A stretch of 54,687 nt of DNA. Source: Candidatus Gastranaerophilales bacterium (GTDB lineage Bacteria; Cyanobacteriota; Vampirovibrionia; Gastranaerophilales; Gastranaerophilaceae). How positions within the stretch are numbered: the first letter of the stretch is position 1; every line of letters starts with the position of its first letter. This document shows positions 1 through 54,687 of the stretch, one piece after another. The position numbers and the translations under genes were made by a program. Below the pieces are notes generated by a model. That model saw only the letters and a list, made by a program, of their open reading frames with translations. It was not told the DNA's origin and made no database searches. The stretch is from the NCBI GenBank assembly GCA_947587615.1, contig CANPYC010000013.1, forward strand, positions 1 to 54,687. The letters run 5' to 3'.

Positions 1-445
1 AATGCTGAAGATAATCTGTTTTGTGCAGCACCAATTATTGATTTTCTGTCTGTAATGTTATCAATTGCATCATCAAGGTCATCTAGTGCAGCTGAAAAGT
101 CTTTTGCTTTATCCGGACCTTCGCCATTTGCAATTTTTACGAGGCTAAAATCACCACTTGATATATTTGTTAACGCAGAAAAAGATATTTTTTCAAATAG
201 TTTAGCGTCAGCTGTAATTGTGTTATCATCAGTTGAATTTGCACCAACTTGGAATGTAGCGCCTTTATCTGCTAAACCGCTTTTTTTACCTTTATCTTCT
301 TGCCCAAACAATGTTAATGAAGAATACTTTGTAGAAGTACCAACACGGTCTATTTCACTAATTAAAGCTTGAACTTCATCATCCATTGCTTTAATTTCTT
401 CATCAGAATAAGTACCGTTTTTTGCTTGAAGTGAAATAAATTTTA
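1..445 (-). pseudogene. 5'-truncated flagellin fragment, running off the left edge
   Basis: Read on the minus strand, this stretch is open without a stop and matches the conserved N-terminal D0/D1 part of flagellin. It begins at a segment reading LQAKNGTYSDEE, passes through EVQALISEIDRVGTSTKYSS and ends at the window edge in IGAAQNRLSSA, the hallmark end of the N-terminal domain. The first roughly 85 residues of a normal flagellin, including the start codon, are missing. Upstream of about position 440 the frame stays open to about 518 but encodes a Phe-rich stretch unlike flagellin, and it then enters a REP-like repeat. The break is therefore a real junction (deletion, recombination between flagellin copies, or assembly end) and not a simple stop. 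The middle domain continues beyond the window. The flagellin identity is confident; whether the gene is dead is inferred from the missing 5' end. Confidence 0.72.
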
Positions 446-491
446 TTGGTCGAAAAAAGATAAAATTGGTAAATAAATTGGTATATAAAAA

Positions 492-680
492 CCGTAGGGT
501 AGACTTTAGTCTGCTATCTCACTTAAAATAAGACATATTCAGCAAAATTACAATAGCCCAAACCTTGAAAACGGTAGACTAAAGTCTACCCTAGCGGTTT
601 TCTATCACAATTCTTTTATTAATTTTCCACCTCTTACTAAGGATGATAGACGAAACGCTGGAGCGAAGTCCACCCTACGG
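492..680 (-). repeat. Composite of three REP-like palindromes (first copy)
   Basis: Three related imperfect palindromes carry the core CCGTAGGGTGGACTT. Unit a is at 492-514 (plus orientation). Unit b is at 573-597 (minus), with a perfect 8-bp stem GGTAGACT/AGTCTACC. Unit c is at 657-680 (minus). Units a and b face each other about 60 bases apart, like a REPIN (REP doublet). The GTAG tetranucleotide 5' of a hairpin is the known signature of REP sequences mobilised by RAYT (TnpA-REP) transposases; no such transposase is in this window. The same order of units, with recognisably similar spacers, recurs in inverted orientation at the right end of the window (from 54533). The rest of the gap up to the next gene (681-893) has no recognisable gene. 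Confidence 0.75.
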
Positions 681-840
681 TTTTTTATTTCCATCCTTTT
701 TTTAAAAGCTCTCGCTTTATGGCATGACAATACGTGTAAAAAAGATGACACAATAAAGCCTGCTTTCTTGCTATATAACACAACAATTTCACCACAGTAC
801 AGCTTTTAATTATTTCTTTTTTATTTTATACTTAACAAAG

Positions 841-868
841 TAGTATACTATGTAATTTAGTCTACATA
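841..868. promoter_or_regulatory. Palindrome and dyad upstream of the mscS operon
   Basis: A perfect 10-bp palindrome TAGTATACTA (841-850) overlaps a dyad TATGTA-N8-TACATA (849-854 and 863-868), about 25 bases before the mscS start. TGTA/TACA elements resemble those in operators of BlaI/MecI-type repressors, and a BlaI-like gene lies in this cluster, but the half-site arrangement is not the classical one. This is a candidate operator only. Confidence 0.25.
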
Positions 869-893
869 AACAACATTCATTTTGGGAGGAATA

Positions 894-1754
894 ATGGAAG
901 AATTTTTAAACATGGATTTTATTCAACTGAAACCGGAATATATAAAAATAATCTTATTTATTTGGAACATTATAAAATGTACTTTTTTACTTGTTGTTTG
1001 CGTTAAACTTTTGCGTTGGTTTTGTGATAAACTCTTTAAAAATCTTGTTTCAAAGCTTGATTCACAAGAGCGCAAGCAGCAGCTTCTAACACTTAAAGCT
1101 ATTCTTGTACATGGGCTTGAATTTGTTATATTTGCCATATATTTAATGAATATGCTTTTTATTTTCGGAATAGACGTTCGTCCGCTTCTTGCAACAGCGG
1201 GTGTTTTGGGTGTTGCTGTCGGTTTTGGCGCAAAAAGATTTGTTGAAGATATTATAACAGGTATTATAATTTTAATTGAAGGACAAATTCGTGTCGGAGA
1301 TTATGTTGAAATACACGGCATGAGCGGATTTGTTGAAAAAATTACCCTAACTTTAATAACTGTTCGCTCAGATAAAACGGGTGCTGTTAATTTTATTCGC
1401 TGCGGTTATGTTGATTCGATTATAAACCATACAATGCAGTATGCTTACGCATTTTTCCCGATTGATGTTGCTTATAAGGAAAATGTTGAAAATGTTACAA
1501 GAGTAATTTATGAGGCATTTAATATTTTAAAGGGCGACAAAGAATGTGCTAAACTTATACTTGATAATATTGAAATATTCGGGCTGGATGAGTTTAAAGA
1601 AAGTTCGCTTTGTATCAAGTGCAGAATTAAAACTAAACCAAAAGGACAATGGTATATTAAAAGAAACTTTAATAGAATATTAAAAGAAAGATTTGACATC
1701 GAAGGCATAGAAATACCTTTTAATCAAGTTGTTGTTACAAATGCCGGTGCATAA
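894..1754 (+). CDS. Small mechanosensitive channel, MscS family
   Basis: A 286-residue inner-membrane protein of the MscS family, which opens under membrane tension to release osmolytes. Two membrane segments are visible at about residues 17-40 and 69-92, followed by the glycine/alanine-rich pore helix at about 95-125 (GVLGVAVGFGAKRFVEDIITG), the family's most conserved region, and then a soluble beta/alpha domain. The length suits minimal MscS/YkuT-type channels. The ATG at 894 is preferred over the in-frame TTG at 882 because a good ribosome binding site, GGGAGG, sits at 884-889 just before it. It leads a plus-strand run with the lipoprotein and blaI-like genes. Confidence 0.9.
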   Translation: MEEFLNMDFIQLKPEYIKIILFIWNIIKCTFLLVVCVKLLRWFCDKLFKNLVSKLDSQERKQQLLTLKAILVHGLEFVIFAIYLMNMLFIFGIDVRPLLATAGVLGVAVGFGAKRFVEDIITGIIILIEGQIRVGDYVEIHGMSGFVEKITLTLITVRSDKTGAVNFIRCGYVDSIINHTMQYAYAFFPIDVAYKENVENVTRVIYEAFNILKGDKECAKLILDNIEIFGLDEFKESSLCIKCRIKTKPKGQWYIKRNFNRILKERFDIEGIEIPFNQVVVTNAGA

Positions 1755-1767
1755 AGTGTTAAGGGTT

Positions 1768-2028
1768 ATGATTAAAAAAATTTTTTTTATTGTTGTTTTT
1801 ATTTGTTTATGTGGTTTAATTGGTTGTGTGCTTTCGGGATGTAAGCAAACTGTAATTGAAGTAAATTATGAGAATGCTTCGTCCCGAGCTCTAAAAGAGG
1901 CACAAGAAAATGCGCAAAAGGAAAAAAGAGGGGATAACGGTATAATTTTTCTTGGAGAAACGAATTCCGCAAATCCGAGTATAAAAATGAACTTTGGTCC
2001 TTCCGATTTGAAATTTGATATTGATTAA
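1768..2028 (+). CDS. Small putative lipoprotein
   Basis: An 86-residue protein with a Lys-rich N-terminus, a strongly hydrophobic stretch and an LSGC lipobox (residues 22-25), so it is probably exported and lipid-anchored at Cys25. The mature part is short, charged and without a family I recognise. An in-frame ATG at 1729 would overlap the end of mscS; the start at 1768 (MIKKIFFIV) is preferred because it gives a clean signal peptide and follows the mscS stop by 13 bases. It lies between mscS and the blaI-like gene and is probably cotranscribed with them. Confidence 0.6.
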   Translation: MIKKIFFIVVFICLCGLIGCVLSGCKQTVIEVNYENASSRALKEAQENAQKEKRGDNGIIFLGETNSANPSIKMNFGPSDLKFDID

Positions 2029-2061
2029 AATTAAGAAGCTATACAACAGAAAGGAATAAGC

Positions 2062-2415
2062 ATGCAATCCAGACATGGCAGTCTTGAAAGTGCAATTTTA
2101 AGTACTCTTTGGAATCTTGAAAAAGACGGAATATATACAAATACGGTTAAAGATGTTTACGAGATACTATCTCAAAACGACAGCGGCAAAAGAGCTTATA
2201 CAACAATTAAAACGGTTATGGACAGACTTTTTGAAAAAAAACTGCTTCTTCGTTTCAGAGAAGGAAGGAAATTTTGTTACAGGACGGTATATTCTAACAG
2301 AGAAATAGTTGAAAATTCACTTAATGAACTTGCAAACAGGTATTGCAGCGGAAATATCGATATATTAAAGGAAATATTAAATTCCGTAATTGAAAAACAA
2401 CTTGTTAGTGTATAA
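2062..2415 (+). CDS. BlaI/MecI/CopY-family winged-helix repressor
   Basis: A 117-residue transcriptional regulator. The N-terminal winged helix carries the family pattern: LESAILSTLW, the TVKDVYEIL helix, and AYTTIKTVMDRLFEKKLL leading to the wing with GRKFCYR. In this family the C-terminal helix mediates dimerisation, and in classical systems it is cleaved by a BlaR1/MecR1 sensor protease. No BlaR1-like partner and no beta-lactamase lie nearby; instead the gene sits just before the rsmH-ftsL-ftsI-murE block. A ribosome binding site AAAGGA precedes the ATG. The family call is secure; the regulon is not known from sequence. Confidence 0.88.
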   Translation: MQSRHGSLESAILSTLWNLEKDGIYTNTVKDVYEILSQNDSGKRAYTTIKTVMDRLFEKKLLLRFREGRKFCYRTVYSNREIVENSLNELANRYCSGNIDILKEILNSVIEKQLVSV

Positions 2416-2416
2416 T
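2411..2416 (+). promoter_or_regulatory. Perfect -10 box 7 bases before an ATG
   Basis: TATAAT ends 7 bases before the ATG at 2424 and contains the stop codon of the blaI-like gene. TTGAAA at 2390-2395 could be a -35 element with a short 15-base spacer. The expected start of transcription would fall at or one base before the ATG, so the downstream gene may be leaderless. Confidence 0.4.
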
Positions 2417-2423
2417 AGTTATC

Positions 2424-2804
2424 ATGGATAGCGAAAAGCTAAAACTTTATAATAACAAACTTCTTGTTGCACAGCTTATTCAAGATGTTTTGTGTGATAA
2501 AATTTCCGTGCTTGACGCTTTGACAAACTTTCCAAAAGACATTCCCGATATAAATATAAAATGTGCTTTTGATGCGCTTGTACATAGAGAAGCCGATGAA
2601 GATTTAAGGAAAAGAATTAAAGACTATGCACAAATTCAAGATGAATACCTTGAAAGTATTGCGTATATGTTAAAAGAAAATCGGGCTTTACCTAAAAATA
2701 TTATTGCACAATATTTGATATATCACAAAGACGACCTGATAAGCTATACAAATAAAACTTTTGCAGATGTTTTTAAAAAAATCAAAAGAATAATAAATTT
2801 TTAA
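2424..2804 (+). CDS. Conserved-looking protein of unknown function upstream of rsmH
   Basis: A 126-residue, mostly helical, soluble protein with no signal peptide, membrane segment or cysteine motif, and not a family I recognise. It starts 9 bases after the blaI-like gene and ends 8 bases before rsmH, so it is embedded in the division cluster at about the place where mraZ stands in many bacteria. It shows no MraZ/AbrB-like sequence pattern. It lacks a Shine-Dalgarno site; a perfect TATAAT lies at 2411-2416. A function in division or in regulating the cluster is only a guess from position. Confidence 0.6.
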   Translation: MDSEKLKLYNNKLLVAQLIQDVLCDKISVLDALTNFPKDIPDINIKCAFDALVHREADEDLRKRIKDYAQIQDEYLESIAYMLKENRALPKNIIAQYLIYHKDDLISYTNKTFADVFKKIKRIINF

Positions 2805-2812
2805 TATAAATT

Positions 2813-3757
2813 ATGAATAATGATGTTGATAAAAATAATTCCGAATTTGTCCATTATACTGTTATGAAAGATGAAACAGTCGGGTCTTTGATGTGTGAAA
2901 ATTCCGATAAAATTTTTGTTGATTGTACTTTAGGAGGCGGGGGACACAGCGAGGAAATACTAAAAAGAATTTCAAAAAAAGGAAGATTAATTGCTTTTGA
3001 TGTTGATGACGACGCTATAAAGTATGCAAGCTTTAGACTTAAAGATTACAAAAATCTTACAATTATCAAAGCAAGTTATAATGATATTGATATTGAGCTA
3101 AAAAAGCTTGGAATTGAAAAAATTACGGGCGGGGTAATATTTGACCTTGGCGCTTCTTATCATCAGCTAACTTGCGCTAAGCGGGGATTTAGCTTTTCAA
3201 AAGACGCACCTTTAGATATGCGCTTTAATCAGGAACAAGACTTTAGCGCTTGGGATGTTGTTAATAAATATAGCGAAAAAGAACTTGTTGATATTTTTTC
3301 AAAGTATGGCGAAGAGCGTTTTTCAAAAAGAATAGCCCATGCAATTGTTCAATCAAGACCGATTAATACAACGCTTGAACTTGCTTCTTTAATTGTTGGG
3401 GCTACTCCTAAGATTAAGACAAAAATTCATCCCGCAACAAGAGTTTTTCAAGCAATAAGAATTGAAGTTAATCATGAATTGTTAAATTTTGAAAATACAT
3501 TATTAAAAGTTATAAATTTGTGTGATATTGGTGCTATAATAAGTTTGTTATCATTCCATTCTCTGGAAGACAGGTTAGCAAAACAGATACTAAAAGCATA
3601 TAGTACATGCCGCTGTGATAAGTATGCTCCCGTATGTACATGTCAAGGTCGTATGCTGGAGCTGATTAACAAAAAACCCATAGTGGCACAAGCTCAAGAA
3701 ATCAAGCTAAATCCACCATCCAGAAGTGCAAAATTGAGAGTTGCGAGAAGAATATAG
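2813..3757 (+). CDS. rsmH: 16S rRNA m4C1402 methyltransferase RsmH
   Basis: A 314-residue S-adenosylmethionine-dependent methyltransferase that N4-methylates C1402 in the decoding centre of 16S rRNA. It shows the family's opening HYTVMKDETV, SAM motif I as FVDCTLGGGGHSEEIL at about residues 35-50, the GVIFDLGASYHQL segment, and the C-terminal ISLLSFHSLEDR motif followed by a Cys-rich CRCDKYAPVC stretch. The length is normal for RsmH (MraW). As in most bacteria it heads the cell-division block and is followed at once by the ftsL-like and ftsI genes. Confidence 0.97.
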   Translation: MNNDVDKNNSEFVHYTVMKDETVGSLMCENSDKIFVDCTLGGGGHSEEILKRISKKGRLIAFDVDDDAIKYASFRLKDYKNLTIIKASYNDIDIELKKLGIEKITGGVIFDLGASYHQLTCAKRGFSFSKDAPLDMRFNQEQDFSAWDVVNKYSEKELVDIFSKYGEERFSKRIAHAIVQSRPINTTLELASLIVGATPKIKTKIHPATRVFQAIRIEVNHELLNFENTLLKVINLCDIGAIISLLSFHSLEDRLAKQILKAYSTCRCDKYAPVCTCQGRMLELINKKPIVAQAQEIKLNPPSRSAKLRVARRI

Positions 3758-3767
3758 CGGGGTAAAT

Positions 3768-4304
3768 TTGAAACCGTCATTTTATAAAGGCAGTAAACAT
3801 AGATATAGGTCAACAAAAGATAAAAAAAACAGGGTTGAAATGCCTGTTGGGGTCAACGTTGAGCTTGCTCAACCGGTATCTAACCCTATTAAAGATGATG
3901 ATTTTAACAATAATCAGGTTTGCAATAATCAAATTATCAGCGGATATTTTTTAAACGAAAAGCCGTATAAAGAAATGATAATTCAAAGAGTTAATCATTT
4001 TCTCTATGGAATTTTAGGTTTTTTGGTTCTTTTTTGCTTCGTATGTTATTATTTTGTTTCTTGTAAAGAGGTTCAACTTAATAAAATTTCTCGTGAAACA
4101 CTCGAGCTTAATTATGAAAATGAAGACTTACAAAACAAGGTTGACAGTTTGCAATCTTATTATAATATTGATAAAGCCGTTTCAAGTGCAAATATTTTAG
4201 AAAGAGCTAAACGGGTTGTTGAAGTTAATGCAATTGATGTTCCTAAAGTTAACTTTAGTAAAAAGCAAAATAAAACAAAACATTCTTTGGTTGTCAGCTA
4301 TTAA
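3768..4304 (+). CDS. ftsL: FtsL-like division protein
   Basis: A 178-residue bitopic membrane protein between rsmH and ftsI, the standard position of ftsL. A basic, disordered cytoplasmic N-terminus of about 75 residues is followed by one membrane segment at about residues 78-98 and a short coiled coil (LELNYENEDLQNKVDSLQ), then a basic tail. FtsL forms a complex with FtsB/DivIC and recruits FtsW and FtsI to the septum. FtsL proteins diverge strongly, so the call rests on architecture and synteny. The TTG at 3768 is chosen because GGGG lies just upstream and it begins after the rsmH stop; an earlier TTG at 3741 would overlap rsmH. The long N-terminus is unusual for FtsL. Confidence 0.72.
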   Translation: MKPSFYKGSKHRYRSTKDKKNRVEMPVGVNVELAQPVSNPIKDDDFNNNQVCNNQIISGYFLNEKPYKEMIIQRVNHFLYGILGFLVLFCFVCYYFVSCKEVQLNKISRETLELNYENEDLQNKVDSLQSYYNIDKAVSSANILERAKRVVEVNAIDVPKVNFSKKQNKTKHSLVVSY

Positions 4305-4319
4305 TTTTTTGGGGAAACT

Positions 4320-6029
4320 TTGAAAGAAAAAATATACAATAAATTTGATAGACGTGTCGGTTGCCTACAGTCTTTGTTTTATATTACCTGTTTGGCATTA
4401 GCATTGTATTTATTTTTACTTCAGGTTTGCGACATCAGAAATTGCAAAAAAAAGGCAAAGACTCAAAGAACCTCAAAAATGTATGTCTTAAGAGGAGAGA
4501 TTGTTGACAGATACGGTTTTAAACTTGCTGCCGATAAAACAACTTTTATTCTCTATGCTCATCCTAAATACTACGATTCAACGCCCGAAGAGCTGGCTAA
4601 AAAACTCTCGCCTTATGTTAATATCCCTGTTGGCGAACTTACAAAAAAACTCTCTCAAACAAATAAAAAAATAATTACAATTAAAAAAGATTTAGACAGA
4701 AAAACAGTAAGAGAAATTAAGAAAAAAGGTTTAAGAGAGCTCTCCTACGAAGTTAAAAACAAAAGAGTTTATCCTCAGGGGACTTTGGCTGCGCATATTC
4801 TCGGTTTTTATAACCCTAATGCAGACACGGCGGGCGGAATTGAACATAAAGCAAAAGATTATCTGGAGTATATTGATAAGACTATAACTTATGAAAAAGC
4901 TCCTAATGGCGATATTATCTATAATATCAGCGTTAATCCCGAGGATGTATCCGCTCCTGTCAAAGGTAAAACCCTTACATTAACAATTGACAGCGCTGTT
5001 CAGCATGTCTGTGAAAAATATCTCTTAAAGGCTATTCAAAAATTTAAAGCACCAAGAGCAGCAGCTATTGTTATAGACCCAAAATCGGGTGAAGTCTTAG
5101 CTCTTGCGGTTGCTCCAACTTACGATCCTAATGAATACGGTAAATATACAATGCAGGAGATGAAAAACTGGGCAATTACAGATGTTTACCCTCCGGGGTC
5201 AACTTTTAAAATTATTACGGTTGCTTCTGCTTTTATGAATAAAAAAATTAATAAATTTTCTAAAATTAATGATACAGGTAAAATGAAAATCGGCTGGTGG
5301 GACGTTGTAAACTACGACTATAAGTCAAAAGGCGCTCCCGGGATGATTGACCTTGTTTATCTTTTTGAACATTCATCCAACATTGGTTCAATTAAGATTT
5401 CTCAAATGATGAGCGATAAAGAATTTTACGACAGCTTAAGGCTTTTTAATTTTGGAGAAAAAACAGGTATCGACTTACCTGGTGAATCCGCCGGACTTCT
5501 GCCCGCACCAAAATTTTGGGATATTGCAACCCATGGCGCTATGGGTTACGGCTACGGCGCTTCAACAACGGCTATTCAAATGGCGGCTGCAGTTAGCGCA
5601 ATTGCAAATAAAGGTGTTTGGATAACTCCGCATGTTATAAAATATTCTCCCGAAGAACTTGAAACAAAAATTGAAAAAAGGCGTGTACTTGACGAACAGG
5701 ATGCAAAAGATATAACGGAATTACTTGTAAAATCAATTGAAAACGGAAAAAATCCCGTCAAGATGGATGATTTTTATATTGCCGCAAAAACAGGTACCTC
5801 AAGAAAACCAAACAGCAACGGAACGGGCTATTCAAACAAGCTCTATACCTCCATGGTCGGCTATTTTCCTGCAAGCGACCCGAGAGCCGTTTTATATGTT
5901 ATTGTTGATTCTCCTTCGGGTGAAGGTATTTGGGGTTCGACTGTTGCAGCTCCGATTTTTAAAGAAATTACGGTTGAGCTTGTGAGAATTTTAAACCTCA
6001 CACCCGATAAACATATAACAAAAAAATAA
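4320..6029 (+). CDS. ftsI: Septal peptidoglycan transpeptidase FtsI (class B PBP)
   Basis: A 569-residue class B penicillin-binding protein that cross-links septal peptidoglycan. One N-terminal membrane anchor (about residues 17-37) is followed by the RGEIVDRYG motif of the non-catalytic domain and the transpeptidase domain. All three active-site motifs are present: S294-T-F-K297, S352-S-N354 and K490-T-G492-T. The start is TTG at 4320, supported by GGGGAA a few bases upstream. It follows the ftsL-like gene by 15 bases and precedes murE by 42. No PASTA domain is visible at the C-terminus. Confidence 0.95.
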   Translation: MKEKIYNKFDRRVGCLQSLFYITCLALALYLFLLQVCDIRNCKKKAKTQRTSKMYVLRGEIVDRYGFKLAADKTTFILYAHPKYYDSTPEELAKKLSPYVNIPVGELTKKLSQTNKKIITIKKDLDRKTVREIKKKGLRELSYEVKNKRVYPQGTLAAHILGFYNPNADTAGGIEHKAKDYLEYIDKTITYEKAPNGDIIYNISVNPEDVSAPVKGKTLTLTIDSAVQHVCEKYLLKAIQKFKAPRAAAIVIDPKSGEVLALAVAPTYDPNEYGKYTMQEMKNWAITDVYPPGSTFKIITVASAFMNKKINKFSKINDTGKMKIGWWDVVNYDYKSKGAPGMIDLVYLFEHSSNIGSIKISQMMSDKEFYDSLRLFNFGEKTGIDLPGESAGLLPAPKFWDIATHGAMGYGYGASTTAIQMAAAVSAIANKGVWITPHVIKYSPEELETKIEKRRVLDEQDAKDITELLVKSIENGKNPVKMDDFYIAAKTGTSRKPNSNGTGYSNKLYTSMVGYFPASDPRAVLYVIVDSPSGEGIWGSTVAAPIFKEITVELVRILNLTPDKHITKK

Positions 6030-6071
6030 CTTTGTAATAAAATATACTTAAAAACGTAAGGAATAAGAAAA

Positions 6072-7532
6072 ATGGACTTAGATACGATTGTTAAAAATAT
6101 TGATACGCTTGAAGTTTTGAATTATAAAAATGTTGATATAAAAGGAATTTCCTATAATTCCAATACAATAAATTCTCATGAAATTTTTGTATGTTTAAAA
6201 GGTGAACACGTTGACGGACACAACTTTGCGCAAAATGCTTTTGAAAAAGGCGCAATTGCTCTTATGTGCGAGCGTCCTTTGAATATTGAAATTCCGCAAT
6301 TAATTGTTAAATCTACTCAAGAAAGCATTGCAGATTTAGCTGCGGTTTTTTATCATAACCCCTCGCATGAGCTTAATTTAATGGGTGTTACGGGTACTAA
6401 CGGGAAAACAACCGTTGCTCATCTTGTTCAGAAAATTTTTGAGAAGGATAATAAAAAATGCGCTCTTATAGGCACATTAGGCTATAAGCTTTCTTCAAGC
6501 GATGATTACCTTGAAACAAAGCATACAACACCCCAAGCGCCAAAAATGCAAGAAACGCTTAAAAAAATTCTAAATTCGGATATATTAAACGTTATAACAG
6601 AGGTTTCAAGCCATTCTTTAGAACAATTCAGGGTTAAAAACTGTAATTTTTCAACGGCAATATTTACAAACCTTACTCAAGACCATCTCGACTATCATAT
6701 AACAATGGATAACTATTTTAATGCCAAGGCAAAGCTTTTTAAAGGCTTAAAAAAAGGAAATAATGCGGTCGTTAATAACGACGATAAATATTCAAAAAGA
6801 TTGATTGATGTTATTGATAAAGAAGTTAATGTCTATACTTACGGAGTTAAAAATAATTCCGATATTATGGCTCAAAACGTTGAATTTATGTCGGACGGAG
6901 TGTCTTTTGTCTGCTGTTATAAGGATGAGAAAGTACCTTTTAAACTTCATCTGAACGGGATGTTTAGTGTTTATAATTCGTTGGCTGCAATCGGCGCTGC
7001 ACTTGCAAACGGAATAGAGCTGACAATTATTAAAGAAGCGCTTGAAAAAACAAGAAGTGTTGCGGGTCGTTTTGAAATAGTAAGAACCAATCCGATGGTT
7101 ATTGTTGATTATGCGCATACACCTGACGGGCTTGAAAATGTTTTAAGGGCAGCAAGAGAGCTTACTCCAAAAGAAGGAAATTTAATTTGTCTGTTTGGTT
7201 GCGGCGGCAATCGTGATTGTACAAAGCGTCCGAAAATGGGAAAAATTGCTCAGCAGCTTTGTGACAAAATAATTGTTACATCGGATAATCCAAGAAATGA
7301 AGACCCTCAGCAGATTATAACGGATATTCTCTCGGGGCTTGCTTTAATTAATCCTAAGGTTGTTTTTGTTGAACAGGATAGACACCTTGCAATTAAGCTT
7401 TTGAAAGATATTTCAAGCGAAAATGATGTTTTGGTTTTAGCAGGAAAAGGGCATGAAACTTATCAAATTCTTGCCGATAAAACAATTCATTTTGACGATA
7501 GAGAAGAAGTTGTAAAAGTTTTTGGCGAATAA
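6072..7532 (+). CDS. murE: UDP-MurNAc-tripeptide ligase MurE, meso-DAP type
   Basis: A 486-residue cytoplasmic Mur ligase that adds the third stem-peptide residue to UDP-MurNAc-L-Ala-D-Glu using ATP. The ATP-binding loop GTNGKTT is at residues 108-114 and the central ligase signature includes EVSSHSLEQFR and FTNLTQDHLDYH. The specificity motif D405-N-P-R408, followed by NEDP, is the one that recognises meso-diaminopimelate; lysine-adding enzymes differ there. This predicts DAP-type peptidoglycan. A TAAGGA ribosome binding site precedes the ATG. It ends the plus-strand division block at a strong terminator. Confidence 0.96.
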   Translation: MDLDTIVKNIDTLEVLNYKNVDIKGISYNSNTINSHEIFVCLKGEHVDGHNFAQNAFEKGAIALMCERPLNIEIPQLIVKSTQESIADLAAVFYHNPSHELNLMGVTGTNGKTTVAHLVQKIFEKDNKKCALIGTLGYKLSSSDDYLETKHTTPQAPKMQETLKKILNSDILNVITEVSSHSLEQFRVKNCNFSTAIFTNLTQDHLDYHITMDNYFNAKAKLFKGLKKGNNAVVNNDDKYSKRLIDVIDKEVNVYTYGVKNNSDIMAQNVEFMSDGVSFVCCYKDEKVPFKLHLNGMFSVYNSLAAIGAALANGIELTIIKEALEKTRSVAGRFEIVRTNPMVIVDYAHTPDGLENVLRAARELTPKEGNLICLFGCGGNRDCTKRPKMGKIAQQLCDKIIVTSDNPRNEDPQQIITDILSGLALINPKVVFVEQDRHLAIKLLKDISSENDVLVLAGKGHETYQILADKTIHFDDREEVVKVFGE

Positions 7533-7603
7533 ACTTTTTCTTTTCAAGGCTCAAGCTTCAAGCCCTTTAATTTAATTTCATTTTTATTTTTTACAATAAT
7601 AAA

Positions 7604-7636
7604 TTAAGCCGTAAGTTAATTACGGCTTAATTTTTA
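7604..7636. terminator. Bidirectional terminator between murE and fabI
   Basis: A perfect 11-bp stem (TTAAGCCGTAA at 7604-7614, TTACGGCTTAA at 7620-7630) with a 5-base loop has an A-run before it and a T-run after it, so it can serve the convergent murE and fabI transcripts. Confidence 0.85.
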
Positions 7637-7658
7637 ATATTTGATAATATTTTATTTT

Positions 7659-8465
7659 TTATTCAAATTTTATTTGCGCCATTTCATCCAATGAAGCAAA
7701 AACTTCACTTGCTCCGCAATCAACAAATTGAACCTGTGCCGTTACTGCGCTTGAAAGGTCGGATAATAAATATAGAGCAGCTTTACCAACTTCAGATACT
7801 TCAGGAGTTCTTTTTAGGGGTGCTTTTAATACATTTGCTTTAAGCATTCTGTCAAATCCGCCAATACCTTTTGCCGCCATTGTTTTAACCGGACCTGCCG
7901 ATAAACAGTTGCATCTGATATTATATTTTCCAAGGTCGTTTGCAATAAATCTCATTGAAGATTCAAGCGCAGCTTTAGCTACACCCATTATATTATAATT
8001 TGCAACAACTTTTGTAGCGCCAAGGTATGTCATAGCTAAAATTGAACCGCCGCCAGAAGCTTCCATTTGAGGTTTAGCATATCTTGCAATTGTTACTAAA
8101 GAATAAGCGCTTACATGCATTGCTAAATCCCAACCTTCACGAGATACCGAGTAAAAATCTCCTACTAAGTCGTCTTTATTTGCAAATGCAACGGCATGAA
8201 CTACAAAATCTAATTTATCATATTTTTTTTGATATTCTTCAAAAACTTTTTTAACATCTTCATCTTTTGTAACGTCGCATTCCATGCACATTTTAGTATT
8301 CATGGATTCCGCTATTGGGCGAACTCTTTTTTCCATAGCTTCATTTGCATAAGTGAAAGCAATTTCAGCGCCATGAGCATGTAGTTGTTCGGCTATTGCG
8401 TTTGCTATCCCGAATTTATTTGAAACACCAAATATTATGCCTTTTTTGCCTTCCATTAAACCCAT
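7659..8465 (-). CDS. fabI: Enoyl-[acyl-carrier-protein] reductase FabI
   Basis: A 268-residue NAD(P)H-dependent short-chain dehydrogenase-type enzyme that reduces the trans-2-enoyl-ACP in the last step of fatty-acid elongation. The glycine-rich dinucleotide site is at residues 9-20 (GIIFGVSNKFGI) and the catalytic arrangement is Y147, Y157 and K164 (Y-x6-K), almost identical in numbering to the E. coli enzyme. The sequence belongs to the triclosan-target FabI class. A near-perfect AAGGAGGT lies 8 bases before the ATG. It is transcribed away from the zinc-ribbon gene, with murE convergent on its 3' side. Confidence 0.95.
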   Translation of the reverse strand: MGLMEGKKGIIFGVSNKFGIANAIAEQLHAHGAEIAFTYANEAMEKRVRPIAESMNTKMCMECDVTKDEDVKKVFEEYQKKYDKLDFVVHAVAFANKDDLVGDFYSVSREGWDLAMHVSAYSLVTIARYAKPQMEASGGGSILAMTYLGATKVVANYNIMGVAKAALESSMRFIANDLGKYNIRCNCLSAGPVKTMAAKGIGGFDRMLKANVLKAPLKRTPEVSEVGKAALYLLSDLSSAVTAQVQFVDCGASEVFASLDEMAQIKFE

Positions 8466-8497
8466 ATAAGTAACCTCCTTAAAGTATCTATAAGTAA

Positions 8498-8503
8498 ATT
8501 ATA
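8498..8503 (-). promoter_or_regulatory. -10 box of the fabI promoter
   Basis: A perfect TATAAT on the minus strand lies about 33 bases before the fabI start and upstream of its strong Shine-Dalgarno. A TTGTAT about 16 bases further upstream is a weak -35 candidate. Confidence 0.4.
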
Positions 8504-8597
8504 ATATAAAGAAAGAAAAATACAATCTGCCTAAGTTCTGTATCAGCTTTGTTTTGAAAGCTAAAGCCCTCTAAACTCCCTAAAGGCCGCTATTATT

Positions 8598-10628
8598 TTA
8601 CTCGACTTCATCTAAAGGCGGCTCGATACTATGCATAGGCGGAGTTGGAACATCTTCAATTATTATATGCGAGCTTTCTTCAACTTCAGGTTCTTTTTGA
8701 GGGATTTTTGGCATGATGTTTGGCTCATGCGTATCTTCTTGTAAATTTTCTTCTTTTTGTGTTTGTTCATCAAAGTTGCTGAATTGAGGAATTTCATCTT
8801 CAATTTTTTCTTCCTGATGTCCTTTGGTATGAACGGTTATTTTATAAGTCGGGCTAGAGTCTGAAGTTGCTTCAGGTGAAATATCTTTTCTATGGAACGA
8901 TAAAACAACATCATCATAAGTATTAACGCTGAACATATTGGGCAGCATAAGCTGTTTTGCACTTCCCTTCAGTGTTTCAAGAATATATGATTCATAATCT
9001 TGAGTGTATCTTGTAAGAAGAATATATGTTGCTGAAACGTTATCTTTTTGGATGTAGAGATTATAGCTTGATGAATTTGAGTCAATTATAATTGTTTCAA
9101 TTCCGGGGAATAAGGTTGAAACTTCAGAAGGGCTTAATTGATGGATATTAAATTTTCTTCCGTTGTAGAAAATTTTCGAAATTAACAATCTGTCTTTATT
9201 GTAAAGATACAATTCGCCGTTAACGAGAAAGAAAAATTCATATTTTGAAATATTTAACTGTTGCAAAAGAGAAAAAGTATTTGAATAAAGCGACACCTCG
9301 TTGTCATTATCAATATCACTCATTACAATTTGACTTGCTAAAAGCTTTGTGTTTGGTTCATAAGGTTGCCAAGTTGCATTTTGCATATTGTAAACATACT
9401 TAAACACAAAATTTTTATTTTTTGTAAATATATTTTTTCTAAGTTGTATAAAAATATCTGAAAATGCATTATTTTGAACATTATCATCAAAGCTTTCTTC
9501 ATATATTTTATAAGGGTAATCATGAATAAAATTTTGCTCGTCATACCCTCTTTGTTTGTCGTAATAACTCAAAACAACCGGTCGCAAAAGCGAATCTTTT
9601 TTTGCAAAGATAAAATATTTATATGCATTTTTGAATTTATTTTTCATTTCTTGAGTTGTTGTTGCATAAATCGAAGGGGTAAAAATAAACCTGCGAAAAT
9701 CATAGTAGAGAATTTTTTCCGTTTGTTCCTTTACATATTGATTTTGGGTTCTTGAATGCAGTTTTTCAAAATCATATATTTTATCCGCTAGTTTTCTCGG
9801 GCTCATATAAATATCATAGGCGATATCACCTTCAAGTGTGTCATATTTTGCTTTAAGAACGTTAACAGGTGTATTATACTTTGCTCTTAAATCAAGATAT
9901 TCCTGCATTGAAGGAGAAAGATATTTTGCAAAATTGTTTCTTATATATACATTATCAGGATGAAGCGCAATTGCACCAAACACAGGATAAGCTTTTATTC
10001 CGACTCTTTTTAAGTCTCTGTTTATTCGAGAAGCACATGCTCTTGATTGAGCAAGGCTATTTATGTTTGAGCAAATATCTTCGCCTTCTTTAAACATTCC
10101 CTCGCTTGTAATATGTGTTATTTTTGAAATTTCTCTTAAATAAGAAATAAATATTTGTTCTTTCTTTTCCTGCGTATCATCAGAATACTTTAAATACATA
10201 AGTAAAAATTTATTTACTTTTGATAAATTTGAAATCAGTTCTTTATAGTTTGAAGGCTCTTTAAATTCAGGGATTTGAGCAGGATTTTTCATATAGTTTT
10301 TATATTGCAGCGCTATTCTTTGCTGAGATTGCTTATCAAGCCAAAAATAGGTCGCGGCTGTAATAATCGAACAAATTATAATCAAGGATATTACAAAATT
10401 GAAAATCATCGTATCGTAAATATTCTTTGTCGGGGCTTGAGAATTAAGAAATTCCAAGTCTTTTTTTGAATCGTTGTTTTTAAATACTTGGGATAGAGTA
10501 TCTAAGTTTAAGTTTTTGTATGCGGTTTTAGAATATTTGTTTTTGTTATCCAATCTAAAGCCGCAATGAGAACAAAAAATATCGCTGTTTTTACATTCAT
10601 ATCCACAATTTGAACATTTGATTTTCAT
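8598..10628 (-). CDS. Zinc-ribbon protein with one membrane segment and large extracytoplasmic domain
   Basis: A 676-residue protein. The N-terminus is a zinc ribbon with C5-x2-C8 and C19-x2-C22 (CSHCGFRLD), followed by a linker, one membrane segment at about residues 74-95, and about 500 mostly hydrophilic residues predicted outside the membrane. The last 90 residues are rich in Pro, Glu and Asp and probably disordered. The middle region matches no family I recognise. Zinc-ribbon/single-membrane-span proteins of this layout occur in several phyla as envelope proteins of uncertain role. An AGG ribosome binding site precedes the ATG. It is transcribed in the same direction as the secreted protein at 10707 and fabI. 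Confidence 0.75.
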   Translation of the reverse strand: MKIKCSNCGYECKNSDIFCSHCGFRLDNKNKYSKTAYKNLNLDTLSQVFKNNDSKKDLEFLNSQAPTKNIYDTMIFNFVISLIIICSIITAATYFWLDKQSQQRIALQYKNYMKNPAQIPEFKEPSNYKELISNLSKVNKFLLMYLKYSDDTQEKKEQIFISYLREISKITHITSEGMFKEGEDICSNINSLAQSRACASRINRDLKRVGIKAYPVFGAIALHPDNVYIRNNFAKYLSPSMQEYLDLRAKYNTPVNVLKAKYDTLEGDIAYDIYMSPRKLADKIYDFEKLHSRTQNQYVKEQTEKILYYDFRRFIFTPSIYATTTQEMKNKFKNAYKYFIFAKKDSLLRPVVLSYYDKQRGYDEQNFIHDYPYKIYEESFDDNVQNNAFSDIFIQLRKNIFTKNKNFVFKYVYNMQNATWQPYEPNTKLLASQIVMSDIDNDNEVSLYSNTFSLLQQLNISKYEFFFLVNGELYLYNKDRLLISKIFYNGRKFNIHQLSPSEVSTLFPGIETIIIDSNSSSYNLYIQKDNVSATYILLTRYTQDYESYILETLKGSAKQLMLPNMFSVNTYDDVVLSFHRKDISPEATSDSSPTYKITVHTKGHQEEKIEDEIPQFSNFDEQTQKEENLQEDTHEPNIMPKIPQKEPEVEESSHIIIEDVPTPPMHSIEPPLDEVE

Positions 10629-10706
10629 AATTTAACCTGTTTGATTTATATTTTTATTGCTACATTTATATCAAAATCAAAAAATATTTTATATTAATAA
10701 ATTGTC

Positions 10707-11126
10707 TTAGTTTTTGAAATTTTGCTCAACCGTTGAATTAACCGCCTTGGCTAATTCAAGCTCTTTTACTTTGTTATAGCAGACAAAAACAATAGAATTA
10801 AAAGTAACGGGTTCAAGAGAAGTTGTTAAGTTATTTGTCATATTTTCATAATCGCCGTTTAGAGAAGTGTATTCACTTTCTTTATAAACTTTTAATCTTG
10901 CCGAAAACGGGCTTTTAATACTTGATTGCATTGTTACGACAAGCGGTTCATTGAATTTATCATCTTTATATTTTATATTATAAAGGTAGTAATTTTTATA
11001 TTGCTTAATGCTATCAGTGTCAAGTTGAACGCTTCTACCCGAATTGGCGGTTAAATTAAGCCAATTAACGGCATAAGCGGGAGATATTGCGATTAATAAA
11101 AGTAAAAAAATTATGATTTTTTTCAT
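10707..11126 (-). CDS. Secreted protein, possibly surface-adhesin E-like
   Basis: A 139-residue protein with a clear signal peptide ending at about AYA (residues 17-19). The mature part begins WLNLT and contains the pattern of a Trp-led strand, LDTDSI, then alternating short strands, which resembles small surface-adhesin E/conserved periplasmic domains; this resemblance is weak. A strong Shine-Dalgarno AGGAGGT lies upstream of the ATG. It sits 78 bases before the zinc-ribbon gene on the same strand and may share its transcript. Confidence 0.65.
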   Translation of the reverse strand: MKKIIIFLLLLIAISPAYAVNWLNLTANSGRSVQLDTDSIKQYKNYYLYNIKYKDDKFNEPLVVTMQSSIKSPFSARLKVYKESEYTSLNGDYENMTNNLTTSLEPVTFNSIVFVCYNKVKELELAKAVNSTVEQNFKN

Positions 11127-11220
11127 AGGGGAAACCTCCTAAGTCTATTTTATTGCATTAAAATAAAATTGCAAAAAAAATTTAAAAAAGATATAATTTT
11201 CTTAATGATTTGGAGAGGGC

Positions 11221-12198
11221 ATGGAAAATTTATTATTAACCGCAGCAGCTTCTTTTATTGTCGGTCTTGTATCGGGTTATGCGCTTGCAAAAATTAAAAA
11301 CAGTGAAAATACACTTTTTACAATGCTTAACGATTTTAAAAGAACACTTGATGAATACAGAAAAGAAAGCTCTTTTGACGCTAAAGAAATTAAAGAAGCG
11401 GTTAAAACGGCTCAAGAATTAAGCAGGGTTCTAACAACAAATCAAAATCTCAAGGGTAAATTTGGAGAAGAGTGCCTCGAGGCAATAATAAAAGTATGTT
11501 ACCCCGATAAAAATATCAACTATATTAAGCAATTTAGCTCGACAAATTGTGATGATAAAAAAATTAAACCCGATTATTTAATTAACCTGCCTAATGATAA
11601 ATCAATTTCAATTGATTGCAAATTGAATTTGGAAAAATATATTGAATATAAAGAAAATCAAACCCCGTTAAATAAAAGTGAATTGATTAAAGACTTGAAT
11701 CAAACAGTTAATAAACTTTCTTCAAAGTATTATGAAAGCGCTAAAGATACAAACCAAACGGATTTTATTTTGATGTATATTCCTCTTGAACCTGTAATCA
11801 CTTTAATTTACACTGATAAAGACTTCTATAATGTTATAAAAAATGCAAATGATAAAAATATAATAATTGTTGGAAATTCAAGTATTCTAACAACCCTGAA
11901 GCTTGTAAATCAGCTATGGGCGCAGGAAAAACAGCAAAGAAATATTGATAAAGTTATTAACACAGCGCAAGACATATACAATTTAATTGCAACTCATGCA
12001 AATAATCTTTATCAAATAAAGACAAATTTAGAAAACAATCTGAACGACTTTAATAAAGAGTATAAAAAACTGGGCACATCAACAAAGCTTTTTAGCCTTG
12101 TAAACGAATTAAGAGAGTACGGTTTAAAGCCTTTATTCAAGCAAACGGGTAAAAAAAGAGAAGAAGTTGCAATTCCTAAAGAATTTTTAAATAATTAA
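11221..12198 (+). CDS. rmuC: RmuC-family protein
   Basis: A 325-residue member of the RmuC family, which carries a PD-(D/E)XK-like nuclease fold and limits recombination at inverted repeats in E. coli. An N-terminal membrane anchor (about residues 4-24) is followed by a coiled coil and the conserved core: GKFGEECLEAII, the IDCKLNLEKYIEY strand with the expected acidic/Lys residues, DFILMYIPLEP, and SSILTTLKLVNQLW, then a long helical tail. The protein is shorter than E. coli RmuC because the coiled coil is reduced. GGAGAGG precedes the ATG, with a TATAAT-like box about 25 bases upstream. Confidence 0.9.
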   Translation: MENLLLTAAASFIVGLVSGYALAKIKNSENTLFTMLNDFKRTLDEYRKESSFDAKEIKEAVKTAQELSRVLTTNQNLKGKFGEECLEAIIKVCYPDKNINYIKQFSSTNCDDKKIKPDYLINLPNDKSISIDCKLNLEKYIEYKENQTPLNKSELIKDLNQTVNKLSSKYYESAKDTNQTDFILMYIPLEPVITLIYTDKDFYNVIKNANDKNIIIVGNSSILTTLKLVNQLWAQEKQQRNIDKVINTAQDIYNLIATHANNLYQIKTNLENNLNDFNKEYKKLGTSTKLFSLVNELREYGLKPLFKQTGKKREEVAIPKEFLNN

Positions 12199-12262
12199 CA
12201 TTTGTAAATTTTTTTTGATTTTTATGATTACATCCTCTAATCAGAGGATTAATATAAATATA

Positions 12263-12469
12263 ATGGAAATTGTCAAAATCCTAAAAGATTATTCTAATAC
12301 CCCTCTGGAAAAGGAATTGAGCGACTTTTTTTCTCAAGAGCTTGATACCGTTATTTGCGTGGAAAAAGTTAAAAATAAAAAGTTTTTAACAAAATACATT
12401 CAGCCCTTGAATGATTTTATTATCCATACAACTGCCATGCCCTGCTGCGATGTTAGGAGAGTGCTGTAA
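12263..12469 (+). CDS. Small hypothetical protein convergent with rnhA
   Basis: A 68-residue reading frame starting MEIVKILKDY, lying 64 bases after rmuC and overlapping the 3' end of rnhA by 17 bases tail to tail. It has alternating helical character and a CC pair near the C-terminus but no recognised family. Two earlier in-frame ATGs (12215, 12224) exist; none has a convincing ribosome binding site. The codon choice looks like its neighbours, which argues mildly that it is a real gene. Confidence 0.4.
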   Translation: MEIVKILKDYSNTPLEKELSDFFSQELDTVICVEKVKNKKFLTKYIQPLNDFIIHTTAMPCCDVRRVL

Positions 12470-12950
12470 GTTCAAATTCTTTATCATGCTCTAAATTTTC
12501 GCAAGTTCTTGCTCTAACCGCCAGTTTATCGCATAATTCATTGTATTCGTTTTCGTTATGCCCTTTAACCCAAACAAATTCAATGTCATGCGCTTGTTGA
12601 GCTATTAAAAATTTTTTCCATAAGTCTATATTTTTAACCGGATTATTTGTATTTAATTTCCAGTTTTTTTCCTGCCAGCCTTTTAACCAGTTTTTGTTTA
12701 TTGCCTCGGTTACATATTTTGAATCGGAATAAAGAACAATCTTGCACGGCTCTTTAAGAGAATTAAGAGCTTCAATTACGGCTGAAAGCTCCATTCTGTT
12801 GTTTGTTGTTAAAACATAACCTTTTGAGAGTTCTTTTTTGTGAACAACGTTGTTTTTATCTTTATACATTAAAATAGCACCCCAGCCCCCTTTTCCCGGA
12901 TTACCCTGACAGGCGCCGTCTGTATATATCTTTATAAATTTTTTTTCCAT
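12453..12950 (-). CDS. rnhA: Ribonuclease HI
   Basis: A 165-residue enzyme that cleaves the RNA strand of RNA-DNA hybrids. The catalytic set D11 (TDGAC), E54 (NRMELSAV), D76 (LYSDSKY) and D141 (CDKLA) is complete, and the handle region with GWQEKNWK and the H131 of VKGHNENEYNELCD are present. The start at 12950 (MEKKFIKIYTDG) fits the family; an upstream ATG at 12977 would add nine unconserved residues. There is no Shine-Dalgarno, but a perfect TATAAT ends 7 bases before this ATG, so the mRNA may be leaderless. Confidence 0.95.
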   Translation of the reverse strand: MEKKFIKIYTDGACQGNPGKGGWGAILMYKDKNNVVHKKELSKGYVLTTNNRMELSAVIEALNSLKEPCKIVLYSDSKYVTEAINKNWLKGWQEKNWKLNTNNPVKNIDLWKKFLIAQQAHDIEFVWVKGHNENEYNELCDKLAVRARTCENLEHDKEFELTALS

Positions 12951-12957
12951 AATAAAA

Positions 12958-12963
12958 ATTATA
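12958..12963 (-). promoter_or_regulatory. -10 box directly before rnhA
   Basis: A perfect TATAAT on the minus strand occupies bases -13 to -8 relative to the ATG at 12950. Transcription would be expected to begin at or one base before the ATG. Confidence 0.4.
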
Positions 12964-13062
12964 TCACAAAACAACATTTCTTAATAACTTATATACATCT
13001 TATTATATTTGTGTTTCAATTTTAAATGCGGTTTTTATCGCAAGTAGACTGGAGAAACAACA

Positions 13063-14100
13063 ATGATAATAGTAATGGAACACAACGCAACAATTGAACA
13101 ACTAAACAGGGTTGTAAAATATGTTGAAGATAGAGGCTTAAAAACTCAGGTAAATAACGGAGAATTATTAAATGTAGTTGCCGTTATCGGTGATAAGACA
13201 AAATTAAACGCAGAAAATATAGCTGCAATTGACGGTGTTAGAGAAGTAAAGCAAATTCAAGAAGAATATAAGCTTGTTTCTCGAGTTGCACACCCTGAAG
13301 ATACGGTAATTAAATTTCCAAACGGTGTTAAAATCGGAGGACTCGAAAGACCTGTTTTGATGGTAGGTCCATGCTCGGTTGAAAAAGACTTTGACGGGCT
13401 TTTAAAAGTTGCTGTTGCGGCAAAAGAAATGGGCTGTCAATTCTTAAGAGGGGGTGCATTTAAACCTAGAACAAGCCCTTATGACTTTCAGGGTTTGGAA
13501 GAAAAAGGTTTGCAATATTTAGCTCAAGCAAGAGAAAAAACAGGGCTTTTGGTTGTAACAGAAGTAATGGATACAATGGATATAGCACTTCTTTGCAAGT
13601 ATGCCGATGTATTGCAGGTTGGCGCAAGAAACATGCAAAACTTTAAGCTCTTAAAAGCTTTAGGAAGAATTAAAAAACCTGTTATGATAAAAAGAGGGCC
13701 CGCAGCAACAATTAAAGAATTTTTACTTGCGGCAGAATACGTTGTTTCAAACGGAAACCCTAATGTTATTCTTTGTGAACGTGGGGTTAAAGGTTTTGAC
13801 AACCAATTTTCAAGAAATGTTCTTGACATTGCAGCCGTACCGATTATAAAAAAATATTCACATCTGCCGATTATTGTTGATCCTTCCCATGGAACGGGTA
13901 AGAGGTATTTAATTGAGCCTATGGGTAAAGCAGCACTTGTTGCGGGAGCTCACGGATTGATGTATGAAGTTCATCATGACCCCGATAATGCTATGTGCGA
14001 CGGAGCGCAAAGCTTGAACTTAGACCAATTCAGAGAAGTAACAAAAGCTTTGAATAAGGTTATAGGCAGAATTGACTACGACAATAAAAACAACAAATAA
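13063..14100 (+). CDS. aroF: 3-deoxy-7-phosphoheptulonate (DAHP) synthase, type I-beta
   Basis: A 345-residue enzyme that condenses phosphoenolpyruvate with erythrose 4-phosphate, the first step of aromatic amino-acid synthesis. An N-terminal ferredoxin-like domain (about residues 1-70), typical of the I-beta subclass with a regulatory extension, precedes the TIM barrel. Barrel motifs include VGPCSVE with metal-ligand Cys104, LRGGAFKPRTSPY, the KRG loop and IVDPSHGTG. No chorismate mutase domain is fused. A GGAG ribosome binding site precedes the ATG. It is followed 33 bases later by glyQ in the same direction; no other shikimate gene is nearby. Confidence 0.95.
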   Translation: MIIVMEHNATIEQLNRVVKYVEDRGLKTQVNNGELLNVVAVIGDKTKLNAENIAAIDGVREVKQIQEEYKLVSRVAHPEDTVIKFPNGVKIGGLERPVLMVGPCSVEKDFDGLLKVAVAAKEMGCQFLRGGAFKPRTSPYDFQGLEEKGLQYLAQAREKTGLLVVTEVMDTMDIALLCKYADVLQVGARNMQNFKLLKALGRIKKPVMIKRGPAATIKEFLLAAEYVVSNGNPNVILCERGVKGFDNQFSRNVLDIAAVPIIKKYSHLPIIVDPSHGTGKRYLIEPMGKAALVAGAHGLMYEVHHDPDNAMCDGAQSLNLDQFREVTKALNKVIGRIDYDNKNNK

Positions 14101-14133
14101 AAAAATAATAAAATTATAGGAAATAAAAACAAA

Positions 14134-15009
14134 ATGGCACTGACATTTCAAGAATTAATTTTAAATTTGTCAAAATACTGGTCGGATAACGGCTGCGTTA
14201 TTCAACAGCCTTATGATATTGAAAAGGGCGCAAGTACAATGAACCCTGCAACGTTTTTAAGAGCCTTAGGTCCTGAACCGTTTAATTGCGCTATGGTTGA
14301 ACCTTGCAGACGTCCGACGGACGCAAGATACGGAGAAAATCCCAACAGATTGGGACATTATTTTCAATATCAGGTAATTTTAAAACCGTCTCCCGATAAT
14401 GCGCAAGACTTGTATTTAAACTCGCTTAGTGCTATGGGAATTGATTTAGAGCACCATGACGTAAGATTTGTTGAAGATAACTGGGAATCCCCGACACTCG
14501 GTGCAGCGGGTGTAGGCTGGGAAGTTTGGCTGGATGGAATGGAGATAACTCAATTTACCTATTTTCAACAAGTGGGAGGACTTGAAGTTAAACCCGTTGT
14601 TCTTGAAATAACTTATGGTTTAGAGCGTATTGCAATGTATTTGCAAAATGTAGATAGCGTATTTAACATTAACTGGAATAATGATTTAAAGTACGGCGAT
14701 ATTTACCTTCAAAATGAAATTGAACAATCAAAATATAATTTTGAATACTCAAATGCGCAAAGATTATTCAAAATGTTTGATTTGGCTTCCGAAGAAGCAA
14801 ACAGTTGTATGGAAGCAGGGATTGTTCTTCCTGCTTATGATTGGGTTTTAAAATGTTCTCATACGTTTAATTTGCTTGATGCAAGAGGGGTTATAAGCAA
14901 AGATGAGCGTGTTAATTACATCAACAGAGTAAGAACTCTTGCTTCAAAAGTTGCTCGTTTATACGTTGAACAGAGAGAAAAATTAGGTTTTCCGTTAATT
15001 AAAAAATAA
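14134..15009 (+). CDS. glyQ: Glycyl-tRNA synthetase alpha subunit
   Basis: A 291-residue class II aminoacyl-tRNA synthetase subunit with the characteristic start [14 protein letters not shown], the motif [17 protein letters not shown], and [11 protein letters not shown]. This is the alpha chain of the heterotetrameric bacterial enzyme, which needs the GlyS beta subunit. glyS is not next to it, in contrast to many genomes; two permease genes follow instead. An AGGA site precedes the ATG. Confidence 0.97.
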
Positions 15010-15021
15010 AGAAAGAACCAG

Positions 15022-16620
15022 ATGAGTGAAAAAGAAAACAAAGATTTTTTACCCGATTTGCAAGATAGCGGCGAAGTAAATGCCATATCAGGCTTTGTTA
15101 AAAATCTTTTAAAAATTAAAAATCCGGATAATATGTTAAAACAAGCACAAGAAGGCGGTTTGAAAAAAACGCTCGGTGCTTTTGATTTAATAATTCTCGG
15201 TGTGGGTGCAATTATCGGAAGCGGGATTTTTACCGTTGTGGGAATTGCGGCAGTTGGTTCAACGGAAGCTGTTGGAGCAGGTCCATCATTAATTATTTCA
15301 ATGATAATCGCTTCTTTAGCGTGTATTTTTTCTGCTCTTTGTTACAGTGAGTTTGCCTCCATGCTTCCTGTTGCAGGAAGTGCTTATCTGTACACCTATG
15401 CAACAATGGGTGAATTTATGGCATGGATTATAGGCTGGACACTAATGCTTGAATATCTTGTTGCATATATTGCAGTTGTAAGCGCTTGGAGCGGATATTT
15501 TATGCAATTTATCAAAGCATTTACTTTTTTACCTCACTGGCTTACAAACCCGCCAATTTATTTGGTTCATGATTATTCAACGGTTGTTAGCGAATTAACG
15601 CAAAAAGGCTTGGATGTGCAGGCAAATATCCCTCATTTTTTGGGTATTCCAATTTGTGTAAATCTTCCAAGTCTTATAATAACAATTATAATTATTGCAT
15701 TTTTAATAAAAGGTATTCAAGAATCTACCAAAATGGCAGGATTGATGGTTGTAATTAAACTTTCCGTTGTCGGTTTGTTTATTATAATGGGCATGTTAGA
15801 CATAAATCCTCAAAATTGGCATCCTTTTATGCCAAACGGTTTTGCGGGTTTATTTATGGGTGCTTTTATAATATTCTTTGCTTATATCGGTTTTGACGCA
15901 ATTGCAACTGCAGCGGAAGAAACAAAAAATCCGCAAAAAAACCTTCCCATAGGTATTATAGGCTCACTTTTAATTTGTACAATAGTTTATGTGCTTGTTG
16001 CGCTTGTATTAACAGGCATGGTACCGATTGATAAAATCGACATCCAAGCGCCGATTGCTTCAGCAATGGAAAATGCGGGAAAACACTTTGTTGCAAGATT
16101 AATTTCAATTGGTGCTCTAACGGGTTTAACCTCGGTTTTACTTGTTATGATGTTAGCAGGTACAAGAATTTTATACGCTATGAGTAGGGACGGGTTTTTG
16201 CCTAAAATATTGCAAACGGTACACCCTAAGTTTAAAACACCCCATGTAATAACTTTAATGGCAGGTATAATTTGTATCTTGGGAACAATCTGTATAAATA
16301 TATCTGTTGCGGCTGAACTTTGCAATTTTGGAACATTTGCTTCGTTTATAATTGTTTGTGTTGCGGTTTTAATTTTAAGAAAAACCCAACCGGATAGACC
16401 ACGTCCTTTTAAAGTTCCTTTTTCTCCTTTTATTCCGTTGGCGGGTATTATTTGCTGCAGCGGCTTGATGTTATATTCTATGAAATTTTTAAAAACTTCA
16501 AGACTATTGTTTCCTGTTTGGATTATACTTGGAATAATTTTTTACTTCTCGTACGGTTATAAACAACAAAGAAAATTGGAAAAAGAAAACTCTTTAACAA
16601 GCTCGGGTGATAATGATTAA
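15022..16620 (+). CDS. APC-superfamily amino-acid permease
   Basis: A 532-residue inner-membrane transporter of the amino acid-polyamine-organocation superfamily, closest in pattern to cationic amino-acid transporters (YfnA-like). A cytoplasmic N-terminus of about 45 residues carries a KKTLGAFDL segment, then TM1 with the substrate-binding GVGAIIGSGIF motif. About 12 membrane segments follow, including the conserved FFAYIGFDAIATAAEE of TM6 and a stretch ending YAMSRDGFLPK. It starts 12 bases after glyQ. The gene that follows is a clear paralogue, so the pair arose by tandem duplication. The substrate cannot be assigned. Confidence 0.88.
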   Translation: MSEKENKDFLPDLQDSGEVNAISGFVKNLLKIKNPDNMLKQAQEGGLKKTLGAFDLIILGVGAIIGSGIFTVVGIAAVGSTEAVGAGPSLIISMIIASLACIFSALCYSEFASMLPVAGSAYLYTYATMGEFMAWIIGWTLMLEYLVAYIAVVSAWSGYFMQFIKAFTFLPHWLTNPPIYLVHDYSTVVSELTQKGLDVQANIPHFLGIPICVNLPSLIITIIIIAFLIKGIQESTKMAGLMVVIKLSVVGLFIIMGMLDINPQNWHPFMPNGFAGLFMGAFIIFFAYIGFDAIATAAEETKNPQKNLPIGIIGSLLICTIVYVLVALVLTGMVPIDKIDIQAPIASAMENAGKHFVARLISIGALTGLTSVLLVMMLAGTRILYAMSRDGFLPKILQTVHPKFKTPHVITLMAGIICILGTICINISVAAELCNFGTFASFIIVCVAVLILRKTQPDRPRPFKVPFSPFIPLAGIICCSGLMLYSMKFLKTSRLLFPVWIILGIIFYFSYGYKQQRKLEKENSLTSSGDND

Positions 16621-18115
16621 AAAAATATTACTAAATATAATAAACAGAAAATCAGCCGCAGAATTAATCGATAATGCGAAAAAAGGCAGTCTTAAGAAAA
16701 CCTTGAGTGCGTTTGACCTTTTTATTATAGGAATTGGCGCAATTGTCGGCACGGGGATTTTAACAATCGTCGGAACAGCAATTCAAGGAGGCCCTGAAAG
16801 CTCGGGAGCCGGTCCTGCGATTGTGATTTCAATGATTATAGCGGCAATTGCGTGCGTTTTTTGTGCGCTTTGCTATGCGGAAGTTGCTTCTATTATCCCT
16901 GTTTCGGGAAGTGTTTATACTTATGCTTACGCTTCTTTGGGTGAATTTGCAGCTTGGATAGTCGGCTGGGCTCTGATGTTGAATTATGTCATAGGTAATA
17001 TCGCCGTATCAAGCTCATGGTGCGGTTATTTAACCCAGCTTTTAAAAGGTTTTTCAAAATATCTTCCCGATTTTGTAATAAATTTCCCCCTTTGGCTTAG
17101 AAATGACGTAAGGTCGATAATGCACATGTGCGATAAATATTCTATAAATCCGCATGATGTAATGCCTTATTTGTTTGATAAAATTCCCATAGCAATTAAT
17201 TTACCGGTTATTGCCCTTACTCTTGTTGTAACTTTAATTCTTGTTAAGGGAATAAGAGAATCAACAAGATTTGCTACCGTAATGGTTTGCTTGAATTTAT
17301 TTATGATAATTTCTTTTGTAGTTGTCGGCGCACCTCATATTGATACAACAAATTGGACTCCTTTTGCGCCAAACGGACTTCAGGGAATTATGATGGGCGC
17401 TTTTATAATATTCTTTGCTTATATTGGAATTGACGCAGTTACAGCTACTGCCGAAGAAGCTAAAAACCCGCAAAGAGATATTCCTATGGCAATTTTTACG
17501 ACTTTAATTTTCTGCACCGTTTTATATGTTCTTGTTGCACTTGTATTGACGGGTATTTGCCCGATGGGAACAATAAACATCCAAGCACCGATTGCAAGTG
17601 CGCTCAGTGCGATTAACAAGGACTATCTCGCCTGCTTTATTTCAATTGCTTCGGTTTGCGCTCTTGCAAGCGTATTTTTAATTTGTCAACTTGCTTCAAC
17701 ACGTATTCTTTACGCAATGAGCAGGGATAAGTTTTTACCAAGAATGCTAAGAGCAATACACAAAAAACACAGAACCCCCCATGTTTTAACTTGGAGTGTC
17801 GGAATTGTTACAATTATATGCTCTTTGTTTATGGATTTAAATATATCGGCTCAATTATGTAATTACGGCACATTTACTTCTTTTATAGCAATTTGTATTG
17901 CTGTTTTGGTCTTAAGAAAAACAGAGCCAAATTTAAAACGTTCGTTCAAAATTCCTCTAATGCCTTTATTCCCTGTTTTAGGAATTGTATCGAGCCTTGC
18001 TCTTATGATATTTTCTCTAAAAGAATTATCCGCAAGCAAATTGATGTTTTTACTTTGGATATTAATTGGAATAGCAATATATTTTGGCTTCAGCTATAAA
18101 AATTTAAGAAAATAG
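16613..18115 (+). CDS. APC-superfamily amino-acid permease, tandem paralogue
   Basis: A 500-residue transporter with the same architecture as its upstream neighbour: KKTLSAFDLF, TM1 GIGAIVGTGIL, TM6 FFAYIGIDAVTATAEE, and YAMSRDKFLPR. The N-terminal cytoplasmic part is about 25 residues shorter. Its ATG at 16613 overlaps the preceding stop by 8 bases, indicating translational coupling; a GTG at 16607 is an alternative start. The two copies have diverged in the loops between TM3 and TM5, so their substrates may differ. Confidence 0.88.
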   Translation: MIKKILLNIINRKSAAELIDNAKKGSLKKTLSAFDLFIIGIGAIVGTGILTIVGTAIQGGPESSGAGPAIVISMIIAAIACVFCALCYAEVASIIPVSGSVYTYAYASLGEFAAWIVGWALMLNYVIGNIAVSSSWCGYLTQLLKGFSKYLPDFVINFPLWLRNDVRSIMHMCDKYSINPHDVMPYLFDKIPIAINLPVIALTLVVTLILVKGIRESTRFATVMVCLNLFMIISFVVVGAPHIDTTNWTPFAPNGLQGIMMGAFIIFFAYIGIDAVTATAEEAKNPQRDIPMAIFTTLIFCTVLYVLVALVLTGICPMGTINIQAPIASALSAINKDYLACFISIASVCALASVFLICQLASTRILYAMSRDKFLPRMLRAIHKKHRTPHVLTWSVGIVTIICSLFMDLNISAQLCNYGTFTSFIAICIAVLVLRKTEPNLKRSFKIPLMPLFPVLGIVSSLALMIFSLKELSASKLMFLLWILIGIAIYFGFSYKNLRK

Positions 18116-18138
18116 TTAATCATAAGCCCGACATCAAC

Positions 18139-18519
18139 CTAGTCATCAGATTTCACATCAAGGGTTGAAGTAATTTCATTTGTTGAAGGCTCATAAGTGT
18201 TTAATATTTTTTTAGAATGTTTAATATTATTCATCTCTAATAAAAGTTTGTCTTTAGCATTATTAATAAAATTAAGATTATCTTTTTCAAGCTCTATTAA
18301 TTTAATTCTGAAATTGTTTAAAAATTCATCCTGTTTAATTTCATCAAGTCTTGGTTTTTCAAATTGAACAATGTTATTAAGCATAATTTCTTTGTCTTTA
18401 ACTGCTGCTTCAACGCTTTCCCAATCCTTTTTTTCGCTAAGCTCTCTTATATGTTTATTTACTCTAAGATATTGCTCATAAAGAAGTTTTAAATGATTAA
18501 AGTCGTTTTCGCTAAGCAT
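18139..18519 (-). CDS. FliT-like flagellar chaperone
   Basis: A 126-residue, almost entirely helical, charged protein directly downstream of fliS. The size, helical-hairpin pattern with LYEQYLRVNKHIRELSEKKDW and position match FliT-type export chaperones, which hold the filament cap protein FliD; sequence conservation in this family is low, so the call rests largely on context. The last 20 residues are Ser/Thr/Asp-rich. Its start touches the fliS stop, so translation is coupled. Confidence 0.62.
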   Translation of the reverse strand: MLSENDFNHLKLLYEQYLRVNKHIRELSEKKDWESVEAAVKDKEIMLNNIVQFEKPRLDEIKQDEFLNNFRIKLIELEKDNLNFINNAKDKLLLEMNNIKHSKKILNTYEPSTNEITSTLDVKSDD

Positions 18520-19022
18520 TATTCTTCCTCGTCATCCTCTTCATAATCATCATCTTCTTCATCTTCTTCATCATCGTCATTTTCATATTTGTCATCAGAA
18601 ATATTAACAGATTCATATTTATCAATTGAACTATCTTGCTCTTGAGCTTCTTTTTGAGCTAAAACAATTGCTTTTTCCCAAGTTGCTTTAAGGCTTTTTA
18701 AATAGCTTAAAACTTCGTCAATCGGTTCAATTTTCTTTTTAATATTTGCATAAATTAAACGGCGAATAAAATATTCATATAAACTCGTAAGGTTTTCCGC
18801 AAGTTGAGGTGCAACTTCTCTATCAAGCGAGTTGATAAACTCTTGAATTATGTTTTGAGCACCTATTAAGTTGTTGTGTGCGTTTTCAATTTCTTTATTT
18901 TTCATTGCAGCTTTTGCTTTGTTTAGAAATTGAATAGCTCCGTCATAGAGCATGATTAAAATTTGTTCTCTTGAAGCTGTTTCAATACTGGATTTTTGGT
19001 ATTGCTTAACATATTGGTTCAT
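18519..19022 (-). CDS. fliS: Flagellin chaperone FliS with long acidic tail
   Basis: A 167-residue protein whose first 125 residues are a canonical FliS: YQKSSIETASREQILIMLYDGAIQFLNKA, then the LDREVAPQLAENLTSLYEYFIRRL core. FliS binds flagellin in the cytoplasm and prevents early polymerisation. The remaining 40 residues are an extreme Asp/Glu tail absent from ordinary FliS (120-135 residues), encoded by near-repetitive GAT/GAA triplets at about 18523-18590. An AGGA ribosome binding site precedes the ATG. It lies between flaG and the fliT-like gene on one transcript; no fliD is adjacent. Confidence 0.9.
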   Translation of the reverse strand: MNQYVKQYQKSSIETASREQILIMLYDGAIQFLNKAKAAMKNKEIENAHNNLIGAQNIIQEFINSLDREVAPQLAENLTSLYEYFIRRLIYANIKKKIEPIDEVLSYLKSLKATWEKAIVLAQKEAQEQDSSIDKYESVNISDDKYENDDDEEDEEDDDYEEDDEEE

Positions 19023-19024
19023 GG

Positions 19025-19435
19025 TTAAAACTTCCTATTTACAATAGAGCCTTGCGAATTTGATAAAAAATTAACCAACTGCGAAAGTTCTTGAGCGTTA
19101 ATTTCTTGAATAACGTTTTTTGTTGCTTTTTCGATGATTAATATTTTATCCGTTTCTTCATCAACTTTTAAAGTATATTTATCACTTTTAGACAGGTCGT
19201 ATTTGATTACTTCAACTTTTTCTTCCGAAGCTTCCTCTTCTTGCGAATCTTTAGATTCAAAATTGAAACCGTTTTTTTCTTTTTCTTTTTCTTTATCGGG
19301 ATCAACTTTTTGTCCTTGGCTTAAACCATCGATTTTTGTATAGTTCTGCTCTGTTTTTGCAGTGTTATTGAGCTCTGCGGAATTATGCTCCGGAGTTACT
19401 CTAAGTTGATTAATTGATATACCATCTAAGCCCAT
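19025..19435 (-). CDS. flaG: FlaG-family flagellar protein
   Basis: A 136-residue protein. Residues 1-85 are a charged, low-complexity Glu/Lys linker; the C-terminal 50 residues match the FlaG domain, with YTLKVDEETDKILI, the NVIQEI segment that corresponds to the usual VIRQIP, and a final LVNFLSNSQGSIV. FlaG proteins affect filament length and are usually encoded before fliD and fliS. Here fliS follows directly (2 bases) and fliD is missing from the cluster. No strong ribosome binding site is visible; a TATAAT lies at 19456-19461 on the minus strand. Confidence 0.8.
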   Translation of the reverse strand: MGLDGISINQLRVTPEHNSAELNNTAKTEQNYTKIDGLSQGQKVDPDKEKEKEKNGFNFESKDSQEEEASEEKVEVIKYDLSKSDKYTLKVDEETDKILIIEKATKNVIQEINAQELSQLVNFLSNSQGSIVNRKF

Positions 19436-19455
19436 AAATTTAACTTTCGTAAATT

Positions 19456-19461
19456 ATTATA
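19456..19461 (-). promoter_or_regulatory. -10-like box of the flaG-fliS-fliT operon
   Basis: TATAAT on the minus strand about 20 bases before the flaG ATG. No TTGACA-like -35 element and no sigma-28-type GCCGATAA is visible at the expected place. Confidence 0.3.
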
Positions 19462-19522
19462 ACTTATTTAACATAACTTTTAATAAATTATATAATGTAT
19501 TTATTAAAAATACCATATACGC

Positions 19523-19528
19523 TATAAT
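19523..19528 (+). promoter_or_regulatory. -10-like box of the 19546 operon
   Basis: TATAAT on the plus strand, 17 bases before the ATG at 19546, with a short AAGG ribosome binding site between them. It is divergent from the flagellar operon promoter. Confidence 0.35.
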
Positions 19529-19545
19529 AAAACGGGATAAGGATT

Positions 19546-20298
19546 ATGCAAAAAACATCTGATTTATTTTTACAAAACATAAAAAATTTGCCGATTTGGG
19601 TTAAACAGGTTATAACCAAAGAATTATCCGATGACTTAACAAAAAAGCTTAATGAATTTACTCAACTGACGCAGATTAATGATTTATTTCAATATATGTG
19701 TCCTAAGGTTTCCTTCAAAGGAAAGCAGGAGCTTCAGCAAAGAGAAATGAAGCTTTCGGATGGTTATTATATTTTTATGCAAGACCTTATGGATGGCTCT
19801 AACATTTTTGAAATTACAATAAAAAACAATTGGGCGCTATCAGACAGCGCTAAAATATTCACAAGGCTTTTAGAGCTTGATTTTATTCTTGTACCCGACT
19901 TTAAAAATAATGCAACGGTTGCTGTTGCAATGTTTATTGCAGGCAAGATTAAAACAGGGGAATTTTTAAAAAGAATTAAAAAAATTGACGTCCTTCAACT
20001 TGAGCAGGCAATAAGGTATCAAAAAGAGCTTAACAGCGAAGGTCATCATATAAAAATGGCAAGCATACTTATTAAGATGGGCTTTATTACGGATAAAGGT
20101 CTTGATAGTCTTTTATTGCTTAAAGAAGAAGCAAGAAGGCGTTTGAGTGTTAATATCGGCTTAACTTCAATAAAATATGATGATGAATTGCAAGAGCAGG
20201 ATCAAATTTCAAGAATGCAACGAGAAATTGCAAGACTTGAAAATGAAAATAATATAATGAAAAAACGACTTAAAAAAATGTTGAACATCAATGAATAA
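19546..20298 (+). CDS. Unknown coiled-coil protein, possible MshEN/GspE-N-like segment
   Basis: A 250-residue soluble protein with no signal peptide. The first 100 residues are a mixed alpha/beta region that I do not recognise. Residues about 160-200 (ASILIKMGFITDKGLDSLLLL) resemble the motif of MshEN/GspE N-terminal domains, which often bind c-di-GMP or partner with pilus/secretion ATPases. The last 30 residues form a heptad coiled coil (REIARLENENNIMKKRL). It is divergent from the flagellar genes and overlaps the asparaginase gene by 8 bases. The domain resemblance is tentative. Confidence 0.6.
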   Translation: MQKTSDLFLQNIKNLPIWVKQVITKELSDDLTKKLNEFTQLTQINDLFQYMCPKVSFKGKQELQQREMKLSDGYYIFMQDLMDGSNIFEITIKNNWALSDSAKIFTRLLELDFILVPDFKNNATVAVAMFIAGKIKTGEFLKRIKKIDVLQLEQAIRYQKELNSEGHHIKMASILIKMGFITDKGLDSLLLLKEEARRRLSVNIGLTSIKYDDELQEQDQISRMQREIARLENENNIMKKRLKKMLNINE

Positions 20299-21232
20299 TT
20301 CTAATTCCGCTCAAATTCTTCTTAGGACAACCAGAAACGGTTATACCGATTTATGCTGGTGGGGAAGTGTATATCTTGCAAACAGCTCAAAAATTTATAA
20401 ATCAGCAGGGTTTGATATTGATACAATTTGTTTTATGCGCTCTCTTGCTAAACCCTTGCAGGCAAGTATTCTTTGCGATTGCAACATTATTAAAGATTAT
20501 AATATTACAAATAAAGAGCTTGCTTTGTTTTGTGCTTCGCATGCGGGAAGCTTGGAGCATATCAAACAGCTAAAAAAGACCCTTAAAAGGTTTAAGATTA
20601 AAACAAGCCTGCTTTTGTGCGAAGCTCAAAAACCGCTCGATTTAAGAAATTTTAAAGGAAGAAAAACAAAACTTCACAACAATTGCAGCGCAAAGCATTT
20701 AATGATGGTTTTAGCTTCAAAGTATTTGGGCTATGATTGTTCAAATTATACAAACCCTAATCACCCCATACAAAAGCTAATCTACAATAAACAAGTTGAG
20801 CTGTCAAAATATAAAAGCGATATTTTAACTTTTGACGGCTGCTCAACCCCTCTTTGGGGTTTACCCGTTAAAAATATCATAAAAGCGTATTTTAATTTTT
20901 TCCATGATGAAAAATATAAAGTTTTATATAATGCGGTTTTGAAAAATCCTTATCTTTTTGGAGGCTATAACAGGCTTGACAGCGAAATCATAACGCTTGG
21001 TAAAAAAAATCTTTTTTCAAAAGTCGGTGCTGGCGGATTTGTTCTTGTGTATAATTTTAAACTTGATGAAATTCTTCTTGTAAAGCTGACACAAAACAAC
21101 AATGAAATAAGAAGGCTTATTACCTTTGACATATTGAATAAACTTAATTGGCTTAATGTTGATGTTGAAGAATTTGAATACAATCAAAAAAAACAAAAAG
21201 TCGCAAAGTATTGTTACGAATTTATGCCATAG
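20291..21232 (+). CDS. L-asparaginase II family protein
   Basis: A 313-residue member of the asparaginase II family (the Rhizobium AnsA/thermolabile type, unrelated to E. coli AnsB). Conserved elements in order are RSLAKPLQA, LFCASHAGSLEHI with the conserved Ser-His, the HNNCSAKHLMM motif (usually NNCSGKH), and FDGCSTPLWGLPV. It probably hydrolyses asparagine or a related amide in the cytoplasm. The Ala in NCSAKH in place of Gly and the slightly short C-terminus are deviations, so activity is likely but not certain. It overlaps the preceding gene by 8 bases and is translationally coupled to it. Confidence 0.85.
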   Translation: MNNSNSAQILLRTTRNGYTDLCWWGSVYLANSSKIYKSAGFDIDTICFMRSLAKPLQASILCDCNIIKDYNITNKELALFCASHAGSLEHIKQLKKTLKRFKIKTSLLLCEAQKPLDLRNFKGRKTKLHNNCSAKHLMMVLASKYLGYDCSNYTNPNHPIQKLIYNKQVELSKYKSDILTFDGCSTPLWGLPVKNIIKAYFNFFHDEKYKVLYNAVLKNPYLFGGYNRLDSEIITLGKKNLFSKVGAGGFVLVYNFKLDEILLVKLTQNNNEIRRLITFDILNKLNWLNVDVEEFEYNQKKQKVAKYCYEFMP

Positions 21233-21254
21233 TTACAAAAAAATATTTTTTGGT

Positions 21255-21260
21255 TAAAAT
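21255..21260 (+). promoter_or_regulatory. -10-like box directly before the DivIC-like gene
   Basis: TAAAAT occupies bases -12 to -7 before the ATG at 21267; GTTACA lies 17 bases upstream (21232-21237) as a -35 candidate. The segment from -9 into the first codons (AATTAAAATATGACA) is identical to that before trmFO. Confidence 0.4.
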
Positions 21261-21266
21261 TAAAAT

Positions 21267-21707
21267 ATGACAAGTGCTGATTATTCAAATTTAAAAACAA
21301 GAGTTCAAAGACAACAAAAAAAGAAAATAAGAAAAATCCGTTTTTATCATTCTTTTTTAACAATTGTTCTGTTAATTTGCGTTTGTGAAATCAGCTACAG
21401 CGCTCTGATGAATTTGGCTAAAATTGTCGTTTATCAGACAAAAATTGTTAAAGCTCAGCAACTGAAAGCGCAGGCGGAAACAAGAAATAAACACCTGAAA
21501 AATGAAATTCAAAATTTCAGCTCAATGTATAAAGTTGAATCAATTGCAAGAAACAACCTAAAAATGGCTGCTAAAGACGAGGTACTGATAATAATTAATC
21601 AGCCTGACAATAATGAGGGTGATAATACACGAGGAAATAAATTTACAAAATTTTTGGAATCTTTTGCTTCAAAATTCACATCGGATGATGATAAAATATT
21701 TGATTAA
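21267..21707 (+). CDS. Septum-formation protein of the DivIC/FtsB family
   Basis: A 146-residue bitopic protein: a basic cytoplasmic N-terminus (QRQQKKKIRKIRFYH), one membrane segment at about residues 29-50, a coiled coil (residues about 60-90), then the family's terminal motif YKVESIARNNLKMAAKDEVLIIIN, in which DivIC/FtsB proteins show E-x-x-AR-x-x-L. The last 35 residues are a hydrophilic extension. DivIC/FtsB partners FtsL at the septum; an ftsL-like gene lies at 3768. There is no Shine-Dalgarno site; the TAAAAT box suggests a leaderless transcript. Confidence 0.85.
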   Translation: MTSADYSNLKTRVQRQQKKKIRKIRFYHSFLTIVLLICVCEISYSALMNLAKIVVYQTKIVKAQQLKAQAETRNKHLKNEIQNFSSMYKVESIARNNLKMAAKDEVLIIINQPDNNEGDNTRGNKFTKFLESFASKFTSDDDKIFD

Positions 21708-21710
21708 TTA

Positions 21711-21854
21711 TTATTTTATCAATCTCAGCGTCTTTTGCTCGTTTTGATTTATATGCGCAAGAGCAGCTTGTGCGAGTCTTCTTCTCTTCTGCATTGCTTT
21801 TGTTATTAGTATGTTGCTGCTTAAATAATTAACGCAATTTTTGTTTTTAAACAT
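21711..21854 (-). CDS. Possible 47-residue basic small protein
   Basis: A short minus-strand frame fills the gap between the DivIC-like gene and trmFO. It begins MFKNKNCVNYLSS and has a basic helix MQKRRRLAQAALAHINQNEQ. A GGGTGG stretch lies about 4 bases before the ATG and could act as a ribosome binding site. The frame is longer than expected by chance in such AT-rich sequence, and its codons look like those of neighbouring genes, but there is no homologue I can name. Confidence 0.4.
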   Translation of the reverse strand: MFKNKNCVNYLSSNILITKAMQKRRRLAQAALAHINQNEQKTLRLIK

Positions 21855-21959
21855 ATACCACCCGTTATCTATATTACTTTTAACGGCATTTTTATTTATA
21901 ATCTTTAAAAATTTTTAAATATATTAACTAATATTAAGAATTAATTTTTATTTTGTTGT

Positions 21960-21965
21960 TATAAT
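21960..21965 (+). promoter_or_regulatory. -10 box directly before trmFO
   Basis: A perfect TATAAT occupies bases -12 to -7 before the trmFO ATG at 21972; the predicted start point falls on the A of ATG. No Shine-Dalgarno site is present. Confidence 0.45.
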
Positions 21966-21971
21966 TAAAAT

Positions 21972-23306
21972 ATGACAGAAAAAATCATAATAGCGGGGGC
22001 AGGTTTAGCGGGTTCGGAAGCTGCAATATATTTGGCAAAAAAGGGTTATGACATCAATTTAATTGAAATGCGCCCAAAATATCAAACAGGAGCACATAAA
22101 ACGGATTTACCCGCAGAGTTTGTCTGCTCAAACAGTCTTGGCTCATCTGACATTCTATCAGCTTCAGGCTTATTAAAAGAAGAGGCGCTAAGACTGGGCT
22201 CAACCCTCTTTAGAGTTGCAAAAGAATTTAGCGTACCAAGCGGCGCTTCGTTATCTGTTGACAGATTTGGTTTTAGCGAAGAAATAAAAAGAATATTATC
22301 TTCATTTTCAAATATTACCTTTATAAATGAAAAATATGAAAAAATTAACCCTGCAACACCAACCATAATTGCAACGGGGCCTTTAAGTGCAAATGAGCTT
22401 GCGCTTAACTTAAAGGAAGAATTTAAGGAAGAAAATTTTCATTTTTTTGATGCAATAGCACCCATTGTTGAAAAAAATTCAATAAACTTTGATAAGGCTT
22501 TCTATGCTTCAAGATGGAACCACGGCAGCGCAGATTTTATTAATTGTCCCATGACAAAAGAAGAATATGAAAATTTTTACAGTGTTTTAATAAACAGTGA
22601 AAAAATTGAGTTAAAGAATTTTGAAGCAAACTATTTTGAAGGTTGTATGCCAATAGAAGTTATGGCTTCAAGAGGAATTGATACTCTGCGCTTTGGCCCA
22701 ATGAAGCCTGTCGGGTTGTTTGATAAAAGAATTGAAACAGAGTTTAAGAAAAACCAGTTTTATGCCGTAGTTCAGCTAAGGCAAGATGATAAAATGGCTA
22801 ATTTATACAACCTTGTAGGTTTTCAAACAAATTTAAAATGGGGTGAGCAAAAAAAATTAATACAACTCATCCCGGGGCTTGAAAATGCTAAAATAACAAG
22901 ATATGGTGTTATGCATGCTAATACTTTTATTAATTCACCAAAAATTTTAAACAGGTTTTTACAATCAAAAAAATATCAAAATATATTCTTTGCAGGTCAA
23001 TTAACGGGTGTTGAAGGTTACTGCGAAAGCATTTCAACGGGTCTTCTTGCTGCAATCAATATGGATAGATACTTAAAAAATAAACCCTTGATAGAGCTTG
23101 ATAATACAACCATGCTTGGCGCTTTGGTTGATTATATTACATTTGAAGGGCATAAAAATTTTCAGCCGATTAACTCTAACTGGGGAATTATTAAAGAGCT
23201 TGAAGTTGAGAGAAAAAAATTAAAAGATAAGAAATATAAAAACGAATTGCGCTCTAAAAGAGCCTTGGATAAAATTGAACATACGTTAAAATTAATAGAG
23301 GAATAA
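21972..23306 (+). CDS. trmFO: Folate-dependent tRNA m5U54 methyltransferase TrmFO
   Basis: A 444-residue flavoprotein that methylates U54 in the T-loop of tRNAs using methylenetetrahydrofolate and FADH2. The N-terminal FAD site GAGLAGSEAAIYLAKKG (residues 8-24) is followed by the family's LIEMRP, TDLPAEFVCSNSLGS and SASGLLKEE motifs, the FEGCMPIEVMASRG motif, and the C-terminal QLTGVEGYCESISTGLLAAINM. The length is normal. It is followed 3 bases later by pepA. The start lacks a ribosome binding site and has TATAAT at -12. Confidence 0.97.
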   Translation: MTEKIIIAGAGLAGSEAAIYLAKKGYDINLIEMRPKYQTGAHKTDLPAEFVCSNSLGSSDILSASGLLKEEALRLGSTLFRVAKEFSVPSGASLSVDRFGFSEEIKRILSSFSNITFINEKYEKINPATPTIIATGPLSANELALNLKEEFKEENFHFFDAIAPIVEKNSINFDKAFYASRWNHGSADFINCPMTKEEYENFYSVLINSEKIELKNFEANYFEGCMPIEVMASRGIDTLRFGPMKPVGLFDKRIETEFKKNQFYAVVQLRQDDKMANLYNLVGFQTNLKWGEQKKLIQLIPGLENAKITRYGVMHANTFINSPKILNRFLQSKKYQNIFFAGQLTGVEGYCESISTGLLAAINMDRYLKNKPLIELDNTTMLGALVDYITFEGHKNFQPINSNWGIIKELEVERKKLKDKKYKNELRSKRALDKIEHTLKLIEE

Positions 23307-23309
23307 ATT

Positions 23310-24791
23310 ATGAATTTTGTTACCGAAAAAATCGAACAGACTAAAGCGGGTTTAATTATTTGCTTCATGTATGAAGATGAAAGCAAAAAAAGCGAATTGT
23401 TTGAATATTTAAACAAATTATCAAACAACGAATTACAAAAACAAATTTATGAATTTAAAACAATAAAAGGTGCTTTTCAGGAAATTTTTAAATATTCAAT
23501 TAATGAAAAATTAAAAGTTATTGTTGCAGGGCTGGGCAAAAAAGAATCCCTTACAAGACAAAAATTTTCTCAAGTTGTAGCTAATGCCGCAAGGAGTGCT
23601 AAAACACTATGCAAAAATAAGATTATGGCGCTTGAGCTGATTGAAAATAAAAATGATAATATCTATTGCGCTTTTGATAAAAAAGAGGCTGCAAAGATTA
23701 TTCTATGCGCAGCAAGGATTGGTTTATACGAATTTAGCAAATATTTAAAAACCGACAAAAACCAAATTGAAACTCTTGAGCTTATTGATACTGCTGTTAC
23801 ACCTGAAGTTGAAGCAGGCGCTCAAATTGGGGCATATACCTCTTTTGCAATGAAATTTACAAAAGATTTGGTTAATGAGTCGGCTCAAATTGTAACCCCT
23901 GATTACGTTGCAAATTTAGCCTCGCAAATAGCACATGAACATAAATTAGAATTAAATGTATTTAACAAAAAACAAATTAAAGAATTAAAAATGAACGCTT
24001 TTTTGGCTGTCGGACAAGGCAGTGTACATGAACCAAAGTTTATACATTTAATCTATAAACCAAAAACAACACCAAGAAAAAAAATTGCACTTGTCGGAAA
24101 AGGTATAACTTTTGACGCAGGCGGTATGAATATTAAACCCGCAGCTTCAATGTTAACCATGAAATCTGATATGACGGGTGCTGCAACCGTTTTAGGTATA
24201 ATTCAAGCAATTGCAAAATTAGAAGCAGATATTGAACTTCACATAATCAGCGCACTTTGCGAAAATATGACTTCAGGCTCAGCCTATAAACAAGGGGATG
24301 TATTAACAGCAATGAACGGTAAAACAATTGAGGTTGATAATACTGACGCTGAAGGCAGAATAACTTTGGCAGATGCCCTAAGCTACTGCGATACTTTAGG
24401 GGTTGATGAAGTAATTGATATTGCAACCCTGACAGGTGCCGTTATAGTGTCGTTAGGAACAAATATTACGGGTGTTATGGGCAATAATCAAAAACAAATT
24501 GACAAATTTTTGGAAATTTCAAAGTTATCAGGCGAAAACACTTGGCAAATGCCAATTTTAGAAGAACTTAAGGATAATTTAAAATCAGAAATTGCCGATA
24601 TGAAAAATACGGGCGGAAGGAATGCAGGTACTTCAACAGCCGCTTGGTTTTTATCAAACTTTACAAAATCAAAATCATGGCTTCATCTTGATATAGCAGG
24701 AACCGCATATATCGATAAATCAAACAAAGAAACTCTATCAGGCCCGACGGGAGTTATGATAAGAAGTCTTATGAATTATTTACTGTCGTAG
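23310..24791 (+). CDS. pepA: Leucyl aminopeptidase, M17 family
   Basis: A 493-residue cytoplasmic metallo-aminopeptidase that removes N-terminal residues from peptides with two metal ions. The catalytic domain contains GKGITFDAGGMNIKP, MKSDMTGAATV and the family signature NTDAEGRITLADAL, all with the usual metal ligands. The N-terminal domain (about 160 residues) is the expected macro-like fold. A GAGGAA ribosome binding site lies within the end of trmFO, 3 bases upstream, so the pair forms an operon. Confidence 0.95.
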   Translation: MNFVTEKIEQTKAGLIICFMYEDESKKSELFEYLNKLSNNELQKQIYEFKTIKGAFQEIFKYSINEKLKVIVAGLGKKESLTRQKFSQVVANAARSAKTLCKNKIMALELIENKNDNIYCAFDKKEAAKIILCAARIGLYEFSKYLKTDKNQIETLELIDTAVTPEVEAGAQIGAYTSFAMKFTKDLVNESAQIVTPDYVANLASQIAHEHKLELNVFNKKQIKELKMNAFLAVGQGSVHEPKFIHLIYKPKTTPRKKIALVGKGITFDAGGMNIKPAASMLTMKSDMTGAATVLGIIQAIAKLEADIELHIISALCENMTSGSAYKQGDVLTAMNGKTIEVDNTDAEGRITLADALSYCDTLGVDEVIDIATLTGAVIVSLGTNITGVMGNNQKQIDKFLEISKLSGENTWQMPILEELKDNLKSEIADMKNTGGRNAGTSTAAWFLSNFTKSKSWLHLDIAGTAYIDKSNKETLSGPTGVMIRSLMNYLLS

Positions 24792-24809
24792 TTTAAATTG
24801 GAGGGAATT

Positions 24810-25097
24810 ATGAAAAAGTTAGTTGTACTTTTTGCTCTGTTTGTGTTTGTTTTTGGTAATTTAGGAGCATTAGCCGAATCAACACACGGAACAGACGGTC
24901 AAGTAAGTGCCAGAAGTGTAGGCGCTTCATTATGTTCACTTATTATCTGGCCCGGAATAGGTCAGGCAATTAACGGCGAAAAAGCCGATAAAAATATAAC
25001 CCATGCTGTGTTAGGCTTAACGGGTGTATTTAGAATATGGTCTTTTTATGATGCAATTGTAGACAGACACGGCGGCGTTTGGCATAATCGAATTTAG
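24810..25097 (+). CDS. Small exported protein with a hydrophobic segment
   Basis: A 95-residue protein with a signal peptide (MKKLVVLFALFVFVFG, cleavage probably after ALA near residue 22) and a Gly-rich hydrophobic segment in the mature part (SLIIWPGIGQAING). The pattern GIGQAINGE...HAVLGLTG is like small membrane proteins that insert a short hairpin. I do not recognise the family. The ATG at 24810 is chosen over an in-frame TTG at 24798 because GGAGG lies just before it. It ends the trmFO-pepA run at a terminator. Confidence 0.65.
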   Translation: MKKLVVLFALFVFVFGNLGALAESTHGTDGQVSARSVGASLCSLIIWPGIGQAINGEKADKNITHAVLGLTGVFRIWSFYDAIVDRHGGVWHNRI

Positions 25098-25114
25098 TTG
25101 AAACAACAAGTTAA

Positions 25115-25156
25115 AATAAAGGCTCTGAAAATATATAATCAGAGCCTTTATTTTTT
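25115..25156. terminator. Bidirectional terminator between the 24810 gene and the HEAT-repeat gene
   Basis: A 14-bp perfect stem (25115-25128 with 25139-25152, core AAAGGCTCTGA) and a 10-base loop, with T-rich flank on the plus side and A-rich flank before it. Confidence 0.88.
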
Positions 25157-25185
25157 ATTTATGCTATATTTTTCTATATTTCTAA

Positions 25186-26040
25186 TTAAAAGAAACTCGG
25201 TTTTTTAATTGTTTGACTGCCTTGCATTGTTTCCCAATTTGCAGCCATGATTTTTTTGAAAGATTTTAAAGCCGTGTCTTCAAGTTCGCCTAATTCTTCA
25301 GCGTTTATTATCAATTCTCTTAAAGGAAGAAGCGCTCTTTGATCTCTTAATACACCCAAAGCCGCCGCTGCACCGGCTCTTACTAAATCATTTTCTTTAG
25401 AGTTTTTCATTACTGCAATTAAAGCGGGAACTGCTTTTCTGTCGTTTAATTTACCAAGCGAAGTAACCGCATAGATACGAACGTTAACCCATTCATCATC
25501 AAGCATTTTAATAATTTTATCAACGCATTTAGGATTGCCGATTTCACCTAAAGCTCTTGTAGCGTCACATCTTACATTAACTTTTTGATGATCGAGAGAT
25601 TCAATTAAAGCGTCTGTTGCAACATCGCCGATTTCAATCAGAGCTTCTGTTGCTGTTATACAAACTTGCGGGTTTTCATCGTTAAGAGCTTCAACCAAAG
25701 GCGCAACCACAACTTCACCGCCAAGTCTGCCGAGTGCACGAGCAGCACGAACACGAACATCAACGTTTCTGTCTTGTCTTAATGATTCAATAAGAGGTTC
25801 GGTTGCGTTTGTGTCGCCGAGCTCACCTAAAGCACGAGCAGCATATAATCTAACGGAACCGTTTTTATCATTCTTTAAAACTTCAATTAAAGGTTCAACT
25901 GCGGAAAAATCGCCCATTTCGCCAAGTATTCTTGCAGCGTTATATCTTACTTTTTCTGAGTTTGATGTCATTAAATCTTTAACTAATTCATCAAAAGATT
26001 TTTTAGACGATTTTTTTCTGTTGTTCACACTAATTGTCAT
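25186..26040 (-). CDS. HEAT-repeat protein (PBS-lyase type)
   Basis: A 284-residue protein made of about seven HEAT-like repeats of roughly 31 residues, with the recurrent pattern VRxxAARALGELGD and AVEPLIEVL. This is the HEAT_2/PBS-lyase-like repeat, a protein-protein interaction scaffold; the sequence alone does not show an enzymatic role. The N-terminal 25 residues are basic and Ser-rich. The start at 26040 is chosen because GGAGG lies a few bases before this ATG; an earlier ATG at 26067 has no such support. It ends at the terminator it shares with the upstream operon. Confidence 0.85.
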   Translation of the reverse strand: MTISVNNRKKSSKKSFDELVKDLMTSNSEKVRYNAARILGEMGDFSAVEPLIEVLKNDKNGSVRLYAARALGELGDTNATEPLIESLRQDRNVDVRVRAARALGRLGGEVVVAPLVEALNDENPQVCITATEALIEIGDVATDALIESLDHQKVNVRCDATRALGEIGNPKCVDKIIKMLDDEWVNVRIYAVTSLGKLNDRKAVPALIAVMKNSKENDLVRAGAAAALGVLRDQRALLPLRELIINAEELGELEDTALKSFKKIMAANWETMQGSQTIKKPSFF

Positions 26041-26466
26041 TGTTTTCCTCCAATAACATTTACACACTATTGCCTATATATTATTAAAAACATTTTGCCG
26101 AAAAATATTTACTCTATTGTTGTTAATTTTTAGTATTATTTTACGAATATTAATATTTTTGTTATTTAATGTAAGTATTTATATTTTTTATTATTTTTGA
26201 AATTTCTTGAACACATGCTTAGTTATATTATCATTTTTTTTGAATTTTGTCTTACATTATTTGATTTAGATGAGATTTTTGAATAATTATTTAAGTAAAC
26301 ATAACGAACATTAAGTTAAATTGTGCATATTTTAATTAATATTTCTTAATAAATATTTTCATTTTATTTATATTTGTGATTAAAAAATTTTTTAGCATGA
26401 TAAACCTAAAAATATAAAATTTAAATTAGACTGTTTGTGTAATCTTATTAGTAAATTAACGCTAAC
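26041..26466. other. AT-rich gap with no recognisable gene
   Basis: About 425 bases of very AT-rich sequence between the HEAT-repeat gene start and the tRNA terminator. I see no open frame of note, no hairpin of strength and no repeat in it. It presumably holds the promoter of the HEAT-repeat gene. Confidence 0.5.
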
Positions 26467-26469
26467 AAA

Positions 26470-26501
26470 AAAACTCTCCGAATAAATTTAGGAGAGTTTT
26501 T
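26470..26501 (-). terminator. Terminator of the tRNA-Leu transcript
   Basis: Inverted repeat AAAACTCTCC/GGAGAGTTTT with an 11-base loop just after the tRNA 3' end, followed by a T-run on the minus strand. Confidence 0.75.
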
Positions 26502-26506
26502 AAATT

Positions 26507-26593
26507 TGCCCTGGGCCAGACTTGAACTGGCACGAAGTTATTAGCCTCATCGGATTTTAAGTCCGACGTGTCTACCGATTCCACCACCAGGGC
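26507..26593 (-). tRNA. tRNA-Leu (anticodon UAA)
   Basis: An 87-base class II tRNA on the minus strand. The 7-bp acceptor stem is GCCCTGG/CCAGGGC with discriminator A, the D arm contains GGTAGACA, the anticodon stem-loop reads GGACTTAAAATCC giving UAA, a long variable arm follows as in leucine tRNAs, and the T loop has GTTCAAGTC. The 3' CCA is not encoded. It is followed by its own terminator. Confidence 0.95.
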
Positions 26594-26673
26594 AAAACGT
26601 ATAGCACTTAGATATCATTGAATATTTAACTGTACAAGTGCACAATGCGAACTAATAATACAATAAAAAAAAT

Positions 26674-26886
26674 TTATTGTCCAGCATTTTTTTCAACAAG
26701 CTCATTCATGGCATTAACCATTTCATCAGGGTCGATTCCATGCACTTTAGCGCCCGCTTCAAGATTTTCAAACCTTGCCGCAGCGCAGCCGATGCAGCCC
26801 ATGCCAAACTTTGCAAATATTTCTAAGGTTTCAGGATGTTCAGTTACAATATCCATTATTCCCATTTCTTTTGTTATCTTTTCCAT
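26674..26886 (-). CDS. DUF1858 / hybrid-cluster-associated redox disulfide protein
   Basis: A 70-residue protein of the DUF1858 family. The signature GMGCIGCAAARFENLEAGA contains the CxxC pair (C31 and C34), followed by GIDPDEMVNAMNEL. In other genomes such proteins stand alone or are fused to redox enzymes and are thought to carry a redox-active disulfide; the precise role is not established. An AAGG ribosome binding site precedes the ATG. It lies upstream of tRNA-Leu on the same strand. Confidence 0.85.
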   Translation of the reverse strand: MEKITKEMGIMDIVTEHPETLEIFAKFGMGCIGCAAARFENLEAGAKVHGIDPDEMVNAMNELVEKNAGQ

Positions 26887-27028
26887 AAAAAATTGCCTTT
26901 TTTAAAATTTACATTAATAAAATACCATGGAATATAAAAAATATACAACATTTTATTTTATAGGTTTAAATTCATTAAGAAAAAACGAGCTCAAAAAGAA
27001 ACTGAGTTTTAATAAAGAATGTCTTAGC

Positions 27029-27541
27029 TTATTGGTCAGACTCGAAATTTTTTTTCAGGAGTTTTTCAAAGTCGGACGGTTTAATATCTTGAATAAAGTT
27101 TTTAAACTCTTGAGCTTCCTGCTCATCTTTTTCAACATCCGTTGAAACAAGCCCAGCAGCCAATACGTTTGTTGTTACATATATCGGTACATCCGCTCGA
27201 AGAGCAATTGCAATAGCGTCAGACGGACGAGCGTCGATTTCAATTTCTTTTTGAAGTTGTTCATTATACATAAATATACTTGAAAAATATGTTTGATCAT
27301 CAACGTCATTAATTTCAATTTTTGTAATATTATAATTTGTTTGTTTTGCTATATCCAAAAATAAGTCATGGGTCATAGGACGGCTTGAGGGTATATTTTC
27401 AATTTTTCTTATAATTGCGCTTGCTTCGGCTGAACCTATCCAAATAGGCAGGGCTTTTCTGTTTTCTTTGTCATTTAAAACAACAATGGGTGAACCCGTT
27501 CTTGTGTCAAGCGCTATACCCATTACTCTCATTTCAATCAT
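27029..27541 (-). CDS. DUF151 bifunctional-nuclease family protein
   Basis: A 170-residue member of the DUF151 (bifunctional nuclease) family, with the typical opening MRVMGIALDTRTGSPIVVL, LPIWIGSAEASAI, and the IDARPSDAIAIALRADVPIYV motif. A C-terminal UVR-like helix of about 35 residues follows. Plant members act on RNA and DNA; bacterial functions are largely unknown. The ATG at 27541 (MIEMRV) fits family alignments and has AAAGGAG upstream; an earlier ATG at 27586 would add 15 unconserved residues. Confidence 0.9.
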   Translation of the reverse strand: MIEMRVMGIALDTRTGSPIVVLNDKENRKALPIWIGSAEASAIIRKIENIPSSRPMTHDLFLDIAKQTNYNITKIEINDVDDQTYFSSIFMYNEQLQKEIEIDARPSDAIAIALRADVPIYVTTNVLAAGLVSTDVEKDEQEAQEFKNFIQDIKPSDFEKLLKKNFESDQ

Positions 27542-27671
27542 TTTTAAAATTTCTCCTTTGAATTGTATAATTATATCATCAAACAAAATATAAATTTACA
27601 AATGTTTAGACTATTTTTTAAAAAAATAATATATAATATATTTAATACTTCAGAGGGGGTTTGTATACTAA

Positions 27672-29324
27672 ATGGAAGCAACTAACATTCTATCATTCAT
27701 TGAAAAAAGAACAAAAGAACTTGAAAATAATATTGCTCTCGGTATTCGCTCAAATCTGGGCTGGGACGAGATAACATTTAAGGGTTTGAGTATACTGTCA
27801 AGAAGATTAGCATGCTATTTAATTGAAATCGGTATAAATAAAGGTGATAAAATTGCTGTTTTATCTGAATCTATGCCCGAGCTTGGAGCATGCTTATTTG
27901 CAAATGTCCTATCGGGTGCAACGAGTGTTCCTTTAGATGTAAAATTAACAATCCATGAGCTAAATCATATTTTATCAGACTGCGAGCCTAAGGCAATTTT
28001 AACTTCAAGCTCACATCTTGACGACGCAATAAAATTAAAAGATACGATAAAATCAATCGAGCATATTATAATAATTGACGGAAAAGGCGCAAATAAAGAC
28101 TATGTCAATCTTCACACCTTAGAAGATAAACCCGATAAAAAATGGCGCCACAGAAGCATGGATAAAACTGCTCTAATTGTCTACACTTCAGGCACAACAG
28201 GAAACCCAAAAGGGGTTGAAATTACATATAGAAATATGATTTCTCAAGTAATGGCAGTGGGTAAATGTTTTAATTTTAATTCAAATGATAAAATGCTCTC
28301 AATTTTACCTATGAACCATTTATTTGAAATCTCCGTCGGTTTTATGTCTTTTTTAAATAAAGGTGCTTCAATTTATTACTCAAACAGCTTAAAGCCAAAA
28401 GACATATTCCCTATTATGCAGCAGAAAAAAATTACTTTTATGGTTGCCGTACCCGCTTTCTTAAAGCTTGTTAAAACAACTCTTGAAGCTGAAATTAAGC
28501 AATATGGTAAATTTAAAAAAGCGTTTTTTAATTTTAAATATATGCTTGCTCGATTGGCTAAAAACACAACGCTATCTAAGTTTTTATTTAGAGAATTAAG
28601 GCAAAAATTCGGAGGCAAATTCAAAGGCTTTATGTCAGGCGGTGCCCCGTTAGATATTGAAGTAGCAAAATTCTTTGAATATATCGGTATTAGAATTTAT
28701 GAAGTATACGGACTATCCGAAGCAAGCCCGATAATAACCATGAATACAGATAAACACAGGCGCTTAGGTTCGGTCGGAAAGCCGATATATAATGTCAAAG
28801 TAAGACTGGATAAAGAGACAAAAGAACTTCAAATACTGGGCGATAACATAATGAAAGGTTATTATAATAAGCCGGAGCTTACAAAAGAAGTTATCATGCC
28901 TGACGGCTGGCTTAAAACAGGCGACATTGCCAGAATAGACAGTCATGGCTATATCTATATTACAGGCAGAATTAAAAATATGATAGTCCTATCAGGCGGG
29001 AAAAAAGTATTCCCTGAAGAAGTTGAAGCTGTTTTAGCTAAAAGCGATATGATTGAAGAAGTTGTTGTTTATTCTGATATCATTAAAACAGGTTCAAAAC
29101 AGGGAAGCGAAGAAATTATAGCTAAAATTCACCCTAAAAAAGAAATATTAGAAAAATATTCGGATGATAAAGAGCTTGAAAACGTTATAAGAAAAGAAGT
29201 TAAAAGATTATCCTTAGAACTATCAAGCTACAAAAGACCAAATAACGTTATTGTTACAAAAGAGCCGCTACCAAGAACGGGTATATCCAAAGTTTCAAGA
29301 AAAAAAGTTAAACAAACGGTATAA
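27672..29324 (+). CDS. AMP-forming long-chain acyl-CoA synthetase-like enzyme
   Basis: A 550-residue member of the ANL (acyl-CoA synthetase/ligase) family that activates a carboxylic acid, probably a fatty acid, as an acyl-adenylate and then a thioester. Motifs in order are the phosphate loop YTSGTTGNPKGVEI at about residues 169-182, the YEVYGLSEASP motif, GYYNKPELT, GWLKTGD and the C-terminal hinge/Lys region ending PRTGISKVSRKK. GAGGGGG lies 10-12 bases before the ATG, with AT-rich promoter-like sequence upstream. It ends at a terminator shared with the convergent flavodiiron gene. The exact acyl substrate is not known. Confidence 0.9.
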   Translation: MEATNILSFIEKRTKELENNIALGIRSNLGWDEITFKGLSILSRRLACYLIEIGINKGDKIAVLSESMPELGACLFANVLSGATSVPLDVKLTIHELNHILSDCEPKAILTSSSHLDDAIKLKDTIKSIEHIIIIDGKGANKDYVNLHTLEDKPDKKWRHRSMDKTALIVYTSGTTGNPKGVEITYRNMISQVMAVGKCFNFNSNDKMLSILPMNHLFEISVGFMSFLNKGASIYYSNSLKPKDIFPIMQQKKITFMVAVPAFLKLVKTTLEAEIKQYGKFKKAFFNFKYMLARLAKNTTLSKFLFRELRQKFGGKFKGFMSGGAPLDIEVAKFFEYIGIRIYEVYGLSEASPIITMNTDKHRRLGSVGKPIYNVKVRLDKETKELQILGDNIMKGYYNKPELTKEVIMPDGWLKTGDIARIDSHGYIYITGRIKNMIVLSGGKKVFPEEVEAVLAKSDMIEEVVVYSDIIKTGSKQGSEEIIAKIHPKKEILEKYSDDKELENVIRKEVKRLSLELSSYKRPNNVIVTKEPLPRTGISKVSRKKVKQTV

Positions 29325-29354
29325 AAAATCCTCCTGATATCAGGAGGATTTTTT
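29323..29354. terminator. Bidirectional terminator between the acyl-CoA synthetase and flavodiiron genes
   Basis: A perfect 15-bp stem (29323-29337 with 29340-29354, core ATCCTCCTGA) with a 2-base centre, A-run before and T-run after; it touches the stop codon of the minus-strand gene. Confidence 0.88.
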
Positions 29355-30562
29355 TATTTATTTAAATCATCTTTAATCAATTTTACCAGCTCATCAAATT
29401 CAATCTCTTGATTTTCTTTAAGAGCAGATTTAATTGTGATTGTTTTTTCTATAAATTTACTGTTTTTAAGCGTGCTTAAAAGCTCTTTAACTTTTTGAGC
29501 GCAAACACTTACCCATGAACCGTTTTCAATAATCGCAAAAGTACGATTTTGCAGGTTATGAGAAACAATATCCGATATAAAGTGTTTCATATTAACAAAT
29601 ATATCGTTATTATAAGTTGTTGTCGCAATTAAAATATGAGAATATTTAAAAGCCGAAGCAAGGGCAAATGAGCTGTGCAGATGAGATATGTCAATCATTT
29701 TAATATTTTTAATTCCATAAGCCGCAAGTTTTGAAGCGATTATCTCACAAGCATTTTTTGTATTACCCCAAACGCTTGAATAAACAACCAAAACGGAATT
29801 AATTTCGGGTGTATAGCTTGCCCATTTTTGATATTTATCTGCTATTAAAGAAATATTCTTTCTCAAAATTAACCCGTGAAGCGGGCAAACCGTTTTAATA
29901 TCGAGATTTTTAGCTTTGTTTAAAAGAGCCGTTACCTGAGCGCCGTATTTTCCCACGATATTTGTATAATATCTTCGATACTCGCCGATTAATTCTTCAA
30001 ATTCAACTTCATCATCAAATAAATTTCCGCTTAGCGCACCGAACGAGCCGAAAGCATCGGCAGAAAATAAAATTTTATCCGTAGTATCATAAGTTACCAT
30101 AACTTCGGGCCAATGAACCATCGGAGCCAAAACAAAAGTGAGGTTATGTTTACCCGTGTTAAGAGTGTCGCCTTCTTTAACAATATTAAAATTTGCTTCA
30201 ATATCAAAATCAAACTCAAAAAATTGATAAATCATATCTTTAGCTTTTTGATTTGTTACAATTTTAACATTAGGATATTTATCAACAACATCTTTAATTA
30301 ATGCGGCATGGTCGGGCTCTAAATGATTGATGATAAAATAATCAAGATTACATCCATCTAAAGCATCTTTAAGGTTTTGCATAAATTCGGCTCTGAAAGA
30401 TTTTTCAACCGTATCAAACAAAACCGTTTTTTCGTCTTTTAGCAAATATGAATTATAGCTCATCCCGTCAATCATGGGGTAAACGTTTTCAAAAAGCGAA
30501 ATTTCCCTGTCGTTAACTCCCAAGTAGCGGTAATTTTCATTAATTTTTCTTATGTTTTTCAT
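29354..30562 (-). CDS. Flavodiiron protein (A-type flavoprotein, FprA-like)
   Basis: A 402-residue two-domain protein. The N-terminal metallo-beta-lactamase-like domain carries the diiron ligands H80-L-E82-P-D84-H85, then the HWPEVMVTYD and LFSADAFGSFG segments and CPLHG. The C-terminal flavodoxin domain (from about residue 250) has the FMN phosphate loop YSSVWGNTKNA. These enzymes reduce O2 to water or NO to N2O and protect anaerobes. No rubredoxin or flavin reductase domain is fused, so an external electron donor is needed. The ATG at 30562 is preferred because GGAGAAG lies just upstream; a TTG at 30574 is in frame but has no such site. Confidence 0.93.
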   Translation of the reverse strand: MKNIRKINENYRYLGVNDREISLFENVYPMIDGMSYNSYLLKDEKTVLFDTVEKSFRAEFMQNLKDALDGCNLDYFIINHLEPDHAALIKDVVDKYPNVKIVTNQKAKDMIYQFFEFDFDIEANFNIVKEGDTLNTGKHNLTFVLAPMVHWPEVMVTYDTTDKILFSADAFGSFGALSGNLFDDEVEFEELIGEYRRYYTNIVGKYGAQVTALLNKAKNLDIKTVCPLHGLILRKNISLIADKYQKWASYTPEINSVLVVYSSVWGNTKNACEIIASKLAAYGIKNIKMIDISHLHSSFALASAFKYSHILIATTTYNNDIFVNMKHFISDIVSHNLQNRTFAIIENGSWVSVCAQKVKELLSTLKNSKFIEKTITIKSALKENQEIEFDELVKLIKDDLNK

Positions 30563-30598
30563 ATGCTTCTCCAATAATATTAAATTAATTTTATCATG

Positions 30599-33154
30599 CT
30601 AAAAATTAATCTCGCAATAAGACCCGTTGTTTGTTTTATGAGTTAAAATTTTATTTTGAATGCGGCTTTTGAGCTCATCCACATGAGAAATTACTCCGAC
30701 AAGCCGATTGGAGGAACTTAAAGAAATAATAACATCCAAAGCAAGCTCAAGCGCTTCGGTGTCCAGTGTACCGAAACCTTCATCAATAAAAAGCGACTCA
30801 ATATTAACCGCACCCGATAAATTTGAAACACTATCCGATAATCCCAAAGCCAAAGACAGTGCAGCCATGAAAGATTCACCGCCCGATAAAGTCTTTGTAT
30901 CTCTAAGCTTAAAGGTGTGAAAATCCATAACTTCAATATCAAGCCCGGTTTTTGAAGTTTTCTTTGCGCCGTCTTTTTTTCTTTGCAGCTGAAATTGCCC
31001 TTTGCTCATGATTTTCAGTCTTTTATTTGCTTCAAAAAGTACAATATCAAGATAATAAGCTTGAATATATTGTTCAAAAGCAATTTTTGCCTTACCCTTT
31101 AATTGACCGCAAGCACAATCAGACAAGGTTTTAAGGGTTAAATATTCGTCTTTTTGGTTTTTATGGTTTTTAAATTCATCTTCTATAATTTGAATTTTCT
31201 TTTCATTAATTGTTTTTCTTGAAATACAACAGCGAAGCTCTTGATTTAATTTTGCTAAATTTTCTTTATTTAAATCAAGCTCGCTTAATTTTTCATCTAA
31301 ATTGATTTCATATTCTTTAAGTTCTTCAATTTGTTGATTAAGGAGTGTTTTTTGAGATGTTAATTTGTTTAAGTTTATATTATCTTCTTCATATTTTTTC
31401 TCAATTGTTAAAATCAATTTTGCTGATTTTTCAACCTCTAAAGATAAAGCCGAATGTTCGTCGGATATTTTTTTAATATCAAGCTCGTTTAGGTCTTTTT
31501 TAAGCGTTTCAAGGTTGGCTGTTATCTTAGCAAGTTCTAAATTATTTTTTTCAATTTCTCCTAAAAGCTCGTTTTTGTTATTTTCAAGTTTTTTGTTTTG
31601 TTCTTCATAGTTAATTTTTTGTGATTTTTTTACAATTTCTTTTTCAATAGCAAATTTATTTTTCATATTTTCAAATAATTCGCTTTGGTTTTTTAATTTT
31701 TCATTTTTTGTATTGCAGCATATAGCCGTATCAGATAAACTTTTATTCAATTTTTCAAGGTTATCTTTAAGTTTATCTAACTCCTCTTTTGAAATAACAT
31801 CACAAGAAAGCTTTGCGGGGTTTGGGTGCTCTTTAGAACCGCAAACAGGGCATGGAGAATTATCCGACAAAGCTTGAGCAAGTATACCTGCCTGATGATT
31901 AAGATAGTTGTTTCTTAAATCAATATATTCTTTATTTTGAATATCATAATCTTTTTTAAGATTATTTAATTTATTCTGTTCGTTTGACAAGTCGTCTTTA
32001 ATATTATCAAGTTCATAATTTAAACAGCAAAGATAGTTATATTTAAGCTCATCAATTTTTATATCGATATCTTTTTTTAATATAGCTAAATTCTGCCCTT
32101 CAAGAGTTTCTTTTTGGAGTTCTTTTTCAAGCTTTTTAATTTCCGTTGCTTTATTATAATCATCATCAGATTTTTTAAGCTTTAATTTTAAATTATCAAG
32201 CTCAAGCTTTTTGTTATCAAGAGTTAAATAATCTTTTTTGCTTAATTCAAAATCAACTGATTTTAGCTTAATTTTCTCATCAATATCTTTTGATTTATCA
32301 ATTAAGCTGATTTTTAGCTTAGCTTTATCTAAATATTTTTCAAGCTCTATAATTTTAAGATTTGTATTATCAAGCTGTTTTTGATATTCTTTTGAATTTA
32401 TTTTATCGTTTTTATTTTGCAGTTTTAATTTGTCAATAAATTCATCAAGTAATTCATAACATCTGCCTTGACAAATCTTTTCTTTAAGTTCTTCAAGTTC
32501 AATATCCTTGCATTCTATGTCAGATAAATTATGATAAATTATATCATCGGTTTTATCATACAAAACCTTCATTTCTTTTGCTTTTTCAGCCAGTTTAAAC
32601 TGAAAGAGAGAATAATCCGTTGTTTTAAAAATTTCTCTAAAAATATCCCCTCTTGTTTGAGTATCGGAATTTAAAAGCTTTAAAAACTCACCCTGTGCTA
32701 AAAGTGCAATTTGAGAAAATCTTTGCGAATTTAAATTAAGCAGCTGCTCAATATAATTATCAACCTCACTTACACCTACTATAATTTTCCCATCCGGCAG
32801 AGTTAACATGGCTCTTGCTTTTTGAGTTGTTATGCCTTCACCTTTTAATTTATTTCTTGTATAGAAAGGTGTTCTGTTGATTTTATAAATATCCCCGTTG
32901 AACAAAAATTCAAATTCAACAAACGATTCATCGCTCTCTTTTGCAAAATGACTTCTAAAAGTTTCACTGCCACGATTAAGACCTGATGAAGTATTAAACA
33001 AACTAAAGCAAATTGCATCAAATATCGTTGTTTTACCTGACCCTGTTGCACCGCTTATCAGATAAACGTTTCCGCTTCCTAATCTTTCAAAAGGAATTTC
33101 AACTCTGTTGGGATATGCTCCAAAAGCCTGCATAATAAGTTTTATAGGGCGCAT
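30599..33154 (-). CDS. sbcC: Exonuclease subunit SbcC
   Basis: An 851-residue SMC-like ATPase that partners SbcD in the Mre11-Rad50-type nuclease, which opens hairpin and protein-blocked DNA ends. Walker A GATGSGKT is at residues 35-42, two long coiled coils flank a zinc hook C435-P-V-C438, and the C-terminal half-site contains the LSGGESFMAALSLALGLSD signature and the SLFIDEGFGTLD Walker B. The coiled coils are somewhat shorter than in E. coli SbcC (1048 residues). Its start overlaps the end of sbcD by 13 bases. Confidence 0.95.
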   Translation of the reverse strand: MRPIKLIMQAFGAYPNRVEIPFERLGSGNVYLISGATGSGKTTIFDAICFSLFNTSSGLNRGSETFRSHFAKESDESFVEFEFLFNGDIYKINRTPFYTRNKLKGEGITTQKARAMLTLPDGKIIVGVSEVDNYIEQLLNLNSQRFSQIALLAQGEFLKLLNSDTQTRGDIFREIFKTTDYSLFQFKLAEKAKEMKVLYDKTDDIIYHNLSDIECKDIELEELKEKICQGRCYELLDEFIDKLKLQNKNDKINSKEYQKQLDNTNLKIIELEKYLDKAKLKISLIDKSKDIDEKIKLKSVDFELSKKDYLTLDNKKLELDNLKLKLKKSDDDYNKATEIKKLEKELQKETLEGQNLAILKKDIDIKIDELKYNYLCCLNYELDNIKDDLSNEQNKLNNLKKDYDIQNKEYIDLRNNYLNHQAGILAQALSDNSPCPVCGSKEHPNPAKLSCDVISKEELDKLKDNLEKLNKSLSDTAICCNTKNEKLKNQSELFENMKNKFAIEKEIVKKSQKINYEEQNKKLENNKNELLGEIEKNNLELAKITANLETLKKDLNELDIKKISDEHSALSLEVEKSAKLILTIEKKYEEDNINLNKLTSQKTLLNQQIEELKEYEINLDEKLSELDLNKENLAKLNQELRCCISRKTINEKKIQIIEDEFKNHKNQKDEYLTLKTLSDCACGQLKGKAKIAFEQYIQAYYLDIVLFEANKRLKIMSKGQFQLQRKKDGAKKTSKTGLDIEVMDFHTFKLRDTKTLSGGESFMAALSLALGLSDSVSNLSGAVNIESLFIDEGFGTLDTEALELALDVIISLSSSNRLVGVISHVDELKSRIQNKILTHKTNNGSYCEINF

Positions 33155-34290
33155 ATATTTTGCTCTTTCAATTTAATTTCGTCAATTGTTTCTTTAACTA
33201 TGTCACATTCATGCTCATTAAGTTCAAGTCCTGTTTGAAGTTTGCAAAAACTACAAAAATGTTCAAAAATCGTTTTATCGTTTTTTATGTTTGAGCTAAG
33301 AGCTGTATTTAAATTTCTTGTAAAACTATTGTCAAAATCAAGCTGCATAATATTAGGATAAATTGAAAGCAGCTTCTTCTTAGCTTCAATTACGTTTTCA
33401 TCAAACAATGTAAAATAAATATAGTCGTTTGTATTGATTTTTGAATAAAAATCCGAGCTTAAAAATTCTTCTAAGTATCCGCTATAATGCTTTAGCTCAT
33501 GTTTAAATTTAATTTTAACAAATTCAAGTTCAATATTGTTTTTATCTTTAACATCAATTATCGTAAAAGATTTATTCTGATTTATTTCACTAAAGGAATA
33601 TTTTAAAATAGAGCCGCCATAGCGTATATTTTTTTCTCCGACGCTTTGAGGGCAATGAAGATGACCTAATGCAACATAATCAAATTTTTTAAAGTGCTCG
33701 TATGTAACCATATCAACACCGCCTACACTCTTTTGTTCGCTTTGTGATAAAATCGGCTCTTTGAGACCCGCAACAAATTGATGGGCAAGTAATATATTAA
33801 TTTTATCGCTATCTAAATCAGTACCATCTAAAAGCACTTTAATTGCGCTGTTATAGTCTGTTATTTGAAATCCAGCGTAATATTTTCTAATAAGCGCAGG
33901 GTATAAATAGGGCATAAGAAAAATGTTTATTTTATTGTCAAATTCAATTTTTTCAATAAAGCCTTGAAATGTTTTTGAAATATAGATATTTGATTTTCTT
34001 AAAGCCTGAGATAAAAAGGCTAATCTATCCATGTTGTCATGGTTACCTGAGATTATAAAAATTTTTATATCAAACTCTAAAACTTTATTGATAAACTTTT
34101 CAAACAACTCAAGTGCACCAATGCTTGCAATTTGCTTATCAAAGACATCTCCCGCTATAAGAAGCGCTTTGATGTTTTTTTCTTTAATTAAATCAACAAC
34201 TTGTTCAAGGATAAACTCCTGATCATCAATCATTGAAATATCATTAACTCTTTTTCCGATATGTAAATCTGACAGATGAAGCATTTTCAT
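33142..34290 (-). CDS. sbcD: Exonuclease subunit SbcD
   Basis: A 382-residue Mre11-type metallophosphoesterase, the nuclease partner of SbcC. Phosphoesterase motifs are HLSDLHIG near the N-terminus, LLIAGDVFD, ISGNHDNMDRL, LLAHQFV and VALGHLHCPQ. The ATG at 34290 (MKMLHLSDLHIG) matches the family start; the reading frame is open further upstream to an ATG at 34332, but that addition is unconserved. No Shine-Dalgarno site is present; TTTAAT lies at -13 to -8. It precedes and overlaps sbcC. Confidence 0.95.
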   Translation of the reverse strand: MKMLHLSDLHIGKRVNDISMIDDQEFILEQVVDLIKEKNIKALLIAGDVFDKQIASIGALELFEKFINKVLEFDIKIFIISGNHDNMDRLAFLSQALRKSNIYISKTFQGFIEKIEFDNKINIFLMPYLYPALIRKYYAGFQITDYNSAIKVLLDGTDLDSDKINILLAHQFVAGLKEPILSQSEQKSVGGVDMVTYEHFKKFDYVALGHLHCPQSVGEKNIRYGGSILKYSFSEINQNKSFTIIDVKDKNNIELEFVKIKFKHELKHYSGYLEEFLSSDFYSKINTNDYIYFTLFDENVIEAKKKLLSIYPNIMQLDFDNSFTRNLNTALSSNIKNDKTIFEHFCSFCKLQTGLELNEHECDIVKETIDEIKLKEQNICAL

Positions 34291-34476
34291 AAAACTAATT
34301 AAAACATTAAAATTATAAATATACAAGAGCACTAAAGTTCAATCATAAGTGTAGTTTATACCATATTTAGTTTTGTAATACTTTATATAAATTATGGAAT
34401 ATTCTTCAAATTTTTGTTATAATTAATATGTAGTTAATTAAGTGTGTTGATAGTTTAAAAGAAAAGAGATGAGATT

Positions 34477-34908
34477 ATGAAAGTCCCGCCGCATTATTTG
34501 TTCGGTCATTTTCCCGTATTAAAAAATACGAAAAATGATAATTTTTCTTCGCTTCAAAATCCGCATGCCTTAAAAAAAGATACTGTAAGCTTTTCATCAA
34601 CAGCTAAATATTTAAAAAAATACACAACCCTGCCTGATGAAATTAAAGAAGTTTTAAGCCCTAAAGATGCTGTTGACATGTTTAAAGATATTGAACTTGT
34701 CGCACAAGGCAAGCAGGAAAGAAAAAAAGTCGGCTCGGGTAATTTTTCAAGCGTGCATGAAATCCCTTGGCTTAAAGATTACTATTTAATTGTTTTAAGA
34801 GACCCGAGTCAAAAAAGTCAAATTATATATTCCAACATTAGCCTGAGTGACGCTATTTGGAGCGATGAGGATAATGACTGTATACAAATTATTAAAAAAA
34901 CTGCATAA
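34477..34908 (+). CDS. Unknown 143-residue protein
   Basis: A soluble, Lys-rich protein starting MKVPPHYLFGHFPVL, with no signal peptide or membrane segment. An N-terminal Asn/Ser-rich tail leads to a KKDTVSFSSTAKYLKKY segment, a short helical region (DAVDMFKDIELVAQGKQ) and two or three probable strands (YYLIVLRDPSQKSQIIYSN). I do not recognise the family. An AGAGATGAG ribosome binding site precedes the ATG and a TATAAT box lies at 34418-34423. It is 38 bases upstream of the membrane protein at 34947. Confidence 0.6.
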   Translation: MKVPPHYLFGHFPVLKNTKNDNFSSLQNPHALKKDTVSFSSTAKYLKKYTTLPDEIKEVLSPKDAVDMFKDIELVAQGKQERKKVGSGNFSSVHEIPWLKDYYLIVLRDPSQKSQIIYSNISLSDAIWSDEDNDCIQIIKKTA

Positions 34909-34910
34909 TT

Positions 34911-34939
34911 TTGCAATCCGGCAATTAAAAATATATACT
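34911..34939 (+). promoter_or_regulatory. Promoter with -10 box directly before the 34947 gene
   Basis: TTGCAA (34911-34916), a 17-base spacer, and TATACT (34934-34939), which ends 7 bases before the ATG. This is the best-spaced promoter in the window among genes without a Shine-Dalgarno site, and it predicts a leaderless or one-base-leader mRNA. Confidence 0.45.
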
Positions 34940-34946
34940 TACATGT

Positions 34947-36809
34947 ATGATAAAAGAAAAATATAAAACATACGCAATTCCCGTTGTTTTAATAGCGGTA
35001 TATATTTTAATCAGAGCAATTTGGCTTTTTGGCTCAAACTCGATATATGAAACAGATTTCAAGGGTTTAGCCGTTGCAAGAAGTTTTTTTCCTTTTGGAA
35101 TAATAAAACAATGCGCAATTAAAGAATATTTCATGCCTTTATATTATATTCTTTTAAGCGCTTTAACCTTTATAAATAAAAGTGCAATATTTGCAAAAAT
35201 AATCAATTGCATAATTTCATTTGTTAATATTTTAGTTTTTTACAACCTCGGCAGATATATTTCAACTAAAAAAACAGGTCTGCTTTTGGCTTTGTTTGTT
35301 ACAATAAATCATTTTTTCATATTCTATACAAATTTAATTGCTCCTTATTGTTTAAATTTTTTAATTGGTACACTTTTAATTTATTCAATTTTACAATTTT
35401 GCGACAAGCCCGATAAGAAAAATTTTCTCAAATTAAGCCTGTTTAACTGCCTTTTAATTTTAAGTGACAGCTTTGGCGCAATTTATGTCGGAATTGAGCT
35501 TATCGTATTATATTTAAAAAATTCCCGTCCAAATAATAAGAAATATTTTCAAGCGCTTTTTGCACATTCCTTGATAGCGCTTATTGTTGCTTTTCCAATA
35601 TTGCTTATTGAACTTAAACACTATACTACCCTTCTTATTCCTGAAACAATTGATGGTGTCGGGCTAAATTTCACCTCGCTTTATTTATTGCTTAACGACT
35701 ATTTTAGTCCTTTTTTAAGTTTTTGCACTCCCGATACGCAAAAAACAAGCACAATGGGTATGCTCTACAGTCTGTTTTTAACGGGTGATGCCAAGAATAT
35801 TAATACATTTAAAATTATACTGACATTATTTTTAGGCTCGATTTTGCCTTTGATTTCAGCTTTAATATTGTCAATCAGAGCAAATATTTTAAATAGTAAG
35901 TTTAGAATAATTACTCTTATTGCGCTTCTGGATTTAATTGTAATTTTATTCTTTAGTCTAATCGGGAAAATTGAAGTCCATCCGATATTTACAATTCAGT
36001 TTTTTATAACGGCTATGATACTTGTAGTTTATGCAATAAGCACGATTGAAGATAAACTGATAAGAATATTAATTATAACTTGCTTGTTTACAATACAGTT
36101 TATTAATCCTAAAATTGATATTTTTAATATTACAATTAAGAGATGTTTTACAACGGTAAGCGCATTTAACTATTTTCTGAAAGAATACTACGTTGATAAA
36201 AACGACATAGTGATTATGCCATATATGGGTAATTATGCAAAGTTATATTATAAAAAATTAAATATTTATAATTTCAACTATGATTCCCTAAAATCGGCAA
36301 ACAAAGAAGGGATAATAAGATATGTAAACAACAAAAGAGCCGATAAAATTAATTCGCAAAACGTTTTCTATCTTATGAGCGATTACCTTAAAGAAACAAA
36401 GCTTAATTCATATTTAACGAAAAAATTTCTTGATGATTTTGTTGAAAAAGACTTAACAAAAAAAAGAGTAATTTTATTTATAGATAAAGTTAATACACGT
36501 CCGATTTCAACGGATTCAATTAAAGGAATTGCTCAAATTGATGAATATGATACACAAATCAGAAAAATTAACCTTAAAGATTTATCCTCGTTGAAAAATC
36601 ATCAAAAAATGTTCTATGATGCACTTAAATCAAAAACACTATATACATACCTAACACTTTTAGAGGGCAATTATACAAACAGGACGGTAATTGAGTACAA
36701 AAACAGTTCTAAAAAGCTTTTAAAAATGGAATCAAAAATAAAAAGTACGCTAAATGCCATCAATTCACCAAATAGCGACTATGTTATCATAATTTATTCA
36801 AATAAATAA
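34947..36809 (+). CDS. Polytopic membrane protein, GT-C glycosyltransferase-like
   Basis: A 620-residue protein with about ten to twelve membrane segments in the first 400 residues, then a soluble C-terminal domain of about 220 residues. An acidic motif E-T-D-F-K-G in the first extracytoplasmic loop (about residues 31-36), followed by a second-loop PLYY pattern, is what GT-C enzymes such as ArnT and PMT relatives show at their lipid-linked sugar site. It probably transfers a sugar from a polyprenyl carrier to an envelope acceptor; that function is inferred. The C-terminal part is not recognised. No neighbour is a glycan gene. It has no Shine-Dalgarno site and a promoter immediately upstream. 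Confidence 0.65.
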   Translation: MIKEKYKTYAIPVVLIAVYILIRAIWLFGSNSIYETDFKGLAVARSFFPFGIIKQCAIKEYFMPLYYILLSALTFINKSAIFAKIINCIISFVNILVFYNLGRYISTKKTGLLLALFVTINHFFIFYTNLIAPYCLNFLIGTLLIYSILQFCDKPDKKNFLKLSLFNCLLILSDSFGAIYVGIELIVLYLKNSRPNNKKYFQALFAHSLIALIVAFPILLIELKHYTTLLIPETIDGVGLNFTSLYLLLNDYFSPFLSFCTPDTQKTSTMGMLYSLFLTGDAKNINTFKIILTLFLGSILPLISALILSIRANILNSKFRIITLIALLDLIVILFFSLIGKIEVHPIFTIQFFITAMILVVYAISTIEDKLIRILIITCLFTIQFINPKIDIFNITIKRCFTTVSAFNYFLKEYYVDKNDIVIMPYMGNYAKLYYKKLNIYNFNYDSLKSANKEGIIRYVNNKRADKINSQNVFYLMSDYLKETKLNSYLTKKFLDDFVEKDLTKKRVILFIDKVNTRPISTDSIKGIAQIDEYDTQIRKINLKDLSSLKNHQKMFYDALKSKTLYTYLTLLEGNYTNRTVIEYKNSSKKLLKMESKIKSTLNAINSPNSDYVIIIYSNK

Positions 36810-36812
36810 ATG

Positions 36813-36840
36813 TAAAGTTTTATTAAAACTTTAATAATTT
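36813..36840 (+). terminator. Weak AT-rich terminator after the 34947 gene
   Basis: Inverted repeat TAAAGTTTT/AAAACTTTA with a 3-base loop, followed by T-rich sequence, 3 bases after the stop codon. Confidence 0.45.
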
Positions 36841-36927
36841 TTCTTATATTTTTTCAAAATATGCCGAATACAAAACCATAAGGAATAGGTTTGACAATTA
36901 AAGGAAAATTATTAAAGGTGTAGTATT

Positions 36928-37431
36928 ATGACTATCGGTTCTATAAATTTAGCAATGAGCGCAAGTTCATGGGGTGCATACGCTCAAAAGTTAACAAATG
37001 AAACAAGACAAAAGCTTCTTGAGCTGAATATTCCGTTTGATGAAGGCATAACGGAAAATCAAGCAAAAGCACTGATTGCAAAAGAATTACAAAAACCAAA
37101 CAAGGCTAATAATTCTAAAGACGAAAAATCGCCTAAAAACAGCTCAAGCCTGCTTGAGCAAGCGCTGCAACTTGCAAAAAAATTAAATATTGAAGTTGAT
37201 AAAGAAAAACCTTTAGAGGAATTGTTATCGGAAATTGAAGAAAAACTTTCATCAAAAATTAATCAAAACAAAGATAATAAAAGTACTCTTGTTGAGCTTT
37301 TGAGCTTGAGTGAAGCTTTGAGCAATCTGCAAGCACAGGCACAAGGAACAATGGGGTATAATAATTCCGATAATTTAATGAAAAGTCTTGAACTTATGAG
37401 CGAATACAATAAAAACTTTTTAAACAAATAG
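36928..37431 (+). CDS. Unknown helical protein with two related segments
   Basis: A 167-residue soluble protein. Two segments look alike: LLELNIPFDEGITENQAKAL near residue 32 and LAKKLNIEVDKEKPLEELL near residue 85, each a helix, a LNIxxD turn and a second helix, separated by a Lys/Asn/Ser linker. The C-terminus is Gln/Ala- and Met-rich. The first residues MTIGSINLAMSASSWGAYAQ resemble the N-termini of exported flagellar/axial-type proteins only in composition. An AAAGGTG site precedes the ATG. It is convergent with the outer-membrane protein at 37433. Confidence 0.55.
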   Translation: MTIGSINLAMSASSWGAYAQKLTNETRQKLLELNIPFDEGITENQAKALIAKELQKPNKANNSKDEKSPKNSSSLLEQALQLAKKLNIEVDKEKPLEELLSEIEEKLSSKINQNKDNKSTLVELLSLSEALSNLQAQAQGTMGYNNSDNLMKSLELMSEYNKNFLNK

Positions 37432-37432
37432 T

Positions 37433-38167
37433 TTAGAAATAAAAATTTGTTGAAAAATTAATACTTTCGCTGTGTGCACCCGATTGTTTTCTTGTAAGAC
37501 CCGAGTATATACCAAAATCCATAACTTTTGATTTAAAAGGAGAAACGGTTAAACCGATGTCATGGTCTGTTGAATAGCTCTGAACATTCATTTTATTATG
37601 AAAAGTAAGGGAGATTTTATCGTTTAGAGAAAAACTCGGACTTAAATATATCTTTCTTGAAGTCGGGTTTTGGTCTAAACCGCTAAAATTTGTTTCAAGA
37701 CCGCTTGAAAGAGTAAAAAAGTTTAAAGGGCTGAACTCCAAACCCGCGGTTATACGATAGTCGTTACTGTTATATTTGTTTCTTGATTTTGTCATGTTTT
37801 GAATGAAACTGAAATTTCCACCAATAGGAACAATTGTTTTTGAGTTAACTTTTTTAAAGGTTTCCGAATACGGGCTTATTTTTGTTGATTCTTCGACTCT
37901 CAGTTTAAAAGGTTCAAGATTTTCGACAACAACGTCATTTTCTTCTTCGGATAGAATTTTATCAAGCTCGATTTCTTCATTGTTCTTTTGTTCTTTTTCA
38001 AGTTCTTTTTGCTTGTTTAAGTCATCCTGAGCGCACTCAATTAAATAATCAAAGTATGCTTCAGAATACAAATAGTCGTTTTCATATTCTTCTTTTTGAG
38101 TTTTAGCTACGGCAAAAGAAGTTAAAAGAATAATATTTAAAAGTATTACTGTAATTTTTTTTGACAT
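37433..38167 (-). CDS. Putative outer-membrane beta-barrel protein
   Basis: A 244-residue protein with a signal peptide (cleavage near AVA, residues 19-21), a Glu/Lys-rich linker of about 90 residues, and a C-terminal half of alternating hydrophobic/polar strands (RITAGLEFSPLNFFTLSSGLE and similar). It ends with the aromatic FSTNFYF, the C-terminal phenylalanine pattern used by the BAM machinery. About eight strands are visible. No specific family is recognised. A TATAAT on the minus strand lies 12-17 bases before the ATG; no good ribosome binding site. Confidence 0.7.
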   Translation of the reverse strand: MSKKITVILLNIILLTSFAVAKTQKEEYENDYLYSEAYFDYLIECAQDDLNKQKELEKEQKNNEEIELDKILSEEENDVVVENLEPFKLRVEESTKISPYSETFKKVNSKTIVPIGGNFSFIQNMTKSRNKYNSNDYRITAGLEFSPLNFFTLSSGLETNFSGLDQNPTSRKIYLSPSFSLNDKISLTFHNKMNVQSYSTDHDIGLTVSPFKSKVMDFGIYSGLTRKQSGAHSESINFSTNFYF

Positions 38168-38241
38168 ATCGAATAAATATTATAAATTTAAATTATTTAT
38201 AATTCAAATAAAAAATAATAATTTATAAACAAATTCATCTC

Positions 38242-39267
38242 TTAAAAGTATTTTTTTATTTGTTCAAATTTTTCATAAGCAAGGTTTTGTTCAATTGTTT
38301 TTTTGGCTAAATTTATCCCATCTGCAATTGATGGAGCTTTTTTAGCTATATAAAGGCAGAGTGCCGAGTTAATAACCAAAAAATCATAAAATTGATTTTT
38401 TTGTTTATTTTTAATAACTTCAATTAAAGAATTAAATCTGTGCTCAACATTTTCACATTTCAGCTCGTTATTTGAGCAGGGTTTCACTTGAACAAGCTCA
38501 GGAGTTAAAATATAAGTAAATATTTTATTCTTCCATGCTTCAGCTACATAAGTTTCATTTTCAAGAGAAATATAGGGAAAATTATTTCCGGCAGATAGAA
38601 CAATTGAATTTGAATTATTCAAATTAAGACAAATATTTGCAATCTTTTCAACATCATCTTTATTATTCAAACCTATCATTTGATTTTTAGCTTTAAGAGG
38701 ATTAAGAAATTTATTTACGGTATTTAAAATATTTTTAAATTTTAAACTTCTTAAAATATTGCTTGTATATTTAAAATATGCCTCATGCGAAGAAAGTTTT
38801 AAATATATAAAGCCGCACTTTTCAAATTTATCCAACTTTTCATATATGTTTTTTGAGCTAAATTCACCCTCAAAATCAATGCCAATAAAACGCAAGGTAT
38901 TAAGCGATTTTAAATTGCTTTCAAAAGGAGAAAAATATTTATACACTCCTAAACCGTTAGCACTCGAGATTATATCACAACCTAAGGAAACATCAAAAAT
39001 ATCCTCCGGTTCATCTTCAAGAGTCGTATTTTCAAGTAAATTTTCACAATCAAACGCTAAATTAATATTTTGAATTGCTTCACGAGAGGAAATAATTGCG
39101 CTTGTAGTTTCTTCAATTGTTTCTCCTTTAGCTTTAAGAGCGGTAATTAACGCACTTGCGCAAACTTCGCCCGCAAGCCCGCTCAATATTTCATCAAAGC
39201 TTTCTTTTATTTCAATATTATCCGCATTATATCCGTTAATGAGCTTATCTGTTATTTCGTTTATCAT
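38242..39267 (-). CDS. Degenerate anthranilate phosphoribosyltransferase-like (TrpD-fold) protein
   Basis: A 341-residue protein with the fold pattern of glycosyltransferase family 3. The N-terminal helical part has ALITALKAKGETIEETTSAI, as in TrpD/YbiB, and the C-terminus has VINSALCLYIAKK...GINLAKKTIEQ, as in TrpD's terminal helices. The PRPP-binding glycine-rich loop (GTGGD in TrpD) is replaced by VSLGCDIISSANGLG, and the following SGSAD-like motif is also missing. No other trp gene is present. It is probably a non-catalytic or repurposed paralogue. There is no Shine-Dalgarno site; TATTAT lies at -13 to -8 of the ATG. Confidence 0.65.
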   Translation of the reverse strand: MINEITDKLINGYNADNIEIKESFDEILSGLAGEVCASALITALKAKGETIEETTSAIISSREAIQNINLAFDCENLLENTTLEDEPEDIFDVSLGCDIISSANGLGVYKYFSPFESNLKSLNTLRFIGIDFEGEFSSKNIYEKLDKFEKCGFIYLKLSSHEAYFKYTSNILRSLKFKNILNTVNKFLNPLKAKNQMIGLNNKDDVEKIANICLNLNNSNSIVLSAGNNFPYISLENETYVAEAWKNKIFTYILTPELVQVKPCSNNELKCENVEHRFNSLIEVIKNKQKNQFYDFLVINSALCLYIAKKAPSIADGINLAKKTIEQNLAYEKFEQIKKYF

Positions 39268-39390
39268 AACATTAATAATAGCATATTATTAATTTTTTTA
39301 ACAATTAAATTTTTGAATTTACTTGCAAAAATAATATGTTTATAGTTTGATAAGATTAAGACAGTACACTAGCAAAAGGAATTTAATAAA

Positions 39391-39732
39391 GTGGTTAAAA
39401 TCAGACTTAAAAGACTGGGTTATAAGAAAAATCCAAGTTATAGAATAATTGCAATCGACAGCCGTTCAAAAAGAGAAGGTGCGCCGATTGAAGAATTAGG
39501 TTTTTATAATCCTAAATCAAAAGAAATGAAATTAAACGTAGAAAGAGCTAAAGCAAGACTTGCTCAAGGTGCGCAAGCTTCCCAAACGGTTATGTATCTT
39601 ATCAACAATTCAAATGAAGACGGTAGTTTAAACTACAAACAAAAAGAAACAAAGAAATTATCCAAAAAAGCTCAAGCTAAATTAGAAGCTCAAAAAGCGC
39701 AGGAAAATAACGCTCAAGAAGCTCAAGCTTAG
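39391..39732 (+). CDS. rpsP: 30S ribosomal protein S16
   Basis: A 113-residue ribosomal protein of the small subunit body, beginning [29 protein letters not shown] and continuing with [11 protein letters not shown], the S16 signature. The C-terminal 30 residues are an Ala/Gln/Lys-rich extension. Translation starts with GTG at 39391, supported by AAAGGAA upstream. In many bacteria rpsP is followed by rimM, trmD and rplS; here it is monocistronic and ends at a terminator, and rplS lies 12.6 kb away. Confidence 0.97.
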
Positions 39733-39754
39733 TTGATTTAATATAAATTTAAAT

Positions 39755-39783
39755 AGCTCCAAGCTTATGCTTGGGGCTTTTAA
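39755..39783 (+). terminator. Terminator after rpsP
   Basis: A 10-bp stem AGCTCCAAGC/GCTTGGGGCT with a TTAT loop and one G-T pair, followed by TTTT. Confidence 0.8.
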
Positions 39784-39835
39784 TTGCAAAATAAATAATT
39801 AAATAAATAATTTAATAATTCAAACTTTTTTAACT

Positions 39836-40288
39836 TCATTCATCTTTTAAATATTCGCTAAATTTTTTATTAACATCAAAATAAAATCCGCAGCCATCAA
39901 GCGCTTTTAGTCCGTTATAAATAAACTCGGGAAAAATTTCAGGATATTTTCTGCAAAAAGAAGGACGAAAGGGATAAATTAAACAGCGGTTCTTTTTTGA
40001 AATAAATTTACATTCAAACGTTAATGCGCCGTTTTGAACGTCGTCTTTATCCTTTATAACGCCTGAAATTCTGTAATTATTATAGTAGGGATATTTTTTT
40101 CTTAATTTATTGAATAATTCTTTTGATTTTACATACCCCTCTTCTGTTGAAAAAAGAATATTTCTGCAACATTTGCCGCACTTTTTACATTTTCCCTTAA
40201 CAACATATTTTGAAGAAAAAAGCTTGTTATAAATATCAAGGATGATATCTTCAAAAAAAATTTTAACTTTTTTAAAAAAATTATTCAT
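39836..40288 (-). CDS. YkgJ-family cysteine-cluster protein
   Basis: A 150-residue protein with the YkgJ/CxxCxxCC pattern: CKKCGKCCRN near residue 37, then C-x-Y-x-F-R-P-x-x-C (CLIYPFRPSFCRKYP) and a C-terminal CGFYFD. These cysteines probably bind a zinc ion or an Fe-S cluster; the biochemical role of the family is unknown. The start at 40288 overlaps the preceding stop by 8 bases and is backed by GGGTGG upstream. It is the third gene of a minus-strand operon after the TPR and secreted proteins. Confidence 0.8.
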   Translation of the reverse strand: MNNFFKKVKIFFEDIILDIYNKLFSSKYVVKGKCKKCGKCCRNILFSTEEGYVKSKELFNKLRKKYPYYNNYRISGVIKDKDDVQNGALTFECKFISKKNRCLIYPFRPSFCRKYPEIFPEFIYNGLKALDGCGFYFDVNKKFSEYLKDE

Positions 40289-40706
40289 CAACCACCCTAA
40301 ATTCACTAAATACGAGCCATTGATTGAGGTTTGTTATATCAAAAATTTGAATTAAATATTTTCCGCTTTGGGATAAAACAAAATAATCAACATAATAATT
40401 TTTATTTTTTACTCTTTTTGTAATGTTTCTTATTCTGCTGTAACCTCCGATATGGGCATTATCTTCCTGTTTTGATATTTGATATTTTATGTAGTCGGAT
40501 GAAAAGCCCTTTGGATTGTAAATATAGAAATATATTCTTTCATTTTTTTTAAAAGTTGTATAATTTTCAAGCTTTATATCATAAGCGCTTTGCGTAATCG
40601 GATTATAAGGAGTAAGGAAAAGAGTTGAATTTTTCTTTTTTGAAAACGCAAATGAGGGATTTGTGAAAATTGAAAAAAATATAAATAATGTAATTATATG
40701 TTTCAT
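40281..40706 (-). CDS. Secreted protein of unknown function
   Basis: A 141-residue protein with a signal peptide (MKHIITLFIFFSIFTN, cleavage near AFA, residues 18-21). The mature part is rich in Tyr, Lys and Asn with beta-strand character (NERIYFYIYNPKGF, KYLIQIFDITN). No family is recognised. Its ATG overlaps the TPR-protein stop in an ATGA arrangement, so the two are translationally coupled. Confidence 0.65.
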   Translation of the reverse strand: MKHIITLFIFFSIFTNPSFAFSKKKNSTLFLTPYNPITQSAYDIKLENYTTFKKNERIYFYIYNPKGFSSDYIKYQISKQEDNAHIGGYSRIRNITKRVKNKNYYVDYFVLSQSGKYLIQIFDITNLNQWLVFSEFRVVDE

Positions 40707-42529
40707 TGTACCAACAGCGTATCATACAGGGCTTTAACTTTTTTTACAACGGTTTCTTTAAGGGTAATATCGTTTGTAAGTCCGATAAACTTTTCAAAAG
40801 AGCCGATTGCGTCTTTTGTATCTCCCGTTGTGTCATAAATTAAACCTTGAAGATAGTAATAATCCGCTTCGTCGGGGTTAAAGCCCGTTGCTTTTTTGAT
40901 ATTTTTCAAAGCAAGGTCATAATTTTGCATTTCATATTCTATTAAAGATTTGTTATAGTATAACCTGTCATCATCAAAAGAATATTCAACAGCCTTATCC
41001 AAAACAGCGTCCGCTGTTTCATAGTCCTTCAATTCATAAAGCGCCTGAGCATAATGAGATAATGATTCCGAATTTGTGTTATCAATTTGAACGGCTTTTT
41101 CATAGTATTCTTTAGCATAGGTAAACATGCCTAACGCTAAAGAAGTATCGGCAAGTCCGGTTAGTATTCTTACTTCGTCCGGGGATTGAGCTAAAAGTTT
41201 TAAATAAAGTGCTCTGGCTTTTTTATTATCGCCCGCTTGTTGAATACTTTGCGCCATTTTGACAGAATTATCAAGTATGTCGTTTTGAATATCGGAATAA
41301 TAGATTTTATTTTGCGCAAGCTTTTCTTCGTCAAACTTTAACAGGGTATTATAGATACTGTCTGCTTCTTGATACTGCCCTTGTTGAGATTTAATAACAG
41401 CATAATTATAAAGAGCTAAAACATTTGTTTTATCTTTAGCTAAAATATCGCTGTAATATTTAATAGCGTTATCAAATTGAGCATTATTCTGATACATTGA
41501 AGCAAGCTCAAGCTTAATTGACGTGTCATCAGGTTTAACCTTAAGAGCAGCCTCTAAGGTTTCAACGGCTTTATCAATTTGAGAATTTTTCTTATAGAGT
41601 TGAGCTAAGTTAATATAAGCTGCAACCTGCTCGGGATAAGTTTCGATAAACTTACTGTATTGCTCTATTGCCTTTGAATCTAAACCTTTTTTGGTTAGAA
41701 GCTGCGCATAATCATATCTTATTGCGTCTAAATCATTATCCAATTGCAAGGCATGGTTAAAAGAAGCCATTGCATCGGATAAATTATCCTGTTTCATTTG
41801 AGCAATACCTAAATTAGCATAGCTCATTGAATCGTTCTTATTAATTCCAACTGCACTTGTAAAGGCAAGCTGTGCTCTTTGATAATCACCTTTCCTTAAA
41901 AGTGCAAGACCATAGTTTGAATAGTCCCTGAATTCTTTAGGATTTGTTCTAAGTGCAAGAGCAAAATATTCAATCGATTTGTCATAATTTTGTTCTTCAA
42001 GATAAATGTTTGCAATTGCACACAACCCCTCAAGGTTATTCGGATATGCCTTTAAAAATTCTTCATAAGCAAGAATTGCCCCTTGAGAATCATTCAGAAG
42101 GCTTTTTGTATTTGCAATATTTATATAGTTATATTTATAATCATTCATTAAACTTTGGGCTTTTTCATAAGAAGCAAGAGCATTTTTATAGTCGTAGCTT
42201 TGCATAAAGAGATTACCCAGACTTATATATAAAAACCCGTCATCAGGTCTTAGAGAAATTGCTTTATTATAAGCGGAAATTGCTTCTTGAAATTTACCCA
42301 GATTTGTATAAAGCCCTGCTGCTTTAATATTTAAAACAGCGTCATCAGGGGAATATTGAAGAGCTTTTTTAATATGTTCAAGCGCCTGTTGATAGTTTCC
42401 TTCCTGTTCCTGGATAATTGCACTGTTATAAAGTTTGTTTGATTGTGCGCTCATTTTTGCATAAGCAGGGATGTTTGAGCCAAATATCACAGATAAAAAA
42501 ATTAAACCCGTTAAAAATTTCTTTTCCAT
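40703..42529 (-). CDS. Periplasmic TPR-repeat protein
   Basis: A 608-residue exported protein with a signal peptide (MEKKFLTGLIFLSVIFG, ending PAYA near residue 24) and a solenoid of about 14-15 TPR repeats, each near 34 residues with patterns such as GNYQQALEHIKKALQYSPDD. TPR solenoids act as scaffolds; in diderms such proteins often organise outer-membrane complexes. The ATG at 42529 gives the cleanest signal peptide; an earlier ATG at 42565 is in frame but would interrupt it. No Shine-Dalgarno site is seen; AATAAT lies at -13 to -8. It is divergent from the next TPR/coiled-coil gene. Confidence 0.82.
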   Translation of the reverse strand: MEKKFLTGLIFLSVIFGSNIPAYAKMSAQSNKLYNSAIIQEQEGNYQQALEHIKKALQYSPDDAVLNIKAAGLYTNLGKFQEAISAYNKAISLRPDDGFLYISLGNLFMQSYDYKNALASYEKAQSLMNDYKYNYINIANTKSLLNDSQGAILAYEEFLKAYPNNLEGLCAIANIYLEEQNYDKSIEYFALALRTNPKEFRDYSNYGLALLRKGDYQRAQLAFTSAVGINKNDSMSYANLGIAQMKQDNLSDAMASFNHALQLDNDLDAIRYDYAQLLTKKGLDSKAIEQYSKFIETYPEQVAAYINLAQLYKKNSQIDKAVETLEAALKVKPDDTSIKLELASMYQNNAQFDNAIKYYSDILAKDKTNVLALYNYAVIKSQQGQYQEADSIYNTLLKFDEEKLAQNKIYYSDIQNDILDNSVKMAQSIQQAGDNKKARALYLKLLAQSPDEVRILTGLADTSLALGMFTYAKEYYEKAVQIDNTNSESLSHYAQALYELKDYETADAVLDKAVEYSFDDDRLYYNKSLIEYEMQNYDLALKNIKKATGFNPDEADYYYLQGLIYDTTGDTKDAIGSFEKFIGLTNDITLKETVVKKVKALYDTLLVQ

Positions 42530-42621
42530 AGATATTATTATTAAACCGATATGATTAAAATGCAACTATTAAAAATTATTACAAAATTACTTTTTGAATT
42601 ATTTTTATATTAAAATATTGA

Positions 42622-45600
42622 ATGAGTTTAAGAGGTAGAATTGTTTTGTCTTTAAAAAAACATATTAAAATTGGGGAATTAATTATAACTGTCGCATTAT
42701 TTAATTTTGCATTTTTGACGCAGTATTGTCATGCCAATAGCGCAAAAATGGAAGAAATTGATATAATAAGAGCAGAATTAGGTTCAAGCAGAGATAAAAG
42801 CTCAAGCGAATACCTAAAAGCAAAACAAAAACTCGAAAAATTAATAGAAAAATATGATATCGACTACTGCAGCGAAGCAAGAATAAAAGATGTAATAAGA
42901 TTAATTAACGAAGAAAAATATAACAGCGCAATTTATGAACTCCATGACTTAATAGCAAATAATATTGAAGTAAGTAAATGTAATGAATTATTGGGTGATA
43001 TATGCGTTAAGCTCGGTAAAGAACCTAAAAAAATTGCTTCTTATTATAAGCTTGCAGTTCAAAATAACCCTAAAAATGCAAGCGCTAACTTTAAGCTTGC
43101 GAAACTGTATTTAAGAGAAGATAAAAGCATTCTGGGTATTGAAAGCTTAAAGCAGGCTGTTGAAAATATAAGTGATAAAACATCACTTGAGCAAATTGCA
43201 TCAATGATTAACAACAATATTAAACCTCAGAGCGGTTATGACGCAAACAATCTGTATGAAATATTAGGTGAAATTTATACAAAACTTGATAGAAACGAAG
43301 ACGCTTATATGGCTTATGCTAAGGCTCTTGAATTAAATCCTGAAGATATTTTTATACAATATCGATTAACGGATTTATTGTATAATACAAATTCAAATCA
43401 AGACGCACTTTTATTATACGATTCAATACTTTTACAAAACCCCGATGATATGCAAATCAGAACCGCAAAAGCAAAGACTTTGGCAAAAATCGGAAATATT
43501 GATGGCGCATACCGGGAATATAAAAAGATTTTAGCCAAATACCCAAATTCAAATCAGGCACAATACGGTATCTATAAGCTATTTGAAAATAAACTTGCGC
43601 TTGATAAAATTCTTCAAAAAGTTTATTCAACAAATGATACCACTTTTGTAGCTCAGAAAAATGATTATGCTAAATTTGCAAATTTGCTTGATACAATGGA
43701 AGATTCCAAAGGCGCTAATTCTTTCAGACTTTGCCTAAAACAAATTGAAGAAAATGAAAGACTTGAAAAAGAGCGCATTAAGCGTGAGCAGGAAAAGTTA
43801 GCAAAACTTGAAGCCGAAGCGCAAAGAATTGCAAAAATTAAAGAACAGCAGGAAAGAGAAATAAAAGCTAAAATTGAAGCCGATAGACAGGCAAAATTAA
43901 AGGCTGAACAGGAAGCAAAGGCTAAAGCGGAGGCCGAAAGAATTGCAAAACTTAAAGCGCAAGAAGAAGCTAAGGCTAAAGCGGAGGCTGAAAAACAAGC
44001 CAAATTAAAAGCAGAAGCAGAAGCTAAAGCAAAAATTGAAGCTCAAAAACAAGCCGAGCTTAAAGCACAACAAGAAGCGCAAGCAAGATTAAAAGCGGAA
44101 CAGGAAAGAATAGCTAAAGAAAAAGCTCAACAGCAGGCAAAAATTAAAGCCCAGCAGGAAGAACTTGCCAAAATTAAAGCTCAGCAGGATGAATTAGCTA
44201 AAATCAAAGCTCAGCAAGAAGAGCTTGAAAAACTTAAACAACAACAAGAAAAATTAGCTTTAGAAAAAGAACAGCAAAAGGCAAAATTAAAAGAACAACA
44301 AGAAGCACTTGAGCAGCAAAGACTTATTGCTCAAAGAGAAAAAGAAGCTAAACTTAAAGCGCAAGAAGAAGCTAAGGCTAAAGCGGAGGCTGAAAAACAA
44401 GCCAAATTAAAAGCAGAAGCAGAAGCTAAAGCAAAAATTGAAGCTCAAAAACAAGCCGAGCTTAAAGCACAACAAGAAGCGCAAGCAAGATTAAAAGCGG
44501 AACAGGAAAGAATAGCTAAAGAAAAAGCGGAAGCTCAAAGATTAGCTAAACTTAAAGCACAGCAGGAGCAACAAGCTAAAATCAAAGCCCAGCAAGAAGC
44601 GCAAGCAAAATTAAAGGCTGAACAAGAGGCAAAAGCCAAAGCGGAAGCTGAAAGAATTGCAAAAGAAAAAGCGGAAGCTCAAAGATTAGCTAAACTTAAA
44701 GCACAGCAGGAGCAAGAGGCTAAAATCAAAGCTCAGCAAGAAGAGCTTGAAAAACTTAAACAACAACAAGAAAAATTAGCTTTAGAAAAAGAACAGCAAA
44801 AGGCAAAATTAAAAGAACAACAAGAAGCACTTGAGCAGCAAAGACTTATTGCTCAAAGAGAAAAAGAAGCTAAACTTAAAGCGCAAGAAGAAGCTAAGGC
44901 TAAAGCGGAGGCTGAAAAACAAGCCAAATTAAAAGCAGAAGCAGAAGCTAAAGCAGAAGCCGAAAGAATTGCAAAAGAAAAAGCGGAAGCTGAAAGATTA
45001 GCTAAACTTAAAGCACAGCAGGAAGCTAAATTAAAAGCACAGCAAGAAACAGAAGCTAAAGCTCAAGCGGAAAAATTAGCTAAAATCAAAGCTCAACAAG
45101 AAGCGCAAGCAAAATTAAAGGCTGAACAAGAGGCAAAAGCCAAAGCGGAGGCTGAAAGAATTGCAAAACTTAAAGCGCAAGAAGAAGCTAAGGCTAAAGC
45201 AGAGGCTCAAAAACAAGCCGAGCTTAAAGCACAACAAGAAGCGCAAGCGGAAGCTGAAAGATTAGCAAAAATTAAAGAAGAACAGGAAGCTAAAGCTCAA
45301 GCGGAAAAATTAGCTAAAGAAAAAGCGGAAAAACTGGCTTTAGAAAAAGAAAGAAAACTTCAAGAACAGGAAGCAAGAAAAATAGCCTCCAAAAAAGAAA
45401 AACAAAAAGCCATTCAAACCAATCCTAAAAAATACAAAGAATTAAAAAGTGTTGTAGATAAATATCTTCAAATTGAACCAAAAGATGTTCTAACCTATAA
45501 TGCTATTGCAAATACCTATAAATTGATGGGTGAACCTACAAACGCTCTTACATATTATGAGCAGGCGGTAAAGCTCGATCCGAATAATTCAGACAGCTAT

Positions 45601-46101
45601 TACAATCTCGGTTTGACTTATATGGAGTTAAACAGTTTTGAAACATCAAAGACCTATCTGACAAAAGCAATAGATTTAGACAGTACTAATACAAAAGCAA
45701 TTAATCTTTTAGCATTTGTCAATCAAAAGCTTATAACAACAATATTAAACAATGCCTATTCAAAATATGAAAACAAAGAATATGTCAGCGCTTTTGAAAT
45801 CCTTGACGACGGTATAAAAAAATACCCGAAAAATGCGCAGCTATACTATTATAGAGCACTTGTATACGATGGCATGGGAAATCGAAACGCAGCTCAAGTT
45901 GTAGACTTACAAAAAGCAATTGAACTTGACCCCGGTTATTATATAGCTTATTATCAACTCGGTAAAACTTATGAAAAAATGGGGGATGAAAGAAGCGCTC
46001 TTGTTGCTTATGAAAGATTTTTATCAACCGAACCCGAAGAAAAAGATTTAATTGACGAAGTTCAAAAAAAAGTAATACTTCTGGGCAAAAAATATTATTA
46101 A
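42622..46101 (+). CDS. Large exported protein: TPRs around a TolA-like Lys-Ala-Glu coiled coil
   Basis: A 1159-residue protein. The N-terminus has a basic segment then a hydrophobic signal/anchor (about residues 18-35). Residues about 70-370 contain TPR repeats. Residues about 373-930 are a continuous alpha-helical Lys/Ala/Glu/Gln stretch (KAEAEKQAKLKAEAEAKA and variants), like the middle of TolA. Residues about 932-1159 are TPR repeats again. The coiled-coil DNA has long exact internal repeats: 43948-44126 equals 44350-44528, and 44197-44433 equals 44719-44955. The ATG at 42622 has no ribosome binding site; TTG at 42646 with AGAGGT upstream is an alternative start. It lies upstream of kdsB. 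Confidence 0.8.
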   Translation: MSLRGRIVLSLKKHIKIGELIITVALFNFAFLTQYCHANSAKMEEIDIIRAELGSSRDKSSSEYLKAKQKLEKLIEKYDIDYCSEARIKDVIRLINEEKYNSAIYELHDLIANNIEVSKCNELLGDICVKLGKEPKKIASYYKLAVQNNPKNASANFKLAKLYLREDKSILGIESLKQAVENISDKTSLEQIASMINNNIKPQSGYDANNLYEILGEIYTKLDRNEDAYMAYAKALELNPEDIFIQYRLTDLLYNTNSNQDALLLYDSILLQNPDDMQIRTAKAKTLAKIGNIDGAYREYKKILAKYPNSNQAQYGIYKLFENKLALDKILQKVYSTNDTTFVAQKNDYAKFANLLDTMEDSKGANSFRLCLKQIEENERLEKERIKREQEKLAKLEAEAQRIAKIKEQQEREIKAKIEADRQAKLKAEQEAKAKAEAERIAKLKAQEEAKAKAEAEKQAKLKAEAEAKAKIEAQKQAELKAQQEAQARLKAEQERIAKEKAQQQAKIKAQQEELAKIKAQQDELAKIKAQQEELEKLKQQQEKLALEKEQQKAKLKEQQEALEQQRLIAQREKEAKLKAQEEAKAKAEAEKQAKLKAEAEAKAKIEAQKQAELKAQQEAQARLKAEQERIAKEKAEAQRLAKLKAQQEQQAKIKAQQEAQAKLKAEQEAKAKAEAERIAKEKAEAQRLAKLKAQQEQEAKIKAQQEELEKLKQQQEKLALEKEQQKAKLKEQQEALEQQRLIAQREKEAKLKAQEEAKAKAEAEKQAKLKAEAEAKAEAERIAKEKAEAERLAKLKAQQEAKLKAQQETEAKAQAEKLAKIKAQQEAQAKLKAEQEAKAKAEAERIAKLKAQEEAKAKAEAQKQAELKAQQEAQAEAERLAKIKEEQEAKAQAEKLAKEKAEKLALEKERKLQEQEARKIASKKEKQKAIQTNPKKYKELKSVVDKYLQIEPKDVLTYNAIANTYKLMGEPTNALTYYEQAVKLDPNNSDSYYNLGLTYMELNSFETSKTYLTKAIDLDSTNTKAINLLAFVNQKLITTILNNAYSKYENKEYVSAFEILDDGIKKYPKNAQLYYYRALVYDGMGNRNAAQVVDLQKAIELDPGYYIAYYQLGKTYEKMGDERSALVAYERFLSTEPEEKDLIDEVQKKVILLGKKYY
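43948..44955 (+). repeat. Exact long direct repeats inside the coiled-coil gene
   Basis: Two pairs of identical, in-frame direct repeats: 179 bp (43948-44126 and 44350-44528; offset 402 bp, 134 codons) and 237 bp (44197-44433 and 44719-44955; offset 522 bp, 174 codons). Shorter partial copies follow to about 45400. Identity at synonymous positions means the duplications are recent or are homogenised by recombination. Confidence 0.85.
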
Positions 46102-46119
46102 AATAAACAAAGATTTAGA

Positions 46120-46863
46120 ATGGAACAAATTATGAAAAAAACTGCTATTGTTATTCCTGCCAGATATGCTTCAACAAGATTACCCGCAAAACCTTTGCTT
46201 GAAGTTAAAGGTAAACCTATTATTCAATATGTTTATGAAGCCGCTGAAAAATCAAAACTCGCTGCTTGTGCTATTGTTGCAACCGATGACGAAAGAATAA
46301 AAGCAGCTGTTGAAAAATTCGGCGGAGTTTGCGAAATGACGGATAAAGAACATAAATGCGGCTCGGATAGAATAGCTCAAATTGCAAAAAGACACGAAGA
46401 TTTTGATTATATTTTAAATTTACAAGGGGATGAACCGCAAATAACACCTGAAGTTATTGATATAGCAATTAAAACTCTTATTGATGACAAAACGGCAGAT
46501 ATTTCAACCCTTGTAAGAAAAATTGATGATATTAACCAAATCAACAATCCAAACTGCGTTAAGTGCGTTTTTGACAATAATTTTAACGCTCTTTATTTTT
46601 CAAGATGTCCGATTCCCTATGAAAGAAACAGGGATAAATCACCCTATTACGCTCATATAGGTATTTACGGCTATAAAAAAGAGTCGCTTATAAAAATGAC
46701 AAATTTAACTCAAACAAATTTAGAACAACAAGAAAGCCTCGAACAGCTAAGAGCGCTTCAAAACGGTATGAAAATTAAAGTTGCAATAGTCGAGCTAAAC
46801 CCGACGGGTATTGATACAATCGAAGACTATGAAAAATTTAAAAAACTGATGGAAGAAAATTAA
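46120..46863 (+). CDS. kdsB: CMP-Kdo synthetase (3-deoxy-manno-octulosonate cytidylyltransferase)
   Basis: A 247-residue nucleotidyltransferase that activates Kdo with CTP for lipopolysaccharide core synthesis. The start region IVIPARYASTRLPAKPL is the CTP-binding loop; VATDDERI, KCGSDRIAQ, LNLQGDEPQITPEV and the C-terminal YAHIGIYGYKKESL motif complete the family pattern. The presence of Kdo activation implies a Kdo-containing LPS. An ATG at 46132 is an alternative start; neither has a strong ribosome binding site. The next gene, on the opposite strand, is the LptD-like protein. Confidence 0.93.
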   Translation: MEQIMKKTAIVIPARYASTRLPAKPLLEVKGKPIIQYVYEAAEKSKLAACAIVATDDERIKAAVEKFGGVCEMTDKEHKCGSDRIAQIAKRHEDFDYILNLQGDEPQITPEVIDIAIKTLIDDKTADISTLVRKIDDINQINNPNCVKCVFDNNFNALYFSRCPIPYERNRDKSPYYAHIGIYGYKKESLIKMTNLTQTNLEQQESLEQLRALQNGMKIKVAIVELNPTGIDTIEDYEKFKKLMEEN

Positions 46864-46917
46864 ATCTTAAGAGCTGACATACAAAAACTAAGACCGCTTT
46901 TTTAAACATTAAAACCG

Positions 46918-48939
46918 TTAAATATTTTCATTTTCAGGCGCTACAATTCTTACAGGTTTAGCGTTTTTATAAAAATCTCTCTTTGCGTTTGCTCCGTCAA
47001 TATCTTTAGTTGTTAACTTATCAAATTCAATTTTTGAATTGTCGCTGCCGATTAAAAACATAAAATCAATATGAGCAACTTCTCTTACAAAATCATAAGA
47101 TAATACAACTTTTAAATCATTAGGTCCTAAGACAGCATACAGCCTTGATTCTGTTAGTAAATGTTCTTCATAGTTATCTCTTAGAGGAGATATATACGCT
47201 CTGTAACCAAGTGCAAATTTGTTGTTAAAATTAAATTTTTCGTTAAATAAGATTGAAGAAACACCATAACGATATTTGTCAAATATAAAAGGACTGTCCC
47301 CATGAATTCCACCCAGCATATAGCCGATATTTGATTCCCATCTTTTTAATCTTGAAGTTAAAACAGGACCTATTCTGACAACGCCTGCCGTGTCTCCCGT
47401 GCCGTATACCGTTGCCGAACCTTGCGCATGAGCAGACAACCCCAAAAGCATATCTTGTTCTTTGTTTTCTATTTTAAACAATTGTTTACTAATTTCAGCC
47501 AAATATCTAAATCTCGTTGTGGCAAAAGCATGTTCTTGGTCATGTTTTTCATATTCGCTAAAAATACCTGCATAAAAACCATGATTAAATCCGATATCAA
47601 GATCTTCATTTTTATAACTTTTTAAATATTGTAATTGAGCTGCATAGCCTGAACGTCTTGCACCCATAAAGCCCTCGGGAATATAAGCATTCCTGCCGTA
47701 GTTTAAGCTTAGCGAATCATTAAACCTATAACGACCTCTTGCAACAATATTTGTAGTTGAAGTATTCCAACCGCCCTCAAGTAAACCGTTTTGGGTTCTG
47801 TAACGTCCGATTGCGCCTATACCAATGTTACTGTCGCCGTATGTAAGTGCGGGCATTAATTTAAAGCTTTGACCTTTAGGAAGTCTAAAAACCATACCAT
47901 AACCTAAATATGTACCAAAACTTCTAAATGTACCAAGCTCGGGCAAATTTGTTTCAATAACTTTTTTACTTTTGTCTGAAATAATTTCTATATCTGAATT
48001 ATGGACAATTTTATGATTGTTATAATACAAATTTGAACCGTTCATCTGAAAGCTGTTATGATCTTTGTAGCTTGTAAGCACAATTTCTTTAGCTTTAATT
48101 TTATATGCTTGCTTTTTTGCCGTAGGATTAAGCTCAATATCGTTAAAAATTTTATCATTGATATACTGTGAACCGAGTGGTTCAACTGCCATAAAACCCC
48201 TTGTATAAAAAGGATATTGCATATCTTTAGTGTTCTTTAAAACACCGTTTAGCATAAGTAAATCGTTAGCAATTAAATAACCTTCCTGAGCATTAACTCT
48301 AAAAGAATATGCGTCAAGCGTCGGATTATCCATTAAAATATTTTCTTCGTTTAAATCTACAAGCATGTATTCGCCGAGCATTTCAACTCCGTCTTTTATA
48401 ATCTTAACATTATCTTGCAGTTTTATTGTTTGCTTTTCCTTATCTAAAACAACATCATCCGCTTTTAGGGTTACTCCTTGAGATTTTGCTATAATTTCAA
48501 CATTTCCTTTAGCGAAAATGTTTCCGCTTTCGTCGTCATAGTATAACTTGTCGGCATTTATCTGAAATTTATTTTTATTTTCAACAACATCAACTTCAGC
48601 TTCTTTATCTTCACTTTGCTTGTGTATGGTATCACCGTCTTGAACGACATCTTCTTCAGGAAATTCAGAATTTTTATCTTTCCTTATTTTCCTGAAAAAA
48701 TTTTTAATTTTATTCTCTGTCTTAATCCCTATGCTTTGTTCAGGGGAAAAATTCGGCAGCTCGGGGTCGTTAAAAGTCGGGTTATAGTCTTGAGGTTTTT
48801 CCTCGGCAGCATTTTCATCAACAACCGTTGTTGCCTTAATAACTTCATAAGAAGCAAAAGAAGTATTGAACATTTGAAAATAAAGCAGTATCAATAGTGT
48901 AATTAAATAATATTTAGTGATTTTATATTTTTTTTGCAA
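46918..48939 (-). CDS. LptD/OstA-like outer-membrane protein
   Basis: A 673-residue exported protein with an N-terminal hydrophobic signal segment, a Glu/Asp-rich region, and an OstA/LptA-like domain at about residues 120-215 (INADKLYYDDESGNIFAKGNVEI, TLKADDVVLD, DGVEMLGEYMLVDL). It is followed by a long beta-rich region (GRYRFNDSLSLNYGRN and similar strands) that would form a barrel. This is the layout of LptD, which inserts LPS into the outer membrane. No cysteine pairs typical of E. coli LptD are visible, and the C-terminus is hydrophilic rather than Phe-terminated. Translation starts with TTG at 48939, with AGGT upstream. It follows the M23 gene by 32 bases on the same strand. Confidence 0.75.
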   Translation of the reverse strand: MQKKYKITKYYLITLLILLYFQMFNTSFASYEVIKATTVVDENAAEEKPQDYNPTFNDPELPNFSPEQSIGIKTENKIKNFFRKIRKDKNSEFPEEDVVQDGDTIHKQSEDKEAEVDVVENKNKFQINADKLYYDDESGNIFAKGNVEIIAKSQGVTLKADDVVLDKEKQTIKLQDNVKIIKDGVEMLGEYMLVDLNEENILMDNPTLDAYSFRVNAQEGYLIANDLLMLNGVLKNTKDMQYPFYTRGFMAVEPLGSQYINDKIFNDIELNPTAKKQAYKIKAKEIVLTSYKDHNSFQMNGSNLYYNNHKIVHNSDIEIISDKSKKVIETNLPELGTFRSFGTYLGYGMVFRLPKGQSFKLMPALTYGDSNIGIGAIGRYRTQNGLLEGGWNTSTTNIVARGRYRFNDSLSLNYGRNAYIPEGFMGARRSGYAAQLQYLKSYKNEDLDIGFNHGFYAGIFSEYEKHDQEHAFATTRFRYLAEISKQLFKIENKEQDMLLGLSAHAQGSATVYGTGDTAGVVRIGPVLTSRLKRWESNIGYMLGGIHGDSPFIFDKYRYGVSSILFNEKFNFNNKFALGYRAYISPLRDNYEEHLLTESRLYAVLGPNDLKVVLSYDFVREVAHIDFMFLIGSDNSKIEFDKLTTKDIDGANAKRDFYKNAKPVRIVAPENENI

Positions 48940-48971
48940 TTTTTTACCTGTTTTTCTTAGTCTAGTAACTT

Positions 48972-50141
48972 TTATCTTATAAACCTTAAAGGATTTGTAG
49001 GATTGCCGTTTTGACGAACTTCAAAATGCAAGTGCGGACCGGTTGAATAGCCTGTTGTTCCGACCTTACCTATAACCGTACCTTTTGCAACGTTTGTACC
49101 CTGTTTTGCAATAGTGACGGACATGTGCGCATATAAAGTAGTTGTCGGAACACCATCAATTTTACCGTGGTCTATAATTACAACCTTGCCATAGCCGCTA
49201 TACCAACCGACAAACATAACTCTGCCCGAGTTTGCGGCTTTAATCGGTGTTCCGTAAGGAGTCCCGATATCAACCCCCGAGTGGAATATTCTTCTTTTGA
49301 ATATCGGGTGCATTCTATAACCGTATTCAGATGTAATTCTTCCGGGCACGGGTCTCACAAAACCGCCCGTTACAACGACGCTTACACCGTCTTTTTGATT
49401 TTTTCTAACCTCTTGATTAATCAGACTTGAAATCGCCTTAGATTGGCGAGCAAGGTCTTTTTCTGCTTTTTCCCAGGTGTTTCTGTCTGTTTGGAGTTTT
49501 TCAATTAATTTTTCGTTTCTTGAAATAGCATCTTGAACATAAACCTGTTGTTTTTTAATATTTACAATTGAATATTGTAAATTTCTCTGCTGCATTTCAA
49601 TCCTGGCTTTCAGCGCCAAAACATCACGAGCAGACTTTTTAGACTCACGCAGCTTTTTCCTGTCATAAGCTATTACGATATTTTCAAAATACAATCTGTC
49701 TAAAAAAGCATTAATATCCGAAGCATTAAGCAAAAATTCTATATAGCTGTTTCTTTTGTGCTTAAAAACCTGAACAATTCTTTTTGAAGCATACTGCTGG
49801 TGCTTTTTGTGTTCAACTAACAGTACTTCGAGTTTTTTTTCCAAATTTTCCAGTTCGCTTTTTGAGTTTGTATACTCTTTTTGATTGCGCTCAAGAGAGC
49901 TTTGCGCATGTTCTAGCTTTTGTTGATTGCGATACAGTTTGTTTGTTTCGATTTTTTCAAGCTTTAAGAGCTTATGAATTTCTTTTTTAGCATGCGTTCT
50001 TTGGCGCTCAATTTGATTGTATTGATTGTCAAATTTGGATATGTCGCTATTATCCGCAAGACAAAAATCAAAAAACAGACACAGTGTGCCTATAAAAGCG
50101 AATAAAATTTTTTTTATATTTAGATTGAGTTTATATTTCAT
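48972..50141 (-). CDS. EnvC/NlpD-like M23 peptidase
   Basis: A 389-residue exported protein: a signal segment (residues about 10-29), a long coiled coil (about 35-245), and a C-terminal LytM/M23 domain. The zinc and catalytic residues are all present: H287-x3-D291 (HSGVDIG), H339 (YAHM) and H370-x-H372 (HLHFE), so unlike E. coli EnvC it should be an active peptidoglycan endopeptidase. It is probably a septal cell-wall hydrolase. It lies between a 35-residue membrane peptide (7 bases upstream) and the LptD-like gene, in one minus-strand operon. Confidence 0.9.
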   Translation of the reverse strand: MKYKLNLNIKKILFAFIGTLCLFFDFCLADNSDISKFDNQYNQIERQRTHAKKEIHKLLKLEKIETNKLYRNQQKLEHAQSSLERNQKEYTNSKSELENLEKKLEVLLVEHKKHQQYASKRIVQVFKHKRNSYIEFLLNASDINAFLDRLYFENIVIAYDRKKLRESKKSARDVLALKARIEMQQRNLQYSIVNIKKQQVYVQDAISRNEKLIEKLQTDRNTWEKAEKDLARQSKAISSLINQEVRKNQKDGVSVVVTGGFVRPVPGRITSEYGYRMHPIFKRRIFHSGVDIGTPYGTPIKAANSGRVMFVGWYSGYGKVVIIDHGKIDGVPTTTLYAHMSVTIAKQGTNVAKGTVIGKVGTTGYSTGPHLHFEVRQNGNPTNPLRFIR

Positions 50142-50148
50142 AATCCTA

Positions 50149-50256
50149 CTATTGATACAATACGCTGATTATAGCCGTAATTCCAACCATCCAGGCAACA
50201 AGAACAATAGTTAAAATAAAAACTATAATCTTCTTATGTCTTCTAAAAAATTCCAT
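50149..50256 (-). CDS. 35-residue single-span membrane protein
   Basis: A small gene on the minus strand encoding a basic head (MEFFRRHKK) and one hydrophobic span of about 24 residues (IIVFILTIVLVAWMVG and on), ending LYQ. A clear ribosome binding site AGGGAGA stands about 4 bases before the ATG, and its stop is 7 bases before the M23 peptidase start, so the two genes are probably cotranscribed and coupled. No homologue is known to me. The good ribosome binding site and the complete TM pattern make it a likely real gene. Confidence 0.7.
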   Translation of the reverse strand: MEFFRRHKKIIVFILTIVLVAWMVGITAIISVLYQ

Positions 50257-50345
50257 TTTTCTCCCTTCAAGTCTTTTGAATTAAACTTATAATATTATAA
50301 TATCAAAAACCAACCGTAAATCACAAATTAGTAACAAAAAGTAAA

Positions 50346-52187
50346 CTATTTTATTGAACAGTTTTTATCATCTGTATCAATAAACCCGTCAAAATTATTA
50401 TCAATTCCGTCACTGCAAGAGTTTTTCGACTCAAAACTTTCAGCTTTAGGAAAATGATAAAGATATTTTTTATCAATAGAATTAAACAAATATAAAAAAT
50501 AATCCCGATAAAACTTCGCAATTTCGCTGTTTTTAATCATTATCATATTTTCATCGTTTTTATAAAATCCGCTTTTTGAAAAATTACAGCTGCCGAAAAT
50601 TAATATCTTCGAGTCGATTTCAATTGTTTTTTCATGATTTTTACCGCCCCAATTTTCAACTATTGTTGGAATATCTGCCCTTCTTAATCTGTTTGTTCTT
50701 GCTGAAAACTTCAAAGCGGAAGAAGCGTCTAAAATTATTGCAATTTTTATACCTTTTTGTTTTAAATTTATAAGTTCATCAATCAAATTATTATCAGTTA
50801 AAAAGAACGCAGAAATTAATATTTCCTCTTTTGCGTTTTTAATATTTTTCAAAATTAACTCAGCGAAAATATCATCCTCGGGAGAAAAATAAACTTCAAT
50901 TTCACTATCATCAAGCTTAAGCGCTTTATTTGAATTTTTCTTCTTCTTTTTAGAAAAATTTAGTTCATACATTTTATCAAATTCATTTTTATAATAATTT
51001 GCAATTTCATTTGAATTAATAATCGCAGCTATATTTGAATTATACCCTCCTACGCCGCTTGGAGAAATATTTGTAGAACCCGTTAAAACTTTTTGATTAT
51101 CAAAAATAAAAAATTTATTATGCATAATCGAGCTTGCGCTATCCGTTTTTGAAGAAAATTCTTTGTTGAAAGTTATTGTATCGGGGTAAATTTTATAGCC
51201 TTCCGGGCTATAATCCGTTATTGTTCTTATCTTTACACCTCTTTGCTTCGCATTTTTAAGCGCCGTTATTATCTCATCTTCATCATTAATTCCATAAATT
51301 GCAATGTCTATCGACTCTTTAGCGCTATTAATCTCATGAATTATTCTTTTACAAATATCCGTTTTGCAATTTGAATCAGGAGCAGTGTTTTCAAGCGGAT
51401 TGATTAAATATAGTTCAATATTTGAAAATTTTTTATATTGAGATTTTGAATAAATTGAATTATTTTTGAAATCTTTAAAAAATACTTCCTCATCTGCAAA
51501 GTTATGAATATGATTAGATTTAAACATATTATTAAAACAAAATTTACATAAATCAAAATGTTGGAATTTAGACCCGACAAGCTCTCCTTGTGCGCTAAGC
51601 TTGGCATATTTACAACTCAAATTATGAACAACATTTGTTTTTAAATTCAAAAGGTAAAATTTAATTTCCGATAATTTTTGTGCATTTATCCTTGCTTGTT
51701 TGAGATTTTGAAAGTTAAAATCTTCAATATTGTTGCTGTCATTATTAATATAGCCCAGCCCGTTTTCCAAAAGTGTCTTTGTGTAATCATCAGAGTTTAC
51801 TTTAAATTCAATTGTGCGATATTTTGTATCTTTATAAACATCTTTTCCAAATTTCACAACTAAAACATTTTTATTTTCAAGATAATATTTAGCCCAGTCC
51901 CTCGCCAGATAACCTGTTTTTAAATAATCCTCAATTGTCATATCAAGTCTTTTTGCTTCATATAGCGAGTGTTTCGTTTTAAAAGGATGGAAAGCGCTGA
52001 TGTGTTCTAATGTAAACAATTCATCATTGTCAATTTTATTGTTATTGTTGATATCAATATAAAATTTATCCGCTTCAACAACCTTCAAAACCTTATGAAA
52101 AGAGGGCTTTTGTTCTTTTGGCAAAAGAAAAGCACCAAGTAAAAATATGAGGAAAAGTATAAATATTTTAATAATTTTAATTTTCAT
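50346..52187 (-). CDS. Multidomain exported nuclease: SNase-like, zinc site, two PLD domains, EF-hand loops
   Basis: A 613-residue exported protein. The N-terminal span (about residues 5-22) is followed by an SNase-like region (HKVLKVVEADKFYID; ARDWAKYYLENKNVLVVKFG) with a calcium-loop-like insertion D45-x-N47-x-N49 to E56. Next comes an Ada-like zinc motif (VHNLSC192 and C214-K-F-C217). Two phospholipase D nuclease domains follow, with complete HKD motifs: H356-N-K358 to D363 and H518-E-K520 to D525. The C-terminus has a Cys-flanked DGIDNNFDGFIDTDD repeat. PLD domains of this type cleave phosphodiesters in DNA, RNA or lipid; the real substrate is unknown. No clear ribosome binding site. Confidence 0.8.
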   Translation of the reverse strand: MKIKIIKIFILFLIFLLGAFLLPKEQKPSFHKVLKVVEADKFYIDINNNNKIDNDELFTLEHISAFHPFKTKHSLYEAKRLDMTIEDYLKTGYLARDWAKYYLENKNVLVVKFGKDVYKDTKYRTIEFKVNSDDYTKTLLENGLGYINNDSNNIEDFNFQNLKQARINAQKLSEIKFYLLNLKTNVVHNLSCKYAKLSAQGELVGSKFQHFDLCKFCFNNMFKSNHIHNFADEEVFFKDFKNNSIYSKSQYKKFSNIELYLINPLENTAPDSNCKTDICKRIIHEINSAKESIDIAIYGINDEDEIITALKNAKQRGVKIRTITDYSPEGYKIYPDTITFNKEFSSKTDSASSIMHNKFFIFDNQKVLTGSTNISPSGVGGYNSNIAAIINSNEIANYYKNEFDKMYELNFSKKKKKNSNKALKLDDSEIEVYFSPEDDIFAELILKNIKNAKEEILISAFFLTDNNLIDELINLKQKGIKIAIILDASSALKFSARTNRLRRADIPTIVENWGGKNHEKTIEIDSKILIFGSCNFSKSGFYKNDENMIMIKNSEIAKFYRDYFLYLFNSIDKKYLYHFPKAESFESKNSCSDGIDNNFDGFIDTDDKNCSIK

Positions 52188-52274
52188 TTTAGTTTTTTTA
52201 CTACTATTTGAATTAAAAGTTGAAAAAAATAAAATTTTAATTTTCTTAATAAAAGTTTACGTTAAGTACTTGTC

Positions 52275-52280
52275 TATAAT
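52275..52280 (+). promoter_or_regulatory. -10 box upstream of rplS
   Basis: TATAAT, 54 bases before the preferred rplS ATG at 52334; a TTTAC element upstream is a weak -35 candidate with short spacing. Confidence 0.35.
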
Positions 52281-52333
52281 TTTTGTTTAATATATGATTA
52301 AAAATGCTAGAAACTTACAAAAAGGGTATAAAA

Positions 52334-52687
52334 ATGAATCCGATTATTGCTGAATTAGAAAAAGAATATACAAACCGTGAAATGCCTGAAATCAATCCGG
52401 GTGACACAGTTAAAGTATTTGTTAGAATTATCGAAGGAAATAAAGAAAGAACACAAGCCTTTGAAGGAACCGTAATTAAAAAACACGGAAGTTCAATTAA
52501 CAAAACAATTACCGTAAGAAAAGTATTCCAAGGCGTTGGTGTTGAACGTGTATTTGCTATTTACTCACCGAGAATTGAAAAAATTCAAGTTTTAAGAAAA
52601 GGTGATGTAAGACGTGCTAAGCTTTACTACTTAAGAGAACGCTCAGGCAAAGCTACACGTATCAGAGAAAAAATGGAAAAAAGATAA
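52334..52687 (+). CDS. rplS: 50S ribosomal protein L19
   Basis: A 117-residue large-subunit protein at the interface with the 30S subunit. It carries PGDTVKVFVRIIEGNKERTQAFEG, the VRKVFQGVGVERVF core and KLYYLRERSGKATRIRE. The start at 52334 (MNPIIAELEK) gives the family's normal length and has AAAGGG upstream; an earlier ATG at 52304 would add ten unconserved residues. In many bacteria rplS is next to trmD and rpsP; here it precedes rbgA and rnhB. Confidence 0.96.
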   Translation: MNPIIAELEKEYTNREMPEINPGDTVKVFVRIIEGNKERTQAFEGTVIKKHGSSINKTITVRKVFQGVGVERVFAIYSPRIEKIQVLRKGDVRRAKLYYLRERSGKATRIREKMEKR

Positions 52688-52798
52688 AAACTTGATATTT
52701 GCAAAACCGCAAAAATTTGCCAAGCTTGTAACCTATCCATGCGGTTAAAATGTAAAATAACGTCAAAATGACGGTTTTATGAATTAAATTTAAAAGTT

Positions 52799-52840
52799 AA
52801 AAAACCTTGGAGCAGCTTTCTAACTTCAAGGTTTTTTATA
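52799..52840 (+). terminator. Terminator between rplS and rbgA
   Basis: A perfect 11-bp stem AAAAAACCTTG/CAAGGTTTTTT (52799-52809 with 52827-52837) with a 17-base loop and T-run. A second weaker hairpin CGTCA-AAA-TGACG lies just upstream at 52761-52773. The rbgA start must lie after it. Confidence 0.75.
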
Positions 52841-52854
52841 GAATGCGGGAAATT

Positions 52855-53712
52855 ATGAGTTTTATTCATTGGTATCCTGGGCATATTGCAAAAGCTCAAA
52901 GACAGCTAAAGGAAAAATTAAGCCTTGTTGATGTAATTATTGAAGTTATTGACGCAAGAATACCCTACTCAAGCAGCTATAAATCAACTGCGCAATTGTG
53001 TCAAAATAAACCAAGGCTAATTCTGATGAATAAAACAGATGTATCTGATGAAAACTATAATAAAATCTGGGCGAGGACAATTTCTTCTTTATCAGGTTGC
53101 GAAGTTGCAACAACAAATCTTAATGATATAAACAGTATAAATACAATTATAACAAAAGTTGTAAATTTGTCAGAACCCGTTATGAAAAAAAGAGAAGAAA
53201 AAGGCTTGCTAAAAAGACCAACAAGGGTTATGGTTATCGGTATGCCAAACGTAGGTAAATCATCCGTTATAAATCGTCTTGTAAAAAGAGCAAAAGCAAA
53301 AACGGGCGCAAAAGCAGGTGTTACAAGGGAACAACAGTGGGTTAGAATTAATGATAAAATTGAACTCTTGGACACCCCGGGGATTATTCCGACCGTTCAA
53401 GATGATCAATATCAGGCGCTAAAGCTTGCTTGTGTCAGTTCAATTGGCGACAATGCCTATGATTGCGAGTATGTAGCAGCTAAGCTGATTGAAATTTTAA
53501 AGAAATATTACTCTGAAACTTTAATTTCATACTACGGTTTTAGTAAAGATGAAGAAATAAATTTAAGTACAATTGCCCTTAAAAAAAATTGGATTATAAA
53601 AGATAATATGCCTGATGTAAAACGGGCTTCGCAAATTATCCTATCAACCTTTAGGGATGGAAAAATGGGTAAATTTACACTGGAGAGAATAGACGAGTAT
53701 GAGCTTATTTGA
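52855..53712 (+). CDS. rbgA: Ribosome biogenesis GTPase RbgA/YlqF
   Basis: A 285-residue circularly permuted GTPase needed for late 50S assembly. The opening FIHWYPGHIAKAQ is family-specific; the G4 motif NKTD (59-62) precedes the G1 loop GMPNVGKSS (about 125-133) and the G3 DTPG, the order expected for permuted GTPases. The start at 52855 is chosen because it gives the conserved opening with CGGGA upstream and avoids the terminator hairpin; a longer frame starts at 52807 inside that hairpin. rnhB overlaps its end by 14 bases. Confidence 0.95.
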   Translation: MSFIHWYPGHIAKAQRQLKEKLSLVDVIIEVIDARIPYSSSYKSTAQLCQNKPRLILMNKTDVSDENYNKIWARTISSLSGCEVATTNLNDINSINTIITKVVNLSEPVMKKREEKGLLKRPTRVMVIGMPNVGKSSVINRLVKRAKAKTGAKAGVTREQQWVRINDKIELLDTPGIIPTVQDDQYQALKLACVSSIGDNAYDCEYVAAKLIEILKKYYSETLISYYGFSKDEEINLSTIALKKNWIIKDNMPDVKRASQIILSTFRDGKMGKFTLERIDEYELI

Positions 53713-54475
53713 ATTTGACAAAGCTGAGCTTTTAAATTCAAAAGCAAGTTTTTTAATCGGCACGGATGAAGCAGGCAGAGGTCCTGCGGCGGGCGGCGTA
53801 TGGGCGGGTGCTGTTTGCTTTAAGAGAAATATTAATCTTGATGAATTTTCAAAGCTCAACGACTCAAAAAAACTCAAACCAAAAACAAGAGAGCTGCTCT
53901 ATGAGCTTATAAAGTCCAATTCATACTGCGCTATTAAGGCGGTAAGTGTTGAAAAAATTGAGCAAATTAATATTCTTCAAGCTTCTCTTTTAGCTATGCG
54001 CTATGCAATTATTGACGTTATGGAACAGATTTATAAAGATTTATATTTATCAAATTGCGCCTGCTCTTGCGCAGATAAAAATTTGAGCTTATGCGCTGAA
54101 AACCGCTCAAATTGTTCTTTTGGCTTTTGTGAGGATAAACACGGCACAGATTTACCCCTTTTGGAGCCCTCAAGTACACTGGTTTTGGTTGATGGAAACA
54201 AATTAATTAAAGATTTTAACTTTAATCAAAAATTTGTTATAAAAGGGGACTCAAAATCCGCAACAATTGCAGCTGCAAGCATTCTTGCAAAAGTTTCAAG
54301 GGACAGATACATGGATAAATTACATGAAAAACACCCGCAGTATGACTGGATAAATAATAAAGGTTATTTAACTAAAAAACATATTGAAGCGCTGCAAAAA
54401 TATGGTGCAACAAAGTATCACAGGCTTTCTTTTTTGAAAAATGTTCTTGAAACACCTGACCCGCTGTCATTGTAA
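53699..54475 (+). CDS. rnhB: Ribonuclease HII with a Cys-rich insertion
   Basis: A 258-residue RNase HII, which nicks DNA 5' to embedded ribonucleotides and degrades RNA-DNA hybrids. The catalytic residues are D23 and E24 (GTDEAGRGP), D165 (LVDGN) and D184 (KGDSKSATIAAASILAKVSRD). Most RNase HII enzymes are 190-220 residues; this one has an extra stretch at about 114-160 between the helix after ASLLAMRYAI and the LVDG strand. It contains C120, C122, C124, C132, C139 and C144, arranged C-x-C-x-C-x7-C-x6-C-x4-C. The insertion may bind a metal or form disulfides. Its start overlaps rbgA by 14 bases, so it is coupled. Confidence 0.93.
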   Translation: MSLFEFDKAELLNSKASFLIGTDEAGRGPAAGGVWAGAVCFKRNINLDEFSKLNDSKKLKPKTRELLYELIKSNSYCAIKAVSVEKIEQINILQASLLAMRYAIIDVMEQIYKDLYLSNCACSCADKNLSLCAENRSNCSFGFCEDKHGTDLPLLEPSSTLVLVDGNKLIKDFNFNQKFVIKGDSKSATIAAASILAKVSRDRYMDKLHEKHPQYDWINNKGYLTKKHIEALQKYGATKYHRLSFLKNVLETPDPLSL

Positions 54476-54532
54476 AAACATCCGCAGGTTATTAGTAATG
54501 GTGAGGAATTGTAAAAGGATGAAAATAGTAAG

Positions 54533-54687
54533 CCGTTAGGTGGACTTTGGTCTGCCGTTTCATCTTTCTTCTTTCTTTATTGACATTGTTTAGTTGAGCC
54601 GTAGGGTGGACTTCAGTCCACCATTTTATCAAGGTTTAACCCATGGTAATTTTACTGAATATTTACTTGTTTTAAATAAGATGGTAG
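54533..54687 (+). repeat. Composite of REP-like palindromes (second copy, inverted, cut by the window end)
   Basis: Unit d (54533-54556) and unit e (54599-54622) share the CCGTAGGGTGGACTT core with the left-end composite. Unit e has a perfect hairpin GGTGGAC-TTCA-GTCCACC preceded by GTAG. After unit e, the text CAAGGTTTAACCCATGG through TTTACTGAATATTTACTTG is a diverged copy of the spacer between units b and a at the left end, read in the opposite direction. The window ends in GGTAG, which is where the third, inverted unit should begin. The copy lies 57 bases after rnhB. Confidence 0.75.

What the first reader, a model, noticed from the sequence alone, without database searches (positions are those of the whole stretch)
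50346..52187. Exported nuclease combining SNase-like, zinc, EF-hand and two PLD domains
I know of PLD nucleases and SNases as separate or simply fused proteins, but the order signal - SNase-like with calcium loop - Ada-like zinc motif - HKD - HKD - DGIDNNFDG calcium repeat is unusual. Both HKD motifs are intact. It could act on extracellular DNA for nutrient or biofilm use, or as an interbacterial toxin. The SNase part lacks obvious catalytic Arg/Glu positions and may serve only in binding.
Basis: partly seen in the sequence, partly recalled or inferred. Interest (0 to 1): 0.6.

Follow-up and report, generated by a model that had tools for sequence, protein, structure and literature searches.

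The report
Membrane-anchored double-PLD nuclease with dead SNase
A near-universal gene of the gut bacterial order Gastranaerophilales encodes a membrane-anchored, PLD-type (probably nucleic-acid-cutting) enzyme that still carries a decayed SNase domain, and it has mobile cousins with a live-looking SNase domain that come paired with an SspD-like gene.

Summary
Window 50346-52187 (minus strand) encodes a 613-aa protein with this order: N-terminal hydrophobic anchor; SNase-fold domain with an EF-hand-like insert; H-C-C-C metal site; two PLD domains with both HKD motifs intact; C-terminal acidic Cys-flanked Ca-type loop. Homologues occur in 275 of 287 genomes of its order. The SNase fold is confirmed (model Z about 13), but its catalytic residues are lost in this lineage. 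The PLD part is by sequence closest to Nuc/MitoPLD/NucT. I read it as an inner-membrane-anchored periplasmic nuclease with one composite HKD active site; the SNase, metal and Ca elements serve binding or stability. An interbacterial toxin is unlikely for this copy: vertical inheritance, no immunity gene, envelope-gene context (YdjC deacetylase, M23, LptD). A lipid/glycan phosphodiesterase remains the main rival. Following the family further: horizontally spread paralogues with a cleavable-type signal peptide and intact SNase residues sit tail-to-tail with an SspD-like PAPS-reductase gene (31 of 35 SspD-like genes), forming a cassette with conserved outer ends and a divergent centre, once on a Mu-like phage contig. 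That cassette is the more novel part. I found no paper on either.

The parts
50346..52187 (-). whole gene, 613 aa
   Evidence: ORF, homologues in 275/287 order genomes
52125..52187 (-). N-terminal hydrophobic helix (residues 1-21), probable signal anchor
   Evidence: sequence; AF2 helix 2-21
51684..52112 (-). SNase-fold domain (residues 26-168), catalytic residues lost
   Evidence: separate AF2 model, Z about 13 to SNase and SND1; residues
52020..52055 (-). EF-hand-like loop DINNNNKIDNDE (residues 45-56) inserted in the SNase domain
   Evidence: D45 and E56 35/35 in homologues
51528..51665 (-). metal-site segment, H188-C192-C214-C217 (residues 175-220)
   Evidence: conservation; fold not tested alone
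50958..51440 (-). first PLD domain (residues 250-410)
   Evidence: PF13091, structure match
51069..51122 (-). HKD motif 1: H356 K358 D363 ... G370 S371 N373
   Evidence: invariant or nearly so in 36 homologues
50448..50921 (-). second PLD domain (residues 423-580)
   Evidence: PF13091 second stretch, Nuc alignment
50583..50636 (-). HKD motif 2: H518 K520 D525 ... G532 S533 N535
   Evidence: Nuc alignment
50358..50417 (-). C-terminal acidic Cys-flanked loop CSDGIDNNFDGFIDTDDKNC (residues 591-610)
   Evidence: both Cys 36/36; weak match to NF033662 below its cut-off

Best explanation
It is a membrane-anchored, periplasm-facing PLD-superfamily nuclease. The two PLD halves of one chain form the pseudo-dimer that Nuc and NucT build from two chains, giving one active site with two His-Lys pairs that would cut phosphodiester bonds through a phospho-histidine intermediate, without a catalytic metal. 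The N-terminal SNase-fold domain has lost its catalytic residues and, with the H-C-C-C metal site and the two Ca-type loops, would bind substrate or stabilise the protein. Shown here: domain make-up, conservation, predicted fold, loss of SNase residues, core inheritance. Inferred: location (diderm with LptD), nucleic acid as substrate, covalent chemistry, binding role of the SNase part.
For: Both HKD motifs conserved across the order. PLD profile closest to Nuc, MitoPLD/Zucchini and NucT, HKD2 followed by a Nuc-type GSxNFS...KNxEN stretch. The model over 250-601 matches two-HKD enzymes: 7e0m PLD Z 35, PLD3/PLD4 5' exonucleases Z about 34. SNase fold Z about 13; no core member keeps the R35, D40 and E43 equivalents together, all 12 paralogues with a signal peptide and this domain do. 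Near-universal. NucT is a periplasmic membrane-associated, cation-independent nuclease that prefers ssDNA and RNA (PMC5714352); PLD3 is made as a type II membrane protein and is an exonuclease (PMC10783504).
Against: No substrate was tested. The core gene's neighbours are envelope-type genes: YdjC-like deacetylase directly upstream in 23 of 40 genomes outside the genus, a GT2 nearby on the other strand in 18; M23 peptidase and LptD in the genus. That suggests a lipid or glycan substrate as easily as DNA. The best single structure match is an enzyme titled phospholipase D.
Confidence: 0.6

Rival explanations
1. Envelope enzyme: a periplasmic phospholipase/transphosphatidylase or glycan phosphodiesterase acting with YdjC deacetylase, GT2, M23 and LptD-type genes.
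For: Neighbour genes; two-HKD phospholipase 7e0m is the top structure match, PssA also matches.
Against: The sequence profile scores Nuc, MitoPLD and NucT many orders of magnitude better than 7e0m or PssA; an SNase domain with intact residues is fused to the same PLD core in paralogues. MitoPLD itself is named a cardiolipin hydrolase, so the sequence argument is not absolute.
Confidence: 0.22
2. Competence or DNA-uptake nuclease that processes incoming DNA at the membrane, like the role proposed for NucT.
For: Location and family resemble NucT (PMC5714352); ComEC is present in 55 of 56 relatives.
Against: ComEC is also present in families that lack the nuclease, and in E. coli, so there is no link; no competence gene is adjacent.
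Confidence: 0.1
3. Interbacterial toxin or effector.
For: Exported nuclease make-up; mobile paralogues form a mosaic cassette.
Against: This copy is a core, vertically inherited gene with stable neighbours and no immunity-like partner; none of 40 core orthologues has the SspD partner.
Confidence: 0.05

Closest known systems
Nuc (pKM101, 1byr) and NucT (Helicobacter) PLD endonucleases
   Same: PLD fold, HxK(x)4D(x)6GSxN, KNxEN-type stretch, exported or membrane-associated
   Different: Those have one PLD domain per chain and dimerise; this has two in one chain plus SNase, metal and Ca-type parts
PLD3/PLD4 lysosomal 5' exonucleases
   Same: Two HKD motifs in one chain, N-terminal membrane anchor, close structure (Z about 34)
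   Different: About 15% identity, eukaryotic, no SNase domain
Staphylococcal nuclease / SND1 SN-like domains
   Same: SNase fold; SND1-like loss of catalytic residues (SND1 comparison from own knowledge)
   Different: EF-hand-like insert and fusion to a double PLD core
SspD (Ssp DNA phosphorothioation; partner of paralogues only)
   Same: Partner protein matches PADLOC SspD at E 1e-82 with the SGGKDS motif
   Different: No SspB/DUF4007 found in 12 genomes (uninformative control); the partner is absent next to the window gene

Membership tests
PLD superfamily, nuclease (Nuc/NucT) branch | HxK(x)4D(x)6GSxN in both halves | tested here: met
PLD superfamily, nuclease (Nuc/NucT) branch | closest by sequence to nucleases rather than lipid enzymes | tested here: met
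PLD superfamily, nuclease (Nuc/NucT) branch | NCBIfam NucT curated cut-off | tested here: not met
   74 bits against 297: a relative, not NucT itself
PLD superfamily, nuclease (Nuc/NucT) branch | nuclease activity | not testable with these tools
   needs purified protein
Staphylococcal nuclease (SNase) | SNase fold | tested here: met
   Z about 13 on a predicted model
Staphylococcal nuclease (SNase) | Pfam PF00565 match of this protein | tested here: not met
   no match; met by distant members
Staphylococcal nuclease (SNase) | catalytic Arg35, Asp40, Glu43, Arg87 | tested here: not met
   T59, S64, H67, Y123 at those positions
Ada-type zinc domain | Ada family match or fold | tested here: inconclusive
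   H-C-C-C conserved, no Ada match among families listed, segment not folded alone
Acidic double-disulfide repeat NF033662 | curated score | tested here: not met
   21.6 bits against 41
Polymorphic/interbacterial toxin | mobile, variable, with immunity gene | tested here: not met
   core gene, no partner
DISARM DrmC / DpdK | curated score and defence neighbours | tested here: not met
   63 bits against 133 for DrmC, 25 against 100 for DpdK; neighbours are rplS, M23, LptD

The most novel reading that the evidence does not exclude
The window gene is the chromosomal, SNase-dead counterpart of a previously undescribed mobile two-gene conflict cassette: an exported SNase-PLD-PLD nuclease placed tail-to-tail with an orphan SspD-like ATP pyrophosphatase, whose outer ends (signal peptide plus SNase, and SspD N-terminus) stay 83-89% identical while the centre diverges, found once on a phage contig and present in up to seven SspD-like copies per genome.
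Probability: 0.3. Interest if true: 0.75.

Novelty: new variant of a known kind. Interest (0 to 1): 0.5.

Why it matters
A core gene of a largely uncultivated gut lineage is given a testable function, and it shows an SNase domain kept as a non-catalytic part next to a live-looking PLD core. The related SspD-paired cassette, if it is a defence or conflict system, would join an exported nuclease to phosphorothioate-type chemistry in a way not described in the papers I could search.

Tried and rejected
Literature: Gastranaerophilales + nuclease gave only surveys by title and abstract, Melainabacteria + phospholipase D nothing, SspD + phospholipase D one BREX paper whose passages shown do not describe this pair. 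Phage and plasmid collections hold only the PLD part. ComEC distribution is uninformative. PurH is present, so no sign of purine auxotrophy from that gene. A DUF4007/SspB search in 12 genomes found nothing, but no control rang, so absence is not shown. The tree of the PLD core does not resolve whether the core form descends from the mobile form or the reverse. A candidate immunity gene, the 35-aa ORF 50149-50256, was rejected: it lies 7 bases before the M23 gene and is a conserved single-TM protein. Distances between the two catalytic His in the model could not be measured.

Full report
Observation. The ORF 50346-52187 on the minus strand encodes 613 aa. The window is contig C13 of a 2.13-Mb, 99.5% complete genome in which the gene is single copy. 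The nearest named relative found is a Candidatus Gastranaerophilales MAG.

Anatomy. Residues 2-21 form a hydrophobic helix without an obvious signal-peptidase site. Residues 26-168 form the SNase domain: Pfam misses it here, but relatives L039, L040 and L042 pass the PF00565 cut-off, and the domain modelled alone (pLDDT 88, pTM 0.83) matches SNase and SND1 at Z about 13, rmsd 2.7-3.9 A over 119-124 residues. Loop 45-56 (DINNNNKIDNDE) fits an EF-hand loop; D45 and E56 are kept in all 35 members that have it. H188-C192-C214-C217 is a likely metal site. PLD domains span about 250-410 and 423-580, with both HKD motifs intact and conserved. The tail C591-C610 is an acidic Ca-type loop, with both Cys in 36 of 36. 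The full model has mean pLDDT 90 but pTM 0.65, so the placing of the domains relative to each other is less sure. Its PLD part matches 7e0m (Z 35.4) and PLD3/PLD4 (Z about 34).

SNase decay. Positions equivalent to SNase R35, D40, E43 and R87 are T59, S64, H67 and Y123 here. No core orthologue keeps R35, D40 and E43 together. All 12 paralogues of the second class that carry this domain do, and so do the stand-alone SNase proteins L047, L048 and L050. The equivalences rest on the alignments and on my own knowledge of SNase numbering.

Distribution. 275 of 287 sampled order genomes (38 of 44 genera) have a match. Outside the order, sampled phylum members match only in the PLD part. In the genus the order RbgA - rplS | nuclease - M23 is kept in nearly all genomes examined; the longer locus L031 also keeps LptD next to M23. 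Outside the genus, 23 of 40 orthologues lie directly downstream of a YdjC-like deacetylase (PF04794) on the same strand, and 18 of 40 have a GT2 gene nearby on the other strand; two keep the rplS/M23 arrangement; none has an SspD-like neighbour.

Function. By sequence profile the PLD core is nearest to Nuc (2e-23), MitoPLD (9e-22) and NucT (1e-16); phospholipase 7e0m is at 2e-7 and PssA at 3e-5. I therefore favour a nucleic-acid substrate (0.6), with an envelope lipid or glycan substrate as the main rival (0.22) because of the neighbours. NucT gives a model for a periplasmic membrane-associated PLD nuclease implicated in purine salvage and transformation (PMC5714352).

The mobile cousins. Some genomes hold extra copies with a cleavable-type signal peptide (such as SIIPVSA-S) and an intact SNase site. 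Their PLD cores are 80-96% identical between some genera or species (L065/L068 94, L039/L071 96, L066/L067 80) while core orthologues between genera are about 40-60%, which indicates horizontal spread. They sit tail-to-tail with a PAPS-reductase-family protein that matches PADLOC SspD at 1e-78 to 1e-82. In 117 order genomes, 35 strong SspD-like genes were found; 31 are tail-to-tail with a PLD nuclease, 25 by coordinates and six by reading the sequence. Three have no nuclease nearby in the stretch held, and one is a tandem second copy. Shorter SNase-less nucleases pair in the same way (L084, L129, L132). Eight aligned cassettes show 83-89% identity over the nuclease 5' end, about 87% at the SspD start, mostly 55-66% in between, and much lower identity in the flanks. 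A viral contig, L136, carries the pair near a Mu-type portal gene and DNA methylases. Whether this is defence, a toxin pair or DNA modification is open; I did not establish its function.

Verdict. The finding is correct in anatomy, partly right in interpretation, and a new variant of a known kind. The SspD-paired cassette is the more surprising lead.

Noticed in passing
L078, L079, L080-L086, L088, L089, L122-L125, L129, L132-L136: Tail-to-tail cassette of a PLD nuclease (often with intact SNase residues) and an SspD-like gene, with conserved outer ends and a divergent centre; 31 of 35 SspD-like genes are paired this way.
   Followed up: partly
window 50149-50256, minus strand: Unannotated 35-aa single-TM protein MEFFRRHKKIIVFILTIVLVAWMVGITAIISVLYQ, strongly conserved in the genus, just before the M23 gene.
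   Followed up: partly
L026, L029, L033, L052, L054, L062, L064 and others: Core nuclease directly downstream of a YdjC-like deacetylase in 23 of 40 genomes outside the genus.
   Followed up: partly
L083 and L086: About 6 kb of 96-97% identical DNA, in three blocks, shared between two genera beside the cassette; a D5_N primase-like gene lies next to it.
   Followed up: no
L129 2328-4695: Three SspD-like genes in tandem next to one nuclease, in a genome of the same genus as the window.
   Followed up: no
L090 3905-6342 (Burkholderia anthina plasmid): A PLD family gene next to a PAPS reductase family gene in the same direction, a possible distant parallel.
   Followed up: no
L015 1294-2802: One genus member has a truncated copy (502 aa open frame, one TAG inside the match), so the gene may be lost or mis-assembled there.
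   Followed up: no
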